Positions 1-64,000 of a stretch of 64,000 bases of DNA are shown piece by piece. Source of the DNA: Bordetella sp. H567. GTDB lineage: Bacteria; Pseudomonadota; Gammaproteobacteria; Burkholderiales; Burkholderiaceae_B. Under the pieces are notes generated by a model, which was not told the DNA's origin, made no database searches, and was given only the letters and a program-made list of their open reading frames with translations. The stretch spans positions 2,616,084 through 2,680,083 of the forward strand of contig NZ_CP012334.1 of the NCBI RefSeq assembly GCF_001704295.1, given 5' to 3'. The stretch's first letter is position 1. Every line of letters starts with the position of its first letter. Made by a program: the position numbers and the translations under genes.

Positions 1-447
1 GTCCTCGTACATATCGCTGAGATCGCGTTCCGTGCGCACGGTGTCCAGCCGCTGGCTGTAGGTCTTGCCGTTGGGCGACCTGATGCCCAAGGCCGCATCG
101 ACCAGCATGCCGGGCACGTGCATGGACGCGGCGCGCCGGTTGATTTCTTCGCGCGCCACCTTGGGCAGGCCGGGAACCGCGGGATCGGCGTGAAAGCCGG
201 ACTCCTGTCCGATGACGGCGATGACCGCGCACACATTCGCGGGCGTGGCCGGGATGTCCTGCGACGTGAATGCCACCTGGATGTCGCGCGCCCATCCGCC
301 GGCGTCGCCCACGCCCGCCGGCAGCCGGCGCGCGATATCGGCCCGTATCTGATCGGGACCGCGCGGCGCTTGTTCGGGCGGCTTGGTGGCGCAGCCGGCC
401 AGCCAAAGCAGGGCGGCGATCGCCGAATAACGCGTGTACTTGTGCAT
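1..447 (-). CDS. DUF1615 / YaiW-like outer-membrane lipoprotein (partial, C-terminus outside window)
   Basis: The reverse strand from 447 encodes at least 149 residues and runs off the left edge. The N-terminus is a lipoprotein signal (hydrophobic ALLWLAGC with the lipobox Cys at residue 19). The mature part carries NVCAVIAVIGQESGFHADPAVPGLPKV-type sequence at about residues 73-100 and SPNGKTYSQRLDSVRTE-like sequence near residue 130. I recognise this as the DUF1615 family, whose best-known member is E. coli YaiW, a surface-exposed lipoprotein linked to SbmA-dependent peptide uptake. The start was chosen because the ATG directly precedes the signal peptide. The gene follows hmp on the same strand after 170 bp, and no functional link is evident. 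Family assignment is confident; function in this organism is unknown. Confidence 0.8.
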   Translation of the reverse strand, partial: MHKYTRYSAIAALLWLAGCATKPPEQAPRGPDQIRADIARRLPAGVGDAGGWARDIQVAFTSQDIPATPANVCAVIAVIGQESGFHADPAVPGLPKVAREEINRRAASMHVPGMLVDAALGIRSPNGKTYSQRLDTVRTERDLSDMYED

Positions 448-618
448 GACCGGGTCCATTGCGACCCAAGGGCGGGGGCGCGTACCCGATACTATCCCAG
501 CCGGACTGGCCTCCCAATCAGGCGCTTCAGCGGCGACACGAAACCCCGTAGCGGTTCCCCGCCAGGCGTCCTGCCGCCCGGCGGATTCGCTACGCCAGCT
601 ATCCCGCTCCCTGCGCGC

Positions 619-1800
619 CTACAGCGCCGCGGCGGGGCCGAAGAACTCGTAGCGGCTCTGCGATTCCGGCACGCCCAGCGCGGCCAGGGTCTTCTTCATG
701 AAGGACATGAAGGGCTTGGGCCCGACGAAGTAGGCGTCCACGTTGCCGGCCGCCGGCAGCCATTGCCGCAATTGTTCCGCTTGCGGGCGGCCCACGGCGT
801 CGGGCTGGCGCGCCGCGCCTTCGGCGTCTTCATAGCACACGTAATGGCGCAATTGGGGATGGCGGGCGGCCAACTGGTCGACGTAGTCGCCGAAGGCATG
901 CACTTCGCCGTTGCGGGCGTAATGGATGAAGTGCACTGGACGCTCGCCGTCGCGCAAGGCGTCTTCCAGCATGGCGAGCACGGGCGTGACGCCGACGCCG
1001 GCGCTGATCAGCGCCACGGGCCGTTCGCCGTCCTGCAGCACGAAATCGCCCGCGGGCGGGAATACGTCCACGGTATCGCCCTCGTTCACCTGGTCATGCA
1101 GGAAATTGGATGCGACGCCGCCCGGCTCGCGCTTGACGCTGATGCGGTATTGGCTGCCGTCGGGCGCCCGTGACAGCGAATAATTGCGCCGTATCTCCTG
1201 GCCATCGACGTCCAGGCGCAGGCCCAGGTACTGGCCAGGGTGATAGGCGAGCAGGGCGCCGCCATCGGCCGGGCGCAAGTAGAACGAGGTGATCTCGGCG
1301 CTTTCGGAGATCTTGCGCGCCACGACGAAGGCTCGCGCGCCCCGCCAGCCGCCGGTTTCCCGCTCGCGGGCGTCATAGGCATGCGCTTCGGCCTGGATCA
1401 ACATATCGGCCAGCTGCTGGTAGGCGGCGGCCCAGGCGGCGATCACCTCGTCGGTGGCGACATCAGGCCCCAGTACTTCGCGGATGGCGCGCAGCAGGCA
1501 GGCCCCCACGATGGGATAGTGTTCCGGCAGGACCTGCAGCGATACGTGCTTGTTGACGATCTGGGTCGCCAGCGGCGCCAGGGCCTGCAGGCGGTCGATA
1601 TTGCGCGCATACATCAGCACGCCATTGGCCAGGGCGCGCGGCTGTGCGCCGCTGGCTTGGTGCGCCTGGTTGAACAGCGGCCGGACCTCGGGATATTCGT
1701 CCAGCATGATCTTGTAGAAGTACGTCGTCAGCGCCTCGCCGCCCGTTTCGAGCAGGGGTACCGTGGCACGGATAATGGCGAGCTGGTTCGAATCAAGCAT
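619..1800 (-). CDS. hmp: Flavohemoglobin / nitric oxide dioxygenase Hmp
   Basis: The 393-residue protein oxidises nitric oxide to nitrate with O2 and NAD(P)H in the cytoplasm. The globin domain spans about 1-140 with Tyr29 (B10), Gln53 (E7) and proximal His85 in NKHVSL, then PEHYPIVG. A ferredoxin-reductase-type FAD domain follows (about 155-260, with RNYSLSRAP at the flavin site), then an NAD domain (about 265-393, with SAGVGVTPVLAML and YFVGPKPFM). The ATG at 1800 has AAGGAG about 9 bases upstream; a longer open frame reaching 1854 adds 18 residues without family support and lacks this site. It is divergent from norR, and the gap carries a sigma-54 promoter pointing into hmp, so induction by NO through NorR is likely. 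Confidence 0.95.
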   Translation of the reverse strand: MLDSNQLAIIRATVPLLETGGEALTTYFYKIMLDEYPEVRPLFNQAHQASGAQPRALANGVLMYARNIDRLQALAPLATQIVNKHVSLQVLPEHYPIVGACLLRAIREVLGPDVATDEVIAAWAAAYQQLADMLIQAEAHAYDARERETGGWRGARAFVVARKISESAEITSFYLRPADGGALLAYHPGQYLGLRLDVDGQEIRRNYSLSRAPDGSQYRISVKREPGGVASNFLHDQVNEGDTVDVFPPAGDFVLQDGERPVALISAGVGVTPVLAMLEDALRDGERPVHFIHYARNGEVHAFGDYVDQLAARHPQLRHYVCYEDAEGAARQPDAVGRPQAEQLRQWLPAAGNVDAYFVGPKPFMSFMKKTLAALGVPESQSRYEFFGPAAAL

Positions 1801-1883
1801 CTCTGAAACTCCTTGGTTGACCCGCGGGTCGTGGCTTCCACGCGCGGCGGGCATGTGGGTCGCGATGGCGATCGGTTAATGCA

Positions 1884-1901
1884 ATGCAACATCCATGCCA
1901 A
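1884..1901 (-). promoter_or_regulatory. Sigma-54 (-24/-12) promoter of hmp
   Basis: The reverse strand reads TTGGCATGGATGTTGCAT. This matches the sigma-54 consensus TGGCAY-N5-TTGCW, with GG and GC exactly 10 bases apart. It faces hmp; transcription would start near 1874 and give a leader of about 75 nt. The divergent gene encodes a sigma-54 activator of the NorR type, so promoter and activator fit together. Confidence 0.85.
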
Positions 1902-1954
1902 TTCGCGGTCCCTGGGGAAGCCGGCAAACGCACCGAAAAAATCGATAATAAAAA

Positions 1955-2000
1955 GAGTTTTAATGTCTCGGTTTATTGAAATTCAGAGTTATAAAGACTC
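1955..2000. promoter_or_regulatory. Candidate NorR enhancer sites between hmp and norR
   Basis: Two related dyads lie here: GAGTTTTAATGTCTC (1955-1969) and GAGTTATAAAGACTC (1986-2000). The second has perfect four-base arms around a GT-N7-AC core, as described for NorR in betaproteobacteria; the first deviates in one arm. Their centres are 31 bp apart, about three helical turns. They sit roughly 60-95 bp upstream of the -24 element of hmp, a usual distance for enhancer binding. The assignment is inference from pattern and position. Confidence 0.55.
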
Positions 2001-2047
2001 GGAATGCCGGCGGCTGCGCTATGCTGGCGGTACACCGGAATTTCCCC

Positions 2048-3733
2048 ATGAACCCGCTGCCGGCCGCCATGCCCACCCGAACCCATAACCCTTTGCTGGG
2101 CGCCGTCATCCCGCTGGTCTCCGACCTGGCACGCGAAGTCGCGCCCGCGGAGCGTTATCGGCGGCTGCTGGAGGCCCTGCGCGCCTTGCTGCCGTGCGAC
2201 GCGATCGGGCTGCTGCGGCTGGAGGACGAGGCCCTGATTCCGCTGGCGATGGAAGGATTGAGCCCGGACGCGATGGGCCGGCGCTTCCGCGTCGACCAGC
2301 ATCCGCGGCTGCGCGCATTGCTGGAAGCCGACGGCGCCATGCGCTTTCCGCCCGACAGCGGCCTGCCGGACCCGTACGATGGCCTGGTCCAGGCTGGCGG
2401 CGATTTGCACGTACACGACTGTATGGGCTGCGTGATCACGGTGGGCCAGCGCAAATGGGGCGTGCTGACGCTGGACGCGCTGCAGGCCGGGCGGTTCTCC
2501 GAGGAAGACCTGCGCGTATTGGAAGTCTTTGCCGGACTGGCGGCCGCCACCGTCACCGTGGCGGCCCGTATCGAACAGCTGGCCGTCACCGCGGAAGACG
2601 AGCGCCGGCGGGCCGAAAGCTATCGGCTGGCGGCGGCCGAACCGTCACGGCGGCTGACCGGGCAAAGCAGCGCTTTCCGCCGCCTGTTGAAAGAGGTCGA
2701 AATGGTCGCCGCCAGCGACTTGACGGTGTTGATCACCGGCGAGACAGGCGTGGGCAAGGAGCTGATCGCGCAGGCGCTGCACGCGGGCTCGCCGCGCGCG
2801 GGCAAACCGATGATCAGCGTGAACTGCGCGGCCTTGCCCGACAACCTGATCGAGAGCGAACTCTTCGGCCATGTCCGCGGCGCGTTTTCCGGCGCCGTGC
2901 AGGACCGGCGCGGAAAATTCGAGCTGGCTCACGGCGGTACGCTTTTCCTGGATGAAGTCGGCGAACTGCCCTTGAGCGCGCAGGCCAAGCTGCTGCGCGT
3001 CCTGCAGAGCGGCCAGTTGCAGCGCGTCGGTTCCGACCGCGAGCACCAGGTGGACGTGCGCCTGATCGCCGCGACCAACCGCGATCTGGCCGAAGAGGTG
3101 CGCGCCCGCCGCATGCGCGCGGACTTCTACCATCGGCTCAGCGTGTATCCCGTGCGCGTGCCGCCGCTGCGCGAGCGCGGCAGGGATGTGCTGCTGCTGG
3201 CCGGCGCTTTCCTGGAGGAAAACCGCGCCCGGCTGGGCCTGGGCGCGGTGCGCCTGCAGCCGGAGGCGCACGCCGTCCTGCAGCACTATGCCTGGCCGGG
3301 CAATGTGCGCGAACTGGAGCACGTCATCAGCCGCAGCGTGCTCAAGGCGCTGGGCAGGCACGCGGAACGTCCACGCATCCTGACGGTGACGCCGGACGAC
3401 CTGGATATCGACCAGCCCGGCGCGGCGCGCGCCAGTCCGCCGGGCGGCGCGTCCGCGGCCTGGCCGTCCAGCCTGGCCGGCGCGCCGCCCGCCGTGGCGG
3501 CGCCGCAGGGGGCGGGCGCGCATCCTTTGCCGTTGCAGCAGACCTTGCAGGCCGTGGAGCAGGCCACGATCGAATCCTGCCTGGCGCGCCATGGCAATAA
3601 CTGGAGCGCCGCGGCGCGCGAACTGGGCGTGGATCGCGCCAACCTGCGCCGCCGCGCCGCCCGCCTCGGCATCCCGGTGCAGGGCAAGCCCGGACGTCCG
3701 CGCCGCCTCAAGGCGGGGATGCCGGACGCCTGA
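2048..3733 (+). CDS. norR: NorR-type nitric oxide-responsive sigma-54 activator
   Basis: The 561-residue protein has an N-terminal GAF sensor (about 20-180), a central AAA+ domain and a C-terminal Fis-type HTH. The AAA+ part shows Walker A GETGVGKE, the sigma-54 contact loop as GAFSGA instead of the usual GAFTGA, Walker B GGTLFLDEVGELP and the arginine-finger region VRLIAATNRDL. The HTH reads NNWSAAARELGVDRANLRRR. In NorR the GAF domain holds a non-haem iron that binds NO and releases the ATPase. I start at the ATG at 2048; another at 2069 is possible, and neither has a strong ribosome binding site. Divergent hmp with a sigma-54 promoter is the obvious target. The 3' end overlaps the convergent photolyase gene by 26 bp. 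Confidence 0.9.
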   Translation: MNPLPAAMPTRTHNPLLGAVIPLVSDLAREVAPAERYRRLLEALRALLPCDAIGLLRLEDEALIPLAMEGLSPDAMGRRFRVDQHPRLRALLEADGAMRFPPDSGLPDPYDGLVQAGGDLHVHDCMGCVITVGQRKWGVLTLDALQAGRFSEEDLRVLEVFAGLAAATVTVAARIEQLAVTAEDERRRAESYRLAAAEPSRRLTGQSSAFRRLLKEVEMVAASDLTVLITGETGVGKELIAQALHAGSPRAGKPMISVNCAALPDNLIESELFGHVRGAFSGAVQDRRGKFELAHGGTLFLDEVGELPLSAQAKLLRVLQSGQLQRVGSDREHQVDVRLIAATNRDLAEEVRARRMRADFYHRLSVYPVRVPPLRERGRDVLLLAGAFLEENRARLGLGAVRLQPEAHAVLQHYAWPGNVRELEHVISRSVLKALGRHAERPRILTVTPDDLDIDQPGAARASPPGGASAAWPSSLAGAPPAVAAPQGAGAHPLPLQQTLQAVEQATIESCLARHGNNWSAAARELGVDRANLRRRAARLGIPVQGKPGRPRRLKAGMPDA

Positions 3734-5159
3734 CGGCGCGCGACGCGCCCGCGTAGGCCTCGATGGCCCGCAGGCGGCTTGCGCGCAGGTCCACGATGCG
3801 CGGCGGATAGCCGCAGGCCTGGCGCTGCGCATCGGACGGCGCATGGATGGCGCGGTCGTCCAGGCCGGCCAGCTCGGGCAGCCAATGGCGCAGGAAGTGC
3901 CCCCGCGGATCGAATTTCCGGGACTGCGTTTCGGGGTTGAAGACGCGAAAGTAGGGGACCGCATCGGTGCCGGTGGAGGCGCTCCATTGCCAGCCGCCGT
4001 TGTTCGACGCCAGATCGCCGTCGATCAGCCGCGACATGAACCAGGCTTCCCCTTGCCGCCAGTCCAGCAGCAGATTCTTGCAGAGGAACATGGCCGTCAT
4101 CATGCGCAGGCGGTTGTGCATCCATCCCATGCCGTCCAGTTGCCGCATCGCCGCGTCGATGATGGGAAATCCGGTGCGGCCCTCGCGCCACGCCCGCAGG
4201 TCCTGGCTGGCATCGCGCCACGGCACGTGCTCGGTTTCGGGCCGCATGGGCCGATGCATCGATAGTCCGGGATGCGCGGCCAGCAGATGCAGATAGAACT
4301 CGCGCCAGAGCAGTTCGGTGATCCAGGCACGGACACCCGCGCGTCCGCTGTCCAGTTCGCCCTGGTTGGCGGACAGGGCCGCGCGCAGGCAGGCGCCCGG
4401 CGAGATCACGCCGGCGGCCAGGTACGGCGACAAGCGGCTGGTGCCATCCACGCCCGGCAGGTCGCGCTGGTCCGGATAATCGCCGATGGCGGTGTCGATG
4501 AAGGTATCCAGGCGCCGCGCCGCGGCGTCTTCGCCGGCCGGCCACAGGTTGCGCAGCGCATCCCCCGGCGCTTGCGCGTCGCCCAGCATCATGCGCGGCG
4601 TGGGCAGCGGATCGGCCGGCGCCGGCAGTGCCGGCTGGGCTCGTGGCGCGGCGGCCGCCCGCGGCGGCGCCGCCGCCAGACGTTCCCGGCAGACGCGCGC
4701 ATAGGGAGTGAAGACCTTGTAGCACTCGCCCTTGCCGGTCACGATGGTGCCGGGCCGCAGCAGGGTGGCGCCATGGTGCACGGTCCACGCGATGCCCTCC
4801 GCCGCCAGGCGCTCGGCGACAGCGCGGTCCCGGCGGCATTCGTTGACACCCCATTCGGCATTGACGTGTACGGCGCGGATATCGTGGCGGCGGCAGAAAG
4901 CCGCCAGGGCTTCGGGCGCGTCCGACCAGTCAGGGACGGCCGTGAATTTGAGCGGCACGTTCAGCTCGCCCAGCCGGCCGCGCAGCTGGGCAAGATTGCG
5001 CAGCCAGAAGTCGATCTTGACGGGGGCGTCGCCGTGGCGTTGCCACTGCCCGGGCGCCGGCATGAACAACGCGTACGTGGCGTCCTGGGCCAAGGCAGCG
5101 GACAGCGCCGGGTTGTCCTGCGTGCGTAGATCCGTGCGTAACCAGATGAGCGTGGCCAT
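3708..5159 (-). CDS. phrB: Deoxyribodipyrimidine photolyase (class I)
   Basis: This 483-residue flavoprotein repairs cyclobutane pyrimidine dimers in DNA using blue light. The start MATLIWLRTDLRTQDNPAL is the photolyase antenna-domain N-terminus. The C-terminal FAD domain carries GFPIIDAAMRQL, GWMHNRLRMM, the DGDLASNNGGWQW stretch and the end block FRVFNPETQSRKFDP. Length agrees with E. coli PhrB (472). I chose the ATG at 5159; an ATG three codons upstream (5168) is also possible. The gene overlaps norR tail to tail. The short Pro/Ala/Arg-rich C-terminal extension lies in the overlap and may be dispensable. Confidence 0.93.
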   Translation of the reverse strand: MATLIWLRTDLRTQDNPALSAALAQDATYALFMPAPGQWQRHGDAPVKIDFWLRNLAQLRGRLGELNVPLKFTAVPDWSDAPEALAAFCRRHDIRAVHVNAEWGVNECRRDRAVAERLAAEGIAWTVHHGATLLRPGTIVTGKGECYKVFTPYARVCRERLAAAPPRAAAAPRAQPALPAPADPLPTPRMMLGDAQAPGDALRNLWPAGEDAAARRLDTFIDTAIGDYPDQRDLPGVDGTSRLSPYLAAGVISPGACLRAALSANQGELDSGRAGVRAWITELLWREFYLHLLAAHPGLSMHRPMRPETEHVPWRDASQDLRAWREGRTGFPIIDAAMRQLDGMGWMHNRLRMMTAMFLCKNLLLDWRQGEAWFMSRLIDGDLASNNGGWQWSASTGTDAVPYFRVFNPETQSRKFDPRGHFLRHWLPELAGLDDRAIHAPSDAQRQACGYPPRIVDLRASRLRAIEAYAGASRAVRRPASPP

Positions 5160-5228
5160 GTCCGGCATTGTCGCATCGGCTCGCACGCACGGCGCGCCGC
5201 GTCGAGCATGAACGGCAACGCATGCCCA

Positions 5229-5693
5229 TCATGGCCCGGCGTGCGGCGCGGCGCGCAACGCGGCCAGTTCCGTGGCATCCACCGTGCCGTCGTGGTTGGT
5301 GTCAGCACGGTCGAACAGCCGCGCGGGCCCGTTGACGAATTCGTCGCGGCCGACGCGGCCGTCGCCGTCCTTGTCCATGACGGCCTTCATGCTGGCGAAA
5401 CGGTCGCCGCCGTTGCTCCCGGCGCCCGCGCGCCGCGACAGCAGTTGCCGCTGGAAGTCGTCCTGCGTGAGGTAGCCGTCGCCATTGCGGTCCAGCCGGC
5501 TGAACATGCGGTCGCGAGCCTGGCTCAGCTCGGCTCGGGTGATCTTGCCGTCATGGTCCGTATCGGCGTCCTGCAGGAGCTGCGCCGGGTCGCGGCGCCC
5601 AGCCGTTGCGAGGGTATCCGCGGCGCGCAGCGTGCCGCCGGCACAGGCGGTGGTGCAGAGCGCCACCATCGGCAAAAACAGGATCCATCGCAT
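5229..5693 (-). CDS. Exported EF-hand calcium-binding protein (four EF loops)
   Basis: A 154-residue protein with an N-terminal hydrophobic export signal (about 1-20) and four EF-hand loops of the D-x-D/N-x-D-G type: DTDHDGKIT, DRNGDGYLT, DKDGDGRVG and DTNHDGTVD. Each is followed by an acidic residue at loop position 12. This is a calmodulin-like arrangement in a protein probably located in the periplasm or envelope. The start at 5693 has GGAG upstream and sits directly before the signal. A Cys near residue 16 is not in a canonical lipobox, so lipidation is uncertain. The next upstream gene on the same strand ends 17 bp away (5710), so the two may be co-transcribed. Partner and role are unknown. 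Confidence 0.75.
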   Translation of the reverse strand: MRWILFLPMVALCTTACAGGTLRAADTLATAGRRDPAQLLQDADTDHDGKITRAELSQARDRMFSRLDRNGDGYLTQDDFQRQLLSRRAGAGSNGGDRFASMKAVMDKDGDGRVGRDEFVNGPARLFDRADTNHDGTVDATELAALRAAPHAGP

Positions 5694-5709
5694 GGTGCGT
5701 CTCCAGGGT

Positions 5710-6135
5710 TCAGTTGCCGGGGGTATAGGTCGTCGTGCGGCTGGCCGTCGCACCGGACGCGGTCCTCACGTCGCGCTGTACCGTCACGCCGTCTTCGCCG
5801 CGCGTCACGGTGCCGCTTCGGCTCGCCGTCTTGCCGTTGTCGTAGGTCCGGGTCCAGGTGTTGGTCAGCGTGCCGTCATCGCGCGTGGTGGTACGCGTGC
5901 TGGTGTATCCATGGCCGCTATCGGTCTGCACGGAGCGGCTGGCCGTCGCTGTTCCGGGCGAGCGGGAAACCTGGCGTTGCGCGGTATAGCCGTGGCCGTA
6001 GGGCCCGTGCACGGATCGCGACCAGCCGTGGGAACCGGCGTGCGCGGCGCCGCTCCAGACCATCGTGGCGGCCGCGGTCGCGCAGGACATGGCCGCCCGC
6101 GCGATGCGGGTGTAGACAGGGGAAGGGTGTGGCAT
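5710..6135 (-). CDS. Secreted Ser/Thr/Arg-rich repeat protein of unknown function
   Basis: I do not recognise a family. The 141-residue product has a signal peptide ending near AAHAGS (about residue 34). A low-complexity mature part follows, rich in Thr, Ser, Arg and Gly, with repeated motifs such as SRSV, HGYT, TRTTT and ASRS/ASRT. The ATG at 6135 is preceded by GAGGAG at good spacing, so I prefer it over the longer open frame that begins at 6240. It probably forms a short operon with the downstream EF-hand protein. A beta-rich or surface-associated protein is plausible, but this is a guess. Confidence 0.6.
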   Translation of the reverse strand: MPHPSPVYTRIARAAMSCATAAATMVWSGAAHAGSHGWSRSVHGPYGHGYTAQRQVSRSPGTATASRSVQTDSGHGYTSTRTTTRDDGTLTNTWTRTYDNGKTASRSGTVTRGEDGVTVQRDVRTASGATASRTTTYTPGN

Positions 6136-6341
6136 GAAATTCGCTCCTCGATGCGCGTTCTGCGCGTCGGGAGTGATTAGGCGCCCGGCTTGTATGCGGC
6201 ACGTGAGGCCCGCGTGGCGTAGCTTAACGAAGTGTATCAACGGCCCTGCGCAGGCCGTCCTGGCGGCCGCATCGCTGTAGACTGATGCGCTCCCGATCCA
6301 ACGATCTTCCCATCCACGATCCCTTTCATAACGGCAGCGGC

Positions 6342-7070
6342 ATGGAGGCGAACACGCTCATCGCGGTCGTCGAGGACGACCCCGAAATCCGCACGCTGGT
6401 CGGCGGCCTGCTCACCCGCGAAGGCTACGACGTCGTGCTATGCGAGGGCGCGGCGGCGCTGGACCGCGAGGTGGAGCGCCGCCGCGTCGACCTGGTGGTG
6501 CTGGATCTGATGCTGGCGGGCGAAGACGGTTTGTCGATCTGCCGGCGGCTGCGCGCGTCGTCCACCGCGATCCCGGTATTGATGGTGACGGCGAAAGGCG
6601 AGGACATCGACCGCATCGTCGGGCTGGAGGTCGGCGCGGATGACTACCTGGCCAAGCCGTTCAACCCGCGCGAACTGGTCGCCCGCGCCCGCGCCATCCT
6701 GCGGCGTACGCGCGCCAGCCATCGTCTTCCTCCGGCGCCACCGGCCGACCTCTACCGTTTCTCCGGCTGGACACTGAATGCGGGGTCCCGCGCGCTGCGG
6801 CGGCCGGACGGCGGGGAAGTGGTATTGACCGGCGCCGAATTCGACATGCTGATGGTATTTCTGACCCATCCGCAACGCGTGCTCAATCGCGAGCAACTGC
6901 TGGACTGGACCCGCGGCCGCTCCGCCGGCCCCTTCGACCGCACGATCGATGTGCAGCTCAGCCGCCTGCGCCGCAAGCTGGGCGACGCGCCCAAATCGCC
7001 GGCCATGATCAAGACCGTGCGGGGCGGCGGCTATCTGTTCGCCCCTGCCGTCGAACGAGACCGCGCCTGA
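6342..7070 (+). CDS. OmpR/PhoB-family response regulator
   Basis: A 242-residue cytoplasmic DNA-binding regulator. The receiver domain (about 1-120) shows the acidic pocket VVEDD, phosphoacceptor Asp in VVLDLMLAGEDG, and the conserved AKPF lysine. The C-terminal winged helix (about 135-235) contains LTGAEFDMLMVFL and the recognition region TIDVQLSRLRRKLG. The ATG at 6342 is chosen because MEANTLIAVVEDD is the normal receiver start; an open frame from 6285 adds 19 unsupported residues. The kinase gene begins one base after the stop, so the two form a cognate pair. Targets cannot be read from the sequence. Confidence 0.88.
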   Translation: MEANTLIAVVEDDPEIRTLVGGLLTREGYDVVLCEGAAALDREVERRRVDLVVLDLMLAGEDGLSICRRLRASSTAIPVLMVTAKGEDIDRIVGLEVGADDYLAKPFNPRELVARARAILRRTRASHRLPPAPPADLYRFSGWTLNAGSRALRRPDGGEVVLTGAEFDMLMVFLTHPQRVLNREQLLDWTRGRSAGPFDRTIDVQLSRLRRKLGDAPKSPAMIKTVRGGGYLFAPAVERDRA

Positions 7071-7071
7071 C

Positions 7072-8448
7072 ATGCCGGGCTGCGCGTCCGAGGCCTCCGG
7101 CATGCGGACCGGCTCCCCACCCGGCGGCCTCCGGGCCTGGCTGGGCAGCCTGGCCGTGCGTATCGGCATCGCCTTCGTAGTCGCCTTGCTGCTGTTGCAG
7201 GCCGTGATCGCCGCTGCCCTGATCTGGCCCGACGAACAACCCGCTCTGTTTCGCCTGGTGTCTCCCGACGAAGCGGCAGCCATCGCGCGAGCGCTGGAAG
7301 CCGTATCGCCGGCGCAACAGGCCTTGATCGTACGGGCGCTCGGTCATGGCCGGCTCGCCGTGCGGGTGCTGGACGGGTTTCCTGCGAGCATTGCCGAAGC
7401 GCCTTATCTGAAGCGCTTGTATGCCCGCGATGCGGCCGAACTGGGGGACAGGCGCTTCGTCGTGGCCCGTGGCGCCGGCGCCGCGCCCGCGGGCGGTGTA
7501 CGGCTATTGGTGGAACTGAAGAATGGCCAGGTGGTGGAGCTGGATACCGCACCGCTGCTGCTGCGCCGCTTGACCGCGCGGCTGGCGGTGGTGGGCGCGG
7601 CGGCGGCGCTGATCCTGTTGATGGTCATGGTCTATTGCGTGCGCCTGATCGCGCTGCCCGCGCGCCGCGTGGCCGATGCGGCGCGCGGCCTGGCCGCGGA
7701 TATCGACATGCCCGACCTGCCGGTGCAAGGTACCGCTGAAATTGCCACGCTGTCGGCGGCGTTCAATGAAATGAAAGGCACGATCCGTGGCTTGATGCAG
7801 GAACGGACGCGCATGCTGGCCGCCATCGCGCACGATTTGCGCACCTACCTGACGCGCCTGCGCTTGCGCGCGGATTTCATCGACGATGCGGAGCAGCGCC
7901 GGCGCGCGGTGCGCGACCTGGACGAAATGGGCTGGCTGCTGGACGATACGCTGGTATTCGCCCGTGAAAGCGCGCGTCAGGGCGCGGTGGCGGCCGAGGT
8001 CATCGACGCGTGGGCCGAGTTGCAGGCTTACGCCGCGATGCGCCAGGAAATCGGCGACCCGGTGCGGTTGGTCGCCGCCCCGCGACGCGCGGCGCCGGTG
8101 CGTTGCGCGCCCTTGGCCTTGCGCCGGATATTGTCCAACCTGACGGACAACGCGATCCGCTACGGCGAACGCGCCTATCTATCGCTGGAGATAGCGGGTG
8201 ACCGCATCATGCTTTCAGTGGAAGACGATGGCCCCGGGGTGTCCCCGGCGCTGCTGGCCAGGCTGGCGCAGCCCTTCGAGCGCGGCGAGCCGTCGCGCGG
8301 CCGGCAAACCGGCGGCACCGGCCTGGGGCTGGCGATTGTCAAGGCCCTGGCGCAAAGCCAGGGGGGCGATCTGCATATCGCCAACCGTGAACAAGGCGGA
8401 TTGCGAGCGACCGTCGCGCTGCCGCTCGCGACCGCCTCCACGTCATAG
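7072..8448 (+). CDS. Membrane sensor histidine kinase paired with the preceding response regulator
   Basis: A 458-residue kinase with a transmembrane segment near 25-55, a periplasmic region of roughly 110 residues, and a second membrane helix near 165-190. HAMP, dimerisation and ATPase domains follow. The phosphorylated His lies in AIAHDLRTYLTRL; the usual Pro of HDLRTPL is Tyr here. Nucleotide-binding boxes are NLTDNAIRYG (N), VEDDGPGV (G1) and GGTGLGLAIVK (G2). The architecture resembles EnvZ/CpxA-type kinases. The start at 7072 is one base after the regulator stop, which suggests translational coupling. Signal unknown. Confidence 0.87.
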   Translation: MPGCASEASGMRTGSPPGGLRAWLGSLAVRIGIAFVVALLLLQAVIAAALIWPDEQPALFRLVSPDEAAAIARALEAVSPAQQALIVRALGHGRLAVRVLDGFPASIAEAPYLKRLYARDAAELGDRRFVVARGAGAAPAGGVRLLVELKNGQVVELDTAPLLLRRLTARLAVVGAAAALILLMVMVYCVRLIALPARRVADAARGLAADIDMPDLPVQGTAEIATLSAAFNEMKGTIRGLMQERTRMLAAIAHDLRTYLTRLRLRADFIDDAEQRRRAVRDLDEMGWLLDDTLVFARESARQGAVAAEVIDAWAELQAYAAMRQEIGDPVRLVAAPRRAAPVRCAPLALRRILSNLTDNAIRYGERAYLSLEIAGDRIMLSVEDDGPGVSPALLARLAQPFERGEPSRGRQTGGTGLGLAIVKALAQSQGGDLHIANREQGGLRATVALPLATASTS

Positions 8449-8580
8449 GCTGGCGCTTCTTGCGAGATGGCCTTCGCTTCATGCATCGCCGCCCGCGATT
8501 CAACGGTGATGGGCCTATGGCGCTGTTCTGCGTCCGGTATCATGGCTGCGATGTTTTCCGCCCGCCAGGATGCCTTGCTC

Positions 8581-9153
8581 ATGGATGTTCACGCCACCTT
8601 ACGACTAGCGACGCAAGCACGTCACGAGCGCCTGGACAGCTCCCTGCGCATCGGTTCCGCGCAGGCGGATTACGCGGACTACCTGGCCTATATCGCCGCG
8701 CTGCGCGGCTGGCTGGAACCCGTCGAAGCCGCGCTATGGGCGCGCGACTGGCCGGCAGCGCTGCGGCCGGACGTGCGCCGCTGCAAGGCCGCGCGCATCG
8801 ACCAGGATTTCGCGGCCGCGCGCGCCCTGGGATTGCCGGTGCCGCCGGTGCCGGTCTGCGACAAGCTGCCCGACGTCGGCCGGGCGCGTGCCTACGCGCT
8901 GGGCGTGATGTACGTCATCGAAGGATCGCAGCTGGGCGGCCGCATGATGGCCAAGCGGCTGGAGCAAGCCTGGCCCGATCGGTCGTTTCACTACATGGCC
9001 GGTTATGGCCCGGAACTGGGCACGCTATGGAAGGGCTACATGGCCTTCCTGGCCGATGAACTGCACGGCGAGGAAGACCTCGCGCAAGCCGTGGCCGGCG
9101 CCTGCGATGCCTTCGATACGCTGACGGACTGGCTGCGGTGCCAGGGGGAATAA
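8581..9153 (+). CDS. bphO: Biliverdin-producing heme oxygenase (BphO type)
   Basis: A 190-residue heme oxygenase that opens heme to biliverdin, the chromophore of bacteriophytochromes. LRLATQARHERLDSSL near residues 5-20 holds the likely proximal heme His, and GVMYVIEGSQLGGRMM near residues 104-119 is the distal-helix signature. Length suits the bacterial BphO group. I start at the ATG at 8581; an in-frame ATG at 8551 would add ten residues. It is convergent with the phytochrome signalling genes, whose last member ends 46 bp downstream, so chromophore supply and photoreceptor are neighbours but not one operon. Confidence 0.82.
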   Translation: MDVHATLRLATQARHERLDSSLRIGSAQADYADYLAYIAALRGWLEPVEAALWARDWPAALRPDVRRCKAARIDQDFAAARALGLPVPPVPVCDKLPDVGRARAYALGVMYVIEGSQLGGRMMAKRLEQAWPDRSFHYMAGYGPELGTLWKGYMAFLADELHGEEDLAQAVAGACDAFDTLTDWLRCQGE

Positions 9154-9199
9154 GGCATGCCCGGCAGGGCGGCCAGCGCACGCAAGTGGCAACCCGGCA

Positions 9200-11779
9200 T
9201 CAGGGCGCGACGCCCATTTCCTGCAGCACCGTCGCCAGCATCTGCAGTTTGTAGGGTTTCTGGATGAAAGACACGCGGGTTTCCGCAGGCATGTCGTTGC
9301 TGAGATCGACCCGTCCGTAGCCGCTCGCCACGATGATGGGCAGGCCGGGATGGCGCCGCGCCAGCAGCAGGATCAGTTCTTCGCCGGGCATGTCCGGCAG
9401 GCCCAGGTCCACGATGGCCAGGCCGACGCTGGCCGCATTGTCTTCCATGGCCGCCAGCGCCCGCGCCGCGGTACCGGCTTCGACCACCCGGTAGCCGTAT
9501 TCCATCAGCGCTTCCGCCGTAAGCTCACGCACGAGCTCATCGTCTTCCACGAGCAGCACCGTGGCCCCGCCCAATACCGGCGAGGCGGTTTCAGCATCCG
9601 GCGCGGGGCCGGCGCCCCCCGCATCGTGCGCGGGGCCGCGGCCCGCTGTATCCGAGGTGGCGCCGGCCATCTCCATGGCCGGCGCGGCCGTGGCGTTCCC
9701 GGCGTGTTGCGCGTCCCCCGTACCCCGCATGGCCGCTGCATCATCCAGGATTTCGCGCACACCTCGCGCCAGGTCGCGGAACGTGAACGGCTTGGGAACC
9801 AGCGCCACGCCGGCGGGGAGCTTGCCGCCGTGGGTCAGCCGGCCCTCCGCGTACGCGGAGGTGTACAGCACCGGCAACCCCGGCCGGATCGCCAGGGCAG
9901 CTTCTGCCAGGTCGCGGCCATTCATGCCACCCGGCAAGCCGACGTCCGTGAACAGCAGGGCGATATCGTCGCGTTCGCGCAGGCACCGCAGTGCCGCGGC
10001 GGCGTCGCCGGCCTCGTGGACGGCATACCCCAATTCCATGAGCGCCGCCGCCGAGTGTGCGCGTACGGCCTCGTCGTCCTCCACCACCAGGATGCGCTCG
10101 CCGCGCGCCGCCACGGGCAAGTCGCCCTCATGCGTCCTTACGCCCGCGCTTGCCTGGGTTTGGGCCTGGCGCGGCAGGTAGATGTGCACGGTCGTGCCCT
10201 TGCCGACGGCACTCTCTATTCCGACATATCCGCCCGATTGCGTGACGAAGCCGTAGACCTGGCTCAGTCCCAACCCCGTGCCGACACCGATGTCCTTGGT
10301 GGTGAAAAAAGGCTCGAAGACTTTTTCCATGATGTCTTCCGGGATGCCCGCACCGGTATCGGACATACTGATGCACACGTAATCGCCCGGGGCGGCGTCC
10401 ACGTGCGGATGGCGTTCGCCCAGGACGGCGTTGCGCGTCCGGATGACGATTTCCCCGCCCTCCGGCATGGCGTCGCGCGCGTTCACCGCGAGGTTCAGCA
10501 GGGCGCTTTCGAGCATGTGGGGGTCGATATGCGCGGGCCAGATATCCGCCTGCAGGTCCTCGCGCACGTCCACCTCTTCACCCAGCATGCGGGTCAGCAT
10601 CTCCACCGTGGCGGCGATCAGCTCGTTGATATTCACGCTGCAGGGCTGCAAGGGTTGCCTGCGGGCGAAGGCCAGCAGGCGCTGCGTCAGCGCGGCGGCG
10701 CGCTGCGCGCCTTGTTTCGCATGGCTCAAGGCGGTGTCCACGCGGGCCGCGTCAAGCGGGCCGGCGCGGCCGGATAACTGGCGCTCCAGGGTCTCCAGGT
10801 TGCCCAGGATGACGGTCAGGAAGTTGTTGAAGTCGTGCGCGACACCGCCGGTCAGCTGGCCGAATGCTTCCATCTTCTGCGATTGGCGCAGTTGTTCCTC
10901 GGCCTGTTCCCGTGCCGCGTCCGCGTCGGCGCGCTGGCGCATTTCCTGCAGCAGGCGCTCGTTGGTACGCAGCAGCTCCGCGGTGCGCGCTTGCACGATC
11001 TGTTCCAATTCATCGCGCGCCAGCTTGGCGTCCGTGACGTCCACATTGGTGCCGGTCAGGCCCAGGAAGCGTCCCGCGCCGTCGAAGCGGGGGACCCCGC
11101 GGCAATCGAGCCAGCGCAGGCGCCGCTGTGCATCGATCACGCGGATTTCCACCTGCAGCGCTTTCTGTCCGGCGATCGCGTGGTCGAAGGCGTCCAGCAG
11201 GGCCGGAAGATCGGGTCGGTACACGATGCGCCACCAGCCCCGGCCCAGCATGTCGTCGCAAGGCAGGCCGAACATGATTTCGTAGTGGCGGTTGACGAAA
11301 ATGACCTCGCCGCCGGCGTCCGTTTCCCATATCAGCGCGGGCGCGGAATCCGACAGGGCGCGGAAACGGGCTTCGCTGTCCCGCAAGGCCTCTTCGACGC
11401 GCCTGCGCTCGCGCCGGTCTTCCTCTTCGGACAACGCGCGGCGCACGGCGGTGCCCAGGCGGTCCAGGCGCTGTTTCAGTACATAGTCGGTCGCACCCGT
11501 CTTCAGGGCCTTGACCGCCAGGTCCTCGCCGATGACGCCGGAAACAAAGATGAACGGCACGTCCGGCAGCTTGCGCGCCGCCATGGACAACGCTTCCCAG
11601 CCGTCGATGTCGGGCAGGGAGAAATCCGAAATAATCAGGCAGATGTCGCCTTCGTCCAGGGCCTGAGCGTACGAACGCTTGTCGTGCACGCACCGCACGG
11701 CGATGTCAGGCAGTGCTTCCGCCAATTGATGCATCATCAATTCGGCGTCCAGGTCATTGTCCTCCAGCAGCAGGATCAA
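9200..11779 (-). CDS. Hybrid sensor kinase: REC-PAS-HisKA-HATPase-REC-REC
   Basis: The 859-residue soluble hybrid kinase begins with a receiver (about 1-120, Asp in [12 protein letters not shown]), then a PAS domain (about 140-260) and a short coiled coil. The kinase core has His in [25 protein letters not shown] and [11 protein letters not shown]. Two C-terminal receivers follow, with Asp in LLFTDVGLP and LAIVDLGLP. There is no membrane segment. It starts with TTG at 11779, and the TTGA overlaps the stop of the upstream single-domain regulator, indicating translational coupling. It is the third gene of the bacteriophytochrome operon, so the N-terminal receiver may take phosphate from the phytochrome branch. 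About 85 Ala/Gly-rich residues link the last two receivers. Confidence 0.85.
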
Positions 11780-12255
11780 GGCAGTTCCCGGCCGTCGTGC
11801 GGCTCGCCGTCGTGGCGCCGGGGCGGGGGCGGTTGGTTCACGATCGCCCAGAACATGCCCAGGTTGCGTATCGCGTCGAAGAATTCGGAAAATTCGACCG
11901 GCTTGACCACGAAGGAATTCACGCCGGACTGATAGCTGCGCACCAGGTCTTTTTCTTCCTTGGAGGATGTCAGCATCACGACGGGGATCTGCTTATGGTC
12001 CTTGTCCGACTTGATGCGTTCCAGGACTTCCAGCCCATCCACCTTGGGCAGCTTCAGATCGAGCAGGATGACCGACGGTTCTCCGGGCGGGCGGTCCGCA
12101 TGGGGGCCGCGGCGATAAACATAGTCCAGCGCCTCGGCCCCGTCGCGCAGCACGACGACTTCGTTGGCAATATTGCATTGCTGGAGCGCCGTCAGCGTCA
12201 GCTCGATGTCGTTGGGATTGTCTTCTACCAGCAGGATGGGCCGCAGATCGTTCAT
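11776..12255 (-). CDS. Single-domain response regulator (Rcp1-like, phytochrome-associated)
   Basis: A 159-residue receiver-only protein. It shows the acidic pocket LLVEDNPND, phosphoacceptor Asp in VILLDLKLPKVDG, Thr/Ser in VVMLTSS and Lys in FVVKPVEF. Such Rcp1/BphR-type regulators commonly lie directly after a bacteriophytochrome kinase and accept its phosphate; no DNA-binding domain is present. It begins 23 bp after the bphP stop and overlaps the start of the hybrid kinase, so the three genes form an operon. The C-terminal 25 residues are Pro/His/Arg-rich and outside the receiver fold. Confidence 0.85.
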   Translation of the reverse strand: MNDLRPILLVEDNPNDIELTLTALQQCNIANEVVVLRDGAEALDYVYRRGPHADRPPGEPSVILLDLKLPKVDGLEVLERIKSDKDHKQIPVVMLTSSKEEKDLVRSYQSGVNSFVVKPVEFSEFFDAIRNLGMFWAIVNQPPPPRRHDGEPHDGRELP

Positions 12256-12278
12256 GCTTTTGTCGCCGCACTACAGGT

Positions 12279-14498
12279 TCATTGATAGGGCAGCGCGAAG
12301 GAGAACTTCGCGCCCTGATCGATGGCGCCTTCGCCCTTGATCCAGCCGCCGTGTTTTTCGATGATGCGTTTGCACAGCGCCAATCCGATGCCGGTCCCGT
12401 CGAAGTCTTCCTGCCGGTGCAGGCGCTGGAAAACCCCGAACAATTTGCCGGCGTATGCCATATCGAAACCCACACCGTTGTCGGCCACGCTGAACAAGGT
12501 GAATGTACCGCAATTCTGCCCGCTGATCGTGACGATGGATACGGACTGGTTGCTGGAATACTTGACCGCGTTTTCCAACAGGTTGTACCAGACCTGGCGG
12601 ATGTATTGCGCATCTCCCCATGACTTCGGAAGGTCGCCGATGCGCCACTGCACCTTGCGGTCCGGCAAGGTCAATTCCACCGCCTGGCGGACTTCGCCGA
12701 CCAGTTTGTTCGTGTCCAGTTCGGACGCCGCCAGCGCGGCGCGTCCCAGGTGGGAGAAGCGCAAGAGGTCGTCCACCAGCCTGCCGGCCATGACCGCGGC
12801 ACGCATGATGTTCTCGATATAGCGCGTGGATGTCGGGTCCAGGTTGCGCTCGCGCTGTTTGAGCAGTTCGGCGAAGCCCGCGATGTGGCGGAACGGCGCG
12901 CGCAGGTCGTGGGATACCGAATAGGAGAAGGACTCCAGTTCCACGTTGCTGCGTTGTAGCCGTTCGCTGAGCTCGGCGCGTTCTTCCGCCTGTTTCAGGG
13001 TCAGGTTGACGACCACGTTGCGGAAGTCGGCCAGCACGTCGACTTCGGAGCGCCGCCATGGCGTGGAGCGTCCGCGCAATTCCTCCTGCCACAGTTCGAA
13101 GGATTTGCGCGGGTGCAGCTGTCCCGAGACGGGATCCATGGACTTGCGCGGGTCGCCGCGCCATTGCACCGTGCGTACCACTTCCGGACGGAACCACAGC
13201 AGGTAGGCCGGGTGCAGGCTGGAAATGGAGGCGGCCGCCAGGCCGCTGGCGACCTCGGCGAACTCGGCGGCCTCCGGCCAGACCAGCGGCAGGCGGTCGG
13301 TGTGATACGACTGCTCGACATTGTTGGCGTGCAGCCATCGGGCGATCTTCAGGATCTGCGCCTTGGCGGGCGTGTTGCCCATGGCATGGACCTCGTCCTG
13401 CCACACCAGTGCCGCGCCGTGGGCGTCCAGCAGGCGCATCCAGGCCGGCGAGTGTTGCGCGTAGCCGTCCAGCAGCGTGGCGGCGCGGGACAGCAATTCG
13501 ACCAGCTCGATCTCGACCGTCTTCAGTTCGATGCGGCGGGCATGTTCGGAAATACGCTCGTGCGCGCCGATGTGATGGGCCAGGATGCGCGCCAGGAATT
13601 CGCAGGCAGCCCGGACCTGCGGCCCGACCAGCCGCGGGCCCGCGCTGTGGCAGGAAATCAGCCCCCACAAATTCCCGTCGATCACCAGGGAAACGGACAT
13701 CGACGAGCCGGTGCCCATATTGCGCATGTATTCCAGGTGGATCGGCGACACGCTGCGCCAGTTCGCCGCCGCCAGGTCCACCGGTTCGCGCTCCGTGCCG
13801 ATCATGGCCGGTTCCAGGGGTACGGGCTGGTAGTTCGCATCGGGAATCAGCCGGACGCGGTTCTGGCAGTACAGCGCGCGCGCCTGCGGCGGAATGTCCG
13901 ACGCAGGGAAGCGATGACCCAGGTAGGAGGGCAGGGCGCCGGTGCCGTCCTCGGCCACGACCGTGCCGTGGCCGTCCGTGTCGAAGCGGTAGGCCAGCAC
14001 GCGTTCGAAGCCGGTCAGGCGGCGGACTTCCTCGACGGCGCGCTGCAGGATGATTTCCGGCTGGGCCCCAGGCTGGATGTCGTCCAGCAGCATGCGCAGG
14101 CGGGGATAAAGGGCGTCCAGCGTGACGCTTTGCTCGGCGCTGTCCGGCTCCAGTTCGACGAGCAGGCCTTGCGCCGTGCGGGCGCCGGTAACGTGCAGGT
14201 GGCGCTCGCCGATGCGCAGGGCCGCCGCCAGCGTGCCGTCTTCATTGGCCTGCCAGGCGCGCAGCGCCGCGGTCAGTGCCTCCATGCCCGGCAGGTGCGG
14301 ATCCAGGACCTGTCCCAGCTCGCATTTGATGCCCAGGATCGCTTCGGAGTTCGCGCTGCGCGTGATGACTCGCAGCGTATCGGCCGCCAGCAGCAGCAAG
14401 GCCGCGTAAGGCTGGATGGCGCCGGGGATGCGTATGGGTTCTTGCGCGCAACGGTCCAGGTCCAGCTGCGTCGAGGATAGGGTGTCTTGTTGCGGCAC
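12279..14498 (-). CDS. bphP: Bacteriophytochrome histidine kinase (PAS-GAF-PHY-HisKA-HATPase)
   Basis: A 739-residue red/far-red light sensor kinase. Cys17, just before the EPIRIPGAIQPY block, is the expected biliverdin attachment site. The GAF domain carries RFPASDIPPQAR and QNRVRLIPDANYQPVPL, followed by SPIHLEYMRNMGTGSSMS and NLWGLISCHS. A PHY domain leads to the kinase with His in YSVSHDLRAPFRH, LLENAVKYS, VADNGVGFD and GTGIGLALCKR. The start is a GTG at 14498 with GGAG about 8 bases upstream; the frame stays open far upstream but without homology. The usual IQPHG is IQPY here, a small deviation near the chromophore region. The downstream regulator and hybrid kinase are in the same operon. 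Confidence 0.92.
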   Translation of the reverse strand: MPQQDTLSSTQLDLDRCAQEPIRIPGAIQPYAALLLLAADTLRVITRSANSEAILGIKCELGQVLDPHLPGMEALTAALRAWQANEDGTLAAALRIGERHLHVTGARTAQGLLVELEPDSAEQSVTLDALYPRLRMLLDDIQPGAQPEIILQRAVEEVRRLTGFERVLAYRFDTDGHGTVVAEDGTGALPSYLGHRFPASDIPPQARALYCQNRVRLIPDANYQPVPLEPAMIGTEREPVDLAAANWRSVSPIHLEYMRNMGTGSSMSVSLVIDGNLWGLISCHSAGPRLVGPQVRAACEFLARILAHHIGAHERISEHARRIELKTVEIELVELLSRAATLLDGYAQHSPAWMRLLDAHGAALVWQDEVHAMGNTPAKAQILKIARWLHANNVEQSYHTDRLPLVWPEAAEFAEVASGLAAASISSLHPAYLLWFRPEVVRTVQWRGDPRKSMDPVSGQLHPRKSFELWQEELRGRSTPWRRSEVDVLADFRNVVVNLTLKQAEERAELSERLQRSNVELESFSYSVSHDLRAPFRHIAGFAELLKQRERNLDPTSTRYIENIMRAAVMAGRLVDDLLRFSHLGRAALAASELDTNKLVGEVRQAVELTLPDRKVQWRIGDLPKSWGDAQYIRQVWYNLLENAVKYSSNQSVSIVTISGQNCGTFTLFSVADNGVGFDMAYAGKLFGVFQRLHRQEDFDGTGIGLALCKRIIEKHGGWIKGEGAIDQGAKFSFALPYQ

Positions 14499-14700
14499 CG
14501 GGTAGCTCCGTTGCTGTGCGTTGCGCGGCACGGCCTGATGGCGGGGTCTCAGGATATCACCGGCCTTGCGATCGGCGCCCGAGGAGTTGCCTGCGCTCAC
14601 ATGGGACAAATGGACGCGCGCCAGCAAGTGCCGCGCCCGGACCACGATGGACGTCGGGTATTGTCCCCGTCGCGCAACAGGCATTGCTATAGTCGCGTGC

Positions 14701-16002
14701 ATGGAGACAAAACAGCAGGGGCGCGAACAGTCCCACGCCCAGGGACGGGAACCATCGACACAAGGCAATCGCGCCGGGCCGGGCGATCTGCTGGACTCCC
14801 GTCGATCGTGGATCGTGGCGACCATGGCGCTGGTCTGCCTGGGCATGTCCTTCGGCGGACCGCTCATCGCCATCGTCGGGTTGAAGGCCATCGCGGCCGA
14901 CCTGGGCGGCGCGCGCTCCGTCCCGGCGCTCGGCGGCTCGCTGGCGTGGCTGGGATCGGCCGTCGGGGGCATCCTGATGGGGCGGCTGGCCCACCGTTTC
15001 GGCATACGCTGGACGGTGATCGGAGGCGCGTTGTCGGTGTGTGCCGGGCTGGCGATTTCCACGGTGGGCGAACCCTGGGCGCTGTACCTGGGCCATGGCG
15101 TATTCATCGGCCTGCTGGGGCTGGCCGGCTTGAACGCGCCGCTGTACGTGTACGTCAGCCATTGGTTCGTGCGGCGGCGCGGCTCGGCCCTGGCGCTGCT
15201 CTCCAGCGGCAACTATATCGCCGGCGTGGTCTGGCCCGTGGTCTTCGAAGCGGTCATCGATCGATTCGGCTGGCGCGCCACCATGCTGGGCTACGGCCTG
15301 ATACAGGCGGCGATGGTAACCACCCTGGCGATGATTTTCCTGCGTCCCCCGCCCGAAGCCGCCGTGCCTGCCGGTCCGGTGCGCGCCGAGCGCACCGGCA
15401 AGGTGGCCGGCATGCGGCCCAATACGGTGTTCGTCATGCTTGCGGCGGCCGGCTTCCTGTGCTGCGTGCCGATGGCCATGCCGCAGGGACACCTGGTGGC
15501 GCTGTGCAGCGACCGCGGCTTGCCGGCCACGGTGGGCGCGGCCATGCTGTCGGTGCTGCTGGCGGTGGCCTTCCTCAGCCGGCAAGCCTGGGGCCTGATT
15601 TCCGACCGGATAGGGGGCGTACGCACGGCCTTGATCAGTTCCTTCATGCAGATGATCGCCGTGTCGGGCTATCTGTACGTGCAGGAGCAGTTCGGGCTGT
15701 TCGCCGTCTCGATCGCCTACGGGCTGGGCTTCAGCGCGCTGATCCCTGCCTATGTGCTCTCCATGCGGGAGATTTTTCCGCCGCAGCAAGCCTACTGGCG
15801 CGTGCCGGCGATGCTGCTGATGACCGGTTCGGGCATGGCGGCCGGCGGATGGGTGGCCGGGTTCCTGTATGACCGATACGGCAGCTACGACCCGGCCTTC
15901 ACCTTGGGTGTGGCCGCGAACGTGGTGAACCTGGTGCTGCTGGTGACCTTGACGCTGCGCCTGCACGGCGGGTTCCGGATCCCCGCCTTGCGGCGCGCCT
16001 AG
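14701..16002 (+). CDS. MFS transporter (monocarboxylate/OFA-like)
   Basis: A 433-residue inner-membrane carrier with twelve predicted helices in two halves. The first half contains GGSLAWLGSAVGGILMG followed by RLAHRFGIRW, the usual loop 2-3 position. A cytoplasmic linker sits near residues 215-235 and a second repeat ends in GGWVAGFLYDRYGSYDPAF. The overall look is that of MFS carriers for small carboxylates in Burkholderiales, but the substrate cannot be deduced. The ATG at 14701 lies before a hydrophilic 35-residue tail; the ribosome binding site is weak. It is divergent from bphP across about 200 bp. Confidence 0.75.
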   Translation: METKQQGREQSHAQGREPSTQGNRAGPGDLLDSRRSWIVATMALVCLGMSFGGPLIAIVGLKAIAADLGGARSVPALGGSLAWLGSAVGGILMGRLAHRFGIRWTVIGGALSVCAGLAISTVGEPWALYLGHGVFIGLLGLAGLNAPLYVYVSHWFVRRRGSALALLSSGNYIAGVVWPVVFEAVIDRFGWRATMLGYGLIQAAMVTTLAMIFLRPPPEAAVPAGPVRAERTGKVAGMRPNTVFVMLAAAGFLCCVPMAMPQGHLVALCSDRGLPATVGAAMLSVLLAVAFLSRQAWGLISDRIGGVRTALISSFMQMIAVSGYLYVQEQFGLFAVSIAYGLGFSALIPAYVLSMREIFPPQQAYWRVPAMLLMTGSGMAAGGWVAGFLYDRYGSYDPAFTLGVAANVVNLVLLVTLTLRLHGGFRIPALRRA

Positions 16003-16027
16003 GGTAGAGACTCATCCCACGACTGAA

Positions 16028-16855
16028 ATGAAAATCCAGCTGCTCTCGGACCTGCATCTCGAAACGAATGCCGACTTCGTGCCAACGCCGGCGCCCGGCG
16101 CGGACCTGCTGGTGTTGGCCGGCGATATCGGCTCCTACCAGCAAGGCTCCAGGATCGCCGCGGACGACTACGGCCTGGGGCAGTTCTCGCCGCGCGATCG
16201 CTGGCCGGTGCCCGTGGTGTACCTGCCCGGCAACCACGAATACGATGCGCAGGACTTCGATGCGGCGCACGAGCGCCTGCACGCGTTGTGCGCGCGGCTG
16301 GGCATCCAATGGCTGGAGCGCGAGACCCTGATCATCGGCGGCGTGCGCCTGATCGGTACGACGCTGTGGACGGATTTCGACGCCATGGCCAAGCCGGGCG
16401 ATACGCTGACGCAGGTGCTCAACAAGCGCGGCAAGGCGTTCAGGGCCGCCAACTTCTACCTGGAAAAAGCACGGACCACGCGCGGCGGACAGGCTTTCCT
16501 GGCAGAGGCATTGCGCGAGCAGGGATTGGCGTGCCAGGCGTGGCTGAAGGACGCCTTGGCGCCCCCCTTCGACGGCCCGACCGTGGCCATCACGCATTTC
16601 GCGCCGACCTTGTCCAGCGCGGACCCCCGCTACGGCCTGACGCCCGGCACCGCGGGCTTCTGCAACAGCCTGGACGAACTGATCCCCCAAGCGGATCTCT
16701 GGCTGCATGGGCACTTGCATCATGCCGTCGACTACGTCCAGGACGGCTGCCGGGTCGTTTCCAATCCCCTGGGCTACGAAGCGAAGGGGGAACAGGAGGG
16801 CTTCCAGCCCATCCTGACGCTCGACCTGGACGCATTGCACGGCGCCACCGCATAG
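16028..16855 (+). CDS. Calcineurin-like metallophosphoesterase
   Basis: A 275-residue protein with the complete metallophosphoesterase motif set: LLSDLHLET at the N-terminus, LAGDIG, PGNHEYD, THFAP near residue 193 and WLHGHLHH near residue 237. These residues bind two metal ions. The substrate (phosphodiester, phosphoprotein or nucleotide) is not evident. It lies 25 bp after the MFS gene on the same strand and may be read through, but no functional tie is apparent. Cytoplasmic, with no signal peptide. Confidence 0.82.
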   Translation: MKIQLLSDLHLETNADFVPTPAPGADLLVLAGDIGSYQQGSRIAADDYGLGQFSPRDRWPVPVVYLPGNHEYDAQDFDAAHERLHALCARLGIQWLERETLIIGGVRLIGTTLWTDFDAMAKPGDTLTQVLNKRGKAFRAANFYLEKARTTRGGQAFLAEALREQGLACQAWLKDALAPPFDGPTVAITHFAPTLSSADPRYGLTPGTAGFCNSLDELIPQADLWLHGHLHHAVDYVQDGCRVVSNPLGYEAKGEQEGFQPILTLDLDALHGATA

Positions 16856-16945
16856 CGCGCCGCGCGTTTCATCGCACCGCCTAAGCGTAAAACCTGCTTG
16901 CGCACGGCAAGAAGGCAGGTGTAGGCTAGTTCAAATAAAAATAAA

Positions 16946-16962
16946 AATTCGCTATCCGAATT
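16946..16962. promoter_or_regulatory. Inverted repeat upstream of the IclR gene (candidate operator)
   Basis: AATTCG-CTATC-CGAATT is a perfect six-base inverted repeat with a five-base spacer. It lies in an AT-rich stretch 42 bp before the IclR start. IclR-family proteins bind dyads of this size near their own promoters. Assignment is by position only. Confidence 0.45.
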
Positions 16963-17003
16963 GTCCAGGAGACGCGGCGCCCACGGCGGCGCGATGCCAC
17001 ACG

Positions 17004-17861
17004 ATGAAAAGCTCCCTGCAACCGCGACGCACCACGACACAGACCCGCCTGCAACCGGATGCCGACACCGGGCAGCAGGCCGTGCAATCCGGCGCATCCA
17101 CCGCGAAGAACACCGTGCAGTCCCTGGCCAAGGGCTTTCGCCTGCTGGAGGCCTTCACTGCGCAGGAACCCGAGCTGACGATGGCCGAAGCGGCGCGCCG
17201 TGCCGGCCTGGACAACGCCACGGCGTTCCGCTTCCTGAACACGCTCGTGGATATCGGCTACGTGCAGCGTGTGCCCGATACGCGCCTGTTCCGCCTTTCC
17301 ACCAAGGTGCTGGACCTGGGCTTCAACGCGATCGCGCACTCGGACCTGCGCACACGTGCCCGTCCCATCCTGCGCGAACTGGTGGGCGAGGTCAGCGAGG
17401 CGGCCTCCATCGGCGTGCTGGAAGGCGGCGACATCCTTTACGCCGAGCGTATCCAGGCGGGCTTGACACGCCTGGGGGTGGATATCCGCATCGGCAGCCG
17501 CGTGCCGGCGTATTGCACGGCCGTCGGCCACGCCATCCTGGCCTGGCTGCCGCGCGAGACGCAAATCCGCATCCTGGAATCGCAGCCGCGGCGCAAGCTG
17601 ACGGACACCACGATGACGGACCTGGACGCCATCCTTGCACGCCTGGCGCAGGTGCACGACAAGGGCTACGCCGTCTCCAACCAGGAAACCGTGTCCGGCC
17701 TGTACGTCATCGCCGCGCCGGTCCTGGACATCGACGGCATCCCGGTGGCGGGGCTGAGCGTGGCCAGCCCCGCATTCCGCACGTCGCTCGCGCAATTCGA
17801 GGCCGCCACCGTCGAGCCGGTACGGATGGCGGCGCGTTCCCTGTCCAAGGTACTGGCATGA
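17004..17861 (+). CDS. IclR-family transcriptional regulator
   Basis: A 285-residue regulator with a 30-residue polar N-terminal tail, then a winged HTH (about 35-100: SLAKGFRLLEAF, MAEAARRAGLDNATAFRFL). The C-terminal effector-binding domain (about 110-280) includes VPAYCTAVGHAILAWL and SNQETVSGLYVIAAPV. IclR proteins bind small carbon-source acids. It is the first gene of a co-directional run (DapA-like enzyme, ABC importer, SDR) beginning 50 bp downstream and presumably controls it. An inverted repeat lies just upstream. Confidence 0.9.
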   Translation: MKSSLQPRRTTTQTRLQPDADTGQQAVQSGASTAKNTVQSLAKGFRLLEAFTAQEPELTMAEAARRAGLDNATAFRFLNTLVDIGYVQRVPDTRLFRLSTKVLDLGFNAIAHSDLRTRARPILRELVGEVSEAASIGVLEGGDILYAERIQAGLTRLGVDIRIGSRVPAYCTAVGHAILAWLPRETQIRILESQPRRKLTDTTMTDLDAILARLAQVHDKGYAVSNQETVSGLYVIAAPVLDIDGIPVAGLSVASPAFRTSLAQFEAATVEPVRMAARSLSKVLA

Positions 17862-17911
17862 AGCCCGCAATGGATCACTGATACCCCCCGGATAAACCAA
17901 GGAGACACGCA

Positions 17912-18853
17912 ATGCCAGGCATCGATTTCCGCGGCATCATTCCCGCGATCGCCGTTCCCTTCCATAGCGACTACCGCATCGACGAGGCCGAGCTGACGCG
18001 TTTCGCGCGATGGCTGGCCGACCAGGACGGCGTGGTCGCGCTGATGACCAACGGCCACACCGGCGAGGTGTTTTCGCTGACGCCGCGCGAGCGCGCACAG
18101 GTCACGCGTATCGCCGCGCAGGCGGTGGCGGGCGTCTGCCCGGTTGTCTCTTCCATCGTTTGCGAAGGCATCGGCGACGCGGTCGAACAGGCGGGCATGG
18201 CCAAGGAGGCGGGCGCCCAGGCGCTGGACATCATGCCGCCGCACCACTGGCTGCGCTTCGGCTTCCGACCGCGGCATTGCCTGGACTATTTCGATGCCAT
18301 CGGCCAGGCCAGCGGGCTGCCGCTCATCGTGCACGTTTATCCCGCCTGGACCCGTGCGTCGTTCTCGTCGGAGCTGCTTGCCGAGCTGGCACGCTCGCCG
18401 CACGTGGCGGCCTTCAAGATCGGCACCCGGGAAATGAACAAGTACGCGCGCGACATCAAGGCGATCCGCGATGCCGATGCCTCCAAGGTCCTGCTGACCT
18501 GCCATGACGAATACCTGCTCGCCTCCATGGTGCAAGGCATCGACGGTGCGCTGGTGGGCTTCGCCTCGCTGGTGCCGGGGCTGATCAACGAATTGCTGCA
18601 AGCCGTCCGGGCCGGCGACCTGAACCGCGCCATGGCCGTGCAGGCTCGCATCACGCCGCTCAAGGACGCCGTGTACGGCGCCGGAGAGCCCACCGGCGAG
18701 GCGCACGGCCGCATGAAGGCCGCGATGGCACGCGCGGGCATCCTGCGCAGCGGCACCGTGCGGCCGCCCACGCAGGAGCCGGACGCCGACGAATTGCGCG
18801 CCATCGACGCAGCCCTGCGCAGCGCCGGCCTGCTGCAAAAGGCGGCGGCCTGA
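17912..18853 (+). CDS. DapA/NanA-family lyase or aldolase
   Basis: A 313-residue TIM-barrel enzyme of the dihydrodipicolinate synthase superfamily. The Schiff-base lysine is probably Lys169 in VAAFKIGTRE, with Tyr143 in VHVYPAW at the second catalytic position. The substrate loop reads TNGHTGEVFSLT instead of the GTTGES of true DapA, so lysine biosynthesis is unlikely. A pyruvate-dependent aldolase or dehydratase acting on a sugar acid or other oxo-acid is more probable. AAGGAG sits 8 bases before the ATG. The position between an IclR regulator and an ABC importer suggests catabolism of the imported compound. Confidence 0.82.
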   Translation: MPGIDFRGIIPAIAVPFHSDYRIDEAELTRFARWLADQDGVVALMTNGHTGEVFSLTPRERAQVTRIAAQAVAGVCPVVSSIVCEGIGDAVEQAGMAKEAGAQALDIMPPHHWLRFGFRPRHCLDYFDAIGQASGLPLIVHVYPAWTRASFSSELLAELARSPHVAAFKIGTREMNKYARDIKAIRDADASKVLLTCHDEYLLASMVQGIDGALVGFASLVPGLINELLQAVRAGDLNRAMAVQARITPLKDAVYGAGEPTGEAHGRMKAAMARAGILRSGTVRPPTQEPDADELRAIDAALRSAGLLQKAAA

Positions 18854-18944
18854 TATCGCCGGACAGGAGCCGGCCGAGCCCCTGTGGCGGGCGGCGGCCG
18901 GGCAGCCCTCCGCGCCGGAGGGTGACGACGAAGTGGAGACAGGC

Positions 18945-19769
18945 ATGTTCAATACCGCTCAGCGCAAGCTGCAGAGCGTGGCCGCGGCGCCGCCGCGCGG
19001 CGCGCTTATCGAGATCCGTGGCGTCGGCAAGACTTACCACGCCCAATCCGGCGAGGTACGCGCGCTGGATGGCGTGGATATCGATATCGCCGATGGCGAA
19101 TTCATCAGCGTGGTCGGGCCGTCCGGCTGCGGCAAGAGCACCTTGCTGCGCATGCTCGCCGGCTTGGATCCCTGCGATGAAGGCAGTCTCGCCATGCAGG
19201 GCCGGCCCATCACCGGGCCGTCGCCGGAGGTCGGCGTGGTCTTCCAGTCGGCCAACCTGTTGCCCTGGCTGACGGTGCGGCAGAACGTCGCGCTGCCCAA
19301 TCGGGTCGGGGCCGCGCGCGGCAAGCCGACGGGCGCCGATGTGGACGAGCTGCTGCGCATGACGAGCCTGTCCGATTTCGCCGAACGCTATCCCTACGAG
19401 TTGTCCGGCGGCATGCAGCAGCGCGCCGGTATCTGCCGCGCGCTCGTCCGCAATCCGCGCACGCTGCTGATGGACGAACCCTTCGGCGCCCTGGATGCCC
19501 TGACGCGCGAACGGATGAACCTGGAGCTGCAGCGGCTGTGGCAAGCCAATCACAAGACCGTCGTGCTCATCACGCACAGTATTTCGGAAGCGATTTTCCT
19601 GGCCGACCGGGTCGTCGTCATGTCGGCGCGGCCCGGCCGCGTGCTGTGCGACCTGCCGGTGGATATTCCGCGCCCGCGCGGTTTCGACACCATCATCGGC
19701 CATCCGGAGTACGCAAGGCTCTCGCGCGAAGTGCGCGGGCTGCTGAACGCGCAAGGAGACATCGAATGA
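18945..19769 (+). CDS. ABC transporter ATPase, nitrate/sulfonate/taurine type (SsuB-like)
   Basis: A 274-residue ABC ATPase: Walker A GPSGCGKST, Q-loop VFQSANLLPWLTV, signature LSGGMQQR, Walker B LLMDEPFGALD, and switch His in LITHSISEA. The LLPW Q-loop and the C-terminal MSARPGR are typical of SsuB/TauB-type importers. I place the start at the ATG at 18945 because GGAG ends six bases upstream; a GTG at 18933 overlaps that site and is less likely. The permease start overlaps the stop (ATGA), so the two are translationally coupled. Confidence 0.9.
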   Translation: MFNTAQRKLQSVAAAPPRGALIEIRGVGKTYHAQSGEVRALDGVDIDIADGEFISVVGPSGCGKSTLLRMLAGLDPCDEGSLAMQGRPITGPSPEVGVVFQSANLLPWLTVRQNVALPNRVGAARGKPTGADVDELLRMTSLSDFAERYPYELSGGMQQRAGICRALVRNPRTLLMDEPFGALDALTRERMNLELQRLWQANHKTVVLITHSISEAIFLADRVVVMSARPGRVLCDLPVDIPRPRGFDTIIGHPEYARLSREVRGLLNAQGDIE

Positions 19770-20677
19770 GCACGCAACCCCTGGAGACATCTGTCCGTGC
19801 GAAGCAGGACAGGCAGCCCGCGGCGGCCAGGACGGCACAGGCCGCGTCCGCGGTGCAGGCACCCAGGCCAGCGCCCGCCGCGCGCGCCGCGGCCGGCCGC
19901 CGGTCACGGCGCGTGTCATGGGTGCCGCTGGCCGGCCTGGCCGTGCTGCTGCTGGCCTGGGACCTGGCGGTCACCTACATGCATGTGCCGCCCTATATCC
20001 TGCCGGCGCCGCAGGCCGTATGGCGGGCGCTGTGGTCGGGCCTGGCCGCCTCGCCGGCCAGCGCGACGGGCTATTACCTGCCGCTCTGGAGCACCTTGAG
20101 CAACGCCGCCATCGGCTTCGTCATCGGCACGGTCTGCGGCCTGGCGCTGGGATCGCTGATGGCGGAAAGCCGGCGCGTGGAAAAGCTGCTGATGCCCTAT
20201 GCCTTCGCCCTGCAAAGCCTGCCCAAGGTGGCCATCGCCCCGCTCATCGTGATCTGGCTGGGCTTTGGTGACAGTTCGAAGATCGCCATCGCCGCCTTGC
20301 TGGCCTTCTTCCCGGTCCTGATCAACAGCTTCACGGGACTGCGGGCCGTCGAACCCGAACGCGTGGACCTGATGCGCTCCTTGTCGGCCACGCGCCTGGA
20401 AACCTACCGCATCGTCAAGCTGCCCAATGCCGCGCCCTACATTTTCGCGGGCCTGGACATGGCGGTGGTCTACGCACTGCTGGGCACCATCGTCGCCGAA
20501 TTCCTGGGGGCGCAGCGGGGCATGGGCGTGGTCATCACGCAGGCACAGGCGGTGACGGACGTGGCCGGCGTGTTCGCCGCGCTGGTCATCCTGGGCGTGA
20601 TGGGCGTATTGCTGCATACGCTGGTGCGACGGCTGGAAAAAAGAGTGGTCCATTGGAGCGACCGCGCGAAATCCTGA
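19766..20677 (+). CDS. ABC transporter permease, SsuC-like
   Basis: A 303-residue inner-membrane permease with a long polar Ala/Arg-rich N-terminal tail (about 45 residues), a first helix near residues 50-68, and a BPD permease domain from about 110. The EAA-type coupling loop is seen in LMRSLSATRLETYRIVKLPNAAP-like sequence near residue 210. The start overlaps the ATPase stop and is preceded by AAGGAGACATCGA. It forms the importer with the ATPase and the binding protein that follows. The extended N-terminus is unusual for SsuC and may be disordered. Confidence 0.88.
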   Translation: MSTQPLETSVRAKQDRQPAAARTAQAASAVQAPRPAPAARAAAGRRSRRVSWVPLAGLAVLLLAWDLAVTYMHVPPYILPAPQAVWRALWSGLAASPASATGYYLPLWSTLSNAAIGFVIGTVCGLALGSLMAESRRVEKLLMPYAFALQSLPKVAIAPLIVIWLGFGDSSKIAIAALLAFFPVLINSFTGLRAVEPERVDLMRSLSATRLETYRIVKLPNAAPYIFAGLDMAVVYALLGTIVAEFLGAQRGMGVVITQAQAVTDVAGVFAALVILGVMGVLLHTLVRRLEKRVVHWSDRAKS

Positions 20678-20695
20678 TATTCCCCCGAGGAGACG

Positions 20696-21766
20696 ATGAT
20701 GACAATGACACGCAGGAATTTCGTATGGGCATCCGGTGCGGCGGCCGTTTCGCTGGTCGTGGGGCGGCCCGCGGCGGCCGCGGATCTGCGGCCGGTGAAG
20801 CTGGGCGTCGGCCTGAAGGCCATGAGCCCGATCGTGATCAATCTGGTGATCGGCGAAGTGCTGGGCTACAACAAGGAAGAGGGCCTTACGGTCAGCGCGA
20901 TGGCGCTGGGCACGAATGCCAACGTGCAGGTGGCGGTCGACCGCGGTGACGTGGATGTGGGCGTGGGCGTGCCGTCCTTCGGCTTGCCGCTGCTGGCGCA
21001 AGGGCAGTGGAGTACCTCGCGCAACTTCTACGAATACACCTATCCCTACAAGTGGGACATCGCGGTGGCGCCCGGCTCGTCGATTGCCCGCTACCAGGAC
21101 CTGAAGGGCAAGCGCATCGGCGTGTCCGACTTCGGCGCGACGGACTATCCGGTGACGCGCAATGTGCTGCGATCGCTGGGCTTCGATCCGGACAAGGACT
21201 TCAAGTGGATCGCGGTGGGCAATGGCGTGCCCGCGGGCGTCGCTCTGCAGCGCGATGCCATCGACGCCCTGGCGTACTACGACACGGGCTTCGGCCAGAT
21301 CGAGGCGGCCGGTATTCCGCTGAAGCTGTTGCCACGCCCGGAAAAACTGCCCCTGGTCGGCGGCCAGTTCCTGGAGTCGCGCGTGGCGACCTTCCAATCG
21401 CAGCGCGAGATGCTGGTGGGCGTCGGCCGCTCGGTCTGCAAGTCCTCGCAGTTCATCATGGCCAACCCGCGCGCGGGCGCGCTTGCCTTCCTGCGGATGT
21501 TTCCGGAGACCGCGCCGCGCGGCAGCTCCACCGACGACGCGGTGCAAGCCGTCCTGCGCGCCATCGGCCGGCGCATCAAGCTGTATGCGCCGCCCTACGA
21601 GGGCGCTTCGATGGGGAGCATCAACGAACAGGAATTCCGCACGGAAGCCGAGATGAACAATCTGCGCATCGCCGACTTCACGCCGTTCTACACGAACGAC
21701 CTGATCGCGGACATCAACAGCTTCGACGCGGCGAAGGTCCGCGCCCAGGCCAAGGACTACAAGTGA
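20696..21766 (+). CDS. ABC transporter substrate-binding protein (SsuA/NMT1-like), Tat-exported
   Basis: A 356-residue periplasmic binding protein. The N-terminus has a twin-arginine signal, TRRNFVWASG, then a hydrophobic stretch ending near AAAADL (about residue 29). The mature part resembles NMT1/SsuA proteins (VKLGVGLKAMSP, DLKGKRIGVSDFG, DAIDALAYYDTGFG). GAGGAG precedes two consecutive ATGs at 20696 and 20699. It completes the importer encoded by the two preceding genes. Ligand unknown; the context of a DapA-like enzyme and an SDR suggests an organic acid rather than a sulfonate. Confidence 0.85.
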   Translation: MMTMTRRNFVWASGAAAVSLVVGRPAAAADLRPVKLGVGLKAMSPIVINLVIGEVLGYNKEEGLTVSAMALGTNANVQVAVDRGDVDVGVGVPSFGLPLLAQGQWSTSRNFYEYTYPYKWDIAVAPGSSIARYQDLKGKRIGVSDFGATDYPVTRNVLRSLGFDPDKDFKWIAVGNGVPAGVALQRDAIDALAYYDTGFGQIEAAGIPLKLLPRPEKLPLVGGQFLESRVATFQSQREMLVGVGRSVCKSSQFIMANPRAGALAFLRMFPETAPRGSSTDDAVQAVLRAIGRRIKLYAPPYEGASMGSINEQEFRTEAEMNNLRIADFTPFYTNDLIADINSFDAAKVRAQAKDYK

Positions 21767-22464
21767 GCGCGGACGCTGGATCGCCGCTGGCAGGGCATGC
21801 CCTGGTCACCGGCGCCTGCTCCGGCATCGGCGCGGCCATCGCTGCCCGGCTGCTGGAGGAAAACTGGCGGGTGACCGGCGTGGACCGGGCGCCGGCCGTC
21901 ATCCAGGCGGTACGCTACGACCATATCGTGACGGATCTGGCCGATGTCCGCGCGACCCAGGACATGGCCCGCGCACTTCCCGTCATGGACGCGGTGGTGC
22001 ATGCGGCGGGCCACATGCGCACGGCCCCATTGGGCCGCCTGGATCCCGACGAGGGAGATGCGATGTGGCGCATCCATGTGCGCGCCCCGCAGGTCCTGCT
22101 TGACGCCATGGCGGCCCGCCTGCCGCAGGGCGCTCGCATTGTGCTGATCGGCAGCCGCGTCGCCCAGGGGGCCGCCGGGCGCAGCCAGTATGCGGCCGCC
22201 AAATCGGCGCTGATCGGCATGGCGCGTTCCTGGGCCGCTGAACTGGCGCCGCGCGGAATCACCGTGAACGTGGTCGCGCCGGCGGCCACCGATACCCCCA
22301 TGCTCCGCGACGCCGGCCGTGCATCGTCGACGCCGACCCTGCCGCCGATCGGCCGCTTCGTGTCGCCGCGGGAAATCGCGGGCCTCACGGCATTTCTGCT
22401 GGGGCCCGACGGTGGGGCCATCACCGGGCAGCAAGTGCTCGTTTGCGGCGGCGCATCACTGTAG
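21763..22464 (+). CDS. Short-chain dehydrogenase/reductase
   Basis: A 233-residue classical SDR. The cofactor loop is TGACSGIGAAIA near residue 16, the Ser is in LIGSRVA, and the catalytic pair is in SQYAAAKSAL. The end block LTAFLLGPDGGAITGQ is typical. The start is the GTG at 21763, which overlaps the stop of the binding-protein gene as GTGA; no better start exists in this frame before the homology begins. It is the last gene of the IclR-controlled operon and probably oxidises or reduces the imported substrate or a product of the DapA-like enzyme. Confidence 0.87.
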   Translation: MSADAGSPLAGHALVTGACSGIGAAIAARLLEENWRVTGVDRAPAVIQAVRYDHIVTDLADVRATQDMARALPVMDAVVHAAGHMRTAPLGRLDPDEGDAMWRIHVRAPQVLLDAMAARLPQGARIVLIGSRVAQGAAGRSQYAAAKSALIGMARSWAAELAPRGITVNVVAPAATDTPMLRDAGRASSTPTLPPIGRFVSPREIAGLTAFLLGPDGGAITGQQVLVCGGASL

Positions 22465-22587
22465 GAAGCGCAGGACGGCGCCGCTGGGCAGGCACGGCGG
22501 CTCACAGCCAACTGTAAGCGGGGGGCATGCGGTTTGCGGCCGCGCCTGCACGCCGCCGAACAGCGGCTTCATGCAAGGAGACCCCCT

Positions 22588-22755
22588 ATGATGAAGACCA
22601 CGATTGCAGCCCTGATGATGGCACTCGCGCTGACCGCGTGCAATAAATCGGGGGACAATGCCCCCGCGTCTTCGACCAGCGGCGCTACCACGCCGTCCAC
22701 CGGATCCAACCCGCCCGCCGGCCTGGGCGGGCTGGGCGGCGGCACCAAGAAATAA
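22588..22755 (+). CDS. Small lipoprotein
   Basis: A 55-residue product with signal sequence MMALALTAC (lipobox Cys at residue 18), then a Ser/Thr/Pro/Gly-rich tail ending GLGGLGGGTKK. AAGGAG lies 8 bases before the first ATG; a second ATG follows at 22591. Lipid-anchored small proteins of this type are common in Bordetella and have no known function. The stop is two bases from the stop of the convergent Bug gene. Confidence 0.7.
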   Translation: MMKTTIAALMMALALTACNKSGDNAPASSTSGATTPSTGSNPPAGLGGLGGGTKK

Positions 22756-22757
22756 GT

Positions 22758-23738
22758 TCAATTCACCGTGGCGTGGGATTGCTGCACGATCTCACGCCAC
22801 CGCACGATCTCCTCGCCCAGGAATTTCTTGAAGTATTCCGGGGACTCCGTCATCGGGGCGGTTCCCAGGTCTTCCAGCTGCTTGCGGAATTCCGGCTTGG
22901 ACACTGCCTGGTTCACCGCCTTGTTCAACTTGTCGATGATGGGGCGTGGCGTGCCGGCCGGCGCCAGGATCGAATACCAGGTCGCCACCTCCATCCCTTG
23001 GATGCCGGCTTCGGCCATGGTCGGAATGGTGGGCACGGCGGGGAAGCGCTTGGCGCTGGTGATCGCCAGCGCCTTTACCTGTCCGCTTTCGATCAACTGC
23101 TTGCTGCTGGGGATGTTCACGAAGGTGAAGTCCGATTCGCCGCTGATCACCGCCGTCAGCGAGGGTGCCGACCCCTTGTAGGGGACGTGGGTCGCCGTGA
23201 TGCCCGCCTTGGTCTTGAACAATTCGCCCGCCAGGTGTTGCGTGCTGCCGCTGCCTGCCGAGGAAAAGTTCAGCTTGCCCGGATGCTTCTTGCCGTAGGC
23301 CACCAGGTCGGCCACCGAGTTGACCGGCAGCTTGGGGTTGACGATCAACAGATTGGGCGCTTCCGCGAAGATGGCGATAGGTTCGAAGTCCTTGACGGCG
23401 TCGTAGTCCAGCTTGGGATATAGCGTGACGTTCACGGCCAGCGCCGTCGACGACAGCGACAGCGTGTAGCCGTCCGGCGCGGAGCGGGCAACGAAGGACG
23501 CGGCGATGTTGGTGCCGGCTCCGGGCCGGTTTTCCACCACGATGGTCTGGTGCAGGATGGGCGTCAATTCCTTGGCGATCAGGCGCGCGGCCACATCGTT
23601 GCCGCCACCGGGGGCATAGCCGACGACCAGCTTGATGGGATGGTCCGGATAGTTCGCCACCGAGGATTGCGCGTGCGCGCTGCCGATGCCCAGGGCAAGG
23701 CCGAGCGTCCCGGCCGCTATCGACGAAAGGAACTTCAT
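22758..23738 (-). CDS. Bug-family periplasmic receptor (TTT transport)
   Basis: A 326-residue protein with a cleavable signal (about 1-23, GIGSAHAQ) and the Bug core: YPDHPIKLVVGYAPGGGND, VVENRPGAGTNIAA, DGYTLSLSSTALAVNVTLYPKL-like sequence and HVPYKGSAPSLTAV. Bug proteins bind carboxylates and similar small anions for TctAB-type permeases. No regulator or enzyme lies beside it: the small lipoprotein is convergent and the upstream region holds a hypothetical gene, so this is an orphan receptor. Confidence 0.88.
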   Translation of the reverse strand: MKFLSSIAAGTLGLALGIGSAHAQSSVANYPDHPIKLVVGYAPGGGNDVAARLIAKELTPILHQTIVVENRPGAGTNIAASFVARSAPDGYTLSLSSTALAVNVTLYPKLDYDAVKDFEPIAIFAEAPNLLIVNPKLPVNSVADLVAYGKKHPGKLNFSSAGSGSTQHLAGELFKTKAGITATHVPYKGSAPSLTAVISGESDFTFVNIPSSKQLIESGQVKALAITSAKRFPAVPTIPTMAEAGIQGMEVATWYSILAPAGTPRPIIDKLNKAVNQAVSKPEFRKQLEDLGTAPMTESPEYFKKFLGEEIVRWREIVQQSHATVN

Positions 23739-23936
23739 GGTCTGGTCTCCGTGATGTTATATGTCCCGATCGCGGAGACGCCTGATCACAAGCCGTGTCA
23801 GCGATCAGGACTTTCTTGGGTATTGCCGGCGCCGGCGCTATCGGATCGTTGCCATACGGGCGTAGGCGTCAAGCCCGTACCTTATAACATCGAACGACTG
23901 CCACGCCGTGGTTTTCGCGGGCGGGCCGTATTGCGG

Positions 23937-24557
23937 TTATCCCTGAGTGCGCGCAAGCCGTGCCCGGCGCAGCCGTTCGTTGACGAGCTGCCACAGCCTC
24001 GCCGCCGAGATCGGTCTGGCAAGGGCAGGTGCCGGCGCCGCGTGGGCGGGATGTTCCGTGGCATACCTGCCGTTGACGCTGCCCTCCGTCGCGCGGTGCA
24101 AGCTCGCCGCATCCGCCTCCGGCCAGCACAGCGCGCCGGCAATCTGGGATGCAGGCGGAAAGACGAAAGAGGCGGACAGCCGGTCCACCGCGCCGCCGAC
24201 GTCCTGCCATTCGTCGGTGTGGCTCAAGGTGTAGTCGTAGCCGTCCTGGCTGACGGAAATCCAGCGCTGCTGGTGGCCTGCGATGAAGAAGCCGAGGGCG
24301 ACGATATCGCGCGACCGGCCGAACGGCGGCGCCTGGCACGGCCCGATGCGCGTCGCGCGCAGCGACAGCAGGTGTTCCGTCATGAAGTTCAGGCGAGCCG
24401 CGGCATTGCCTTGAGACCGGCGCACCTGCAGCAGCAGCCGCGTGTCGTGCAGCTTCAGAACGATCACGACGCCTTCGGCGGACATGCGGGCATGATCGAC
24501 GCACCAATCGTCCGGCAAGTCGAAGGCAAAGCCGATACGCGGATGACGGTAGTGCAT
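23937..24557 (-). CDS. Conserved hypothetical protein
   Basis: I do not recognise a family. The 206-residue product lacks a signal peptide and membrane segments. It starts MHYRHPRIGFAFDLPDDWCVD, and the FAFDLPDDW opening resembles small PsbP/DcrB-like folds in which a short aromatic strand begins the domain, though this is weak. Further on come DGYDYTLSHTDEWQDVGG and a positively charged, Ala/Arg-rich C-terminus. An AGGTGG ribosome binding site lies before the ATG at 24557. It stands alone between the orphan Bug gene and a divergent lipoprotein gene. Confidence 0.55.
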   Translation of the reverse strand: MHYRHPRIGFAFDLPDDWCVDHARMSAEGVVIVLKLHDTRLLLQVRRSQGNAAARLNFMTEHLLSLRATRIGPCQAPPFGRSRDIVALGFFIAGHQQRWISVSQDGYDYTLSHTDEWQDVGGAVDRLSASFVFPPASQIAGALCWPEADAASLHRATEGSVNGRYATEHPAHAAPAPALARPISAARLWQLVNERLRRARLARTQG

Positions 24558-24893
24558 CTCTAACCACCTTTGCGCCCATTGCGCGCTTGGGATACGCCGT
24601 GTGTTGGAAAAACGGCTTAGTCCCGACGAATCTGTTTTTTAGCGGAAACCACCGCGCGACGGCCAATCAAAACCGCTTCCTACCGAATACGAGGGTGGAC
24701 GGGTATCCAGCGGATGGGGTCGTATGGTCGAAATACGGGTGATACCGCCGCGCACTCGCGCATTCGGGCGGATGATGGGGCCGTATGAGTAGCCATCGTT
24801 GTTGCGTCGCAGGATGTGCCTCTGCCCCATGCGGCAATCGGGAATCACATCCGGCTGTTCCAGTCTTTCCCTGTACGTTCGCTAGGAGAGGTG
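24558..24893. other. Intergenic region without a recognisable gene
   Basis: This 336-bp gap lies between two divergent genes. It is somewhat less GC-rich at its left end. I see no convincing coding frame, hairpin terminator or clear promoter consensus; short open frames on both strands lack ribosome binding sites and family features. It probably holds the promoters of both flanking genes. Confidence 0.4.
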
Positions 24894-25574
24894 ATGATGA
24901 AGACTTACAAGGCAATCGGTATCGGCGCGGCGATGATGGTGTTGACGGCGTGTACGACGCCGGCACCGAAGGAATCGGGCTTCTTGGGCAACGAATACTC
25001 CAAGATGCACAAGATGGACGCGCCTGGCGGCGGTACCCGCCTTGCCTATCTGAATCCGAAGTTCACGCCATCCAGCTACAACGCTGTTCTGCTGGAACCC
25101 GTGGTCTATTATCCCCAGCCGCAGCCGACCGAGAACGTCTCGATGCAGACGCTGGAGCAGATCCGTTCGTATGCCGATACATCGCTGCGCGAGAAACTGG
25201 GCCACCAGGTGCGGCTCGCGGATACGCCCGGGCCCGGCGTCGCGCGTATCCGTGTCGCGCTGACGGCCGTCGGCAACGAAAGCCAGCCACTGGCGGTTTA
25301 CCAATACATTCCGATCGCCCTGGTGGTGACGGGCGCCAAGGCCGCGATCGAGGGCGGACGACCGCAAGACGCGACGCTTGCCGTCGAGACCTCGGCGACC
25401 GACAGCATGACCAATGAAACGCTGTACGCGGCGGTACGCGGCGGCACTGGAGAGGAAATCAGCAAACCGTCGGAGGAGCAGGGCGGTGTCCGCCTGGACA
25501 GCCTCAAGGCCTTGATCGATACCTGGACCACCGGCGCGTCAGAGGAAATCGTCAAGTATGTAGCGGTGCGATAG
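24894..25574 (+). CDS. DUF3313-family lipoprotein
   Basis: A 226-residue lipoprotein: signal MMVLTACTTPAPKESGFL with lipobox Cys near residue 20. The mature domain matches the DUF3313 pattern (YSKMHKMDAPGGG, NAVLLEPVVYYP, TLEQIRSYADTSLREKL, ESQPLAVYQYIPIALVV and the end block ALIDTWTTGASE). TAGGAG lies upstream; the ATG at 24894 or the one at 24897 may be used. Members of this family are envelope proteins of unknown function. The next gene (PqiB-like) starts 70 bp downstream on the same strand, so co-transcription is possible. Confidence 0.8.
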   Translation: MMKTYKAIGIGAAMMVLTACTTPAPKESGFLGNEYSKMHKMDAPGGGTRLAYLNPKFTPSSYNAVLLEPVVYYPQPQPTENVSMQTLEQIRSYADTSLREKLGHQVRLADTPGPGVARIRVALTAVGNESQPLAVYQYIPIALVVTGAKAAIEGGRPQDATLAVETSATDSMTNETLYAAVRGGTGEEISKPSEEQGGVRLDSLKALIDTWTTGASEEIVKYVAVR

Positions 25575-25643
25575 CGGCGTTGCGGCGGCGCCGCCGATAC
25601 GGTCGCGCGGGGCGGCCGCCGCGCCCGCTCGGGGGTGAGGAAC

Positions 25644-27290
25644 ATGGCGGACTTCGGCTCGTCAGGCAAGGATGACATCGCGGACCCGTCGGTCACGCGA
25701 AGAAAACGGCGGCTCTCCTGGATATGGCTGGTGCCCGTCGTGGCCGCGATCGCGGCGGGGGGGCTGGTGTTGCGCACCTGGCTGCAAGCCGGACCCACCA
25801 TCACCATTACGTTCCAGACGGCGGAAGGGCTGGAGGCGGGCAAGACGCAGATCCGCTACAAGGACGTCAACGTCGGCCTGATCGAAAGTATCCGGCTCAG
25901 CGAGGATCGATCCCACGTCGTCACCACCGCGCAATTGGCCAAGGAGGCCGCGTCCCTCGCCCAGGAGGGCACGACGTTCTGGGTGGTCCGTCCGCGGCTG
26001 GGCTTGAGCGGCGTATCCGGACTGAGCACGCTGTTGTCCGGCGCCTATATCGGCGTGGATGCCCCGCGCAAGGTGGAAACCGGGCGGCCGAAAACCCAGT
26101 TCACCGGCCTGGAAGTTCCGCCGGAAGTCGCGCAGGACCGCGCGGGCAGGCGCTTCCAACTACGCGCCAATACCCTGGGGTCGCTGGACATCGGTTCTCC
26201 GGTGTACTACAGGCGCATCCCGGTTGGGCAGGTCATCGGCTACAGGCTGCGCGATGATGGCCAGGAGGTCGACATTCAGATCTTCATTGATGCGCCCAAC
26301 GAGCGCTTCGTCACCGCCGCGACACGCTTCTGGAACGCCAGCGGCTTCGATTTCAGCCTGGGCGCGAATGGCTTGAAAGTCCGCACGCAGTCCTTGTTGT
26401 CGCTTGCCCTGGGGGGCCTCGCGTTCGAGGACATCGGCGATGAAGCGCGGACTGTCGCGACCGCGGATGCGGACTTCCGTGTCTACGATAGCGAGGAAAA
26501 CGCGCGCGCCAAGCCGGACCGGTGGTCCGTGAAAATCCGCATGCGCTTTGACCAATCGGTGCGTGGACTCAGCGTCGGGGCGCCCGTCGAACTCAATGGC
26601 GTCACCATGGGACAGGTCGACGCGATCGATATGGACCTGGACAGGGAACGCCAGCGCTTTTTCGCCGTGGTCAGCGCCACGATCTATCCTGACCGCCTCG
26701 GCTCCGTGGCGCAGGTCGTGCGGCAAGAATACATGGGGGATGCGGAACATCCGACCGGCCGGCTGCTCGGCGGCTTGATCGAGAACGGCATGCGCGCGCA
26801 GCTTCGCACCGGCAATCTGCTGACCGGGCAGCTGTATGTCGCGCTGGATGTTTTTCCGGACGCGCCCCCGGCGACGTTCCAGATGGGCGTTCCCGCGGAC
26901 ATCCCGACCGTGCCCAATAACCTGGATCAACTGCAGCAGCAACTGACCAGCATCGTCAACAAGCTGGAGAAGGTACCCTTCGACAAAATCGGTGCCGATT
27001 TGCGGACGACATTGAGCAGCGCCTCTCGCCTGATGACGCGCCTGGACAAGCAGGTCGCGCCGGAGGCCCAAGCGGCGCTGCGCGAAGCCGGGAAGTCCCT
27101 GGCGGCGATCACCCATATGCTTTCTTCCGATAGCGGGCTGGTGTCGGATACGGAGCGCACCGTGCAGGAGTTGAACCGGACCGCGCGCTCGCTGCGCGCC
27201 TTGTCGGATTATCTCCAGGCCCATCCCGAGGCGCTGCTGCGCGGGCGGACGCCGGAGCGGCTGCCGGTGGGGACGAGTTCCCGGAACTGA
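25644..27290 (+). CDS. pqiB: PqiB-like MCE-domain intermembrane transport protein
   Basis: A 548-residue protein with one N-terminal membrane helix (WIWLVPVVAAIAAGGLVLRTW, about 27-47) and three MCE domains beginning near residues 50, 165 and 290. A C-terminal helical region, about 440-540, would form the coiled needle. E. coli PqiB (546 residues) has the same architecture and forms a hollow channel for lipids between inner and outer membrane. The start at 25644 follows GTGAGGA; a GTG at 25635 is possible. Unlike the usual pqiABC arrangement, neither the PqiA membrane partner nor the PqiC lipoprotein is adjacent; a DUF3313 lipoprotein sits upstream instead. Confidence 0.85.
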   Translation: MADFGSSGKDDIADPSVTRRKRRLSWIWLVPVVAAIAAGGLVLRTWLQAGPTITITFQTAEGLEAGKTQIRYKDVNVGLIESIRLSEDRSHVVTTAQLAKEAASLAQEGTTFWVVRPRLGLSGVSGLSTLLSGAYIGVDAPRKVETGRPKTQFTGLEVPPEVAQDRAGRRFQLRANTLGSLDIGSPVYYRRIPVGQVIGYRLRDDGQEVDIQIFIDAPNERFVTAATRFWNASGFDFSLGANGLKVRTQSLLSLALGGLAFEDIGDEARTVATADADFRVYDSEENARAKPDRWSVKIRMRFDQSVRGLSVGAPVELNGVTMGQVDAIDMDLDRERQRFFAVVSATIYPDRLGSVAQVVRQEYMGDAEHPTGRLLGGLIENGMRAQLRTGNLLTGQLYVALDVFPDAPPATFQMGVPADIPTVPNNLDQLQQQLTSIVNKLEKVPFDKIGADLRTTLSSASRLMTRLDKQVAPEAQAALREAGKSLAAITHMLSSDSGLVSDTERTVQELNRTARSLRALSDYLQAHPEALLRGRTPERLPVGTSSRN

Positions 27291-27366
27291 GTTCCGCTGG
27301 ATCGGCCGCGCCGGCCTTGTCGCTTCCTTCGCACCGATCGCATTCCTTTTCCCTCGCGCTCGCCTG

Positions 27367-27406
27367 CCTCGCCGCCGCGAATCGCGGCGGCGAGGGCGGG
27401 GCGTTT
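27367..27406 (+). terminator. Rho-independent terminator after the PqiB-like gene
   Basis: A near-perfect 14-bp stem (CCTCGCCGCCGCGA with TCGCGGCGGCGAGG, one central A) is followed at 27403-27406 by a short run of T. It lies 77 bp after the PqiB-like stop and insulates the strong promoter that begins at 27434. Confidence 0.75.
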
Positions 27407-27433
27407 TCGCGTCCGCCCCCGGCCGGCGCTCCG

Positions 27434-27463
27434 TTGACATGCCCGCGCTGTGCTGGCTAATAT
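27434..27463 (+). promoter_or_regulatory. Sigma-70 promoter of the Bug-fumarase-GntR operon
   Basis: TTGACA (27434-27439) and TAATAT (27458-27463) are separated by 18 bp, close to consensus in a GC-rich genome. Transcription would start near 27470, inside the first of two palindromes, so a bound repressor would block it. Confidence 0.75.
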
Positions 27464-27493
27464 GTATATACATTACATTTGATATGTACATAT
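27462..27493. promoter_or_regulatory. Two perfect palindromes, probable GntR/HutC-type operators
   Basis: ATGTATATACAT (27462-27473) and ATATGTACATAT (27482-27493) are both perfect 12-bp palindromes with centres 20 bp apart, about two helical turns. The first contains GTATATAC, matching the GTNTANAC pattern of HutC-type GntR operators. The operon ends with a HutC-type GntR gene, so autoregulation at this site is the simplest reading. Confidence 0.7.
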
Positions 27494-27512
27494 AAACGGG
27501 AGTGGAGGAGCA

Positions 27513-28490
27513 ATGAATTCGAGGATCATCGCGGCCGGCCTAGTGCTTGCCTTGGGCATGGCGGGCAGCGCCGCCGCGGCGGACTACCCGTCCCGCCCCA
27601 TTACGTGGATCGTGCCCTTTGCCGCCGGCGGCCCCACCGACGCCATGGCGCGCAACATCGCCAACCGCGTGGGGCAGACGCTGAAGCAGACCATCCTGAT
27701 CGAGAACGTGGCCGGCGCCGGCGGGACGATAGGCGCGGCCAAGGCCGCCAAATCGACGTCCGATGGCTATACCTTCCTGGTGGGCCACGTGGGCTACATG
27801 GCCGCCGCGCCGTCGCTGTACCAGCGGCTACAGTACGACCCGGTCAAGGACTTCGATGCGGTCTTCCGTTTTCCCGATACGCCGCTGGTGCTGCTGGTGG
27901 GCGCCGGGTCCCCGCAGAAGGACGTGAAATCGCTGGTCGCCTATGCGCGCGCGAATCCCGGCAAGCTGAATTTCGGCAATGCAGGGGTGGGGTCCACTTC
28001 GCACCTGGTGGCCGCCATGTTCGCCGCCCAGGCGGGCATCGAGATCACGCCCATCGCCTACAAGGGCGCGGGCCCCGCCATGAATGACCTAATGGGCGGC
28101 CAGGTCGATGCCATGTTCGACCAGACCAATACGGCGCTGCCGCAGACGCGCGGCGGCAAGATCCGCGCGCTGGCCCTGACCTCGACGTCCGGCATGTCGC
28201 AGTTTCCCGGCGTGCCCACCGTCGCGCAAAGCGCGGTGCCCGGCTTCCAGGCATCGACCTGGTATGGCCTGTATGCCCCCAAGGGCACGCCGCGGCAGGC
28301 CATCGACACGCTGTACGCCGCCTGGCAGCAAGCCTTGAAGGACTCGGACTTCACGGGCAAGATGAGCGAGCAGGGCATACAGCTGCTGGACCCGGCGCAA
28401 TACGCGCCCGCCGCGTTCCAGGCCTTCACGGCCGAAGAGGTCAAGCGCTGGACCGGCGTCATCGAGCAGGCGCACATTCCCAAGCAATAG
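27513..28490 (+). CDS. Bug-family periplasmic receptor
   Basis: A 325-residue receptor: signal peptide to about residue 22 (GSAAAAD), then YPSRPITWIVPFAAGGPTD, ENVAGAGGTIGAA, DGYTFLVGHVGYMAAAPSLY-like sequence and TPIAYKGAGPAMNDLMGGQVD. TGGAGGAG precedes the ATG. It is the first gene under the operator-controlled promoter and is followed 48 bp later by a class I fumarase, so the ligand is likely a dicarboxylate or hydroxy-acid such as fumarate, malate, tartrate or a methylated relative. That is inference from context. Confidence 0.9.
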   Translation: MNSRIIAAGLVLALGMAGSAAAADYPSRPITWIVPFAAGGPTDAMARNIANRVGQTLKQTILIENVAGAGGTIGAAKAAKSTSDGYTFLVGHVGYMAAAPSLYQRLQYDPVKDFDAVFRFPDTPLVLLVGAGSPQKDVKSLVAYARANPGKLNFGNAGVGSTSHLVAAMFAAQAGIEITPIAYKGAGPAMNDLMGGQVDAMFDQTNTALPQTRGGKIRALALTSTSGMSQFPGVPTVAQSAVPGFQASTWYGLYAPKGTPRQAIDTLYAAWQQALKDSDFTGKMSEQGIQLLDPAQYAPAAFQAFTAEEVKRWTGVIEQAHIPKQ

Positions 28491-28538
28491 CGCGATCCGG
28501 CGGCCGCCGGCCGCCTCTTCACCTTGCCACGGTCATCC

Positions 28539-30089
28539 ATGCGCGACATCCACGCCGAAGACATCGTCACCAGCATCGCCGACGCGCTGCAGTTCGTCAG
28601 CTACTACCATCCGGCGGATTTCGTCATGGCCTTGCGTCGCGCGCATGATGCCGAAACCCGGCCCGCCGCGCGCAACGCCATGCTGCAGATCCTGATCAAC
28701 AGCCGGCTCAGCGCCCGCGCCCACCGCCCGATCTGCCAGGATACCGGCGTGGTGCACGTCTACGCGCGGCTGGGCATGGACGCCCGCGTGCGGGGCGAAC
28801 CCGGCGCGCCCACGCCCACGCTGCAGGCGCTGGCCGACCAGGGCGTCGCGCGCGCCTACGGTTGGCCGGACAATCCCTTGCGCGCTTCCGTCATCCGCGA
28901 GCCCCTTGGCGCGCGCATGAATACCCGCGACAACACGCCCGCCGTCTTGCATGTGGAGCTGGTCGAGGGCGATGGCCTGCATCTGACCGTCGCGGCCAAG
29001 GGCGGCGGCGGCGATGTCAAGGCCCGCTATACCATGCTCAACCCCAGCGATTCGGTGGCCGATTGGGTGATCGCCCAACTGCCCGGCATGGGCGCGGGCT
29101 GGTGTCCGCCCGGCACCCTGGGCATAGGCGTGGGCGGCACGCCGGAACAGGCCATGTTCATCGCGAAGCGCGCGCTGTTCGCGCCCATCGACATCGACCA
29201 GCTGCGCGCGCGCGGCGCCCGGACACCGGCCGAGGCCTTGCGCCTGGCGCTCTACGATCGCATCAACGCGCTCGGCATCGGCGCGCAGGGGCTGGGGGGA
29301 GACCTGACGGTGCTGGACGTCAAGGTCGCCGAGGCGCCCACGCATGCGGCGCTGCAGGCGGTGGCAATGGTGCCCAACTGTGCGGCGACGCGCTTCGTGT
29401 CCTTCGAGCTGGACGGCTCCGGTCCCGCGCGCCTGGCGCCGCCGGATCCGGCCTTGTGGGAGGGATTGCCCGATGCGCTGCCGCTGGAAGCGGGGCGACG
29501 CGTCGACCTGGATACCTTGACCCGACAGCAGGTCGCGCAGTGGCGCGCCGGTGAAACGTTGCTGCTTTCGGGCACGCTGTACACCGCGCGCGATGCCGCG
29601 CACAAGCGCATGCTGGAAATGCTGGAGCGTGGAGAACCTTTGCCCGTGGACCTGCGCGACCGGGCCATCTACTACGTCGGGCCGGTGGACCCGGTGGCCG
29701 GTGAAGCCGTCGGGCCGGCAGGGCCGACGACGTCCAACCGCATGGACAAGTTCATGCCCGCCTTGATGTCGCGCACGGGGCTGCTGCTGACGATAGGCAA
29801 GGCGGAGCGCGGCCCAACGGCCGCCGCCGCCATCACGCAGGCGGGCGGCGCCTATCTGATCGCGGTGGGCGGCGCGGCGTATCTGGTCTCGCAGGCGGTG
29901 CGCGCGGCGCGCGTGGTGGCCTTCGCGGACCTGGGCATGGAAGCCATCTACGAATTCCAGGTCCGCGACATGCCCGTCACCGTCGCGCTGGACGCGCACG
30001 GCGGCACGGTGCACAAGTTCGCGATATACAATGCTGCGTCGAAAACGCACGAGAAGGCCGCGCCGTCCGATGGAGCCGCGCTACGCTGA
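28539..30089 (+). CDS. Class I (Fe-S) fumarate hydratase / tartrate dehydratase-like hydro-lyase
   Basis: A 516-residue enzyme with fused alpha and beta parts, as in E. coli FumA. The alpha part (about 1-285) carries PICQDTGVVHVYARLG with the first cluster Cys and LNPSDSVADWV. The beta part (about 325-500) has LLLSGTLYTARDAAHKRML, GPTTSNRMDKFMP and LLLTIGKAERGPTAA. Such enzymes use a [4Fe-4S] cluster to add or remove water from fumarate, mesaconate or tartrate; which substrate applies here is open. The ATG at 28539 is preferred to an upstream TTG. The GntR gene overlaps its 3' end by 20 bp. Confidence 0.88.
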   Translation: MRDIHAEDIVTSIADALQFVSYYHPADFVMALRRAHDAETRPAARNAMLQILINSRLSARAHRPICQDTGVVHVYARLGMDARVRGEPGAPTPTLQALADQGVARAYGWPDNPLRASVIREPLGARMNTRDNTPAVLHVELVEGDGLHLTVAAKGGGGDVKARYTMLNPSDSVADWVIAQLPGMGAGWCPPGTLGIGVGGTPEQAMFIAKRALFAPIDIDQLRARGARTPAEALRLALYDRINALGIGAQGLGGDLTVLDVKVAEAPTHAALQAVAMVPNCAATRFVSFELDGSGPARLAPPDPALWEGLPDALPLEAGRRVDLDTLTRQQVAQWRAGETLLLSGTLYTARDAAHKRMLEMLERGEPLPVDLRDRAIYYVGPVDPVAGEAVGPAGPTTSNRMDKFMPALMSRTGLLLTIGKAERGPTAAAAITQAGGAYLIAVGGAAYLVSQAVRAARVVAFADLGMEAIYEFQVRDMPVTVALDAHGGTVHKFAIYNAASKTHEKAAPSDGAALR

Positions 30090-30807
30090 ACTGACCAGGA
30101 CGCTGATCAAGGACATCGCCACCGGTGTCTATCCCGTGGGCGGCAGCCTGCCTTCGGAAATCGATCTGGCCAGCAAATATGGCGTGAGCCGCGGCACGGT
30201 GCGCGTGGCGCTGGATCGCATCCAGGCGCTGGGCCTGATCTCGCGGCGCAAGCGGGCGGGAACGCGCGTGGAGGCCGCGGCGCCGCGCTCGACCGAATAC
30301 GGTCCCACCATCTCCACCGTCGAAGAGCTCGTCCAGTACGGCGCCGACACCCGCCGCGTCGTTCACAGCGTGCGCGGCATCGTCGTGGACATGGCATTGG
30401 GCGCGCGCCTGGGCCTGCCGCCCGGCACGCGATGGACGCATATCCAGACCTCGCGCACGAATCCGCTATCGCCGGACTACCCGCTGGCGTGGTCCCATCT
30501 TTACGTGCCGCAGGAAATGGGCACCCGCATCCGGCGGGCGTTGGAAGACGACCAGCAGGCGCTGGTGTGCGACCTGATCTGCCAGGCGACCGGGCGCGTC
30601 GTCAAGGAGATCCGCCAGACGGTGCGAGCGGTCGGCGTACCCGCCGCGCTCGCGCAGACCTTCGGGACGACGACGGACGCCCATGCCTTGGAATTCGTCC
30701 GCCAGTACTACGATCAATCCGACACACTCTTCGAGGTCGCGGTGAGCCTGCATCCGGCGGATCGCTTCAGCTATACCACCGTCCTGCAGCGGCAGGGATC
30801 GCGCTGA
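30070..30807 (+). CDS. GntR-family regulator, HutC subgroup (UTRA domain)
   Basis: A 245-residue regulator: winged HTH at 1-68 (LTRTLIKDIATGVYPVGG, LPSEIDLASKYGVSRGTVR, GLISRRKRAGTRV) and a UTRA effector domain from about 80 to 240. It overlaps the fumarase gene by 20 bp and closes the operon. The paired palindromes at the operon promoter fit the binding pattern of this subgroup. The likely inducer is the substrate taken up by the Bug receptor or a product of the hydratase. Confidence 0.88.
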   Translation: MEPRYAELTRTLIKDIATGVYPVGGSLPSEIDLASKYGVSRGTVRVALDRIQALGLISRRKRAGTRVEAAAPRSTEYGPTISTVEELVQYGADTRRVVHSVRGIVVDMALGARLGLPPGTRWTHIQTSRTNPLSPDYPLAWSHLYVPQEMGTRIRRALEDDQQALVCDLICQATGRVVKEIRQTVRAVGVPAALAQTFGTTTDAHALEFVRQYYDQSDTLFEVAVSLHPADRFSYTTVLQRQGSR

Positions 30808-30819
30808 GACCGGCATGGC

Positions 30820-31620
30820 CTAGCCTTCGGCCAGCCCCCTGTCGCGCCCGTCGCGGGCCAGGTGCAGCACCCGTTCGTTGGGCGGAATGAAAAGCTCCTG
30901 GTAGTACACCGGACTACCTTTGCCCACATAGGCACGGATATCCAGCCGCTGTCCGCAGGTGCCGCTGCGCACGCCGATGGCCTTGCAGATCGGGGCCTCG
31001 AAGCGCCGCGCGGACAAATACTGGTCCATGCGGCCAATCGCCTGCGCGGTGTCGCGCATGATCAGCTCCTTGAAATTCTCGTTGGCCAGCTTTTTCAAGG
31101 GCAGGGACTGGAAGGCCGACAAGCGCTGCGGGTCCGCGTAAAAGCGGGAAAACACCGAGAACTCGTCGCCGATGGCCAGGACGCGTTCGATGCATAGCGT
31201 GCGCGGGCAGCGCAAATGATCCGTCCACGGACCTGGCTCTTTCACATCGTGGCGATCCACGATTTTGGGATAGACGGGCAGGTAGCCCGTCCCGCTGTCG
31301 TCGATGAAGCGGCAGTGCAGCGGCGCATGCATGGACTCGTCCGGCTGGCCCGCCACGAAGGTGCCGCTGCCTTGCTGGCGCACGATGATGCCTTCGTCCA
31401 CCAGCATGCGCAGCGCGCGCTGGATGGTGCCGATGCTTAGGGGCAGGGTGGCCGCCCATTCCACTTCGGTGGGCAGCCGCAGCCCTGGCACCCAGGAGCC
31501 ATCGGCCACGGCATGGGCGATCGCGTCGCGCATGGCCATGTACTTGGGAATCCCGGGACGGACATAGTGGTCCAGCCGGCGTTGCAAATCCGCGCCGATG
31601 GAGGCTTGATCTTGGTCCAT
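30820..31620 (-). CDS. GntR-family regulator with UTRA domain, divergent from the sulfatase
   Basis: A 266-residue regulator. The HTH occupies about 25-95 (PKYMAMRDAIAHAVADGSW, LPTEVEWAATLPLSIGTIQRALRMLVDEGII, RQQGSGTFVAG), followed by a UTRA domain. The family match and the ATG at 31620 set the start; the frame is open for another 450 codons upstream, antisense to the sulfatase, but that part is not protein-like. Its stop lies 12 bp from the convergent GntR stop. A 12-bp palindrome sits eight bases before its start, so it probably represses itself and the sulfatase. Confidence 0.87.
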   Translation of the reverse strand: MDQDQASIGADLQRRLDHYVRPGIPKYMAMRDAIAHAVADGSWVPGLRLPTEVEWAATLPLSIGTIQRALRMLVDEGIIVRQQGSGTFVAGQPDESMHAPLHCRFIDDSGTGYLPVYPKIVDRHDVKEPGPWTDHLRCPRTLCIERVLAIGDEFSVFSRFYADPQRLSAFQSLPLKKLANENFKELIMRDTAQAIGRMDQYLSARRFEAPICKAIGVRSGTCGQRLDIRAYVGKGSPVYYQELFIPPNERVLHLARDGRDRGLAEG

Positions 31621-31628
31621 TGCTTTAA

Positions 31629-31640
31629 TACTATATAGTA
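31629..31640. promoter_or_regulatory. Palindrome in the GntR/sulfatase divergent promoter
   Basis: TACTATATAGTA is a perfect 12-bp palindrome within the only AT-rich stretch of the 57-bp gap between the two divergent genes. It is a good candidate operator for the GntR protein encoded to the left. Confidence 0.6.
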
Positions 31641-31677
31641 ATAGAGTAATTGTGCGCCAATACGATGGAGGAAACGC

Positions 31678-33132
31678 ATGGGTCCGGAAAATCTGCTTGT
31701 CATTATGTCCGATGAACACAATCCCAAGGTAATGGGATGTTCCGGACATCCCGTCGTCCAGACGCCGAACCTGGACGGCCTGGCGGCATCCGGGACGCGC
31801 TTCACGGGGGCGTACACCACCAGCCCGGTTTGCATCCCGGCTCGCGCAGGCTTTGCCTGCGGCAAGTACATCCACCAGATCGGGTTTTGGGATAACGCCG
31901 ACGCCTACGACGGCAGCGTCCCCAGCTGGCACCACGTCCTGCGCCAGCGCGGGCATGAAGTGGTGTCCATCGGCAAGCTGCATTTCCGCAAGACGGGCGA
32001 AGACCACGGCTTCACCGAAGAACAGATACCCATGCACATCCTGGAAGGCAAGGGTGACCTGATGGGCCTCATCCGGGATGACCTGCCGCGCCGCGGCGGC
32101 GCCAAGAAGATGGCGGCCATGGCCGGTCCCGGGGAAACGCCATACACCTTCTACGACCGGGAAATCTGTTCGCGCGCCCAGGTATGGCTGCGGGAACACG
32201 GTACGCGCCGGCACGACAAGCCGTGGGTGCTGTTCGTGTCCTTCGTCGCGCCGCATTTCCCCCTGACGGCACCCCCCGAGCATTACTACCGCTACTGGGA
32301 GCAGGACCTGCCCATGCCCAAGCTGTACGCGCGCGAGCAGCGTCCTCGCCATCCTTACCTGAGCGACTATGCCAATAGCTTCTGTTACGACGATTACTTC
32401 GCGTCCGAACAGGATGTGAAGCGGGCGCTGGCGGGTTACTTCGGCCTGGTGTCCTTTCTGGACGAGAACATCGGCAAGGTATTGCGGGCCTTGAACGAGG
32501 CCGGGCTGGCCGGCAATACCCGCGTGGTCTACACCAGTGACCACGGCGACAACCTCGGGGCGCGCGGGCTGTGGGGCAAATCGACCATGTACGACGAGAT
32601 CGCCGGGGTGCCGCTGATCATGCGCGGTTCCGACGTGCCGGCCGGGAAGGTCGTCGATACGCCGGTCAGCCATGTCGACTGCTATCCGACCATCGTCAAT
32701 GGCGTGGGGGTGGATTTCGCATCGGTACGCGACACGCACCCGGGCGTGGACCTGCGGGACATCGCCGCCGGGGCGACACCGGATCGCACCGTCTTGTCCG
32801 AGTACCACGGCATGGGCTCCACCTCGGGAGCTTTCGCGATCCGGCACGGACGCTACAAGTATGTCCACTATGCCTTGTATCCGGCCCAGTTGTTCGACCT
32901 GGAAAGCGACCCCGACGAAATCACGGACCTGTCCGGTGATCCGCGCCATGCCGCGGTGCTGCAGGCCTGCCGGCAACGGCTGTATGCGCTATGCGACCCG
33001 GAAGAAGTCGATCGCCGCGCCAAGGCACGGCAGGCGGAATTGCTGGCGGCGAACGGCGGCCGCGACGCCGTGATCGCCCGCGGTGACCTTGGGTTTACAC
33101 CGGCGCCCGGGACGGCCGCGGACTTTCAGTAG
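31678..33132 (+). CDS. Sulfatase / phosphonate monoester hydrolase family enzyme
   Basis: A 484-residue alkaline-phosphatase-superfamily enzyme. The N-terminus NLLVIMSDEHNPKVMG holds the first metal ligands. Cys52 in SPVCIPARAGF is the CxPxR motif whose Cys is converted to formylglycine. GKLHFRK, TSDHGDNLGARGLWGKSTMYDE and SHVDCYPTI supply the remaining ligands. No signal peptide is seen, so a cytoplasmic enzyme similar to choline sulfatase or the phosphonate monoester hydrolases is likely. GGAGGAAACGC precedes the ATG. A Bug receptor follows 135 bp downstream and may import the substrate. Confidence 0.85.
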   Translation: MGPENLLVIMSDEHNPKVMGCSGHPVVQTPNLDGLAASGTRFTGAYTTSPVCIPARAGFACGKYIHQIGFWDNADAYDGSVPSWHHVLRQRGHEVVSIGKLHFRKTGEDHGFTEEQIPMHILEGKGDLMGLIRDDLPRRGGAKKMAAMAGPGETPYTFYDREICSRAQVWLREHGTRRHDKPWVLFVSFVAPHFPLTAPPEHYYRYWEQDLPMPKLYAREQRPRHPYLSDYANSFCYDDYFASEQDVKRALAGYFGLVSFLDENIGKVLRALNEAGLAGNTRVVYTSDHGDNLGARGLWGKSTMYDEIAGVPLIMRGSDVPAGKVVDTPVSHVDCYPTIVNGVGVDFASVRDTHPGVDLRDIAAGATPDRTVLSEYHGMGSTSGAFAIRHGRYKYVHYALYPAQLFDLESDPDEITDLSGDPRHAAVLQACRQRLYALCDPEEVDRRAKARQAELLAANGGRDAVIARGDLGFTPAPGTAADFQ

Positions 33133-33267
33133 ACGCGCGGCGGCCGGGCCCGGTCCCGGCGCGGCGCCCCGGGGGCCGTGGCCGTCATGGTCCCGCGCTA
33201 CGGCCGCGGATCGGCAAGACGGACCTTGCGCAGTCAAGGCCGGTTCATAACGACAAGGAGACAAATC

Positions 33268-34272
33268 ATGAAATGGATAGCCCACGCAGCGGCGCCGGCG
33301 TTGAAGCGCCGGATGTTGGCCGCCGTTCTACCGTGGCTGCTGGCCGTGCCGGCCGCCCATGCCGCGGATACCTGGCCCAGCCATCCTGTCCGCGTCATCG
33401 TCGCCTATCCGGCGGGCGGTGGCCTGGACTTCGTCACTCGCGTCCTGGCGCAGCAATTATCGAAGAAGACGGGACAAAGCTTTGTTGTGGAGAACCGCGC
33501 CGGCGCCTCCGGCCTGATCGGCGCGGACGCCGTGGTGAAGAGCGCACCCGATGGCTATACGATGCTGGTGGCCTCGCCGGCGGAGGTGCTGGTCGGCGCG
33601 ATCGCGGGGCAGAAGATGCCTTACGACCCGCAGCGAGACCTGGAACCCGTGACGCTGGCGGGCGAGACGCCGCTGGTGATCGCGGTGCATCCGTCCGTGA
33701 AGGCCCGGACCATGCAGGAGCTGCTGGCGCAGACCAAGAATGGCGGGACGCCCATGTCATATGGGACACCGGGCAATGGGAGTTCGATGAACTTCGCCGG
33801 GGAGTCGATCAACATGGTGGCCGGCACATCGATCCAGCATGTGCCTTATAAGGGCGCGGCGCCGGCCGTGGCCGATCTACTGGGCAACCACATTCCCATC
33901 GGCATCGTCGGCATGCCACCCACCGTGCCCTACGAAAAAAGCGGCCAGCTGCGTGTTCTGGCGGTTACCAGCGACAAGCGGTCCGAAGCCATGCCTGACG
34001 TCCCGGCGATGGCGGAATTTCCAGGCTTCAAGGGATATCGGTTCACCAATTGGATGGGCGTCTACGTGCCGGCCGGTACGCCCAAGGCGGTCGTCGACAA
34101 GATGGCGGCGGATATCGCCCTGGTATTGAAGCAGCCCGACACGCGAGAGTTACTGCTCAAGCAGGGGGTCGAGCCGGTAGGCGGGACGCCAGCCCAGTTC
34201 ACCGCTTTCCTGGCGGCCGAGCGCGATCGCTACACCAGGATCGCGCGGGAACGGCATATCAAGATCGACTGA
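33268..34272 (+). CDS. Bug-family periplasmic receptor
   Basis: A 334-residue receptor with an extended signal region (about 1-33, ending AVPAAHAAD), then WPSHPVRVIVAYPAGGGLD, VVENRAGASGLIGAD, DGYTMLVASPAEV and HVPYKGAAPAVADLLG. AAGGAG lies upstream of the ATG at 33268; an earlier open frame from 33178 is not supported. It follows the sulfatase on the same strand and may share its GntR control. The ligand could be a sulfate ester or sulfonate, but Bug proteins are better known for carboxylates. Confidence 0.88.
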   Translation: MKWIAHAAAPALKRRMLAAVLPWLLAVPAAHAADTWPSHPVRVIVAYPAGGGLDFVTRVLAQQLSKKTGQSFVVENRAGASGLIGADAVVKSAPDGYTMLVASPAEVLVGAIAGQKMPYDPQRDLEPVTLAGETPLVIAVHPSVKARTMQELLAQTKNGGTPMSYGTPGNGSSMNFAGESINMVAGTSIQHVPYKGAAPAVADLLGNHIPIGIVGMPPTVPYEKSGQLRVLAVTSDKRSEAMPDVPAMAEFPGFKGYRFTNWMGVYVPAGTPKAVVDKMAADIALVLKQPDTRELLLKQGVEPVGGTPAQFTAFLAAERDRYTRIARERHIKID

Positions 34273-34279
34273 GATCGAT

Positions 34280-34888
34280 TTACGCGGGCCAGTGGATCGC
34301 GGCCCATGCCAGCGAGACCGAAAACGCTCCCAGCACCACCGACGCACCGCGTTGTACGTGCTGCGGGCGCAGCCACTTGATACGGCCACTGGCCAGGTGC
34401 GAACCGAAAGCGATCCAGAGGGAGCCGATGGGCAATACCGCAAGGACGAACACGCCCATCGCCTGGGCGTAGGCAGGCAGTGTCGTGAAGGCCGCGGCGG
34501 GAAAGATGGTGCCGCCGAACAGGATCCCCTTGGGATTGAACAAGGTCGCCAAGAACAGGTCGCGCATCCGAAGCGTGGCCGTGTGGCCTTCCGTGGCCAG
34601 CACGGTCGCCGCGCGCCACATCCTGACGGCCAGATAAGCGATATACAGCCCGCACGCCATCCGTACCGAGGGAGGCAGCCAGGGCAGGGCATGGCTGGCC
34701 CCATTCAGGAATCCGCCCCACACCGTGATGTTGACGATGTAGCCCGCGGCTTCGGCGACCGGCAGCTTCCAGGACCGCCGCAGCCCTTGTCCCACGCCGG
34801 CTGCCGCCAGCAGGGTATTGGTAGGGCCAGGCACGGCAAGGACCGTGATGACGCCAAACAGGAACAGCAGGAATTGGGATTGATCCAT
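34280..34888 (-). CDS. LysE/RhtB-family exporter
   Basis: A 202-residue inner-membrane protein with about six helices. The N-terminal signature VLAVPGPTNTLLAAAG and the central LATLFNPKGILFGG (the usual NPKG box) identify the LysE/RhtB family, which exports amino acids or derivatives. The stop lies seven bases from the convergent Bug stop. HipA follows upstream on the same strand after 13 bp, but a link is not evident. Substrate unknown. Confidence 0.85.
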   Translation of the reverse strand: MDQSQFLLFLFGVITVLAVPGPTNTLLAAAGVGQGLRRSWKLPVAEAAGYIVNITVWGGFLNGASHALPWLPPSVRMACGLYIAYLAVRMWRAATVLATEGHTATLRMRDLFLATLFNPKGILFGGTIFPAAAFTTLPAYAQAMGVFVLAVLPIGSLWIAFGSHLASGRIKWLRPQHVQRGASVVLGAFSVSLAWAAIHWPA

Positions 34889-34901
34889 AGTGATTGACCC
34901 G

Positions 34902-36266
34902 TCACGGTTTGCGCGAATGGTAGCTTTGCAGCCGCGCGACCAGGCGGGCTTTCATTTGTTCGCTGATGGTCGACTGGGCGATCAGCGCCGGCCAGGTATC
35001 GAAGGCCTTGGCGGCACACTGCCGCAGGGCGGCCCAGGCCGGCTTTTCCGGCAAGCCCAGCCGCGCGCAGAAGTCGCGCACGACGACGGGAGTAAGAGGC
35101 GCCGCGGGATCGGCGGCGGGAACTGCCTTCGAAGAGGCGCTGTCCGCGGATCGCGGCACCAGCCTCAGCGCACGCCCTTTCTTCACGATCCCGTACGCCG
35201 CATAACCCACCAGGTCATACGCCGGCGGCAATTCGGCCGTGCGGCCGTCGGGATAGCGCAGGCCGATGTTCTTCAGGTGCATGTCCGGGTTGCCCATCAG
35301 GTCGCTGACGAGAATGCGCCGCAGCAGCTCGTGCACGGCCGCTTCGCCCAGCGAGGGGATCGCCATCATCACACCCGCGATGGTCAGATAATCCAGCGTG
35401 TATTTATGTTCGGGCTGAATATCCAGGATCTGGGCGAAATCTTCGCAATGCACGCGGCCCGTGGGCGTGTCGGCGTCGCGGTCGTATCGATAGACGGCCA
35501 GGAAACGCGTGTTCGCGTTGACGTCCCCCAGCTCGTACCCGTGTTCGACGGCCAGCCTTTCCAACGGCGCCAATTCCGATTCGACGACCGACACTCCCGA
35601 CGCGGCCGCCATTTGCAGCGATAGATGTTCCAGCTCGGGCAGAAGCGGGTATTGCGCCACGGGCAGCTTGGCGATGACGTGGCGCACATGCCGGGGATGC
35701 TTCAACTTCGTACGCGCGACGAAACGGTCGCCCTGCTTGAGGACGGCAAGCTTGGCTTGAACGCCGGATATCGAAATGCCATCGTCCAGAGGCGCCTCGA
35801 CGACCGACATTTCCAGCGCATCGTTGTCCTGGGCGATATAGCGCGTCAGTTCCGCTCGCGTAAGCCTGGCCGGCAGCGCGTGCACATCGCCGGGCAGGTC
35901 CTTGCCGGTGGCCGCGAGCAACTCGAAATGATCGTTCGGATCGCAACCACGGAGCTCGGCAATCCGCGTGCGTAACGGCCCTTCCGGCAGCAGGTTCTGG
36001 AAAAATGCCGGAAGCAGCCAGCCGCGATCCGGCGCATCGGACAAGGCGCCGTTCAGCTGGGGCGCGGTGACGCCGGCCCAGAATGCCGCCTGCGCCTGCG
36101 GGTCGCCTGCCAGGAAGGAATAGGAAAGGGCCGGCTGATGCGGATCGCGGGCGAAACGTTCGTCGGCAACGAAGCGGTTGATGACCTGGTCGTGGGAAAG
36201 CGCGTACTGGAAGAGAATGCCGACGCGCCGCTTGCCCAGGCGTATCTCCAGGGCCTTGACGTTCAT
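34902..36266 (-). CDS. hipA: HipA-family Ser/Thr kinase toxin
   Basis: A 454-residue protein. HipA kinases phosphorylate glutamyl-tRNA synthetase in E. coli and cause growth arrest. Visible motifs are the N-terminal subdomain ending in NLLPEGPLR, the P-loop-like SISGVQAKLAV, the catalytic block NPDMHLKNIGL (Asp and Asn of the kinase centre) and the metal-binding PAYDLVGY. Active-site residues appear intact. The ATG at 36266 overlaps the hipB stop (ATGA), so expression is coupled to the antitoxin. Inverted repeats upstream of hipB probably bind the complex. Confidence 0.9.
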   Translation of the reverse strand: MNVKALEIRLGKRRVGILFQYALSHDQVINRFVADERFARDPHQPALSYSFLAGDPQAQAAFWAGVTAPQLNGALSDAPDRGWLLPAFFQNLLPEGPLRTRIAELRGCDPNDHFELLAATGKDLPGDVHALPARLTRAELTRYIAQDNDALEMSVVEAPLDDGISISGVQAKLAVLKQGDRFVARTKLKHPRHVRHVIAKLPVAQYPLLPELEHLSLQMAAASGVSVVESELAPLERLAVEHGYELGDVNANTRFLAVYRYDRDADTPTGRVHCEDFAQILDIQPEHKYTLDYLTIAGVMMAIPSLGEAAVHELLRRILVSDLMGNPDMHLKNIGLRYPDGRTAELPPAYDLVGYAAYGIVKKGRALRLVPRSADSASSKAVPAADPAAPLTPVVVRDFCARLGLPEKPAWAALRQCAAKAFDTWPALIAQSTISEQMKARLVARLQSYHSRKP

Positions 36267-36583
36267 CGCTTCTTCCCATCAGCCGGCCGATCCGCGGCTT
36301 GGAGGCGTTTGCGGACCTGGTCGACCATGGTTTCCACCACGGGCGCGGCAGCGGTGGGCGGCTGCAGCCCGCGCGCCGCGTCCTTCGGCACGAGAAGAAG
36401 CTCCAATCCGAGCCGGTCCGCCACGGCCAGCAAGGTGCTTACCTTGAAGTCTTCCGTGCCCTTCAGCACGTTGACCATGGTCTGGCGCGATATGCCAGCG
36501 GACTCGCGCACGGATTCCTGGGTGACGCCGTTGTGCCGCATCACCGTGCGTAGCTGGGCGGAAATCTCGCTGATGGATTTCAT
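36263..36583 (-). CDS. hipB: HipB-like antitoxin, Xre/HTH family
   Basis: A 106-residue DNA-binding antitoxin: HTH at about 5-60 (ISAQLRTVMRHNGVTQESV, AGISRQTMVNVLKGTEDFKV, LLAVADRLGLELLLVPK), then a 40-residue polar tail. I use the ATG at 36583; a TTG three codons upstream (36592) is possible. No ribosome binding site is clear because an inverted repeat begins 11 bases upstream, so operator binding may also block translation start. It overlaps hipA by four bases. Confidence 0.87.
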   Translation of the reverse strand: MKSISEISAQLRTVMRHNGVTQESVRESAGISRQTMVNVLKGTEDFKVSTLLAVADRLGLELLLVPKDAARGLQPPTAAAPVVETMVDQVRKRLQAADRPADGKKR

Positions 36584-36593
36584 GTCGGTCAAA

Positions 36594-36617
36594 GTAGAAT
36601 TTCTGGGATTATTCTAC
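36594..36617. promoter_or_regulatory. hipBA operator, repeat 1
   Basis: GTAGAAT-N10-ATTCTAC is a perfect seven-base inverted repeat ending 11 bp before the hipB start. The same half-site recurs in a second repeat 70 bp further upstream, as expected for cooperative HipB binding. Confidence 0.65.
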
Positions 36618-36664
36618 CTTAATAGTATAAAAAAGCAAGAAAGCCCTGCTAAATTGAGCCTAAT

Positions 36665-36695
36665 AAAGTAGGTAATACGGAAAGTATTCTACTTT
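36665..36695. promoter_or_regulatory. hipBA operator, repeat 2
   Basis: AAAGTAGGTAATAC and GTATTCTACTTT form an imperfect inverted repeat with a five-base centre; the outer seven bases match perfectly. The core TAGAAT/ATTCTA is shared with repeat 1. The AT-rich DNA between the two repeats is the likely promoter. Confidence 0.6.
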
Positions 36696-36783
36696 GATGG
36701 AATGGGCGAAAATGCTGGCGCGGCTCCGCCCATCGCCAACGGGCACCCGGCCTTTGCCGGCACCGATTCCCTGCCGGGCGCCT

Positions 36784-37263
36784 TCAGCCGCGCCGGGCTG
36801 CCTCGATCGTGGCAATGTCGATCTTGCGCATCTGCATCATCGCGTCGAAAGCGCGCTTGGCCGCGGCGCGGTCCGGGTCGGTGAACGCGGCGGTAAGGGC
36901 GCGCGGCGTGATCTGCCACGACAGGCCCCACTTGTCCCTGCACCAGCCGCAGGCGCTTTCCTGGCCACCGTTGCCGACGATCGCGTCCCACAGGCGGTCG
37001 GTTTCGGCCTGGTCGTCTGTCGCGATCTGGAAGGAAAACGCCTCGCTGTGCTTGAATGCCGGGCCACCGTTCAGTCCCAGGCAGGGGATGCCCGCGACGG
37101 TGAACTCCACCGTCAGGACGTCGCCTTCCTTCCCAGACGGATAATCCCCGGGTGCGCGATGTACCGCCCGCACCTCGCTGTCCGGAAACGTCTCGGCATA
37201 GAACTGCGCGGCTTCCAGGGCGGTGCCGTCGTACCACAGGCAGATCGTGTTTTTGGCAACCAT
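36784..37263 (-). CDS. VOC-superfamily protein (PhnB / 3-demethylubiquinone-9 methyltransferase-like)
   Basis: A 159-residue protein of the PhnB-like glyoxalase fold. Signature stretches are ICLWYDGTALEAAQFYAETFPDS-like N-terminus, VEFTVAGIPCLGLNGGPAF, FSFQIATDDQAETDRLWDAIV, CGWCRDKWGLSWQI and the C-terminal AFDAMMQMRKIDIATIEAA. No enzymatic activity is established for this subgroup. GGAGAACG precedes the ATG. Single gene. Confidence 0.85.
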   Translation of the reverse strand: MVAKNTICLWYDGTALEAAQFYAETFPDSEVRAVHRAPGDYPSGKEGDVLTVEFTVAGIPCLGLNGGPAFKHSEAFSFQIATDDQAETDRLWDAIVGNGGQESACGWCRDKWGLSWQITPRALTAAFTDPDRAAAKRAFDAMMQMRKIDIATIEAARRG

Positions 37264-37323
37264 GCTCGTTCTCCAAGTCGTGACCGGTCCAGGAATTCTA
37301 CCTATGCCTGTGCTACGGGATGA

Positions 37324-37887
37324 CTATGCCGTGCCGGGCCGGCCCGTGCCGCGCATTTGCTCGGCGGGCCGGGGAAAGCCGCTGCGATCGCTGTAGTCCG
37401 GGTAGTCGATTCCCGGCCTGCGCGGGGCACGCCGATACGCATAGGCGGCGTAGAGGTCGACAGTGGCCACGGTCGCCAGATTTGCCTGCGTGGTACTGGT
37501 GCGCGCCGATGACGCGCGGCGCGACCGGCCCGTCGCCACGGTAGCGATGTCCAGCATATCGCCCCCCACGCGCGCCCATAGCCACGGCGCCGCATCGGCG
37601 GACTTCAGAATGCCGAGGCCGGTGGCGATTTCGCGCAGTCCGTAAAGCCGTACCAGCGCGGCTTGCGGCCTGAGACCGGAGGCCCGCGCTATCGCCCTTG
37701 GCATTGCCAGTTCGGCGATTCCGAGCGCGATGCTGAACCATCCAAGTCCCAGGGCCAAGCCACCCTGCGCGGCGGCCCGCGGCGGAGCATGCGCCGCTTC
37801 CGGCCAAGGCGATTGCGCTTGTGCGGGTTGTGGGCGGGCTTCTTGGCGCTCAGTCGCTTCGGACGGAGCTTGAGTCGTTGTGTGCAT
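37324..37887 (-). CDS. Small membrane protein related to the N-terminal part of cyclase/dehydrase proteins
   Basis: A 187-residue protein. After a 40-residue polar Gln/Ala/Pro-rich start come hydrophobic segments LALGLGWFSIALGIAELAM and LYGLREIATGLGILK, then APWLWARVGGDMLDIATV. This pattern is found at the N-terminus of larger proteins annotated as cyclase/dehydrase, where a SRPBCC domain follows; here that domain is absent and the protein ends in a Tyr/Arg/Pro-rich tail. A perfect AGGAGG ribosome binding site lies before the ATG. Function unknown; membrane-associated. Confidence 0.65.
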   Translation of the reverse strand: MHTTTQAPSEATERQEARPQPAQAQSPWPEAAHAPPRAAAQGGLALGLGWFSIALGIAELAMPRAIARASGLRPQAALVRLYGLREIATGLGILKSADAAPWLWARVGGDMLDIATVATGRSRRASSARTSTTQANLATVATVDLYAAYAYRRAPRRPGIDYPDYSDRSGFPRPAEQMRGTGRPGTA

Positions 37888-38118
37888 GAGTCCTCCTATC
37901 GGTCGGACGCATTTCTCAGCAAGGGGTGTTCCGCTCGGCGCATGGCCAGGCGAAAGGGGGGCGCGGCAGTCGGCGCTATTTGGGTGGCAATGAACGCCAT
38001 GCACCGTTGCGGCCGCGCGTTTTTTATTGATTTTCAATCGCGCGGCGACGCGATGGCGGTCGCCCTGGGCTGGGCCTATGTGCGCGATGGCGGACTGGCA
38101 TGGATGCAATCCGTGTTT

Positions 38119-38146
38119 GCGTCCCCCGCCGTGCGGGCGGGGACGC
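38119..38146 (-). terminator. GC-rich hairpin after the parvulin gene
   Basis: GCGTCCCC and GGGGACGC form the base of a stem with further GCC/GGGC pairing inside. It starts 10 bp after the parvulin stop on the reverse strand. There is no T-run, so termination efficiency is uncertain. Confidence 0.4.
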
Positions 38147-38156
38147 GCGATGCACT

Positions 38157-38435
38157 TCAGCGGCGGTCGGTGACTTCGACCAGGTGGTAGCCGAATTGGG
38201 TCTTGACGGGGCCTTGCACGACATTCACGGGGGCGCTGAACACGACTTCGTCGAACTCGCGCACCATCTGGCCGGGACCGAAGGTGCCCAGGTTGCCGCC
38301 ATCGCGGCCGGACGGGCACTGGGAGTGTTCGCGGGCGACTTGCGCGAAATCGGCGCCGCCTTCGATGGCGGTTTTCAGCTCATTGCATTGCTGTTCCGTG
38401 GGAACCAGGATGTGGCGGGCGGTGGCTTGGGCCAT
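38157..38435 (-). CDS. ppiC: Parvulin-type peptidyl-prolyl isomerase (PpiC)
   Basis: A 92-residue single-domain parvulin without signal peptide. It shows TARHILVPTEQQCNEL, FAQVAREHSQCPSGRDGGNLG, FGPGQMVREFDEVVFS and the end block TQFGYHLVEVTDRR, all family hallmarks. Length equals E. coli PpiC (93). It catalyses cis-trans isomerisation of prolyl bonds in the cytoplasm. AAGGAG lies eight bases before the ATG at 38435. Monocistronic. Confidence 0.93.
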   Translation of the reverse strand: MAQATARHILVPTEQQCNELKTAIEGGADFAQVAREHSQCPSGRDGGNLGTFGPGQMVREFDEVVFSAPVNVVQGPVKTQFGYHLVEVTDRR

Positions 38436-38548
38436 GGGAATCTCCTTGTTTGAAAGTGAGTCCGCAAGCGTAACCCAATCGCGCGATGCATGCCGTGACG
38501 CGTTGAAAGCCGATATGCCATGCCCCTGGGCCGTCGCCCGCCATGAAG

Positions 38549-39574
38549 TCAGCGTCCGCGCGCCTTCAGCTGCGCATCCAGCCGCGTGTACACGCGCCGC
38601 GCATTGCCTTCGAAGATCTTGAAGCGCGCCTCGGGCGTGATGTCCGCGGCGGCCACATAACGGCGCGTATCGTCGAAGTAATGCCCCGTTTCCGGGTCGA
38701 TGCCGCGCACGGCGCCGATCATTTCGCTGGCGAACAGGATGTTGTCGACCGGGATGACGCGGGTGAGCAGGTCGATGCCCGGTTGGTGGTACACGCAGGT
38801 ATCGAAAAAGATGTTGTTCAACAGGTGATCCTGCAGCAGCGGCTTCTTCAGTGCCTGCGCCAGGCCGCGGAAGCGGCCCCAGTGGTAGGGCACGGCGCCA
38901 CCGCCATGCGGAATGATGAATTTCAGGGTAGGGAAGTCGCTGAAGAGATCCGAGTCCAGGCATTGCATGAATGCCGTCGTGTCGGCGTTCAGGTAATGCG
39001 CGCCCGTGGTGTGGAAGCAGGCGTTGCAGCTCTGGCTGACGTGCACCATGGCGGGGACGTCGTATTCGACCAGCTTCTCGTACAGCGGATACCAGTAGCG
39101 GTCGCTCAACGGCGGACTGGTCCAATGGCCGCCGGAGGGATCGGGATTCAGGTTGACGGCGACATTGCCGTATTCCTCCACGCAGCGCTTGAGCTCCGGC
39201 AGGCAGGTCGCCACGTCGACGCCGGGGCTTTGAGGCAGCATGGCGGCGGGCACGAAATGGTCCGGGAATAGCGAGGCCACGCGGAAGCACATCTCGTTGC
39301 AGATTGCCGACCACGTGGACGAGACCTGGAAGTCGCCGATGTGGTGCGCCATGAAGCTGGCGCGCGGGCTGAACACCGTGATGTCATGGCCGCGCTCTTT
39401 CATGATGCGCAGCTGGTTGGACTCGATTGCTTCGCGCAGCTCGTCGTCGCTGATGTGGAGTTCGGACGCCTTGGGCGCGGGCGTGCCGTCATTGATCGAG
39501 GCGACCTGGCGTTTGCGCCAGGCTTCCAGGGCGGCGGGGGCGGTGGTGAAGTGTCCGTGACAATCGATGATCAT
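38549..39574 (-). CDS. ligJ: 4-Oxalomesaconate hydratase, LigJ type (amidohydrolase family)
   Basis: A 341-residue metal-dependent hydratase converting 4-oxalomesaconate to 4-carboxy-4-hydroxy-2-oxoadipate in protocatechuate 4,5-cleavage and gallate degradation. The sequence follows Sphingobium LigJ closely: MIIDCHGHFTTAPAALEAW, FSPRASFMAHHIGDF, SSTWSAICNE, LNPDPSGGHWTSPPL, HGGGAVPYHWGRFRGLAQ and ASEMIGAVRGIDPETGHY. Metal ligands HxH and HGGG are intact. Its tautomerase partner lies 11 kb away at 50134, and the aldolase that should follow is not in this window. Confidence 0.92.
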   Translation of the reverse strand: MIIDCHGHFTTAPAALEAWRKRQVASINDGTPAPKASELHISDDELREAIESNQLRIMKERGHDITVFSPRASFMAHHIGDFQVSSTWSAICNEMCFRVASLFPDHFVPAAMLPQSPGVDVATCLPELKRCVEEYGNVAVNLNPDPSGGHWTSPPLSDRYWYPLYEKLVEYDVPAMVHVSQSCNACFHTTGAHYLNADTTAFMQCLDSDLFSDFPTLKFIIPHGGGAVPYHWGRFRGLAQALKKPLLQDHLLNNIFFDTCVYHQPGIDLLTRVIPVDNILFASEMIGAVRGIDPETGHYFDDTRRYVAAADITPEARFKIFEGNARRVYTRLDAQLKARGR

Positions 39575-39715
39575 GCCAACTCATCCGGTGAAGCCGCCGA
39601 ACCCTGGTCCGGGCGAGGCGGCATTGCATCTTGTGGGTGTCTCCTCGGGGATGCGGCGCCGCGGGGCGCCTGCCATCCCTGGATGAGTGATGGTGCGATC
39701 CGCGGGCGCCCGAGT

Positions 39716-39748
39716 CAAATATATATTTGCGAGTGTTTCGATATCGAA
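39716..39748. promoter_or_regulatory. Two perfect palindromes upstream of ligJ
   Basis: CAAATATATATTTG (14 bp, 39716-39729) and TTCGATATCGAA (12 bp, 39737-39748) are both perfect palindromes in the only AT-rich part of the gap between ligJ and the small lipoprotein. They lie about 140-175 bp before the ligJ start. They could be regulator-binding sites; the regulator is not identifiable. Confidence 0.5.
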
Positions 39749-39762
39749 CTCGAATAAGTCGC

Positions 39763-39957
39763 CTACCAGCTCGAGGAATACATGCCATTAAAAGGCTGGT
39801 TGTTCTCTTCGCCGAAGTTCGCCGCGTGGTAGACGGCGGGATCCGTCTGACCGCGGTTTTCCCGGCTCGACATGCTGCTGCGGGAGCTGGAATCCGGCAT
39901 GGCGCAGCCGGTCAGCACGCACGCGAGCAGGGCGCAAGCGACGGTCATGGTCTTCAT
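39763..39957 (-). CDS. Small lipoprotein
   Basis: A 64-residue product with signal MKTMTVACALLACVLTGC (lipobox Cys at residue 18) and a Ser-rich mature part followed by NRGQTDPAVYHAANFGEEN and the end NGMYSSSW. GGAGG lies seven bases before the ATG at 39957. No family is recognised; it resembles other tiny envelope lipoproteins of Bordetella. Confidence 0.7.
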   Translation of the reverse strand: MKTMTVACALLACVLTGCAMPDSSSRSSMSSRENRGQTDPAVYHAANFGEENNQPFNGMYSSSW

Positions 39958-40236
39958 GGTGAACCTCCATAAGTGATGCTTGCCGGAAACATGGCGGCCG
40001 GAGGGCTCCGACGCCATTCTCATCCTTTCCGGTTTCCTGATTCGCACTGGATGCGAGCGCGATGTGGAAGATGGAGATTGCGAGCACCGCGCGTTCGCTA
40101 CTTTCGCGACAGGCGGTAACGCGCTCATTCTGTCGCTCGCCGATATCTGCGTCCACGGGCGTTTCCTTAGCTTTCCTTCACACTGTGTAGATGCCGGCGA
40201 GGGTTTTCGAGCATGGAGGAAGACGTCGCACGAAGT
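39958..40236. other. Intergenic region between divergent genes
   Basis: About 280 bp without a convincing gene. An open frame across it on the plus strand (39980-40282) has no ribosome binding site and no recognisable family. The right end leads into an operator-like palindrome and the CoA-transferase ribosome binding site. Confidence 0.4.
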
Positions 40237-40255
40237 TAGGATGTCCAACATCCTA
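40237..40255. promoter_or_regulatory. Operator-like inverted repeat before the CoA-transferase operon
   Basis: TAGGATGT-CCA-ACATCCTA has perfect eight-base arms and a three-base centre. The GT-N3-AC core fits the FadR/FCD class of GntR operators. A FadR-type GntR is the second gene of the operon that begins 39 bp downstream. Confidence 0.65.
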
Positions 40256-40293
40256 CAAACTTCTATTGAACTAAAGGTATAGGAGACATCCCC

Positions 40294-41472
40294 GTGGCCT
40301 TTGCCCCGCTGAAGCGCTTCGTCGTCCTGGACTTGTCCCGGGTCCGTTCCGGTCCCGCGGCCGTGCGGCAGTTCGCCGACTGGGGCGCGGACGTCATCAA
40401 GATCGAGGAGCCCAGCGAGGTCAAGGATGACAAGCCGGGCGGCGCCGCCAAGTTCAGCGACTACCAGAACACCCATCGCAACAAGCGCAGCCTGACGCTG
40501 AACCTCAAGCATCCGGAAGGCAAGGCCGTATTCATGGAGCTGGTCAAGCGCGCCGACGTGCTGGTCGAAAACTACCGCCCCTCGGTCAAGGCCAAGCTGG
40601 GCATCGACTATGCATCCCTGCGCGCCGTGAATCCGCGGCTGGTCTACGCCAGCATTTCGGGCTTCGGCCAGGACGGCCCCTACGCGGATCGCCCCGGGCT
40701 GGACCAGATCGCCCAGGGATTGGGCGGCCTGATGTCGGTCACGGGCGAAGCCGATCGCGGCCCCATGCGTGCGGGCATCCCGATCGCCGACTTGAGTGCC
40801 GGCCTGTTCGCCGCCATCGGCGTCCTGATCGCGCTGCTGGAGCGCGAGGAAACAGGCGTGGGGCGCTGGGTGCAGACCTCGCTGCTGCAGGCCCAGGTAT
40901 GGATGATGGATTTCCAGGCGACGCGTTGGCTGATCGACGGCGAAGTGCCCGCGCAGTCGGGCAACGATCACCCCACCAGCGCGCCGACCGGCGTGTATCC
41001 CACCGCCGACGGCTATATCAATATCGCCGCCATGGGCTCGGGCATGTTCACGCGCCTGTGCGAGGTGCTGGAGCTGCCGGCGCTGGTCCACGATCCGCGT
41101 TTCGTCGAGGCCGGGTCGCGCGTGGAAAACCGTGCGGACCTGAATCGCCAGATCATCGCGCGCACCCGCACCCGCACCAGCGCCGAGTGGATAGAACGCC
41201 TGAATGCGGCGGGCGTGCCGTGCGGCCCCATCCTCTCCATGGATGGCACCTTCGACAACGAACAGGTAAAGCACCTGAACATGGTGCGGCATGTGCGCCA
41301 CCCGGCGCGGGGCGACATCGCCATCATGGCGCAGCCGGTGATTTTCGGCGGCACCGAGCCGCCGGAGGTACGGCCCGCCCCGGAGACCGGCGCGCAGTCC
41401 GACGAGATCCTGGCCTGGCTGGGCATGGACGAGGCGCGGCGCGCCCGTTTGCGCGCGGCCGGGGCGATATGA
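40294..41472 (+). CDS. Family III CoA-transferase (CaiB/BaiF)
   Basis: A 392-residue family III CoA-transferase: VLDLSRVRSGPAAVRQFADWGADVIKIEEP, NTHRNKRSLTLNLKHPEG and ISGFGQDGPYADRPGLDQIAQGLGG-like sequence are typical. These enzymes move CoA between carboxylic acids. The strand that usually holds the catalytic Asp (SLLDA-like) reads SLLQAQ, so the aligned residue appears to be Gln. The start is a GTG at 40294 with AGGAG upstream. It is followed by a FadR-type GntR and an enoyl-CoA hydratase, suggesting activation and hydration of an unsaturated acid. Confidence 0.88.
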   Translation: MAFAPLKRFVVLDLSRVRSGPAAVRQFADWGADVIKIEEPSEVKDDKPGGAAKFSDYQNTHRNKRSLTLNLKHPEGKAVFMELVKRADVLVENYRPSVKAKLGIDYASLRAVNPRLVYASISGFGQDGPYADRPGLDQIAQGLGGLMSVTGEADRGPMRAGIPIADLSAGLFAAIGVLIALLEREETGVGRWVQTSLLQAQVWMMDFQATRWLIDGEVPAQSGNDHPTSAPTGVYPTADGYINIAAMGSGMFTRLCEVLELPALVHDPRFVEAGSRVENRADLNRQIIARTRTRTSAEWIERLNAAGVPCGPILSMDGTFDNEQVKHLNMVRHVRHPARGDIAIMAQPVIFGGTEPPEVRPAPETGAQSDEILAWLGMDEARRARLRAAGAI

Positions 41473-41511
41473 CACCATCGCGCCTTTCCCACGCATAACC
41501 GGTATACCCCC

Positions 41512-42255
41512 ATGGTCCGCAGCGAAATCCCGTCCGACGCGATCTTCGGCAGCCTGGCCCGGCCCGATAACCTGCCCGACGAGATCGCGCAGCAGATACG
41601 GCAGAAGATCCTGAGCCAGGCCTTCGAGCCCGGCCAGCGCCTGCCGACGGAGCTGGAGCTGGCGCAGCTTTTCGGTGTCAGCCGCAACGTCGTGCGCGAG
41701 GCGATCGCACGGCTCAAGCTGTCCGGCTATGTCGAGACGCGCCGTGGGGTGGGCAGCTTCGTGACGGCGGAGACGGGCCAGCGCAATTTCGAGATCCTGC
41801 CGCAGGACCTGCTGCGCGAGGAAGCCCTGGTACAGGTCTACCAGCTGCGGGTGGAAATCGAGGCCGGCGCCGCGGCGCTGGCGGCGCAGCAGCGCACGGA
41901 CGCGCAGCTGGCGCAGCTGCGCGCCGCGCTGATCATCGCCGATGCGTCCAGCGACGACTGGCGCGAAGGCGCGGATACGGCGCTGGACTTTCACATGGCG
42001 GTGGGCAAGGCCACCAACAATCCGTACTTCGTGCGGCTGCTCGCGCATTTCGGCCATGCGATCGGCGACGCCGTGCGCACGCTGCGCTACGGCAGTACCG
42101 GCACCGACCGCGTGGCACAGATCGAAAGCGAGCACCACCGGATATTCGACGCGATCGCCGCCCGCGACAGCGAGGCCGCGCGCCAGGCCATGCGCCTGCA
42201 CCTGATCAACGGCATGCAGCGCCGCCAGGCGCTGCTGAAGGGAAAACAGCAATGA
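41512..42255 (+). CDS. GntR-family regulator, FadR/FCD subgroup
   Basis: A 247-residue regulator: winged HTH at about 20-90 (LPDEIAQQIRQKILSQAFEPG, LPTELELAQLFGVSRNVVREAIARL, TRRGVGSFV) and an all-helical FCD domain from about 105, with likely metal ligands in DFHMAVGKATNN and the His of MRLHLIN. It starts 39 bp after the CoA-transferase gene and overlaps the enoyl-CoA hydratase start (ATGA). The inverted repeat before the operon is a probable binding site, making this an autoregulated operon. Confidence 0.9.
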   Translation: MVRSEIPSDAIFGSLARPDNLPDEIAQQIRQKILSQAFEPGQRLPTELELAQLFGVSRNVVREAIARLKLSGYVETRRGVGSFVTAETGQRNFEILPQDLLREEALVQVYQLRVEIEAGAAALAAQQRTDAQLAQLRAALIIADASSDDWREGADTALDFHMAVGKATNNPYFVRLLAHFGHAIGDAVRTLRYGSTGTDRVAQIESEHHRIFDAIAARDSEAARQAMRLHLINGMQRRQALLKGKQQ

Positions 42256-43067
42256 ACATCGAACGCATCCTGCAGGACCGCATCACCGACAACATCATCG
42301 TGGAAAAGCGCGGTGGGGCAGGCTGGATCACGTTCAACGATCCGGGCCGTCACAACGCGGTATCGGTGGCGATGTGGGAAGCCATTCCCGTCGCGCTGGC
42401 CGCCCTGGGCGAAGACCCGGCGATACGCATGGTGGTGCTGACCGGGGCGGGTGACCGCGCTTTCGTCAGCGGCGCGAACATCTCGCAGTTCGACAATATG
42501 CGTTCCGGCGAAGAAGCCGTGCTGGCCTATGAGAAAGTGGCGGAGGCAGCGCAGATGGCGCTGTACGACTACGACAAGCCGACCCTGGCCCGCATCAAGG
42601 GCTATTGCATCGGCGGCGGCCTGAATATCGCCTTGTGCTGCGACCTGCGGGTGGCATCGGACGACAGTTCGTTTTCCATTCCGGCCGGCAAGCTGGGACT
42701 GGGCTATCGCATGACGGCCATCCGCAACCTGGTCACCGCCGTCGGGCCTGCTCGCGCGCTGGAAATTTTCCTGACGGCCACGCGCTTCAAGGCGGCGGAG
42801 GCGGCCGAACGGGGCCTGGTGCACAAGGTGGTGCCGGCCGCCGAGCTGGACGCCGCGGTGGAAGACTATGTCGGCGCGATTTCCGCGAACGCGCCGCTGA
42901 CGCTGAAGGCAGGCAAGAAGATGATTCGACAGCTGCAGCAGATCGGCCCGGAGATCGACATGGACGCGATGAAGCGCCTGGTCCTGGACTGCTTCGAAAG
43001 CAACGATTATCGCGAAGGGCGCAAGGCCTTCGCCGAGAAGCGCCCGCCGGTGTTCACCGGCACCTGA
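42252..43067 (+). CDS. Enoyl-CoA hydratase/isomerase family protein
   Basis: A 271-residue crotonase-fold protein. The oxyanion-hole segments are DRAFVSGANISQF and KGYCIGGGLNIALCCDLRVAS. The region that in true hydratases carries a catalytic Glu (QPE-like) reads SIPAGKLGLGY, so that Glu is absent and the reaction may differ from simple hydration. The start overlaps the GntR stop. The operon contains a CoA-transferase, and a Bug receptor follows after 169 bp, consistent with uptake, CoA activation and conversion of an organic acid. Confidence 0.85.
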   Translation: MNIERILQDRITDNIIVEKRGGAGWITFNDPGRHNAVSVAMWEAIPVALAALGEDPAIRMVVLTGAGDRAFVSGANISQFDNMRSGEEAVLAYEKVAEAAQMALYDYDKPTLARIKGYCIGGGLNIALCCDLRVASDDSSFSIPAGKLGLGYRMTAIRNLVTAVGPARALEIFLTATRFKAAEAAERGLVHKVVPAAELDAAVEDYVGAISANAPLTLKAGKKMIRQLQQIGPEIDMDAMKRLVLDCFESNDYREGRKAFAEKRPPVFTGT

Positions 43068-43236
43068 GCCAGCCGCGTCCGCCGCCGTTCACACGCGTTT
43101 GGGAAATGCTCCCGGCGTGTGCGCGCGGCGGCCGGCGCACATGAATTCAACCGCAGTCACCTGCGGGGCCTCGACCCCGCGGGACCTCGCACGCCTGTCG
43201 CGAGCCATAAAAACGATCACAACGAGGAGACACATC

Positions 43237-44211
43237 ATGAAGAAAACCCTGGCGGCCATGCTGATGGCGGCCGGCGTCCTGGCGGGCCAGCCCGCCGCGC
43301 GCGCGGCGTATCCCGATCAACCCATCAAGATCGTCATCGGCTACGCGGCGGGCGGCACCACGGACATCCTGGCCCGCGCCCTGGGCGAGCAATTGGGCAA
43401 GATCCTGAACCAGTCCGTCATCATCGAGAACAAGCCGGGCGCGGCCGGCAATATCGCCGCCACCTATGTGCAGCAGGCCGCGCCGGACGGCTACACGCTG
43501 TTCATGGCCACGGTGTCCAGCCATGGGATCAATCCGGCGCTGTACAAGGACAAGCTGGGCTACGACCCGAAGGGCGGTTTCGCGCCGGTGGGCATGGTGG
43601 CGGCGATCCCGCTGGTGCTCATCGCCAACCCGAAGCTGCCGGCGCGCGATGTCGCCGAACTAGCCGCGCTGTGCAAGGCCAAGGGCGGCGAGATGAACTA
43701 TGCCTCCAGCGGCAATGGATCGCCCGTGCACCTGGCCGGCGCGATGTTCGCGCAGGCGGCGCACGTCAATATCGTGCACGTGCCGTATCGCGGCGGGGCG
43801 CTGGCGAACACCTCGGTCATGACCGGCGAAACGCAGTTCAGCTTCGCCACGCTGCCGGCGGCGCTGCCGCAGGTCAAGGCGGGGACGCTGCGCGCGCTGG
43901 CCGTCACGACGAAGGAGCGTTCCAGTCAATTGCCGGACGTGCCCACCGTCGCCGAAACACCGGGGTTCCAGGGATATGAAATCAATACCTGGAATGCGCT
44001 GCTGGCGCCCAAGGGCACGCCGCAGCCGGTCGTCGACAGGCTGAACGCGGCGCTCAAGCAGGCCATGGGGTCGCCGGAACTGCAGAAGCGTTTCCAGGGA
44101 GAGGGCGCCATGCCGAGGACCAGCACGCCCGCCGAGCTGTCTGCCTTCATCGATGGCGAACTGAAGAAGTGGGCAGGCATCGTGAAGTCGGTCAATATCA
44201 AGATCGATTGA
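43237..44211 (+). CDS. Bug-family periplasmic receptor
   Basis: A 324-residue receptor: signal peptide to about residue 23 (QPAARAA), then YPDQPIKIVIGYAAGGTTD, IENKPGAAGNIAATYV, DGYTLFMATVSSHGINPALY-like sequence and HVPYRGGALANTSVMTG. GAGGAGACACATC lies upstream of the ATG at 43237; an earlier open frame from 43099 is unsupported. It is the last gene of the CoA-transferase/GntR/enoyl-CoA hydratase group and is presumably its uptake receptor. Confidence 0.9.
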   Translation: MKKTLAAMLMAAGVLAGQPAARAAYPDQPIKIVIGYAAGGTTDILARALGEQLGKILNQSVIIENKPGAAGNIAATYVQQAAPDGYTLFMATVSSHGINPALYKDKLGYDPKGGFAPVGMVAAIPLVLIANPKLPARDVAELAALCKAKGGEMNYASSGNGSPVHLAGAMFAQAAHVNIVHVPYRGGALANTSVMTGETQFSFATLPAALPQVKAGTLRALAVTTKERSSQLPDVPTVAETPGFQGYEINTWNALLAPKGTPQPVVDRLNAALKQAMGSPELQKRFQGEGAMPRTSTPAELSAFIDGELKKWAGIVKSVNIKID

Positions 44212-44256
44212 TCGAGCGCCCGTCCGGTGCCCAGGCCGCGGCGATGGATCGCGCAG

Positions 44257-44288
44257 GAAAAAAAAGCCCAGGTCCGGGACCTGGGCTT
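44257..44288 (-). terminator. Rho-independent terminator of the tandem Bug genes
   Basis: AAGCCCAGGTC-CGG-GACCTGGGCTT forms a perfect 11-bp stem (44264-44288). On the reverse strand it is followed by a run of T complementary to A at 44258-44263. It lies 28 bp after the stop of the reverse-strand Bug gene at 44317 and may also stop transcription from the left. Confidence 0.85.
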
Positions 44289-44316
44289 GGAGGCAGACCG
44301 TGGCGCGTGTCGCGCG

Positions 44317-45294
44317 TCAGTCTTCCTGGCGCATGCCGGTCGCCTTCACCACGGCGGCCAGGCGGGCGCGCTCTTCATCGCAGAACTTGACGAAGTCGGC
44401 GCGCGTGCCGCCCACGGGCTCGATGCCCAGGTCGGTCAGGCGCTTGACGTTGGCCGGATCCTTCATGGCGGCATCGACGGCGCCGGCCACCTTGTCCAGG
44501 ATGGCGTCGGGGGTGCCCTTGGGCGCGTGCACGCCGGCCCAGTGCGCGATCTTGATTTCCGGGAAGCCTTGCTCGGCCGCGGTGCTCAGTTCCGGATAGG
44601 CCTTGATGCGCTCCGACCAGGTGCAGGCCAGGGCCTTCAGCTTGCCCGAACGGATCATCGGCAGCACGACGATGCTGGCCTCGGACGTGGCATCGACCTG
44701 GTTGCCGATGACGGCCGACACGGACTCGGAGCCGCTCTTGTAGGGAATCAGGTCGAGCTTGGCGCCATAGGTCGTCGTCAGGATGCCTTCGACGAAGTGC
44801 GGGGTGCTGCCGGTGCCGGCCGTCGCGAAATGCAGGCCGTGGCCGTGCTTGGACGCTTCGACGAAGTCCTTCAGCGACGAATAGGGCGAGCTGGCGGGTG
44901 CCACGACGACGGAAGGCGCCAGGCCCACCATGGCGACCGGGACCAGGTCGCTGTCCTTGTAGTGGACCTTGCGGATCATGCTGTTGGAAATGACGCCGGC
45001 GGCGCTGATCAGGAAGGTATAGCCGTCGTCGTCGGCCCGCGCCACGTAGTCCGTGCCGATGACCGCGCCGGCGCCCGGCTTGTTCTCGACGACGACATTG
45101 GCGTTCAGGTTCTTGGCGATGCCTTCGGCTGCGGCACGGCCCAGCAGGTCATTGGCGCCGCCCGGGGCGAACGGGACGATGATGCGGATGGGCTTGGACG
45201 GCCATTTGTCGTCCGCGAAAGCGATCCTGGGGGCGACGGCGACGGTGGCCATGCCGAAGGCGGCCGTATTGAAGCGGCGGCGGGAAAAATTCAT
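44317..45294 (-). CDS. Bug-family receptor, Tat-type signal (tandem paralog A)
   Basis: A 325-residue receptor with a twin-arginine-like start MNFSRRRFNTAAFG instead of a plain Sec signal, then DDKWPSKPIRIIVPFAPGGAND, VVENKPGAGAVIGTDYVA, DGYTFLISAAGVISNSMIRK-like sequence and TAGTGSTPHFVEGIL. It is very similar to the next gene upstream on the same strand; by eye most residues are identical. The ATG at 45294 has GGAGCAC upstream. No enzyme or regulator lies in the pair. Confidence 0.9.
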   Translation of the reverse strand: MNFSRRRFNTAAFGMATVAVAPRIAFADDKWPSKPIRIIVPFAPGGANDLLGRAAAEGIAKNLNANVVVENKPGAGAVIGTDYVARADDDGYTFLISAAGVISNSMIRKVHYKDSDLVPVAMVGLAPSVVVAPASSPYSSLKDFVEASKHGHGLHFATAGTGSTPHFVEGILTTTYGAKLDLIPYKSGSESVSAVIGNQVDATSEASIVVLPMIRSGKLKALACTWSERIKAYPELSTAAEQGFPEIKIAHWAGVHAPKGTPDAILDKVAGAVDAAMKDPANVKRLTDLGIEPVGGTRADFVKFCDEERARLAAVVKATGMRQED

Positions 45295-45400
45295 GAGTGT
45301 GCTCCGGGGCAAATCTTTTTTGTCGTTGTGGTTTATCAGTCTTGGTGGCGACGCGTAATGTAACCGATTGCACGGTTTTTACACGCCGCCGGCCCGGCGA

Positions 45401-46381
45401 TCAGCTGTCCTGCCGCATGCCCGTCGCCTTGACCACGGCGCCCAGGCGGGCGCGTTCCTCGTCGCAGAATTTGACGAACTCCGCGCGCGTACCGCCGACG
45501 GGTTCGATGCCCAGCTCGGTCAGGCGCTTCACGTTGGCGGGATCCTTCATGGCGTGGTCCACGCCGGCCGCGATCTTGTCCAGGATGTCGTCGGGCGTAC
45601 CCTTGGGGGCATGCACGCCGGCCCAGTGCGCGATCTTGATTTTCGGGAACCCCTGTTCGGCCGCGGTGGACAGTTCCGGATAGGCCTTGATGCGCTCGGA
45701 CCAGGTGCAGGCCAGCGCCTTCAGCTTGCCGGCGCGCACCATGGGCAGCACGACGATACTGGCTTCGGACGTGGCGTCGACCTGGCCGCCGATCACCGCG
45801 GACACGGATTCCGAGCCGCTCTTGTAAGGCACCAGGTCCAGCTTGGCGCCGTAGTCGGTGGTCAGGATGCCTTCGACGAAATGGGGCGTGCTGCCCGTGC
45901 CGGCGGTCGAAAAATGCAGGCCGCCGCGGCTTTTCTTCGACGCCTCGACGAAGTCCTTCAAGTCCTTGTAGGGCGAGCTGGCGGGCGCGATGATCACCGA
46001 GGGCGCCAGGCCGATCATGGCGACGGGAACCAGGTCGCTGTCCTTGTACTGGACCTTGCGGATCATGCTGTTGGATATCACGCCGGCGCCGCTGATGAGG
46101 AAGGTGTAGCCGTCGTTGTCGGCGCGTGCCACGTAGTCGGTGCCGATCACGGCACCGGCGCCGGGCTTGTTCTCGACGATGACGCTGGCCTTGAGGTACT
46201 GCGCGATGCCTTCGGCCGCGGCCCTCCCCAGCAGGTCATTGGCACCGCCCGCGGCGAACGGCACGATGATGCGTATGGGCTTGGACGGCCATTTGTCGTC
46301 CGCGTAAGCGATCCTGGGCGCAACGGCGATGCTGGCAAGGCCGAGCGCGGCCGCGTTGAGACGGCGTCGCACGATATCCAT
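45401..46381 (-). CDS. Bug-family receptor, Tat-like signal (tandem paralog B)
   Basis: A 326-residue receptor starting MDIVRRRLNAAALGLAS, then DDKWPSKPIRIIVPFAAGGAND, VIVENKPGAGAVIG and TAGTGSTPHFVEGILTT. It differs from the downstream copy mainly in the signal region, around residues 60-70 and in the loop SPYKDLKDFVEASKKSRGG, which is one residue longer. The mature regions are clearly the product of a tandem duplication. GGAGACATAC lies upstream of the ATG. About 210 bp upstream separates it from the DUF1932 oxidoreductase stop. Confidence 0.9.
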   Translation of the reverse strand: MDIVRRRLNAAALGLASIAVAPRIAYADDKWPSKPIRIIVPFAAGGANDLLGRAAAEGIAQYLKASVIVENKPGAGAVIGTDYVARADNDGYTFLISGAGVISNSMIRKVQYKDSDLVPVAMIGLAPSVIIAPASSPYKDLKDFVEASKKSRGGLHFSTAGTGSTPHFVEGILTTDYGAKLDLVPYKSGSESVSAVIGGQVDATSEASIVVLPMVRAGKLKALACTWSERIKAYPELSTAAEQGFPKIKIAHWAGVHAPKGTPDDILDKIAAGVDHAMKDPANVKRLTELGIEPVGGTRAEFVKFCDEERARLGAVVKATGMRQDS

Positions 46382-46592
46382 GTATGTCTCCGGTCGGTCG
46401 TTGTTGTCTGGAGCGGAGCCGGCCGCGCGTCGCGGCGCGGGCCGGCGTGTCTCTTCCGCTGATCAGTGCTGCGGCCATATTATCGGCCCGCCGCGACCGG
46501 AGAGGAACCCTTGCCATGCGGGAGACGACGGCGCGGCACCTTTTACGCGGTATCCGCTGGACGGCCGCGCCGCCCCGGCGCCGTCCCCGGCG

Positions 46593-47504
46593 TCAGCCCG
46601 CGTCCGTGCCCGTCAGCAGCGTACGCCATTGCGGCAGGCGGCCCTTGGGGTCCAGCTCGTCGTGCAGAGAGGCGCCCTTGCGCGCCACGGCCTCCTGGAT
46701 ATCGGCGATGGCCGTGGCCAAGCCGGGGTTCATGCCGATTTCGCCCAGCATGGCGGCGGCTTCGCGCATTTCCTCCGAGCGGCGCTGACCATGTTCGGCC
46801 ACCCGGCCGATCAGATACGCCTCGTAGCCGTCATCCCAGCCGACGCTGGGAAAACTGGCCGCCATGGAGGCCAGGACGCGGTCGTCCACGCCGAAGTGCC
46901 GCGCCGCCAGCATGGATTGCACGCACATGGCTTCCATGCCCTTGATCATGATGCTGCGGCACAGCTTGATCGCCGACGCCAGGCCGATGTCGTCGGCGAC
47001 GGCCTCGGTGCGCATGCCCAGGGCGTTCAGCTTCGCGGAGATGGCGCGCGCGGTGCCGCCGCCCAGCAACATGGGCACGCGGATGCCCTGCGGCGGAACA
47101 GGCGCCATCACGGCCGATTCGACATAGTCCGCGCCGTGGCGCTGGATCAGCACGCTGTTCTGCTGCTTGACCTTGGGGGACACGGAGTTCAGGTCGATGA
47201 AGGTCTGGCCGGGCGCCATCAGGGGCGCGGCGTCCTGCGCGACGGCACCGGCCTGGCTGGCGGTGACGGCGGAGAAAACCAGCTCGGCGCCCGCCAGGCA
47301 GTCGGCCAGGGACGCCGCGACGCGCGCGCCGCTGTTTTCCGCGCGCTTGACGATCTGCTCGCGCGTCGCCGGATTCTCCAGCTTGATGTCATGGATGCCG
47401 ACGGGGCAGCCTTGTCCGGACAGGGCCTTGGCCAGGATGGGACCCACTTCGCCGAAGCCGATGATGGCCACGGTGGGGGCGGCATTGCGGGTTTGCTCTT
47501 GCAT
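46593..47504 (-). CDS. NAD(P)-dependent oxidoreductase, 6-phosphogluconate-dehydrogenase-like with DUF1932
   Basis: A 303-residue beta-hydroxyacid-dehydrogenase-like protein. The Rossmann motif is VAIIGFGEVGPILA at residues 12-25, with further NAD-domain sequence FSAVTASQAGAV and FIDLNSVSPKV. The C-terminal DUF1932 domain begins near residue 190 (IKLCRSIMIKGMEAM). Enzymes of this fold oxidise hydroxyacids; substrate unknown. It lies 112 bp after the DctA-like symporter on the same strand with a hairpin in between, so it may have its own promoter. The two Bug genes follow downstream. Confidence 0.82.
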   Translation of the reverse strand: MQEQTRNAAPTVAIIGFGEVGPILAKALSGQGCPVGIHDIKLENPATREQIVKRAENSGARVAASLADCLAGAELVFSAVTASQAGAVAQDAAPLMAPGQTFIDLNSVSPKVKQQNSVLIQRHGADYVESAVMAPVPPQGIRVPMLLGGGTARAISAKLNALGMRTEAVADDIGLASAIKLCRSIMIKGMEAMCVQSMLAARHFGVDDRVLASMAASFPSVGWDDGYEAYLIGRVAEHGQRRSEEMREAAAMLGEIGMNPGLATAIADIQEAVARKGASLHDELDPKGRLPQWRTLLTGTDAG

Positions 47505-47584
47505 GCGCGTTGCTCCGATGTGTCATGAAGGACCGCGGCGGCGCCGCGTATCCGGGAACGGTAATGGGGTGGCAGGGGGAGCAA

Positions 47585-47616
47585 GGCCTGTTAACGCTAG
47601 AAGGGGTTAACAGGCC
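47585..47616 (-). terminator. Hairpin directly after the DctA-like gene
   Basis: GGCCTGTTAAC and GTTAACAGGCC form a perfect 11-bp stem around a 10-base loop. It abuts the symporter stop codon on the reverse strand. The tail (TTGCTCC) is a poor T-run, so it may terminate weakly or act as a 3' end stabiliser. Confidence 0.55.
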
Positions 47617-48981
47617 CTAGCGCGTCGCGCCTTGCCCCCGGGCGTCGGGTGACGTTTCCGCGTGCCAGCCAGGCGCGGCCGGCGGTATGGCGCCGGGGCC
47701 CGCGTCCTCGTGCCGTGCCGCATCCGGCGCGGCCGGGTTCCGCAGGCAGGCATTGAATTTCTCGCGATCGAACATGCCTTCCCATTTCGACAGCACCAGG
47801 ACCGCGACGCTGTTGCCGATCACGTTCGTGGTGGACGTCGCGATGGCCAGGATGCGGTCGATGCCGAACAGCAGGCCGATGCCGCTCAGGGGCAGCGCGC
47901 GGGTGGACTGCAGCGTGGCCGTCAGCTTGACCAGCGCGCCGCCGGCCGCGCCCGCGCCGCCCTTGGAGGTGACCAGCATGACGGCCAGCAGCGCCAGCTG
48001 CTGCGACAGCGGCAGCGGCGTATCGGTGGCCTGGGCGATGAAGCCGATGCCGCAGGCCATGTACAGGCAGGCACCGTCGATGTTGAAGCTGTAGCCTGCC
48101 GGAAGCACGAAGCCGACCACCGCTTCGTCACATCCCGCCTGGCTCAGCTTGGACACCAGGCGGGGAAACGCGGCTTCGCTGGCCGCCGTGCCCATGGCGA
48201 TGACGGCCTCGTCCTTGATCAGCGCCAGGATGCGGAAGATGGATAGCCCCGCCAGCCCCGCCACCAGACCCAGGATCACGAAGACGAAGATCAGCGCGCT
48301 GGCGTAGTAGGTCAGGATGTAGCGGACCAGATACAGCAGGGTGGTGCCGCCGTAGCTGCCGACGGCCGCGGCCATGGCGCCGAAGGCGCCCAGCGGCGAC
48401 AGGCGCATGATGAAGCCCAGCATCTTGAACACGACGGTCTGCGCCTCGCCGATCAGCCTCAAGGCGACCCAGTCCGGCCTGGCGGTCAGGCTCAAGGCCG
48501 TGCCCGCCAGCAGCGACACGAACAGGACCGGCAGGATGTCGCCGCTGACGAAGGCGGAAACCAGGGTGTGCGGGATGATGGACAGCAGGAAATGCGTCAG
48601 CGTGAAGTCGGCCGATGCGGCCTTGAGAACGCCGGCCGTATGTCCCGCGGCCGCGTCGAGCGCCGCCGCATGCAGGCCGTCGCCCGGCCGCAGCACGTTC
48701 ACCACCGTAAAGCCGACCAGCATGGCGATCGTGCTGACCACTTCGAAATAGACCAGCGTCTTGATGCCCAGCCGGCCCAGCTTGCGAAAATCCTTGATGT
48801 GCCCGATGCCGTGCACCACGGTGCAGAAGATGATGGGGCCCAGCATCATCTTCAGCAACGCGATGAAGCCTTCGCCCAGCGGCCGCATCTGGACCGCGCC
48901 GCGCGGATCCAGCAAGCCGAACACGATGGCCACGGCGATGGCGATAAGTACCTGCACGTACAACTTCTTCAATGTTTTCAC
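47617..48981 (-). CDS. DctA/GltP-family (DAACS) cation:carboxylate symporter
   Basis: A 454-residue inner-membrane symporter. Landmarks are LGEGFIALLKMMLGPIIFCTVVHGI-type sequence, the first hairpin with Ser-rich TSKGGAGAAGGALVKLTATL, and the substrate segment GIDRILAIATSTTNVIGNS. In DctA and glutamate carriers this segment carries an Arg (EARALTN, GRTMVN) that binds the substrate side-chain carboxylate; here the aligned position is Thr. The ligand may therefore not be a dicarboxylate. The C-terminus has a 45-residue polar tail. It is upstream of the DUF1932 oxidoreductase on the same strand. Confidence 0.85.
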   Translation of the reverse strand: MKTLKKLYVQVLIAIAVAIVFGLLDPRGAVQMRPLGEGFIALLKMMLGPIIFCTVVHGIGHIKDFRKLGRLGIKTLVYFEVVSTIAMLVGFTVVNVLRPGDGLHAAALDAAAGHTAGVLKAASADFTLTHFLLSIIPHTLVSAFVSGDILPVLFVSLLAGTALSLTARPDWVALRLIGEAQTVVFKMLGFIMRLSPLGAFGAMAAAVGSYGGTTLLYLVRYILTYYASALIFVFVILGLVAGLAGLSIFRILALIKDEAVIAMGTAASEAAFPRLVSKLSQAGCDEAVVGFVLPAGYSFNIDGACLYMACGIGFIAQATDTPLPLSQQLALLAVMLVTSKGGAGAAGGALVKLTATLQSTRALPLSGIGLLFGIDRILAIATSTTNVIGNSVAVLVLSKWEGMFDREKFNACLRNPAAPDAARHEDAGPGAIPPAAPGWHAETSPDARGQGATR

Positions 48982-49020
48982 GGGCGCGCTCCCATGGGGT
49001 AGGCGTGCGGCATGGCCGCG

Positions 49021-50004
49021 CTACTCGGGTTTGATGCCGGCAAGCTCGGCGGCCGCCTTGGACCGCTGGTATTCGGCGTGCAGGAATTCGGCGAAGCCGG
49101 CGGACGTCCGTTGCGACGCGGTGGCTTCTTCCAGGCCGGAATCGCGCAGCTTTCCGGCCACCGAGGGCATGTCCAGGCTGGCGGACAAGCCCTGCTGCAG
49201 CCGGGCCTGCGTGTCCTTGGGCGTCTTCGCGGGCGCCAGCAGCCCGACGTAGCTGGACGCGGTGAAGTCCTTGACGCCGGATTCGATCATGGTCGGGATG
49301 TCCGGCGCGATCGCCGAGCGCTGCGCGGCCGCGACGGCCAGGATGCGCACCTTGCCGGCGCGGTGCAAGGGCAGGGCGGTGGAGAGTTCCGTCATGGTCG
49401 CATCCAGGGTGCCGCCGACCAGGTCCGGGATCAGGGCGCCGCCGCCGCGATAGGGAACGTGCGCGAGGTTCGCGCCCGAGGCCGCGTTCAGCCGCATCAG
49501 CGTCAGGTGGGTGGCGCTGCCCACGCCGGACGTGCCGGTGTTGATGCGGCGTGTCTTGGACAGCGCGATCAGTTCGGCGAAGGTATGGGCAGGTAGTCCG
49601 GGCGTGACCACCAGGACGTGTGGCACATAGCCGACCATGCCCACCGGCGCCAGGTCGCGCAGCGGGTCATAGGGCAGGTGCAATTGCACGAAGGGGTTGA
49701 CCGTCATGGGGCCGTTGGAGGCCACCAGCAGCGTGTAGCCGTCGGGCGCGGCGCGCACCACCATATCGGCGCCGATGCTGCCGCCGGCCCCGGGCTTGTT
49801 TTCCACCACGGCAGACACGCCCAGGGCCTGCGTCAGGCCGGCGCTGACCACGCGCGCCGTCGTATCGACGTTGCCGCCTGGGGCGAAAGGCACGATCAGG
49901 TGCAGCGCGCGGTCCGGAAAGCCGGCCGCCCGTGCCAGCGGCGTGAACGCGGCGGCCACCAGGCCGGCGCCACCAAGCGCGAAGGCGCGTCGAGTCAATG
50001 TCAT
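49021..50004 (-). CDS. Bug-family periplasmic receptor, Tat-like signal
   Basis: A 327-residue receptor starting MTLTRRAFALGGAGLVAAAF (twin Arg), then FPDRALHLIVPFAPGGNVD, VVENKPGAGGSIGADMV, DGYTLLVASNGPMTVNPF and HVPYRGGGALIPDLVGG. CAGGAGCACTC lies before the ATG at 50004. It is downstream of the GalD-type tautomerase on the same strand, separated by a hairpin-rich repeat. The nearest enzymes act on tricarboxylic aromatic-degradation intermediates, so a related acid is a reasonable ligand guess. Confidence 0.88.
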   Translation of the reverse strand: MTLTRRAFALGGAGLVAAAFTPLARAAGFPDRALHLIVPFAPGGNVDTTARVVSAGLTQALGVSAVVENKPGAGGSIGADMVVRAAPDGYTLLVASNGPMTVNPFVQLHLPYDPLRDLAPVGMVGYVPHVLVVTPGLPAHTFAELIALSKTRRINTGTSGVGSATHLTLMRLNAASGANLAHVPYRGGGALIPDLVGGTLDATMTELSTALPLHRAGKVRILAVAAAQRSAIAPDIPTMIESGVKDFTASSYVGLLAPAKTPKDTQARLQQGLSASLDMPSVAGKLRDSGLEEATASQRTSAGFAEFLHAEYQRSKAAAELAGIKPE

Positions 50005-50020
50005 GAGTGCTCCTGAAAGG

Positions 50021-50097
50021 CCCACCCCCGAAGCGCTGCGCGCTTCCCCCTCAAGGGGGCGACGCTGGAGGACCGGCGGAGCCGGATCCTCGGCGTC
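50021..50097. repeat. Hairpin-rich intergenic element of Burkholderiales type
   Basis: Three dyads follow one another: GAAGCG-CTGCG-CGCTTC (50030-50046), CCCCCT-CA-AGGGGG (50046-50059) and GAGGA-CCGGC-GGA-GCCGG-A-TCCTC (50068-50091). I recognise this arrangement from intergenic regions of Bordetella and Achromobacter genomes, where it recurs many times. It appears only once here. It may act as a bidirectional terminator. Confidence 0.6.
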
Positions 50098-50133
50098 CCG
50101 GGTCGGGCGACACCTGTTTTATGCGGGCTGCGT

Positions 50134-51258
50134 TTACGTGGAGGGCCAGGCCGCGGCCGGGATTTCGACTTCGCCGCGCATCAGCAGGCGCGCGGTGCGC
50201 AACAGCGCGGCGCGGACCACCTTGTGCGGATCGGCGGGATCCAGCGCCAGTTCGACGCTGAATTCGCCGGTGGGGTGCTCCACCGAAATGGTCTGCTCCA
50301 GGCCGGCCGGCGTCCGCGCGATGCCGGAGGCCACGGAATCGTCCATCACGCAGGCGGTGGCCACGGTGACGGCGGCGAGCACGCCGATGGCCTCATGGCA
50401 GACATGCGGAATGAAGCAGCGCGTGGAGACGCTGCCGCCGTCGCGCGGCGAGGCCAGCAGGCACATCTTCGGGAAGGGCTTGCTGGATACATCGCCCAGG
50501 CCCATCAGCACGGCAGCCTTCAGCCGCAGGGCCTCCAGGCGCTGCTTCAATTCCTGGTCGGCATTGAGTTCGGCCACGGTTTCGTAGCCGGTGCGGCCCA
50601 GGTCGGCGGCGCGCATCAGGACCATGGGCATGCCATTGTCGATGCAGGTGATTTCCAGGCGGCCCACGCCGTCCAGCTCCACCACATCCAGCGCGCGGCC
50701 GGTGGGCAGAAGACCGTTGCACACCGATCCCGCGGTATCCAGGAAATTGATCGAGATGGGCGCGGCAGTACCGGGTACGCCATCGATGCGGGCATCGCCG
50801 TCGTAGGCCACGAAGCCATCCGGCGTTTGCACGGTGATGTCGCACTGCATGCCGGTGTTGACGGTCAGCACGCGAAACGTACTGGTATCGCCCTGCGGCT
50901 GAAGCATGCCGGTCTCCAGGGCGAAGGGCACGACGGCCGCCAGCATGTTGCCGCAATTGGGCGTCGTGTCGACGGCGCGCTCGGCCACCGATACCTGGGC
51001 GAACAGGAAATCCACGTCCACGCCCGGCGTGCTGCTGCGTGACACGATGCCCACCTTGCTGGTCAAGGGATGCGCACCGCCCAGGCCGTCGATCTGCCGC
51101 TTGTCCGGCGAACCCATGGCCGCCAGCAGCACCGCGTCCCGGCCGGGGATGTCGGCCGGCAGGTCGGAGGCCTTGAAAAACGGGCCCCGAGAGGTGCCGC
51201 CGCGCATCAGCATGCAGGGGATCGACCGCTGCCTTTGGCTTTTTCGGGGTGTACTCAT
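50134..51258 (-). CDS. galD: 4-Oxalomesaconate tautomerase, GalD type (PrpF family)
   Basis: A 374-residue PrpF/DAP-epimerase-fold isomerase. IPCMLMRGGTSRGPFF, MGSPDKRQIDGLGGAHPLTSK-like sequence, TTPNCGNMLAAVVPFA, CIDNGMPMVLMRA and VEHPTGEFSVEL follow Pseudomonas putida GalD closely. GalD interconverts keto and enol forms of 4-oxalomesaconate before hydration, and the matching hydratase (LigJ type) is at 38549. Other PrpF members isomerise 2-methylaconitate, so that is the main alternative. GGAGACAAC precedes the ATG. A LysR gene is divergent. Confidence 0.88.
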   Translation of the reverse strand: MSTPRKSQRQRSIPCMLMRGGTSRGPFFKASDLPADIPGRDAVLLAAMGSPDKRQIDGLGGAHPLTSKVGIVSRSSTPGVDVDFLFAQVSVAERAVDTTPNCGNMLAAVVPFALETGMLQPQGDTSTFRVLTVNTGMQCDITVQTPDGFVAYDGDARIDGVPGTAAPISINFLDTAGSVCNGLLPTGRALDVVELDGVGRLEITCIDNGMPMVLMRAADLGRTGYETVAELNADQELKQRLEALRLKAAVLMGLGDVSSKPFPKMCLLASPRDGGSVSTRCFIPHVCHEAIGVLAAVTVATACVMDDSVASGIARTPAGLEQTISVEHPTGEFSVELALDPADPHKVVRAALLRTARLLMRGEVEIPAAAWPST

Positions 51259-51327
51259 GTTGTCTCCGAGCTTGCATTATGTTTGCGCCCAGTATCGGCC
51301 GCGCCTGGGATGTACGGGTTGCCTTGT

Positions 51328-51341
51328 ACGGCGATCACCGT
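51328..51341. promoter_or_regulatory. Imperfect dyad in the galD/LysR gap
   Basis: ACGG-CGATCA-CCGT has perfect four-base arms and lies between the divergent tautomerase and LysR starts, followed by an AT-rich stretch. It may be part of a LysR-type site. Weak evidence. Confidence 0.3.
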
Positions 51342-51374
51342 TCTAATATTTTTATTTCGGTGTTGCGGCACAGC

Positions 51375-52625
51375 ATGGAACAGAGCATGGTCGGCGGGCT
51401 CAGCCTGCATCATCTGCACGTCTTTACCGCGGTGGCCACGGCGGGCGGCGTGCGCCGATCCGCGGAAGCGCTGTTCCGGGCCTCCTCCGCGGTGACGCGC
51501 GCCATCGGCCACCTGGAACACAGCCTCGGCGTCGCGCTGTTCGAACGCAAGGCCACGGGCATGCTGCTGACGGCCGCCGGTGAGGCCGTGCTGGTGCGCG
51601 CGCGGCGTATCGAGGCCGAACTGGACGCGGTCCGCGACGAGGCCCTGGCGTTGCGGCGCGGGCAGGGCGGCGCCAGCGGCGTCGGCGCGACCGCCGCGCT
51701 ATTCCATACGCGCCGCCTGACCAGCGCCGCCTTGCTGGCCGACGTGCACCACATGTCCACCGTCGCCCATGCCTGCGGCCTGACGCAGCCGGCCATCAGC
51801 GCATCGATCGCCAAGCTGGAAAAGAACCTGGCGCAGCGGCTGTTCCAGCGCACGGCGCGCGGTATGGTGCCGACGCCGGTTGGGGAGCGCTGGGTGGTCC
51901 GCTTCAAGCGCGTATTGGCCGAACTGCGCAATATCCAGGCGGACATGGCCGCGCTGAACGGCGCGCTGGAAGGCGTGGTGACAGTCGGCGCGCTGCCCAT
52001 GATCCGCACCATGGTGCTGCCCGCGGCCATCGCCAACGTGCTGGCGCGCCATCCCAAACTGCGCATCCGCACGCTGGAAAGCCCGTACGGCGACCTGTGC
52101 GCCCGGCTACTCAGCGCGGAGGTGGATTTCATCCTGGGCGCGCTGCGGCCGCTGCACGACACCTCGCTCAGCACCCGCCTGCTGCTGCACGAGGACATCG
52201 TCCTGATCGCGCGGGCGGGACATCCGCTGGCGGGGCGTCCCGTCGGCTTCGCGGATCTGGCCCGCTACCCGTGGGTGCTGTCGCGGGCCTCCACGCCGCT
52301 GCGCGACCAGCTCAACGATTTCTTCCGGCGCAAGGGGCAGCCGCTGCTGGTGCCCTCCGTCGAAACCGCGGATTTGGCGCTGCTGCGCGGCCTGCTGCTG
52401 CATTCCGACATGCTCACCGCCTTGTCGGTCCATCAGCTGCACTACGAGTTCGAGGCAGGCGGCCTGGCCACGTTGGATTTCGCGCTGGACGGCATGCGGC
52501 GCGAAATCGGCGTGACGACACGCACCGGCGCGCAGCTGTCGCCGGGCGCTGGCGCGCTGCTGGACGAGATATCGCGCCTGGCGGCGTCGATGACGGCGGG
52601 GTCGGCGCGCGCGAGCGCCCGTTGA
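51375..52625 (+). CDS. LysR-type regulator with two N-terminal HTH domains
   Basis: A 416-residue regulator, about 110 residues longer than usual. Two LysR-type HTH domains occur in tandem. The first is at about 10-68 (HLHVFTAVATAGGVRRSAEALFRASSAVTRAIGHLE-like). The second is at about 113-172 (LLADVHHMSTVAHACGLTQPAISASIAKLEK-like, then RGMVPTPVGE). A normal effector domain follows from about 195 (GVVTVGALPMIRTMVLP, ILGALRPLHDTSL). The start at 51375 directly precedes the first domain; the ribosome binding site is weak. It is divergent from the tautomerase and upstream of a LigI-like lactonase, so it probably controls aromatic-acid genes. Confidence 0.85.
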   Translation: MEQSMVGGLSLHHLHVFTAVATAGGVRRSAEALFRASSAVTRAIGHLEHSLGVALFERKATGMLLTAAGEAVLVRARRIEAELDAVRDEALALRRGQGGASGVGATAALFHTRRLTSAALLADVHHMSTVAHACGLTQPAISASIAKLEKNLAQRLFQRTARGMVPTPVGERWVVRFKRVLAELRNIQADMAALNGALEGVVTVGALPMIRTMVLPAAIANVLARHPKLRIRTLESPYGDLCARLLSAEVDFILGALRPLHDTSLSTRLLLHEDIVLIARAGHPLAGRPVGFADLARYPWVLSRASTPLRDQLNDFFRRKGQPLLVPSVETADLALLRGLLLHSDMLTALSVHQLHYEFEAGGLATLDFALDGMRREIGVTTRTGAQLSPGAGALLDEISRLAASMTAGSARASAR

Positions 52626-52826
52626 CGCGGCGCGAACCCCCGGCGGCCGATGGACGGCGAAGCGGGCCCTGCGGCGGCGCGTACGGCTGGCCGCCGACGC
52701 GGCGTGGCTTCCGGGCGCCTCGGCATAAACGGATTAGAGCGGCTGGAACGGTACAAGGCAACCAAGCCGGCGACGCTTGCCCGCATACTCGGCGGCATCA
52801 CCCCCGTCAAAGAAGGAAAAGGCGAC

Positions 52827-53702
52827 ATGAAGAGCGTGCCACCCCCGCATCCCCATCCCAGCAAGCCGGCGTACGCGCTGCCGCCGGGCAGTTGCGACGC
52901 CCATGTGCACGTGTATGGCCCGGTGGCGCGCTTTCCGTATGCGGCCGATCGTGCCTACGACCCGCCGGAGGCGCCCATCGAGCGTTTGCAGGCATTGCAC
53001 CACTTGCTGGGCGTGGAACGGGCCGTCATCGTGCAGGCAACGGTGCACGGGACCGACAACCGCGCGATGCTGGACGCGATCGCGCGTGCGCCGGACCGGT
53101 ATCGCGGCGTGGCGCTGGTGGCGCGGGACGTGTCCGCCGGTGAGCTGCGCCAGCTTCATGCGCAGGGCGTGCGTGGGGTGCGCTACAACTTCATGCCGCA
53201 CCTGGGCAAGTCCGCCGATCCCGACGAGGTGCGCGCCGTCGCCGAACGCATCGCGCCCCTGGGCTGGCATGTGCAGGTCCACGTCACCGCGGCGCATCTG
53301 CCCGCGATACGGGGCTTCCTGGAGTCGCTGCCGGTGCCCTTCGTCATCGACCACATGGGGCGGCCCATGGTGGAGGACGGACTGGAGCAGCCGGCGCTGG
53401 CCGCGCTTCTGGACGTGCTGCGGCATGGTCGCGCCTGGGTGAAGATCAGCGGGCCCGAACGCATATCGGCACGCCTGTCCGCGCAGGCGCAACCGTATGC
53501 GGATGCGGCGCCGTTCGTGCGGCGCATCCTGGACGCCGCGCCGGACCGCACCGTATGGGGCACGGACTGGCCGCATCCTAACGTGCGCGAGATCCCGGAC
53601 GACGGCAAGCTGGTGGAGCTGCTGCCGCGCTACACGGACGATGCCGCCGTGCTCCAACGGGTCCTGGTCGAGAATCCCGCGCGCCTGTACTGGTACGACT
53701 GA
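52827..53702 (+). CDS. Amidohydrolase, 2-pyrone-4,6-dicarboxylate lactonase (LigI)-like
   Basis: A 291-residue TIM-barrel hydrolase. Metal/substrate motifs include GSCDAHVHVYGPVARFPY, VIVQATVHGTDN, GVRGVRYNFMPHLG, PFVIDHMGRPMVEDG, VKISGPERIS and WGTDWPHPNVREIPDDG. These follow Sphingobium LigI, which opens 2-pyrone-4,6-dicarboxylate to 4-oxalomesaconate. Other amidohydrolase-2 lactonases share most of them, so substrate is likely but not proven. AAGGAAAAGGCGAC lies before the ATG at 52827. It follows the double-HTH LysR gene by 200 bp on the same strand. Confidence 0.82.
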   Translation: MKSVPPPHPHPSKPAYALPPGSCDAHVHVYGPVARFPYAADRAYDPPEAPIERLQALHHLLGVERAVIVQATVHGTDNRAMLDAIARAPDRYRGVALVARDVSAGELRQLHAQGVRGVRYNFMPHLGKSADPDEVRAVAERIAPLGWHVQVHVTAAHLPAIRGFLESLPVPFVIDHMGRPMVEDGLEQPALAALLDVLRHGRAWVKISGPERISARLSAQAQPYADAAPFVRRILDAAPDRTVWGTDWPHPNVREIPDDGKLVELLPRYTDDAAVLQRVLVENPARLYWYD

Positions 53703-54030
53703 AGCGATGCCACTGGCCCGCGCCTTCCCGCGGGCAGGATCATCGCTGGCCGAATATATCGTGGTACGAGATATCCCTAATATTCGGGGATGGCGGCCAT
53801 CGTTATGCTTCCTGTCAGTTAGATTTCAACTCGCTTTCTAGGGTGTGCAGGCGCGCCAGCGTCTGCGCGCCCGCCAAGGCGACGCGTCCGTGCGCGGCCC
53901 AGGTCGCCGCCATGGCGCTTCATCACCGCGTCGCACGACCATACCGTGCAAGGGCCCGCTTGCGCCGCGTATCCGCGGTGCGGGATTCGTACGCCCTGAC
54001 GAAATGCCGCCACCACAAGGAGACAGGATC
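53703..54030. other. Intergenic region before tctA
   Basis: A 328-bp gap without a convincing gene. It contains an AT-rich stretch around 53752-53790 with an operator-like dyad at 53759-53769 and, at its right end, the AAGGAG of the TctA gene. An open frame running into tctA from 53845 lacks a start signal and family support. Confidence 0.45.
53759..53769. promoter_or_regulatory. FadR-type GntR operator-like site upstream of tctA
   Basis: TCGTGGTACGA matches the TNGTNNNACNA consensus of FadR-subgroup GntR proteins exactly, and flanking ATATC/GATAT extends the dyad. No GntR gene is adjacent, so the regulator may be encoded elsewhere. Confidence 0.5.
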
Positions 54031-55536
54031 GTGGAACTGCTGCAACACCTCGCATTGGGCTTTTCTGTGGCGTTTTCGCCGGAAAACCTACTCTACGCCT
54101 TGCTTGGCTGCATCCTGGGCACCCTGGTGGGTGTGCTGCCCGGCCTGGGCCCCGTGCCGACGATCGCCATGCTGTTGCCCATTACCTATGTGCTGCCGCC
54201 GGTGGCGGGCCTGATCATGCTGGCGGGCATCTACTACGGCACGCAGTACGGCGGCTCGACCACCGCGATCCTGGTGAATCTGCCGGGGGAAACTTCGGCC
54301 GTGGTGACGACGCTGGACGGGCACCAGATGGCGCGCAACGGGAGGGCGGGCGCAGCCCTGGCGCTGGCCGCGATCGGCTCTTTCTTCGCCGGCACGGTGG
54401 CCACCGCGATCATCGCCGCCTTCGCGCCGCCGCTGGCCGAGGTGGCCTTCCTGTTCGGGCCGGCGGAATACTTTTCGCTGATGACGCTGGGCCTGGTGGG
54501 CGCCGTCGTGCTGGCATCGGGTTCGCTGGTCAAGGCCATTGCCATGATCATTCTTGGCTTGCTGTTGGGGATGGTCGGCACGGACGTGAACTCCGGCGTC
54601 GCGCGCTATGACTTCGGCATTCCGGAACTGCAGGACGGCATCGACTTCGCCATCGTCGCCATGGGCGTGTTCGGTTTCGCGGAAATCCTGGCTAACCTGG
54701 AGTTGAAGGACCAACGCGTGGAGGTGGCCGGCAAGGTGGGGTCGCTCTATCCGAGCCGGCGCGAATTCCGCGAGGCGGCGCCGGCCATCCTGCGCGGCAC
54801 GGCGCTGGGCGCCTGCCTGGGCATCCTGCCCGGCGGCGGCGCGACGCTGTCCGCGTTCGCCTCCTACACGCTGGAGAAAAAGGTGGCGCGCGAGCCGGAA
54901 CGCTTCGGCAAGGGGCATCCGGCGGGGCTGGCGGGGCCGGAATCCGCCAATAACGCGGGCGCGCAGACGTCGTTCATTCCGTTGCTGACGCTGGGCATTC
55001 CGGGCAACGCGGTGATGGCGCTGATGGTGGGCGCGATGACCATCCACAACATCCAGCCCGGGCCGCAGGTGATGTCCAGCCATCCGGACCTGTTCTGGGG
55101 GCTCATCGTGTCGATGTGGATCGGCAACCTGATGCTGGTGGTGCTGAACCTGCCGATGATCGGCATCTGGGTGAAGCTGCTGAAGGTCCCTTATCGCATC
55201 CTGTTTCCGGCCATCCTGATCTTCTGCACGATCGGGGTCTATTCGCTGAACTACAACGTGTTCGACATCTACGTGACCGCGGCCTTCGGCGCGGTCGGGT
55301 ATCTGTGGGCCAAGCTCAAGTGCGAAGGCGCGCCGCTGCTGCTGGGCCTGGTGCTGGGACCGATGATGGAAGAGAACTTCCGGCGGGCATTGCTGCTGTC
55401 GCGCGGCGATTTCACCACCTTCCTGCAACGGCCGATCTCCGCCGGGCTGCTGGCCGCCACCGTCGGGTTGATCGCGATCGTCGCCTTGCCGTCGATCCGC
55501 AAGGGCCGCCAGGAGGCCTTCGCCGAGGAAACTTGA
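54031..55536 (+). CDS. tctA: TctA large permease subunit of a tripartite tricarboxylate transporter
   Basis: A 501-residue inner-membrane protein with about twelve helices. Family blocks are GVLPGLGPVPTIAMLLPITY, YYGTQYGGSTTAILVNLPGE, GLLLGMVGTDVNSG, LPGGGATLSAFASYTLEK and PESANNAGAQTSFIPLLTLGIPGN-like sequence. TctA carries the ion-coupled transport step. The start is a GTG at 54031 with AAGGAG upstream. No TctB-like small subunit is seen nearby in the window. This is the only TTT permease among nine Bug receptors, and it is convergent with the selenoprotein operon, whose two Bug proteins may deliver ligand to it. Confidence 0.93.
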   Translation: MELLQHLALGFSVAFSPENLLYALLGCILGTLVGVLPGLGPVPTIAMLLPITYVLPPVAGLIMLAGIYYGTQYGGSTTAILVNLPGETSAVVTTLDGHQMARNGRAGAALALAAIGSFFAGTVATAIIAAFAPPLAEVAFLFGPAEYFSLMTLGLVGAVVLASGSLVKAIAMIILGLLLGMVGTDVNSGVARYDFGIPELQDGIDFAIVAMGVFGFAEILANLELKDQRVEVAGKVGSLYPSRREFREAAPAILRGTALGACLGILPGGGATLSAFASYTLEKKVAREPERFGKGHPAGLAGPESANNAGAQTSFIPLLTLGIPGNAVMALMVGAMTIHNIQPGPQVMSSHPDLFWGLIVSMWIGNLMLVVLNLPMIGIWVKLLKVPYRILFPAILIFCTIGVYSLNYNVFDIYVTAAFGAVGYLWAKLKCEGAPLLLGLVLGPMMEENFRRALLLSRGDFTTFLQRPISAGLLAATVGLIAIVALPSIRKGRQEAFAEET

Positions 55537-55559
55537 AGCCGCCGCGCGTGACGCCGGCG

Positions 55560-56651
55560 CTATCGGGAATCGGCCGGTCCCTCGCCCGGCATCTCGATCC
55601 GCCGCGTCGCCGCGCGCGAGTTGCCGAAGCAGGGGATGTAGACCGAATGCGTGCCCGGGCCCCCGGCCACCATGATGCGTATGTCCTTGGCGGCCCGCGC
55701 GATCGGCAGCAGCGTGTCGTCCTGGATCTCTCCCAATTCCTTGCGGCGCGACGCCCGTGCGCGGTACAGGTCGCGTTCGGCCATGTGGCGCGCCGGCATT
55801 TTCGTCAATTCCCATAGGCGCTGCTGTACGGCGGCCTTGTCGAAGCCGCCGCGCATGCAGATATCCGCGTGCTCGGGGCTGATCATCAGCCAGGGCTCGC
55901 CGCCATGCACGTATTCGTTGCTGGGCGGATGCACCATGGTTTCCGCGAACACGCGCAGGAGTTCATCCACCTGCTTGCTGTGCGTGTTCATGTTCATGGT
56001 GCCTTCGATGCCGACCACCGTGACCGTGCTGTCGCCGGCGGCGAAGCCGTAGTCCGCGCGCAGCGTCGCCCAGGGCGAGCGTGCTTCGTTCTCGGCGCAG
56101 CACATGGTGTAGCGGGCGGGCTGGCCTTGCGTCGCGCGGTCCATCTGGCCGGGCAGGGCGCCGCCGACGTTGCGCAGCAGCAGGCGCACCGCGCGGCCCA
56201 CGGTGGCATTGGCGGGATTGCCCTCGCCCAGGCAGTTCCAGCCGGCATTGAAGCCCAGCGCATCGGACAGCGGCCCGCTGACGATGACCCAGATCGCCAC
56301 CGGATTGGTGGTCGCCTGGATCGCCTGCAGGTTGAAATCGGCATCGGCCAGCGCCCGCGCCGCCGCGACCAGCACCGGCATGGCCTGCGGCTGGCAGCCC
56401 GCCATGACGGCGTTGATCGCGATGCGCTCGGTCGTCGCCGCGCCGAAGGCCGGCGCCAGCCACGCGACCACCTCGTGGCGCGGCAGGCCCGCGCCGGCCA
56501 GCATGCGCTGCACGCGGGCCTCCGTGGGCGGGATGATGGGCAGTCCGTCGGCCCACTGGCGTTCCTGGTACAGGCGGTTGATGGCCTCCAGGTCGTCCTC
56601 GGCCTGGAAAGTGGCGGCTTGTTCTTCCGCCGGCTGTGCGCGGGAAGTCAC
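55560..56651 (-). CDS. Protein of unknown function, separate form of the domain fused in the second selenoprotein
   Basis: A 363-residue cytoplasmic protein. I do not know a named family. Landmarks: ADGLPIIPPTEARV near residue 33, INAVMAGCQPQAMPVLVAAARAL near 75, NATVGRAVRLLLRNVGG near 145, YTMCCAENE near 180 and VAGGPGTHSVYIP near 335. The protein encoded at 59363 carries the same domain after its UGSC part (DGLPIVPPT, NGVMAGCRP, NTTVGR). The start is GTG at 56651, overlapping the UGSC selenoprotein stop as GTGA with GGAGGA upstream, so translation is coupled. Shared fusion and coupling imply it works with the UGSC protein. Confidence 0.75.
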   Translation of the reverse strand: MTSRAQPAEEQAATFQAEDDLEAINRLYQERQWADGLPIIPPTEARVQRMLAGAGLPRHEVVAWLAPAFGAATTERIAINAVMAGCQPQAMPVLVAAARALADADFNLQAIQATTNPVAIWVIVSGPLSDALGFNAGWNCLGEGNPANATVGRAVRLLLRNVGGALPGQMDRATQGQPARYTMCCAENEARSPWATLRADYGFAAGDSTVTVVGIEGTMNMNTHSKQVDELLRVFAETMVHPPSNEYVHGGEPWLMISPEHADICMRGGFDKAAVQQRLWELTKMPARHMAERDLYRARASRRKELGEIQDDTLLPIARAAKDIRIMVAGGPGTHSVYIPCFGNSRAATRRIEMPGEGPADSR

Positions 56652-57220
56652 GGCTGCGTTCCTCCGGCCATCAAGGCCATGAGCTGTTCCGCGCATTGCG
56701 CGGCGATATCGCGGATTTCGTCGCGCGTACGCGTGCCGAAGGGATGCGGGATGACCAGTATCGGAATTTGGGCGCAACCCATCGCCTTGGCCTGGGCACG
56801 GCCCAGGCCGGTGAAGGTGGTCGAGCATACCGTCACGCCGAGACGGCCCAGCTTCGTTATTTCCACACTGTCGTGGACACTCCACGATGTGCAGGAGCCT
56901 CAGTCGCCTGAGCCGCAGATCACAAGATCGCAGTCGGCCGCGAAGCGTTCGATGACGTCGCGGTCCGCGGCGATCGAGGCGGCGCGCTTCTGGTGCGTGA
57001 TGGTGCGCGCGGCGCCGTAGCGGGACACCAGCAGTTCGCCCAGGTCTTCCACCAGGAAGCGGAAATTGGGCTTGGCATTGTCGATGAAGCCGATCACCTT
57101 GCCGGACAGGCCGGACAGCGCCTGCCGCACCGCGGCGCGGGTGGCGGCCATTTCTTCGTCGCTGGCCGTTTCGGCGGCGCGCGGCGCGGTGGGGTCGTAC
57201 AGGGTCACGAGTGCGGACAT
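56648..57220 (-). CDS. UGSC-family selenoprotein (Sec107 encoded by in-frame UGA)
   Basis: Read with UGA as selenocysteine this is one 190-residue protein; a standard gene caller would stop at 56900. The N-terminus (MSALVTLYDPTAPRAAE, AGGAG upstream of the ATG at 57220) leads to GKVIGFIDNAKPNFRFLVE, then CDLVICGSGD-U-GSCTSWSVHD with Sec at residue 107. Reading continues without interruption to IPILVIPHPFGTRTRDEI and stops at 56648. This matches the UGSC family, in which U can be Sec or Cys. A SECIS-like hairpin starts 12 nt after the UGA (apical loop 18 nt after it), and selB lies 4 kb away. Expected role: redox chemistry; substrate unknown. Confidence 0.88.
56871..56887 (-). promoter_or_regulatory. 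SECIS-like hairpin of the first selenoprotein
   Basis: In the mRNA, UCGUGG-AGUGU-CCACGA makes a perfect six-pair stem with a five-base loop. The loop begins 18 nt after the UGA, as in E. coli fdhF, whose loop is GGUCU; G and U occupy the same second and third loop positions. Further CACA/UGUG pairing with a three-base bulge lengthens the stem. Confidence 0.75.
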
Positions 57221-57250
57221 GTGTTTCTCCTGGTATGAATCAAGCGGTGC

Positions 57251-57295
57251 CCTTGGGCCGATGGTCAAGTAGGGCCCTTCGGGCCGATGGTCAAG
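57251..57295. repeat. Short direct repeat between Bug and selenoprotein genes
   Basis: GGGCCGATGGTCAAG occurs exactly twice, at 57255-57269 and 57281-57295, with a 26-bp offset. The right copy overlaps the Bug stop codon, so the repeat probably arose by a small tandem duplication of the gene end. Confidence 0.6.
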
Positions 57296-58292
57296 CCGTG
57301 CCTTTCAGGCCGATGCGTTCGATCAATTGGCCCCAACGGGCGATTTCCGCCTGGATGAAAGCATGAGCGTCGGCCGGCGGATTGGCAACCACCTCCGCGC
57401 CCTGGCTGACGAACTGCTGCATGAGGGCGGGATCGCGCAGCGTCTTGATGGCGGCATCGCGGATGCGCGTCTGCACGGCAGCCGGCGTGCGGGCCTGCGT
57501 CAGCAGCGCATACCACAATGTCGATTGATAGCCGGGGTAGCCTTGCTCGGCAACGGTGGGCAGGTCCGGAGCGATGGGCGAGCGCTGCGCGCCTGTCATG
57601 CCCAGCGCCTTGAGCTTGCCGTCCCTGACTTGCGGGATGGCGGGCAGGGGACTCGTGCATACCACCTTGACCACGCCCGCGATCAGGTCCATCAATGCCG
57701 GTCCGGCGCCCTTGTACGGCACGTGCACCATGTCGATCCCCGCCATGTACTTCAGCAGTTCGACGGACAAGTGGCCGCCCGTACCCGGCCCGGACGATCC
57801 GTAGTTGACCGCGCCGGGATGCGCACGGGCGTAGGCAACCAGTTCCTGGATGTTCGATACGCCCAGCGAGGGATGCGCCACGAAAACCAGCGGCGAACTG
57901 GCGGCGATGGTGATGGGGGCAAAGTCCTTCAGCGTATCGAAGTTCAGGTGCCGCATCAGGGTGGGATTGACGCTGAGCGTGGTGCTGGCCAGATAAAGCG
58001 TGTAGCCGTCCGGTGGCGCGGAGACCGCGAGCTGCGTGGCGATGATCTGGGCGCCGCCGGGCCGGTTGTCGTCGACGATGGCCTGGCCCAGCGCCTGGCC
58101 CAGGCCCGGCGAGATCATCCGGGCCACGATATCGCCCGCGCCGCCGGGCGGATAAGGGATGATCAGGCGGATGGCGTGATCCGGATAGTCCGGCGTCGCG
58201 GAGGCGCCCGTCCAGCGCGGCGCCAGCGCCATGCCGGACAAGGCCGCGGCTCCTTGCAGCAGCCGGCGGCGGTTCTGTTTCGTGTCGGCCAT
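57291..58292 (-). CDS. Bug-family receptor in the selenoprotein operon, Tat-like signal
   Basis: A 333-residue receptor: MADTKQNRRRLLQGAAALSG is a twin-arginine-like signal, followed by YPDHAIRLIIPYPPGGAGD, DNRPGGAQIIATQLA, DGYTLYLASTTLSVNPTLM and HVPYKGAGPALMDLIAG. I use the ATG at 58292 because GGAGGA lies four bases upstream; an upstream ATG (58304) and TTG (58314-58316) are less likely. It lies 70 bp upstream of the first selenoprotein gene and 20 bp after another Bug gene, all on one strand, so it is likely part of the operon. Confidence 0.9.
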   Translation of the reverse strand: MADTKQNRRRLLQGAAALSGMALAPRWTGASATPDYPDHAIRLIIPYPPGGAGDIVARMISPGLGQALGQAIVDDNRPGGAQIIATQLAVSAPPDGYTLYLASTTLSVNPTLMRHLNFDTLKDFAPITIAASSPLVFVAHPSLGVSNIQELVAYARAHPGAVNYGSSGPGTGGHLSVELLKYMAGIDMVHVPYKGAGPALMDLIAGVVKVVCTSPLPAIPQVRDGKLKALGMTGAQRSPIAPDLPTVAEQGYPGYQSTLWYALLTQARTPAAVQTRIRDAAIKTLRDPALMQQFVSQGAEVVANPPADAHAFIQAEIARWGQLIERIGLKGTA

Positions 58293-58312
58293 ATCGTCCT
58301 CCATGCCTTCGA

Positions 58313-59302
58313 TCAAGGTGCCACCCGCAGTTCAGGCTGGCGCTGCACCAGGTCCTGCCACTGGGCGATGTCGCGCTTGATGAACTGTTCCAATTCCCGC
58401 GGCGTGCCGCCGACGATCTCCGCGCCCGTTGCCTTCAGGGCCTGCCGCACGTCGGGCGTGGCCAGGGCCTTGACGATTTCGTCGTGATAGCGCGCCACGA
58501 TGGAAGGCGGGGTGCCCGCGGGCAGCAGCGCGGCGTACCACGAGCCGGTATCGAAGCCCGCCACGCCGGCCTCGCCCATGGTCGGCACCTCCGGGAACAG
58601 CGGCGTGCGCCGCGCGCCGGTCGTGGCGAGCGCGCGCAGCTTGCCGGCATGGATCTGGCCGGCCACGCCGATGGCGTTGAAGAACAGCACCTTGACCTGG
58701 CCGCCGACGATGCCGGTGACGGCATCCACGCCGGTCTTGTAGGGCACGTGCAGCAGGTCCACGTTGGCCCGTACCTTGAACAGTTCGCCTTCCAGGTGCG
58801 AGCTGGATCCGCTGCCGGCCGAGCCGAAGGTCAACGTGTTCGCGTGGGCGCGCGCGTAGGCGATCAGCTCCTGTACCGTACGCACGGGCAGCGACGGGTC
58901 CACGACCAGCAAGTCCGGCAGGGTGGCGATGAGCGAGACCGGCGCGTAGTCCTTGATGGGGTCATAGGGCAGCGACCGCCGCACCGCCGCATTGATGGCA
59001 TGGCTGCCTGTGATGATCAGGATGGTGTAGCCGTCCGGCTTGGACTTGGCCAATTGATCGGACGCGATCACGGTACCCGCGCCGGGCCGGTTTTCCGGCA
59101 CGACGGGCTGCCCAAGCGCGACGGTCAGCTTGGCGGCAAGCAGGCGCGCGACCGTATCCACGGCCCCGCCGGGGCCCGCGGGAATCAGCATGCGTATCGA
59201 ATGGTCGGGCCACGGCCGGCTTTGGGCGTGCGCGGGTAGGCATGCGGCGGCCGCCATCGTCACCGCGACGGCGCATGCGAGTCTGTAAATAAAGGCCGTC
59301 AT
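58313..59302 (-). CDS. Bug-family receptor in the selenoprotein operon, Sec signal
   Basis: A 329-residue receptor: signal peptide ending near LPAHAQSR (about residue 27), then WPDHSIRMLIPAGPGGAVD, PENRPGAGTVIASDQLA, DGYTILIITGSHAINAAV and HVPYKTGVDAVTGIVGGQ. The ATG at 59302 follows a GTG; AAGGGG lies upstream. It starts 60 bp after the second selenoprotein stop. The binding core differs from the adjacent Bug protein, so the pair is not a recent duplication and may recognise different ligands. Confidence 0.9.
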   Translation of the reverse strand: MTAFIYRLACAVAVTMAAAACLPAHAQSRPWPDHSIRMLIPAGPGGAVDTVARLLAAKLTVALGQPVVPENRPGAGTVIASDQLAKSKPDGYTILIITGSHAINAAVRRSLPYDPIKDYAPVSLIATLPDLLVVDPSLPVRTVQELIAYARAHANTLTFGSAGSGSSSHLEGELFKVRANVDLLHVPYKTGVDAVTGIVGGQVKVLFFNAIGVAGQIHAGKLRALATTGARRTPLFPEVPTMGEAGVAGFDTGSWYAALLPAGTPPSIVARYHDEIVKALATPDVRQALKATGAEIVGGTPRELEQFIKRDIAQWQDLVQRQPELRVAP

Positions 59303-59362
59303 CACGATCCCCTTGCTCCATGGATATGGCCGGCGGCACGGACGACGGCCGCGCCGCCGGCT

Positions 59363-61117
59363 TCATTGTTTCGATGCCGTCTGTCGCAGCAAAGTCTCCC
59401 AATCGGCGGGCAGGTCTATCTTCTTCGCGGTGGGGAAACCCAGGAAGGCGTTGTGCGCGAAGATGTAGGCGTTGTTGCGCAATGGGTCGCCTCCCACCGC
59501 GATCATCAGATCCGCGGGCTTCCAGACGATGGGCACTCGTCGGCGCGGATCGTCCGATTCATGGAAGAACGCGGGGATCAGCCCCTGCCGCACGTCCTCG
59601 GCCAGGTTCCATACGCCCCGTATATTCCAGTCGCGCAGCTGCCGCTCGAAATCCTCCGCCGGCCGGCGCGCGTGCTGGAACAGCCATTCCTGCACGCGCG
59701 CCTTGCTCCAGCCCGCGCGGGCCAGCGTGCGCGCCGTGATGGGTGTGATGACGGCCAGCGGCCGCAGCGTGCCCTTGCCATGGCTGGTCGTGAACGTGAT
59801 CTGCCAGTTGTTGAAGCGTTCGATCGAATCGGCCACGTAGGGCAGCAGCTGTTCCGGTTCGGATCCCGTCACCGACGACAGGGTGCCGCCGCCGGTGAAG
59901 CGCGAAATCGAGACCACGTTGTCGCCGCGCTGGAATCCCAGGTCCATGGCGATCGTGGGCCAGCCGATCTCCTCCAGCACGTCCTCGTTCTCGGCCAGGA
60001 CCACGCGCCATGTGCTGCCGAACGTGCCCTTGTCGGTCTGGTGCAGATGAAAACCCGCGACGTTGCGCAGATACAGCCGCCAGAACCGGCCCACCGTGGT
60101 ATTGGGCAGGAATCCATCGCGCAGCGCCCCCTGGGTGTAATTGAAGCCCAGCTGCTTGATGATGGGCCCGTTCAGGATGATCAGCGTTTCCGCGCCGGGC
60201 GTGTTGCCGCTGTGTTCGACGCCGTAGCGGGGATCGGCCATGGCTTCCGCCAGCGCCACCAGGATCGGCATGTATTCGGGCCGGCAGCCGGCCATCACGC
60301 CATTGACCGCCACGTTCCAGACCGTCGCGGCGCGCCGGTCGGGCAGCAGCACCCCCAGCACCTGGTCGGGATCGCGGTCGGTGAAGGCCAGGAAGCGTTC
60401 GATCGCCGCGCGCGTGGGGGGCACGATGGGCAGGCCGTCCGTGTAGCCGTCGCGATAGAAGCGCTCGTTGACGTCGAAGAAGTCGCCCTTGGCGACGATG
60501 TCGCGCGCGCGGGGCTCCGCCGCCGCGGGGCCATCGGCCGCGGTGGGGGTGGACGTCAGCGTGCGCACGACCTCCGCCAGCGTGGTTTCCAGGATGTCAT
60601 GGCGCAGCTGGGCATCGCTCTTGTCGCCGATGTGGCCGGGCACCAGCGCGATGGGCAGGCTGCGCAGCCCCAGGCCTATGGATGTTGCCGCCGCCTGGCG
60701 CACGAAGCCCTCGCACGTCAGCGACGTGGTGGGAAATCCGGCCAATTCACATGCCGCGCTGGCCCGCAACACGGCGGGCGTGCAGCTGCCTCAGCAGGCC
60801 ATGCCCGAGATGACGGCATCCACCCCGAGCTCGCGCAGGCGTTGGGGCAGGCGCGCCAGGGCATCCCGCTCGCCCGCGCCGTGGGTGCTGCCGAATTCGC
60901 GCCAGGAGACGAAGCGGATGTCCGGGTAGCGTGCCTTCAGGCCCTCTTCCAGCAGGGTGAAGACCTGGTCGCCCTTGTACAGCTCGTCCCACAACTGGGC
61001 GACGGTCTTGCCGTTCAGGTCGTCCAGGCGGGGTGCCAGGCGCATGGCCTTTTGCTGCATTTCGCCGCGCGGCCAATAGGCTTCGAAGTAGCCGCCGTTC
61101 TGCTTGCTGGCATCCAT
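59363..61117 (-). CDS. UGSC-type selenoprotein fused to a large domain of unknown function (Sec109 encoded by UGA)
   Basis: With the UGA at 60791-60793 read as Sec this is a 584-residue protein; otherwise it would be split into a 108-residue fragment and an unstarted open frame. MDASKQNGGYFEAYWPRGEM follows AAAAGGAG. The N-terminal domain ends in VDAVISGMAC-U-GSCTPAVLRAS, where Cys108 directly precedes Sec109. FPTTSLTCEGFVRQ and PIALVPGHIGDK complete it. From about residue 240 comes the DGLPIVPPT domain (NGVMAGCRPEYMP, NTTVGRFWRLYLRNVAG, VAVGGDP-like end) shared with the protein at 55560. A SECIS-like hairpin follows the UGA. Divergent selB supports Sec insertion. Confidence 0.87.
60762..60779 (-). 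promoter_or_regulatory. SECIS-like hairpin of the second selenoprotein
   Basis: In the mRNA, GCCCGC-CGUGUU-GCGGGC forms a perfect six-pair stem with a six-base loop containing GU. The loop begins 17 nt after the UGA. Outer GCUG/CAGC pairing with a three-base bulge extends the stem. Size and position agree with the hairpin of the first selenoprotein. Confidence 0.75.
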
Positions 61118-61183
61118 CGCTGTCTCCTTTTCCGCGCCCGATTTTTGTTGATGTCGCCTGGACGCGTGACTAGAATAAATGAC

Positions 61184-61199
61184 ATACCATGGTATACCA
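61184..61199. promoter_or_regulatory. Overlapping palindromes between the selenoprotein operon and selB
   Basis: ATACCATGGTAT (61184-61195) and TGGTATACCA (61190-61199) are perfect palindromes sharing six bases. They lie midway in the 164-bp divergent promoter region. TGGTATACCA resembles GntR-type operators. A regulator here could control both directions; no candidate gene is adjacent in the window. Confidence 0.6.
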
Positions 61200-61281
61200 A
61201 TTGTAGGCAGGCGGATAACGTGAACAAGCTCTGTTGCAAATCGGCCCTGGGACGATCAGCCGGTGGGGAAGCACCCCCACG

Positions 61282-63210
61282 ATGATCATCGCGACCGCGG
61301 GACATATCGACCACGGCAAGACCACGCTGGTCAAGGCGTTGACCGGCGTGGATACCGACCGGCTGCCGGAAGAGAAACAGCGCGGCATCTCCATCGACCT
61401 TGGTTTCGCCTATTGGGACACCCCGGATGCCGTGACCGTGGGCTTCGTCGACGTGCCGGGGCATGAGCGCTTCGTGCGCAATATGTTGGCCGGCGTCTGT
61501 GGCATCGACTATGCCTTGCTGGTCGTCGCCGCCGACGACGGCATCATGCCGCAGACCATGGAGCACCTGCACATTATCGATCTGCTCAATGTGCCGCGCG
61601 GCATCGTGGCCTTGACCAAGACCGACCGTGTGACGGCCGAACGCGTGCGCGAGGTCGCCGCCGGCGTCCAGGCGCTGATCGCTTCCACCTGCCTGGCGGG
61701 CGCGGCGGTCATGCCGGTCTCCACGCAGACGGGGCATGGCGTGGCGGCGCTGCGCCAGACGCTGGCCGAGGCCGCGCGCGCGCACCAGGGACAGCGTTCG
61801 GCGGGACGCAATTTCCGCCATGCCGTCGACCGCGCCTTTACCGTGCCGGGCAGCGGCACCGTGGTCACGGGCACGGTCTTCGACGGTACCGTGACGGTGG
61901 GCGACCGCCTGGTGCTTTCGCCGCGCGGAACCGAAGTCCGCGTCCGGGGCATCCAGAAGAACGGACAGTCGGTGCGCCACGCCAACGCAGGCGAACGCTG
62001 CGGGCTGAACCTGGCCGGGGTCGCGGTGGAAGAGGTGGGACGCGGCGACTGGGCGGTGTCGCCGCTGATCCACGCGCCCACGCAGCGGCTGGACGCACGC
62101 CTGCGACTGCTGGATTCGGAAGCGGCGGAATTGAAGCACTGGACGCCCGTGCGTCTGCACCTGGGCACCGCGGAAGTCCTGGCGCGCGTCGCCATCGGCC
62201 GCGGCGCGGCGGTGGCCCCCGGCGCCGCGGCCGTGGTGCAGCTGCGGCTGGAAAAGCCCATCGCGGCGCTGCACGGCGACCGCTATATCCTGCGCGACCA
62301 GGCCGCGCGCCGTACGCTGGGCGGCGGCGTGGTCATCGATCCGTATGCGCCGCGGCGGCGGATGGATCCGGCCGTGCGGGCGGCGCAGATCGACGCGCTG
62401 TCGTGCGGCGACGCCGCCGATGCGCTGCAGGGGCTGCTGCGGTGTGCGCCCTCCGGCGTGGATATCCTCCAGTTCCAGCGTTGCTACAACCTGGCGCCGG
62501 ACCGGCTGGAGAGCCTGCTGCGCGCCGCCGGTGTCATCGAGCTGGGCAGGACGCCCCGCCTGGCTTTCCCGCGCGCGATGATCGCGGCGATCGGCGAACG
62601 CGTGGTGGCGGCGCTGGAGGCCCGGCATGGCGACGATCCGCGCTTCCTGGGCAGCGATATCGCGCACGTGGCGCGGCGCTGCGCGCCGCGATTACCGCAG
62701 GCCGTCTTCGCGGCCATGCTGCGCATGCTGGCACAGGAAAAGAAGCTGGAACTGAACGGCAGCCTGGTATCGCTGCCACGCCTGCGCGCCACGGTGCGCG
62801 CGTCCGACGAAGCGCTATGGCAAAAGGTGGCCCCCTTGCTGGACGCCGCGGGCTTCAAGATCCCGCCCGTGGAGGAAGTGGCGGCGGCCGCGAACATCAA
62901 GCCGGCCGTGCTGGAGGACATGCTGTACCGCAAGCTGCGCGACGGCGATGTCTACCTGGTGGCGCCGGGCCGCTTCTGCCCGCGCGCGACCATCGCGCGG
63001 CTGGTCGTGCTGGCCGGCGAGGTGGCCGGCGAGCAGCCCGGCCGGCAGTTCACCGCCGCCCAGTTCCGCGATCGCTGCGGCGTGAACCGCAAGCTGGCCA
63101 TCGATATCCTGGAATGCATGGACCGCCACGGAATTACCGTGCGCGAGGGCAATGTGCGCGTCCTGCGCAAAGGCGTCGCCATGATGGAGGAGGAAGGGCA
63201 CCATGTCTGA
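61282..63210 (+). CDS. selB: Selenocysteine-specific translation elongation factor SelB
   Basis: A 642-residue GTPase that brings Sec-tRNA to UGA codons marked by SECIS hairpins. G1 is [10 protein letters not shown], the switch I region [11 protein letters not shown]3 DVPGHERF and G4 TKTD. Domains II and III follow (about 175-350, [42 protein letters not shown]-like). The C-terminal half is four winged-helix modules that bind SECIS RNA, ending [22 protein letters not shown]-like. E. coli SelB has 614 residues. The ATG at 61282 precedes the GTPase domain; the ribosome binding site is modest. It is divergent from the selenoprotein operon and overlaps the following flavoprotein gene by eight bases. 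selA and selC are not in the window. Confidence 0.95.
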
Positions 63211-64000
63211 AACGGAACACGACGTTGTCGTCATCGGCTCGGGCATCACCGGCTTGACGGCCGCGCGGCAGCTGCTGCGCGACGGCTGCGGCGTGGCCAC
63301 CGTGGAACAGGGCATGTTCGGCGGGCTGGTCATCAACATCAATGAGCTGGACGGCAGCATAGGGGGCTCGGGCGCGGACCTGGCGTCCGACCTGATGATG
63401 GAAGTCGGCGACCTGGGTGTCGAGCCTCTTGCGCAGGCCGCGGTGGCGGTGGAACGGCTGGACGATCGCTGGCGCATCGCGCTGGCCGATGGCGGGGCCT
63501 GCGTCGCCGGCGCGGTAATCGTGGCGAGCGGCGCGCGCTTGAAGCGCCTGGACATTCCGGGCGAAGCGGAATTCGAGCATCGCGGTGTCGGCCAGTGCGC
63601 CGACTGCGATGGACCGCTGTACCAGGGGCAGGACGTGGTCGTGATCGGTGGCGGCGATTCGGCCTTGCAGGAAGCCCTGGTGCTGGCGCGGTACTGTCGC
63701 CAGGTGCATGTGATCGATCGCGAACCGGCGCTGCGGGCGCGGCGGCACCTGGTCGACGCCGTGCTGGCCTGCGAAAACATCGTGGTGCGGCACGCGAGCG
63801 AACCGCGGGCCATCCACGGCAGCGACGGCGTCGAAAGCGTGCGCGTGGAAAGCCTGACGGGCGAGGGCGCCACGGATATCGCGTGCAGCGGGCTGTTCGC
63901 CTATATCGGGCTGGCGCCCAACAGCGCATTCCTGCCCGCCTTCGTGGCGCGCGATGCGGGTGGCTTCGTACGCACCGATGCGTCGCTGTGCGCCGCGCCC
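63203..64000 (+). CDS. Thioredoxin-reductase-like FAD/NAD(P) oxidoreductase (partial, 3' end outside window)
   Basis: At least 266 residues; the frame is still open at the right edge. The FAD motif is VVVIGSGITGLTAARQLL at residues 8-25, the redox pair is CADC in GQCADCDGPLY near residue 132, and the NAD(P) motif is VVVIGGGDSALQEALVL near 148. This is the order of bacterial thioredoxin reductases, but sequence around MFGGLVININELDGS differs from housekeeping TrxB. The ATG at 63203 overlaps the selB stop, preceded by GGAGGAGGAAGG, so the two are coupled. The simplest role is reduction of the nearby UGSC selenoproteins with NAD(P)H; that is inference. Confidence 0.85.
   Translation, partial: MSETEHDVVVIGSGITGLTAARQLLRDGCGVATVEQGMFGGLVININELDGSIGGSGADLASDLMMEVGDLGVEPLAQAAVAVERLDDRWRIALADGGACVAGAVIVASGARLKRLDIPGEAEFEHRGVGQCADCDGPLYQGQDVVVIGGGDSALQEALVLARYCRQVHVIDREPALRARRHLVDAVLACENIVVRHASEPRAIHGSDGVESVRVESLTGEGATDIACSGLFAYIGLAPNSAFLPAFVARDAGGFVRTDASLCAAP

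Follow-up and report, generated by a model that had tools for sequence, protein, structure and literature searches.

A selenocysteine locus of Bordetella sp. H567 encoding pairs of DGLP with UGSC, a remote relative of the clostridial reductase subunits GrdB and PrdB

The stretch of 64,000 nucleotides of Bordetella sp. H567 analysed here (the window) carries what we read as two copies, one fused and one split, of a two-component selenoenzyme, in which a selenocysteine (Sec) protein of the UGSC family and a large partner, DGLP, would be reduced by a flavoprotein and carry out reductive bond cleavage (Table 1). Locus and reaction together, this explanation has in our estimate a probability of somewhat under 60%, and its reaction part is argued from sequence comparison. 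We would go a step further only tentatively, at a little short of even odds, and regard UGSC–DGLP as a third branch of the Sec ‘component B’ reductases, which would dispense with GrdA and with any pyruvoyl partner of known type, would have a dedicated thioredoxin reductase (TrxR)-like reductase and would form substrate-specific paralogue families.

Table 1. Features of the Sec locus (window positions)
Feature	Position	Strand	Support or detail
Gene 1, selenoprotein of 584 aa (Sec109), UGSC domain fused to DGLP domain	59363..61117	-	PF24696 1.3e-27
In-frame UGA (Sec109), gene 1	60791..60793	-	codon 109/584, MACUGSCTPAV
SECIS hairpin, gene 1, 45 nt from UGA	60749..60793	-	-21.9 kcal/mol; family-level support
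Partner (DGLP) domain within gene 1; matches neither Pfam nor NCBIfam	59399..60526	-	
Gene 2, short selenoprotein of the UGSC family (190 aa, Sec107)	56648..57220	-	NF041046 4.8e-34; PF24696 6.9e-43
In-frame UGA (Sec107), gene 2	56900..56902	-	codon 107/190, GSGDUGSCTSWS
SECIS hairpin, gene 2, with G23-U24-G25 in the loop and AGT as Ser codon	56858..56902	-	-16.5 kcal/mol
Separate DGLP partner gene; GTG, its probable start, overlaps the stop of gene 2 (GTGA)	55560..56651	-	
selB, Sec-specific elongation factor, divergent from gene 1	61282..63210	+	TIGR00475 426 bits
TrxR-like flavoprotein, CADC, 304 aa; runs 117 bases past window	63203..64000	+	TIGR01292 207 bits
TctC (Bug) receptor, loosely associated	57291..58316	-	PF03401 5.4e-70
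TctC (Bug) receptor, loosely associated	58313..59305	-	PF03401 4.9e-69
TctA permease in convergent orientation, loosely associated; start uncertain	53845..55536	+	PF01970 7.9e-161

An earlier note, made from the letters of this DNA, had proposed two genes with an in-frame UGA followed by Gly-Ser-Cys, and both frames are indeed long and open, that of gene 1 before as well as after the UGA. The window has 1308 in-frame TGAs over its six frames, and G[SATG]C directly follows only at these two UGAs. The codon is kept as UGA in 125 of 133 scored homologues and replaced by Cys in 8, and sequence conservation persists downstream of it in the family alignment. The motif script left 5 of 138 matches unscored, namely L064 and L072 (UGA with a variant motif), the fragment L127, and L129 and L142:6102, which are the few UGSC relatives that adjoin DGLP and lack the U/C-G-x-C motif. 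The remaining components of the locus that the note had named (divergent selB, a TrxR-like gene overlapping it, two Bug receptors of TctC type and TctA in convergent orientation) were borne out by profile matches and coordinates; the overlap with selB is 8 nt.

Hairpins are present after both UGAs, as the note had described (-16.5 and -22.3 kcal/mol; 51 and 49 nt), but singly they are no better than dinucleotide shuffles (z -1.51 and -0.93), so that the SECIS claim rests on comparison. Protein-preserving shuffles gave a mean z of -1.64 directly after the UGA for the 123 scorable of 125 Sec genes (two windows, duplicate or unusable, were left out), -0.43 to 0.00 at offsets of at least 15 codons from the UGA in the same genes, and -0.20, with no hairpin signal, in the eight Cys homologues. 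In 91 of the 123 the loop begins at nt 23, G23 occurs in 110 and U24 in 108, and the Ser codon at position 7 is AGT in 94/96 compared with 6% elsewhere within these genes. The bulged U17 of the canonical E. coli SECIS occurs in only 3/123, and U16 in 93/123. An RNAalifold consensus of the 123 mixed windows showed no structure, and Rfam gave no match at gathering scores in the whole window. Across the 125 Sec genes, by these comparisons, selection acts on hairpins immediately downstream of the UGA, mostly with a SelB-type G23/U24 loop, and both window genes combine an in-frame UGA within U-G-S-C with a bacterial SECIS supported at the family level.

The Sec reading had been made dependent on selA, selC and selD, and the genome holds all three: selA at C1:3952135 (588 bits), selD at C1:5205846 (439 bits) and tRNA-Sec (selC) at C1:3956221 (76 bits, anticodon tca). 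The selB product scores above the TIGR00475 cut-off of 242 and matches the winged helices PF09106 and PF09107. Formate dehydrogenase searches in this genome returned only partial matches below the cut-off, none with a TGA. A rival view, in which each UGA is a normal stop or an error and what follows it is a remnant of a frame, would be allowed by a UGA taken alone, as a stop, and by the non-significant single-gene hairpins; it is almost certainly wrong, given the retention of UGA in homologues, the conservation beyond it, the selection on SECIS and the complete Sec machinery.

Both proteins belong to UGSC by PF24696 (gene 1, 97.4 bits; gene 2, 147.2 bits; cut-off 25), and both fall short of the NF041046 equivalog cut-off of 125 (41.2 and 117.5 bits). 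The literature treats the family as a single, uncharacterised selenoprotein (PMC2398784, PMC13188914), in agreement with the earlier note. It has been an orphan prominent in metagenomes since 2008, with 255 Sec UGSC sequences in GOS (PMC2398784). A fusion of UGSC to a domain named ‘Unknown_1’, which is probably DGLP, was reported in the same year (PMC2398784). The generality of the partner, the GrdB kinship, the linkage to TrxR, selA and selB and the 19-copy expansion, all reported below, are not described in the accessible text of PMC2398784 and PMC13188914.

The unit of the system is UGSC plus the large DGLP partner, not UGSC plus a transporter. DGLP matches no Pfam or NCBIfam profile. It is fused to UGSC in gene 1 and overlaps it as GTGA in gene 2, and the two DGLP sequences of the window share 31% identity, a kinship that the earlier note does not mention. 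DGLP lies near 134 of 138 UGSC matches (median gap 28 bp), and on the same strand within 1.5 kb in 42 of 44 matches from 41 loci of this and related genomes, the exceptions being L048, with DGLP 3.5 kb off, and L072, at a contig edge. Searching in the other direction, with DGLP alone, the best 80 of at least 583 relatives from GTDB had a same-strand UGSC within 1.5 kb of the matched gene in 74 loci, or in 75 when any DGLP of the locus and either strand were accepted; at least one of the six DGLP genes without such a neighbour (L111) is at a contig end. These rows are related sequences and the counts are not independent events. UGSC and DGLP distances also co-vary, with r=0.86 for 18 paralogue pairs of one genome, and 0.89 (8 pairs), 0.56 (6) and 0.85 (the 126 pairs within length limits) in further sets; both pairing and co-variation are shown at the sequence level. 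An alignment that mixed short UGSC proteins with DGLP and fusions was discarded, as its short UGSC rows fell on the DGLP part. The clustering of UGSC, DGLP, selB and flavoprotein that the note suggested looking for recurs in L079 and in L080, where the order is DGLP-UGSC-TrxR-selA-selB. Bordetella sp. H567 has three UGSC–DGLP copies, including a fusion with the motif UGAC elsewhere in the genome, and one relative has 19, which are divergent (median identity 25%).

The earlier note had seen a loose analogy to the selenoenzyme reductases of clostridia. Judged by profile matches, this is a remote homology between UGSC and the Sec domain of GrdB and PrdB, with the Sec residues in register. TIGR01917 matched 28 of 56 UGSC proteins (best 2.2e-6), and profile comparison aligned Sec on Sec for both GrdB (94.6%, P 6.6e-8) and PrdB-like proteins (93.5%, P 2.3e-7). 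The alignment of the 190-aa gene 2 protein with GrdB covers 86 columns around the Sec, and the match offsets fit the published positions Sec350 in GrdB and Sec152 in PrdB (PMC3091704). UGSC–DGLP resembles GrdB–GrdE in this homologous domain, in pairing the B subunit with a second subunit, in being multiplied into substrate-specific copies (PMC10838667) and in the thioredoxin linkage of glycine-type reductases (PMC3091704). It differs in that UGSC lacks the N-terminal part of GrdB (PF07355, about 340 residues), for which the Bordetella sp. H567 genome gave nothing, and in that DGLP is unlike GrdE (probability 0.3% in comparison with three GrdE-like proteins, of which two were confirmed) and likewise shows no similarity to GrdB. 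A GrdB search of 398 genomes of the phylum gave weak matches in only 7. GrdA (PF04723), a selenoprotein on which glycine-type reductases depend, is present in 4 of 30 genomes searched and absent from Bordetella sp. H567, so that no acetyl-phosphate route is implied. PrdB is a short Sec subunit of similar size to UGSC; the differences from PrdB–PrdA are the motif U-G-S-C, the partner (DGLP versus the pyruvoyl PrdA) and the reductase (TrxR-like versus PrdC).

Structures were predicted for the fused gene 1 protein (pLDDT 90.3, pTM 0.92) and for the gene 2 protein (pLDDT 92.3), and the latter model shows five strands alternating with helices, an alpha/beta arrangement with the nucleophile at a helix N-terminus. 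The order of strands and helices in the UGSC model appears to differ from the thioredoxin-like fold suggested in 2008 (PMC2398784). Three-layer alpha/beta proteins were among the matches listed in a structure search with UGSC; with the fused model no convincing relative was among the matches listed, which a single domain filled. UGSC and DGLP profiles found nothing credible by sequence search of the PDB and nothing in PHROGs, and megablast of the locus against plasmids gave nothing. The modelled fold would suit a non-redox use of Sec, as the nucleophile of a lyase, isomerase or racemase. The superfamily of Asp/Glu racemases and maleate isomerases is Cys-based, and a single, sub-threshold match to glutamate racemase (E 0.086) points the same way. 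The match to GrdB/PrdB is far stronger, the resolving Cys of UGSC is nearly invariant in the family alignment and TrxR is linked to the loci, all of which make a non-redox role improbable. A hydrolytic, isomerising or peroxidatic activity keeps a small probability.

The flavoprotein next to selB has the FAD and NADPH domains and the CxxC (CADC) of thioredoxin reductases, yet its TIGR01292 score of 207.3 bits is below the curated cut-off of 343.45; a second, canonical TrxR (385 bits) is encoded in the same genome. Of the 21 TrxR-family genes of 7 genomes, 7 lie inside the fetched UGSC loci versus 0.40 expected, and an Arthrobacter plasmid operon has the order trxB-trxA-DGLP-UGSC; the linkage of TrxR to UGSC–DGLP is recurrent. 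TrxR is within 100 bp on the same strand in 6 of 121 loci and near the pair in 10 of 121; most pairs would therefore need a distant reductase, if the TrxR route is right. The same linkage, the UxxC-type redox motif and a paper on GrdB peroxidase activity cited in PMC3091704 would also fit a scavenger of peroxide or of an organic oxidant, with Sec reducing hydroperoxides and the TrxR-like protein recycling it. This is unlikely, as up to 19 divergent copies and nearby catabolic genes speak for substrate diversification rather than for a defence against stress. Peroxidases, moreover, do not usually have a large, co-varying partner of their own.

For the preferred two-component reductase we infer complex formation, substrate class, reaction and electron route as follows. 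UGSC would provide a compact alpha/beta domain presenting Sec-Gly-Ser-Cys with the Sec at a helix N-terminus, and DGLP, its near-constant partner, would probably bind and activate the substrate, taking the role of GrdE or PrdA without sequence kinship to them. DGLP would hold a small substrate of carboxylate type, and the selenolate would attack an electrophilic carbon in it and expel the leaving group. The Cys of UGSC would then resolve the selenoether to a selenenylsulfide, as proposed for PrdB, where the Cys belongs to the same subunit (PMC3091704). The neighbouring TrxR-like flavoprotein would reduce the selenenylsulfide with NADPH, with or without thioredoxin, and GrdA would not be needed in the cycle. 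The paralogues, three in Bordetella sp. H567 and as many as 19 in a relative, would differ in the substrates they act on. The relatives of GrdB/PrdB type are Sec enzymes that cut C-N bonds via a selenoether; C-F cleavage is proposed for FarB, which with FarE forms a proposed fluoroacetate reductase in the glycine/sarcosine/betaine reductase component B group.

The partner, the GrdB/PrdB kinship and the likely reductant turn the ‘hypothetical’ UGSC into a testable enzyme. The usual picture of Sec use is one or two formate dehydrogenases; in a genome with 19 copies, selenium would be a tool of catabolism in general. If the third-branch reading is true, Proteobacteria, Chloroflexota, Rokubacteria and Bacillota would share a whole unrecognised mode of reductive catabolism that depends on selenium, and haloarchaea, among others, would have Cys versions of it. 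Neighbouring genes were considered as a guide to the substrate and rejected as too diverse, and they give no pointer to one single reaction; CoA transferases, MmgE/PrpD, HpcH/HpaI and amidohydrolases are among them. The Pfam tally covered 120 unrelated neighbour proteins out of 125 references (at most two per large cluster, from 144 operonic genes), and 25 of its 166 families were listed. Gene calls near the pairs came from a home-made codon-usage script and neighbour counts are approximate.

The window also contains TctC and TctA components of a tripartite tricarboxylate transporter, which the earlier note had made the uptake arm of the Sec system. A dedicated uptake-and-reduction system, with the Bug receptors and TctA as importers of what the adjoining Sec enzymes convert, would explain why TctC is about twofold enriched within 5 kb of pairs (51 genes in four genomes, with about 25 expected), why it makes up 59 of 241 immediate neighbour genes (41 of the 59 on the same strand) and is operonic in 34 of 121 loci, and why the third UGSC gene of Bordetella sp. 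H567 also adjoins a TctC (Bug) receptor. However, distances of the nearest TctC do not co-vary with those of UGSC (r=0.09, n=64; 0.05, n=11, in one genome), and with DGLP they give r=0.15 (p 0.011, n=64). Moreover, each of the four genomes has 167–417 TctC candidates, of which up to 110 per genome were scored and which serve as an upper bound for the background, and no TctC lies in the fetched stretches of 22 loci of Chloroflexota, Rokubacteria, Binatia, Neobacillus and Natrialba. The co-variation test and the high background weaken the transporter as an integral part of the system; the link of Bug receptors to the Sec pair is weak, and a dedicated uptake system is rather unlikely. A TctC gene is present at the locus on a Natrinema plasmid.

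The genome check proposed in the earlier note for selA, selD and tRNA-Sec found all three in Bordetella sp. H567 (5.53 Mb, one contig, C1; window at C1:2616084-2680083), the tRNA-Sec with anticodon tca. The two UGSC (Sec-Gly-Ser-Cys) genes suggested in that note are confirmed by their in-frame UGAs, this machinery and a family-level SECIS signal. Among the 1308 TGAs in the six frames of the window, only those in gene 1 and gene 2 are followed in frame by G[SATG]C. Divergent from gene 1 is selB, which shares 8 nt with a thioredoxin-reductase-like (TrxR) gene; two TctC (Bug) receptor genes lie between the Sec genes, and the TctA permease gene is convergent. Formate dehydrogenase (TIGR01553) gave only partial matches below cut-off in this genome, none with TGA, and the GRDB and GRDA models had no match in it; the UGSC proteins are therefore the sole Sec candidates found there among the few families tested.

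Coordinates of the features discussed (window positions unless prefixed; L numbers are fetched loci)
Feature	Coordinates	Strand	Remarks
Gene 1, fused UGSC-DGLP	61117->59363	minus	Single in-frame UGA, then Gly-Ser-Cys; UGSC family PF24696
Gene 2, short UGSC	57220->56648	minus	Single in-frame UGA, then Gly-Ser-Cys; UGSC family PF24696
DGLP ORF after gene 2	55560-56651		Probable GTG start, sharing GTGA with the UGA stop of gene 2
Third UGSC-DGLP fusion gene of H567	C1:4058399-4058911 (L016, L044:5212-7979)		UGAC motif; directly downstream of a Bug receptor, same strand
LysR regulator and amidohydrolase (PF04909)	51249-53702	plus	Lie ahead of TctA; convergent with the DGLP gene
Ornithine cyclodeaminase family, FAD-dependent DAO-family enzyme, M19 dipeptidase, TctC	L002:9278-13565	minus	Just beyond the window; convergent with the TrxR-like gene; apparently a set for breaking down amino acids or dipeptides
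DGLP-UGSC-TrxR-selA-selB	L080:2699-6935		Gene order as listed
DGLP-matching genes, Sporomusa and Vibrio plasmids	L185:7323-10492, L187:5052-9059
Genes annotated phosphosulfolactate synthase	L182:4895-5362, L188:5713-6501

Sec coding was assessed on 138 UGSC hits from 41 loci of H567 and related genomes and from 80 GTDB loci (the best 80 of at least 583 DGLP relatives). The motif was scorable in 133 of the 138, with UGA in 125 and Cys in 8. The 42 nt directly after the UGA are more stable than protein-preserving shuffles (mean z -1.64, 69% below -1, n = 123); windows at least 15 codons from the UGA show no excess stability by the same shuffles (mean z -0.43 to 0.00), and the 8 Cys genes average -0.20. 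Numbered from the U of UGA (nt 1), 91 of the 123 distinct windows have an apical loop beginning at nt 23; 110 carry G23 and 108 carry U24. The bacterial SECIS element, according to the available text of PMC8659212, conserves G23, U24 and a bulged U17; U17 is not kept in the UGSC hairpins (3/123), where position 17 is C in 120/123 and U16 occurs in 93/123. The clearest sign of SECIS is the codon chosen for Ser at residue 7 after Sec: 94 of 96 such serines are encoded by AGT, against an AGT share of 6% in the rest of these genes; the Cys homologues have this Ser in 2/8, both AGC. Taken singly, neither window hairpin stands out from dinucleotide shuffles (z -1.51 and -0.93), and in gene 1 the GU is shifted by one base (nt 22-23). 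Judged from these sequence signals, Sec coding of the UGSC genes is real.

One and the same domain makes up the latter half of gene 1 and the ORF that follows gene 2; it is named DGLP from its signature DGLPxxPPT and has no match in Pfam or NCBIfam. A same-strand DGLP lies within 1.5 kb of 42 of the 44 UGSC hits in the 41 loci of H567 and related genomes; in one exception it is 3.5 kb away and the other sits at a contig end. When GTDB was scanned by DGLP patterns alone, 74 of the best 80 relatives (of at least 583) had a UGSC on the same strand no further than 1.5 kb from the gene that matched. Taking all loci together, DGLP accompanies 134 of 138 UGSC hits on the same strand at no more than 1.5 kb; the gap has a median of 28 bp, and UGSC comes first in 107 pairs, DGLP in 27. 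Protein distances of the two are correlated across 126 pairs (r = 0.85) and across 18 paralogue pairs of a single genome (r = 0.86), where species history cannot confound; two other genomes gave r = 0.89 (8 pairs) and r = 0.56 (6 pairs). This proximity and the correlated distances indicate that UGSC and DGLP are two halves of one enzyme, probably a complex.

At its core the earlier reading holds: this is a Sec-based enzyme system, and its loose analogy to selenoenzyme reductases of clostridia becomes kinship in a profile comparison, in which UGSC aligned Sec on Sec with six GrdB-like sequences (94.6%, P 6.6e-8) and ten PrdB-like sequences (93.5%, P 2.3e-7), GrdB and PrdB being the B components of glycine and D-proline reductase. 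The GrdB model TIGR01917 was matched by 28 of 56 UGSC proteins (best 2.2e-6); UGSC proteins also hit the GrdF, GrdH and PrdB models. The C. sticklandii Sec positions in the available text of PMC3091704 (350 of 436 in GrdB, 152 of 242 in PrdB) agree with the model-match coordinates of the window proteins. PF07355 relatives occur in 21 of 33 genomes behind GTDB loci; translated beyond the model end, full-length ones continue with UGA (e.g. VILTST-U-GTSTRSGA) and 12 short PrdB-like ones read U-P. A GrdE-like gene adjoins GrdB in three loci, two confirmed by profile. DGLP resembles neither GrdE nor the N-terminal part of GrdB in profile comparison. A search of 30 genomes found no GrdA in 26 of them, H567 included; the four genomes bearing it all have full-length GrdB.

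Six GrdB-like genes reading past UGA were seen in MAGs of Chloroflexota, Rokubacteria and Deltaproteobacteria (L190-L195); PF07355 ends just ahead of their Sec, four carry UGTSTRSGA without Cys after Sec, and three have a GrdE-like neighbour. The twelve short U-P genes (L196, L197, L199-L202, L204-L209) belong to Chloroflexota, Rokubacteria and Proteobacteria genomes that also bear DGLP/UGSC loci, with no DGLP within their 1.5-kb flanks; they are another kind of Sec protein of the same superfamily.

A tie to the flavoprotein and selB, also proposed earlier, held beyond the window. Of the two TrxR-family genes in H567, one is canonical (385 bits); the other, next to selB, is divergent (207 bits). 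Across seven genomes, 7 of 21 TrxR-family genes fall inside fetched UGSC loci vs 0.40 expected, one of these genomes having none there. TrxR genes occur in 10 of 121 loci, six of them within 100 bp on the same strand (relatives of H567, Reyranella, Neobacillus), and L080 holds an apparent operon joining Sec biosynthesis genes to their user. An Arthrobacter plasmid has the order trxB-trxA-DGLP-UGSC, and on a Variovorax plasmid trxB is near DGLP-UGSC. This linkage echoes the electron route of glycine reductase, in which GrdA and GrdB are supplied from NADPH by way of thioredoxin reductase and thioredoxin (available text of PMC3091704).

In print, as far as the available texts go, UGSC is an uncharacterised selenoprotein family (e.g. 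PMC13188914, PMC2398784), for which PMC2398784 gives a UGSC/Unknown_1 fusion and suspects a Trx-like fold; UGSC-motif selenoproteins are cited in genomes with CUA-anticodon tRNA-Sec (PMC5330540). No account of the UGSC-DGLP pairing or a GrdB link was found in the literature covered, partly as excerpts and outside subscription papers and preprints. The new points are that the two components form a near-constant unit and co-vary, that this unit is kin to the Sec domain of GrdB/PrdB, and that it has expanded to 19 copies in one genome.

That genome (G076, 6.2 Mb, loci L047-L065) also has 386 TctC candidates. In the survey of 121 genomes (H567 and relatives of its genus, family and order), UGSC was above cut-off in 11, with a twelfth, marginal match; one genome holds 19 copies, one 9 and one 6, every copy with TGA, and five genomes carry a single Cys copy each. 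The trait is sporadic in the genus, since none of five sampled same-genus genomes has UGSC. The 80 GTDB loci (the best of at least 583 DGLP relatives) belong to Betaproteobacteria, Alphaproteobacteria, Gammaproteobacteria, Deltaproteobacteria, Chloroflexota (Dehalococcoidia, SAR202), Rokubacteria and Neobacillus bataviensis, with Cys versions in the haloarchaeon Natrialba asiatica, a Sphingomonas MAG and a Binatia MAG. Plasmids carrying DGLP genes include those of Acidovorax, Variovorax, Paracoccus, Arthrobacter, Sporomusa, Vibrio and haloarchaea.

The earlier note overstated the transporters as part of the system: TctC enrichment within 5 kb of pairs is real but modest (51 genes vs about 25 expected, four genomes), with almost no co-variation (nearest TctC distances, r = 0.09 with UGSC and 0.15 with DGLP, n = 64). 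Different UGSC-DGLP copies seem to serve different pathways, because their neighbours are catabolic and varied: SDR, MmgE/PrpD, enoyl-CoA hydratase, CaiB CoA transferase, 2-hydroxyacid dehydrogenase, amidohydrolase 2, HpcH/HpaI aldolase and DUF6282 (named partly from Pfam, partly by us from cluster sequences). By analogy with GrdB (C-N) and FarB-FarE, a proposed fluoroacetate reductase acting on C-F (available text of PMC10838667), UGSC-DGLP would be expected to catalyse reductive displacement at the carbon next to a carboxylate or similar group. The DGLP-matching proteins of the Sporomusa and Vibrio plasmids have the length of a fused form, about 560-575 aa, and their genes adjoin aconitase X and DUF126, a possible substrate clue. 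Genes annotated phosphosulfolactate synthase lie near UGSC-DGLP in both Natrinema and Arthrobacter.
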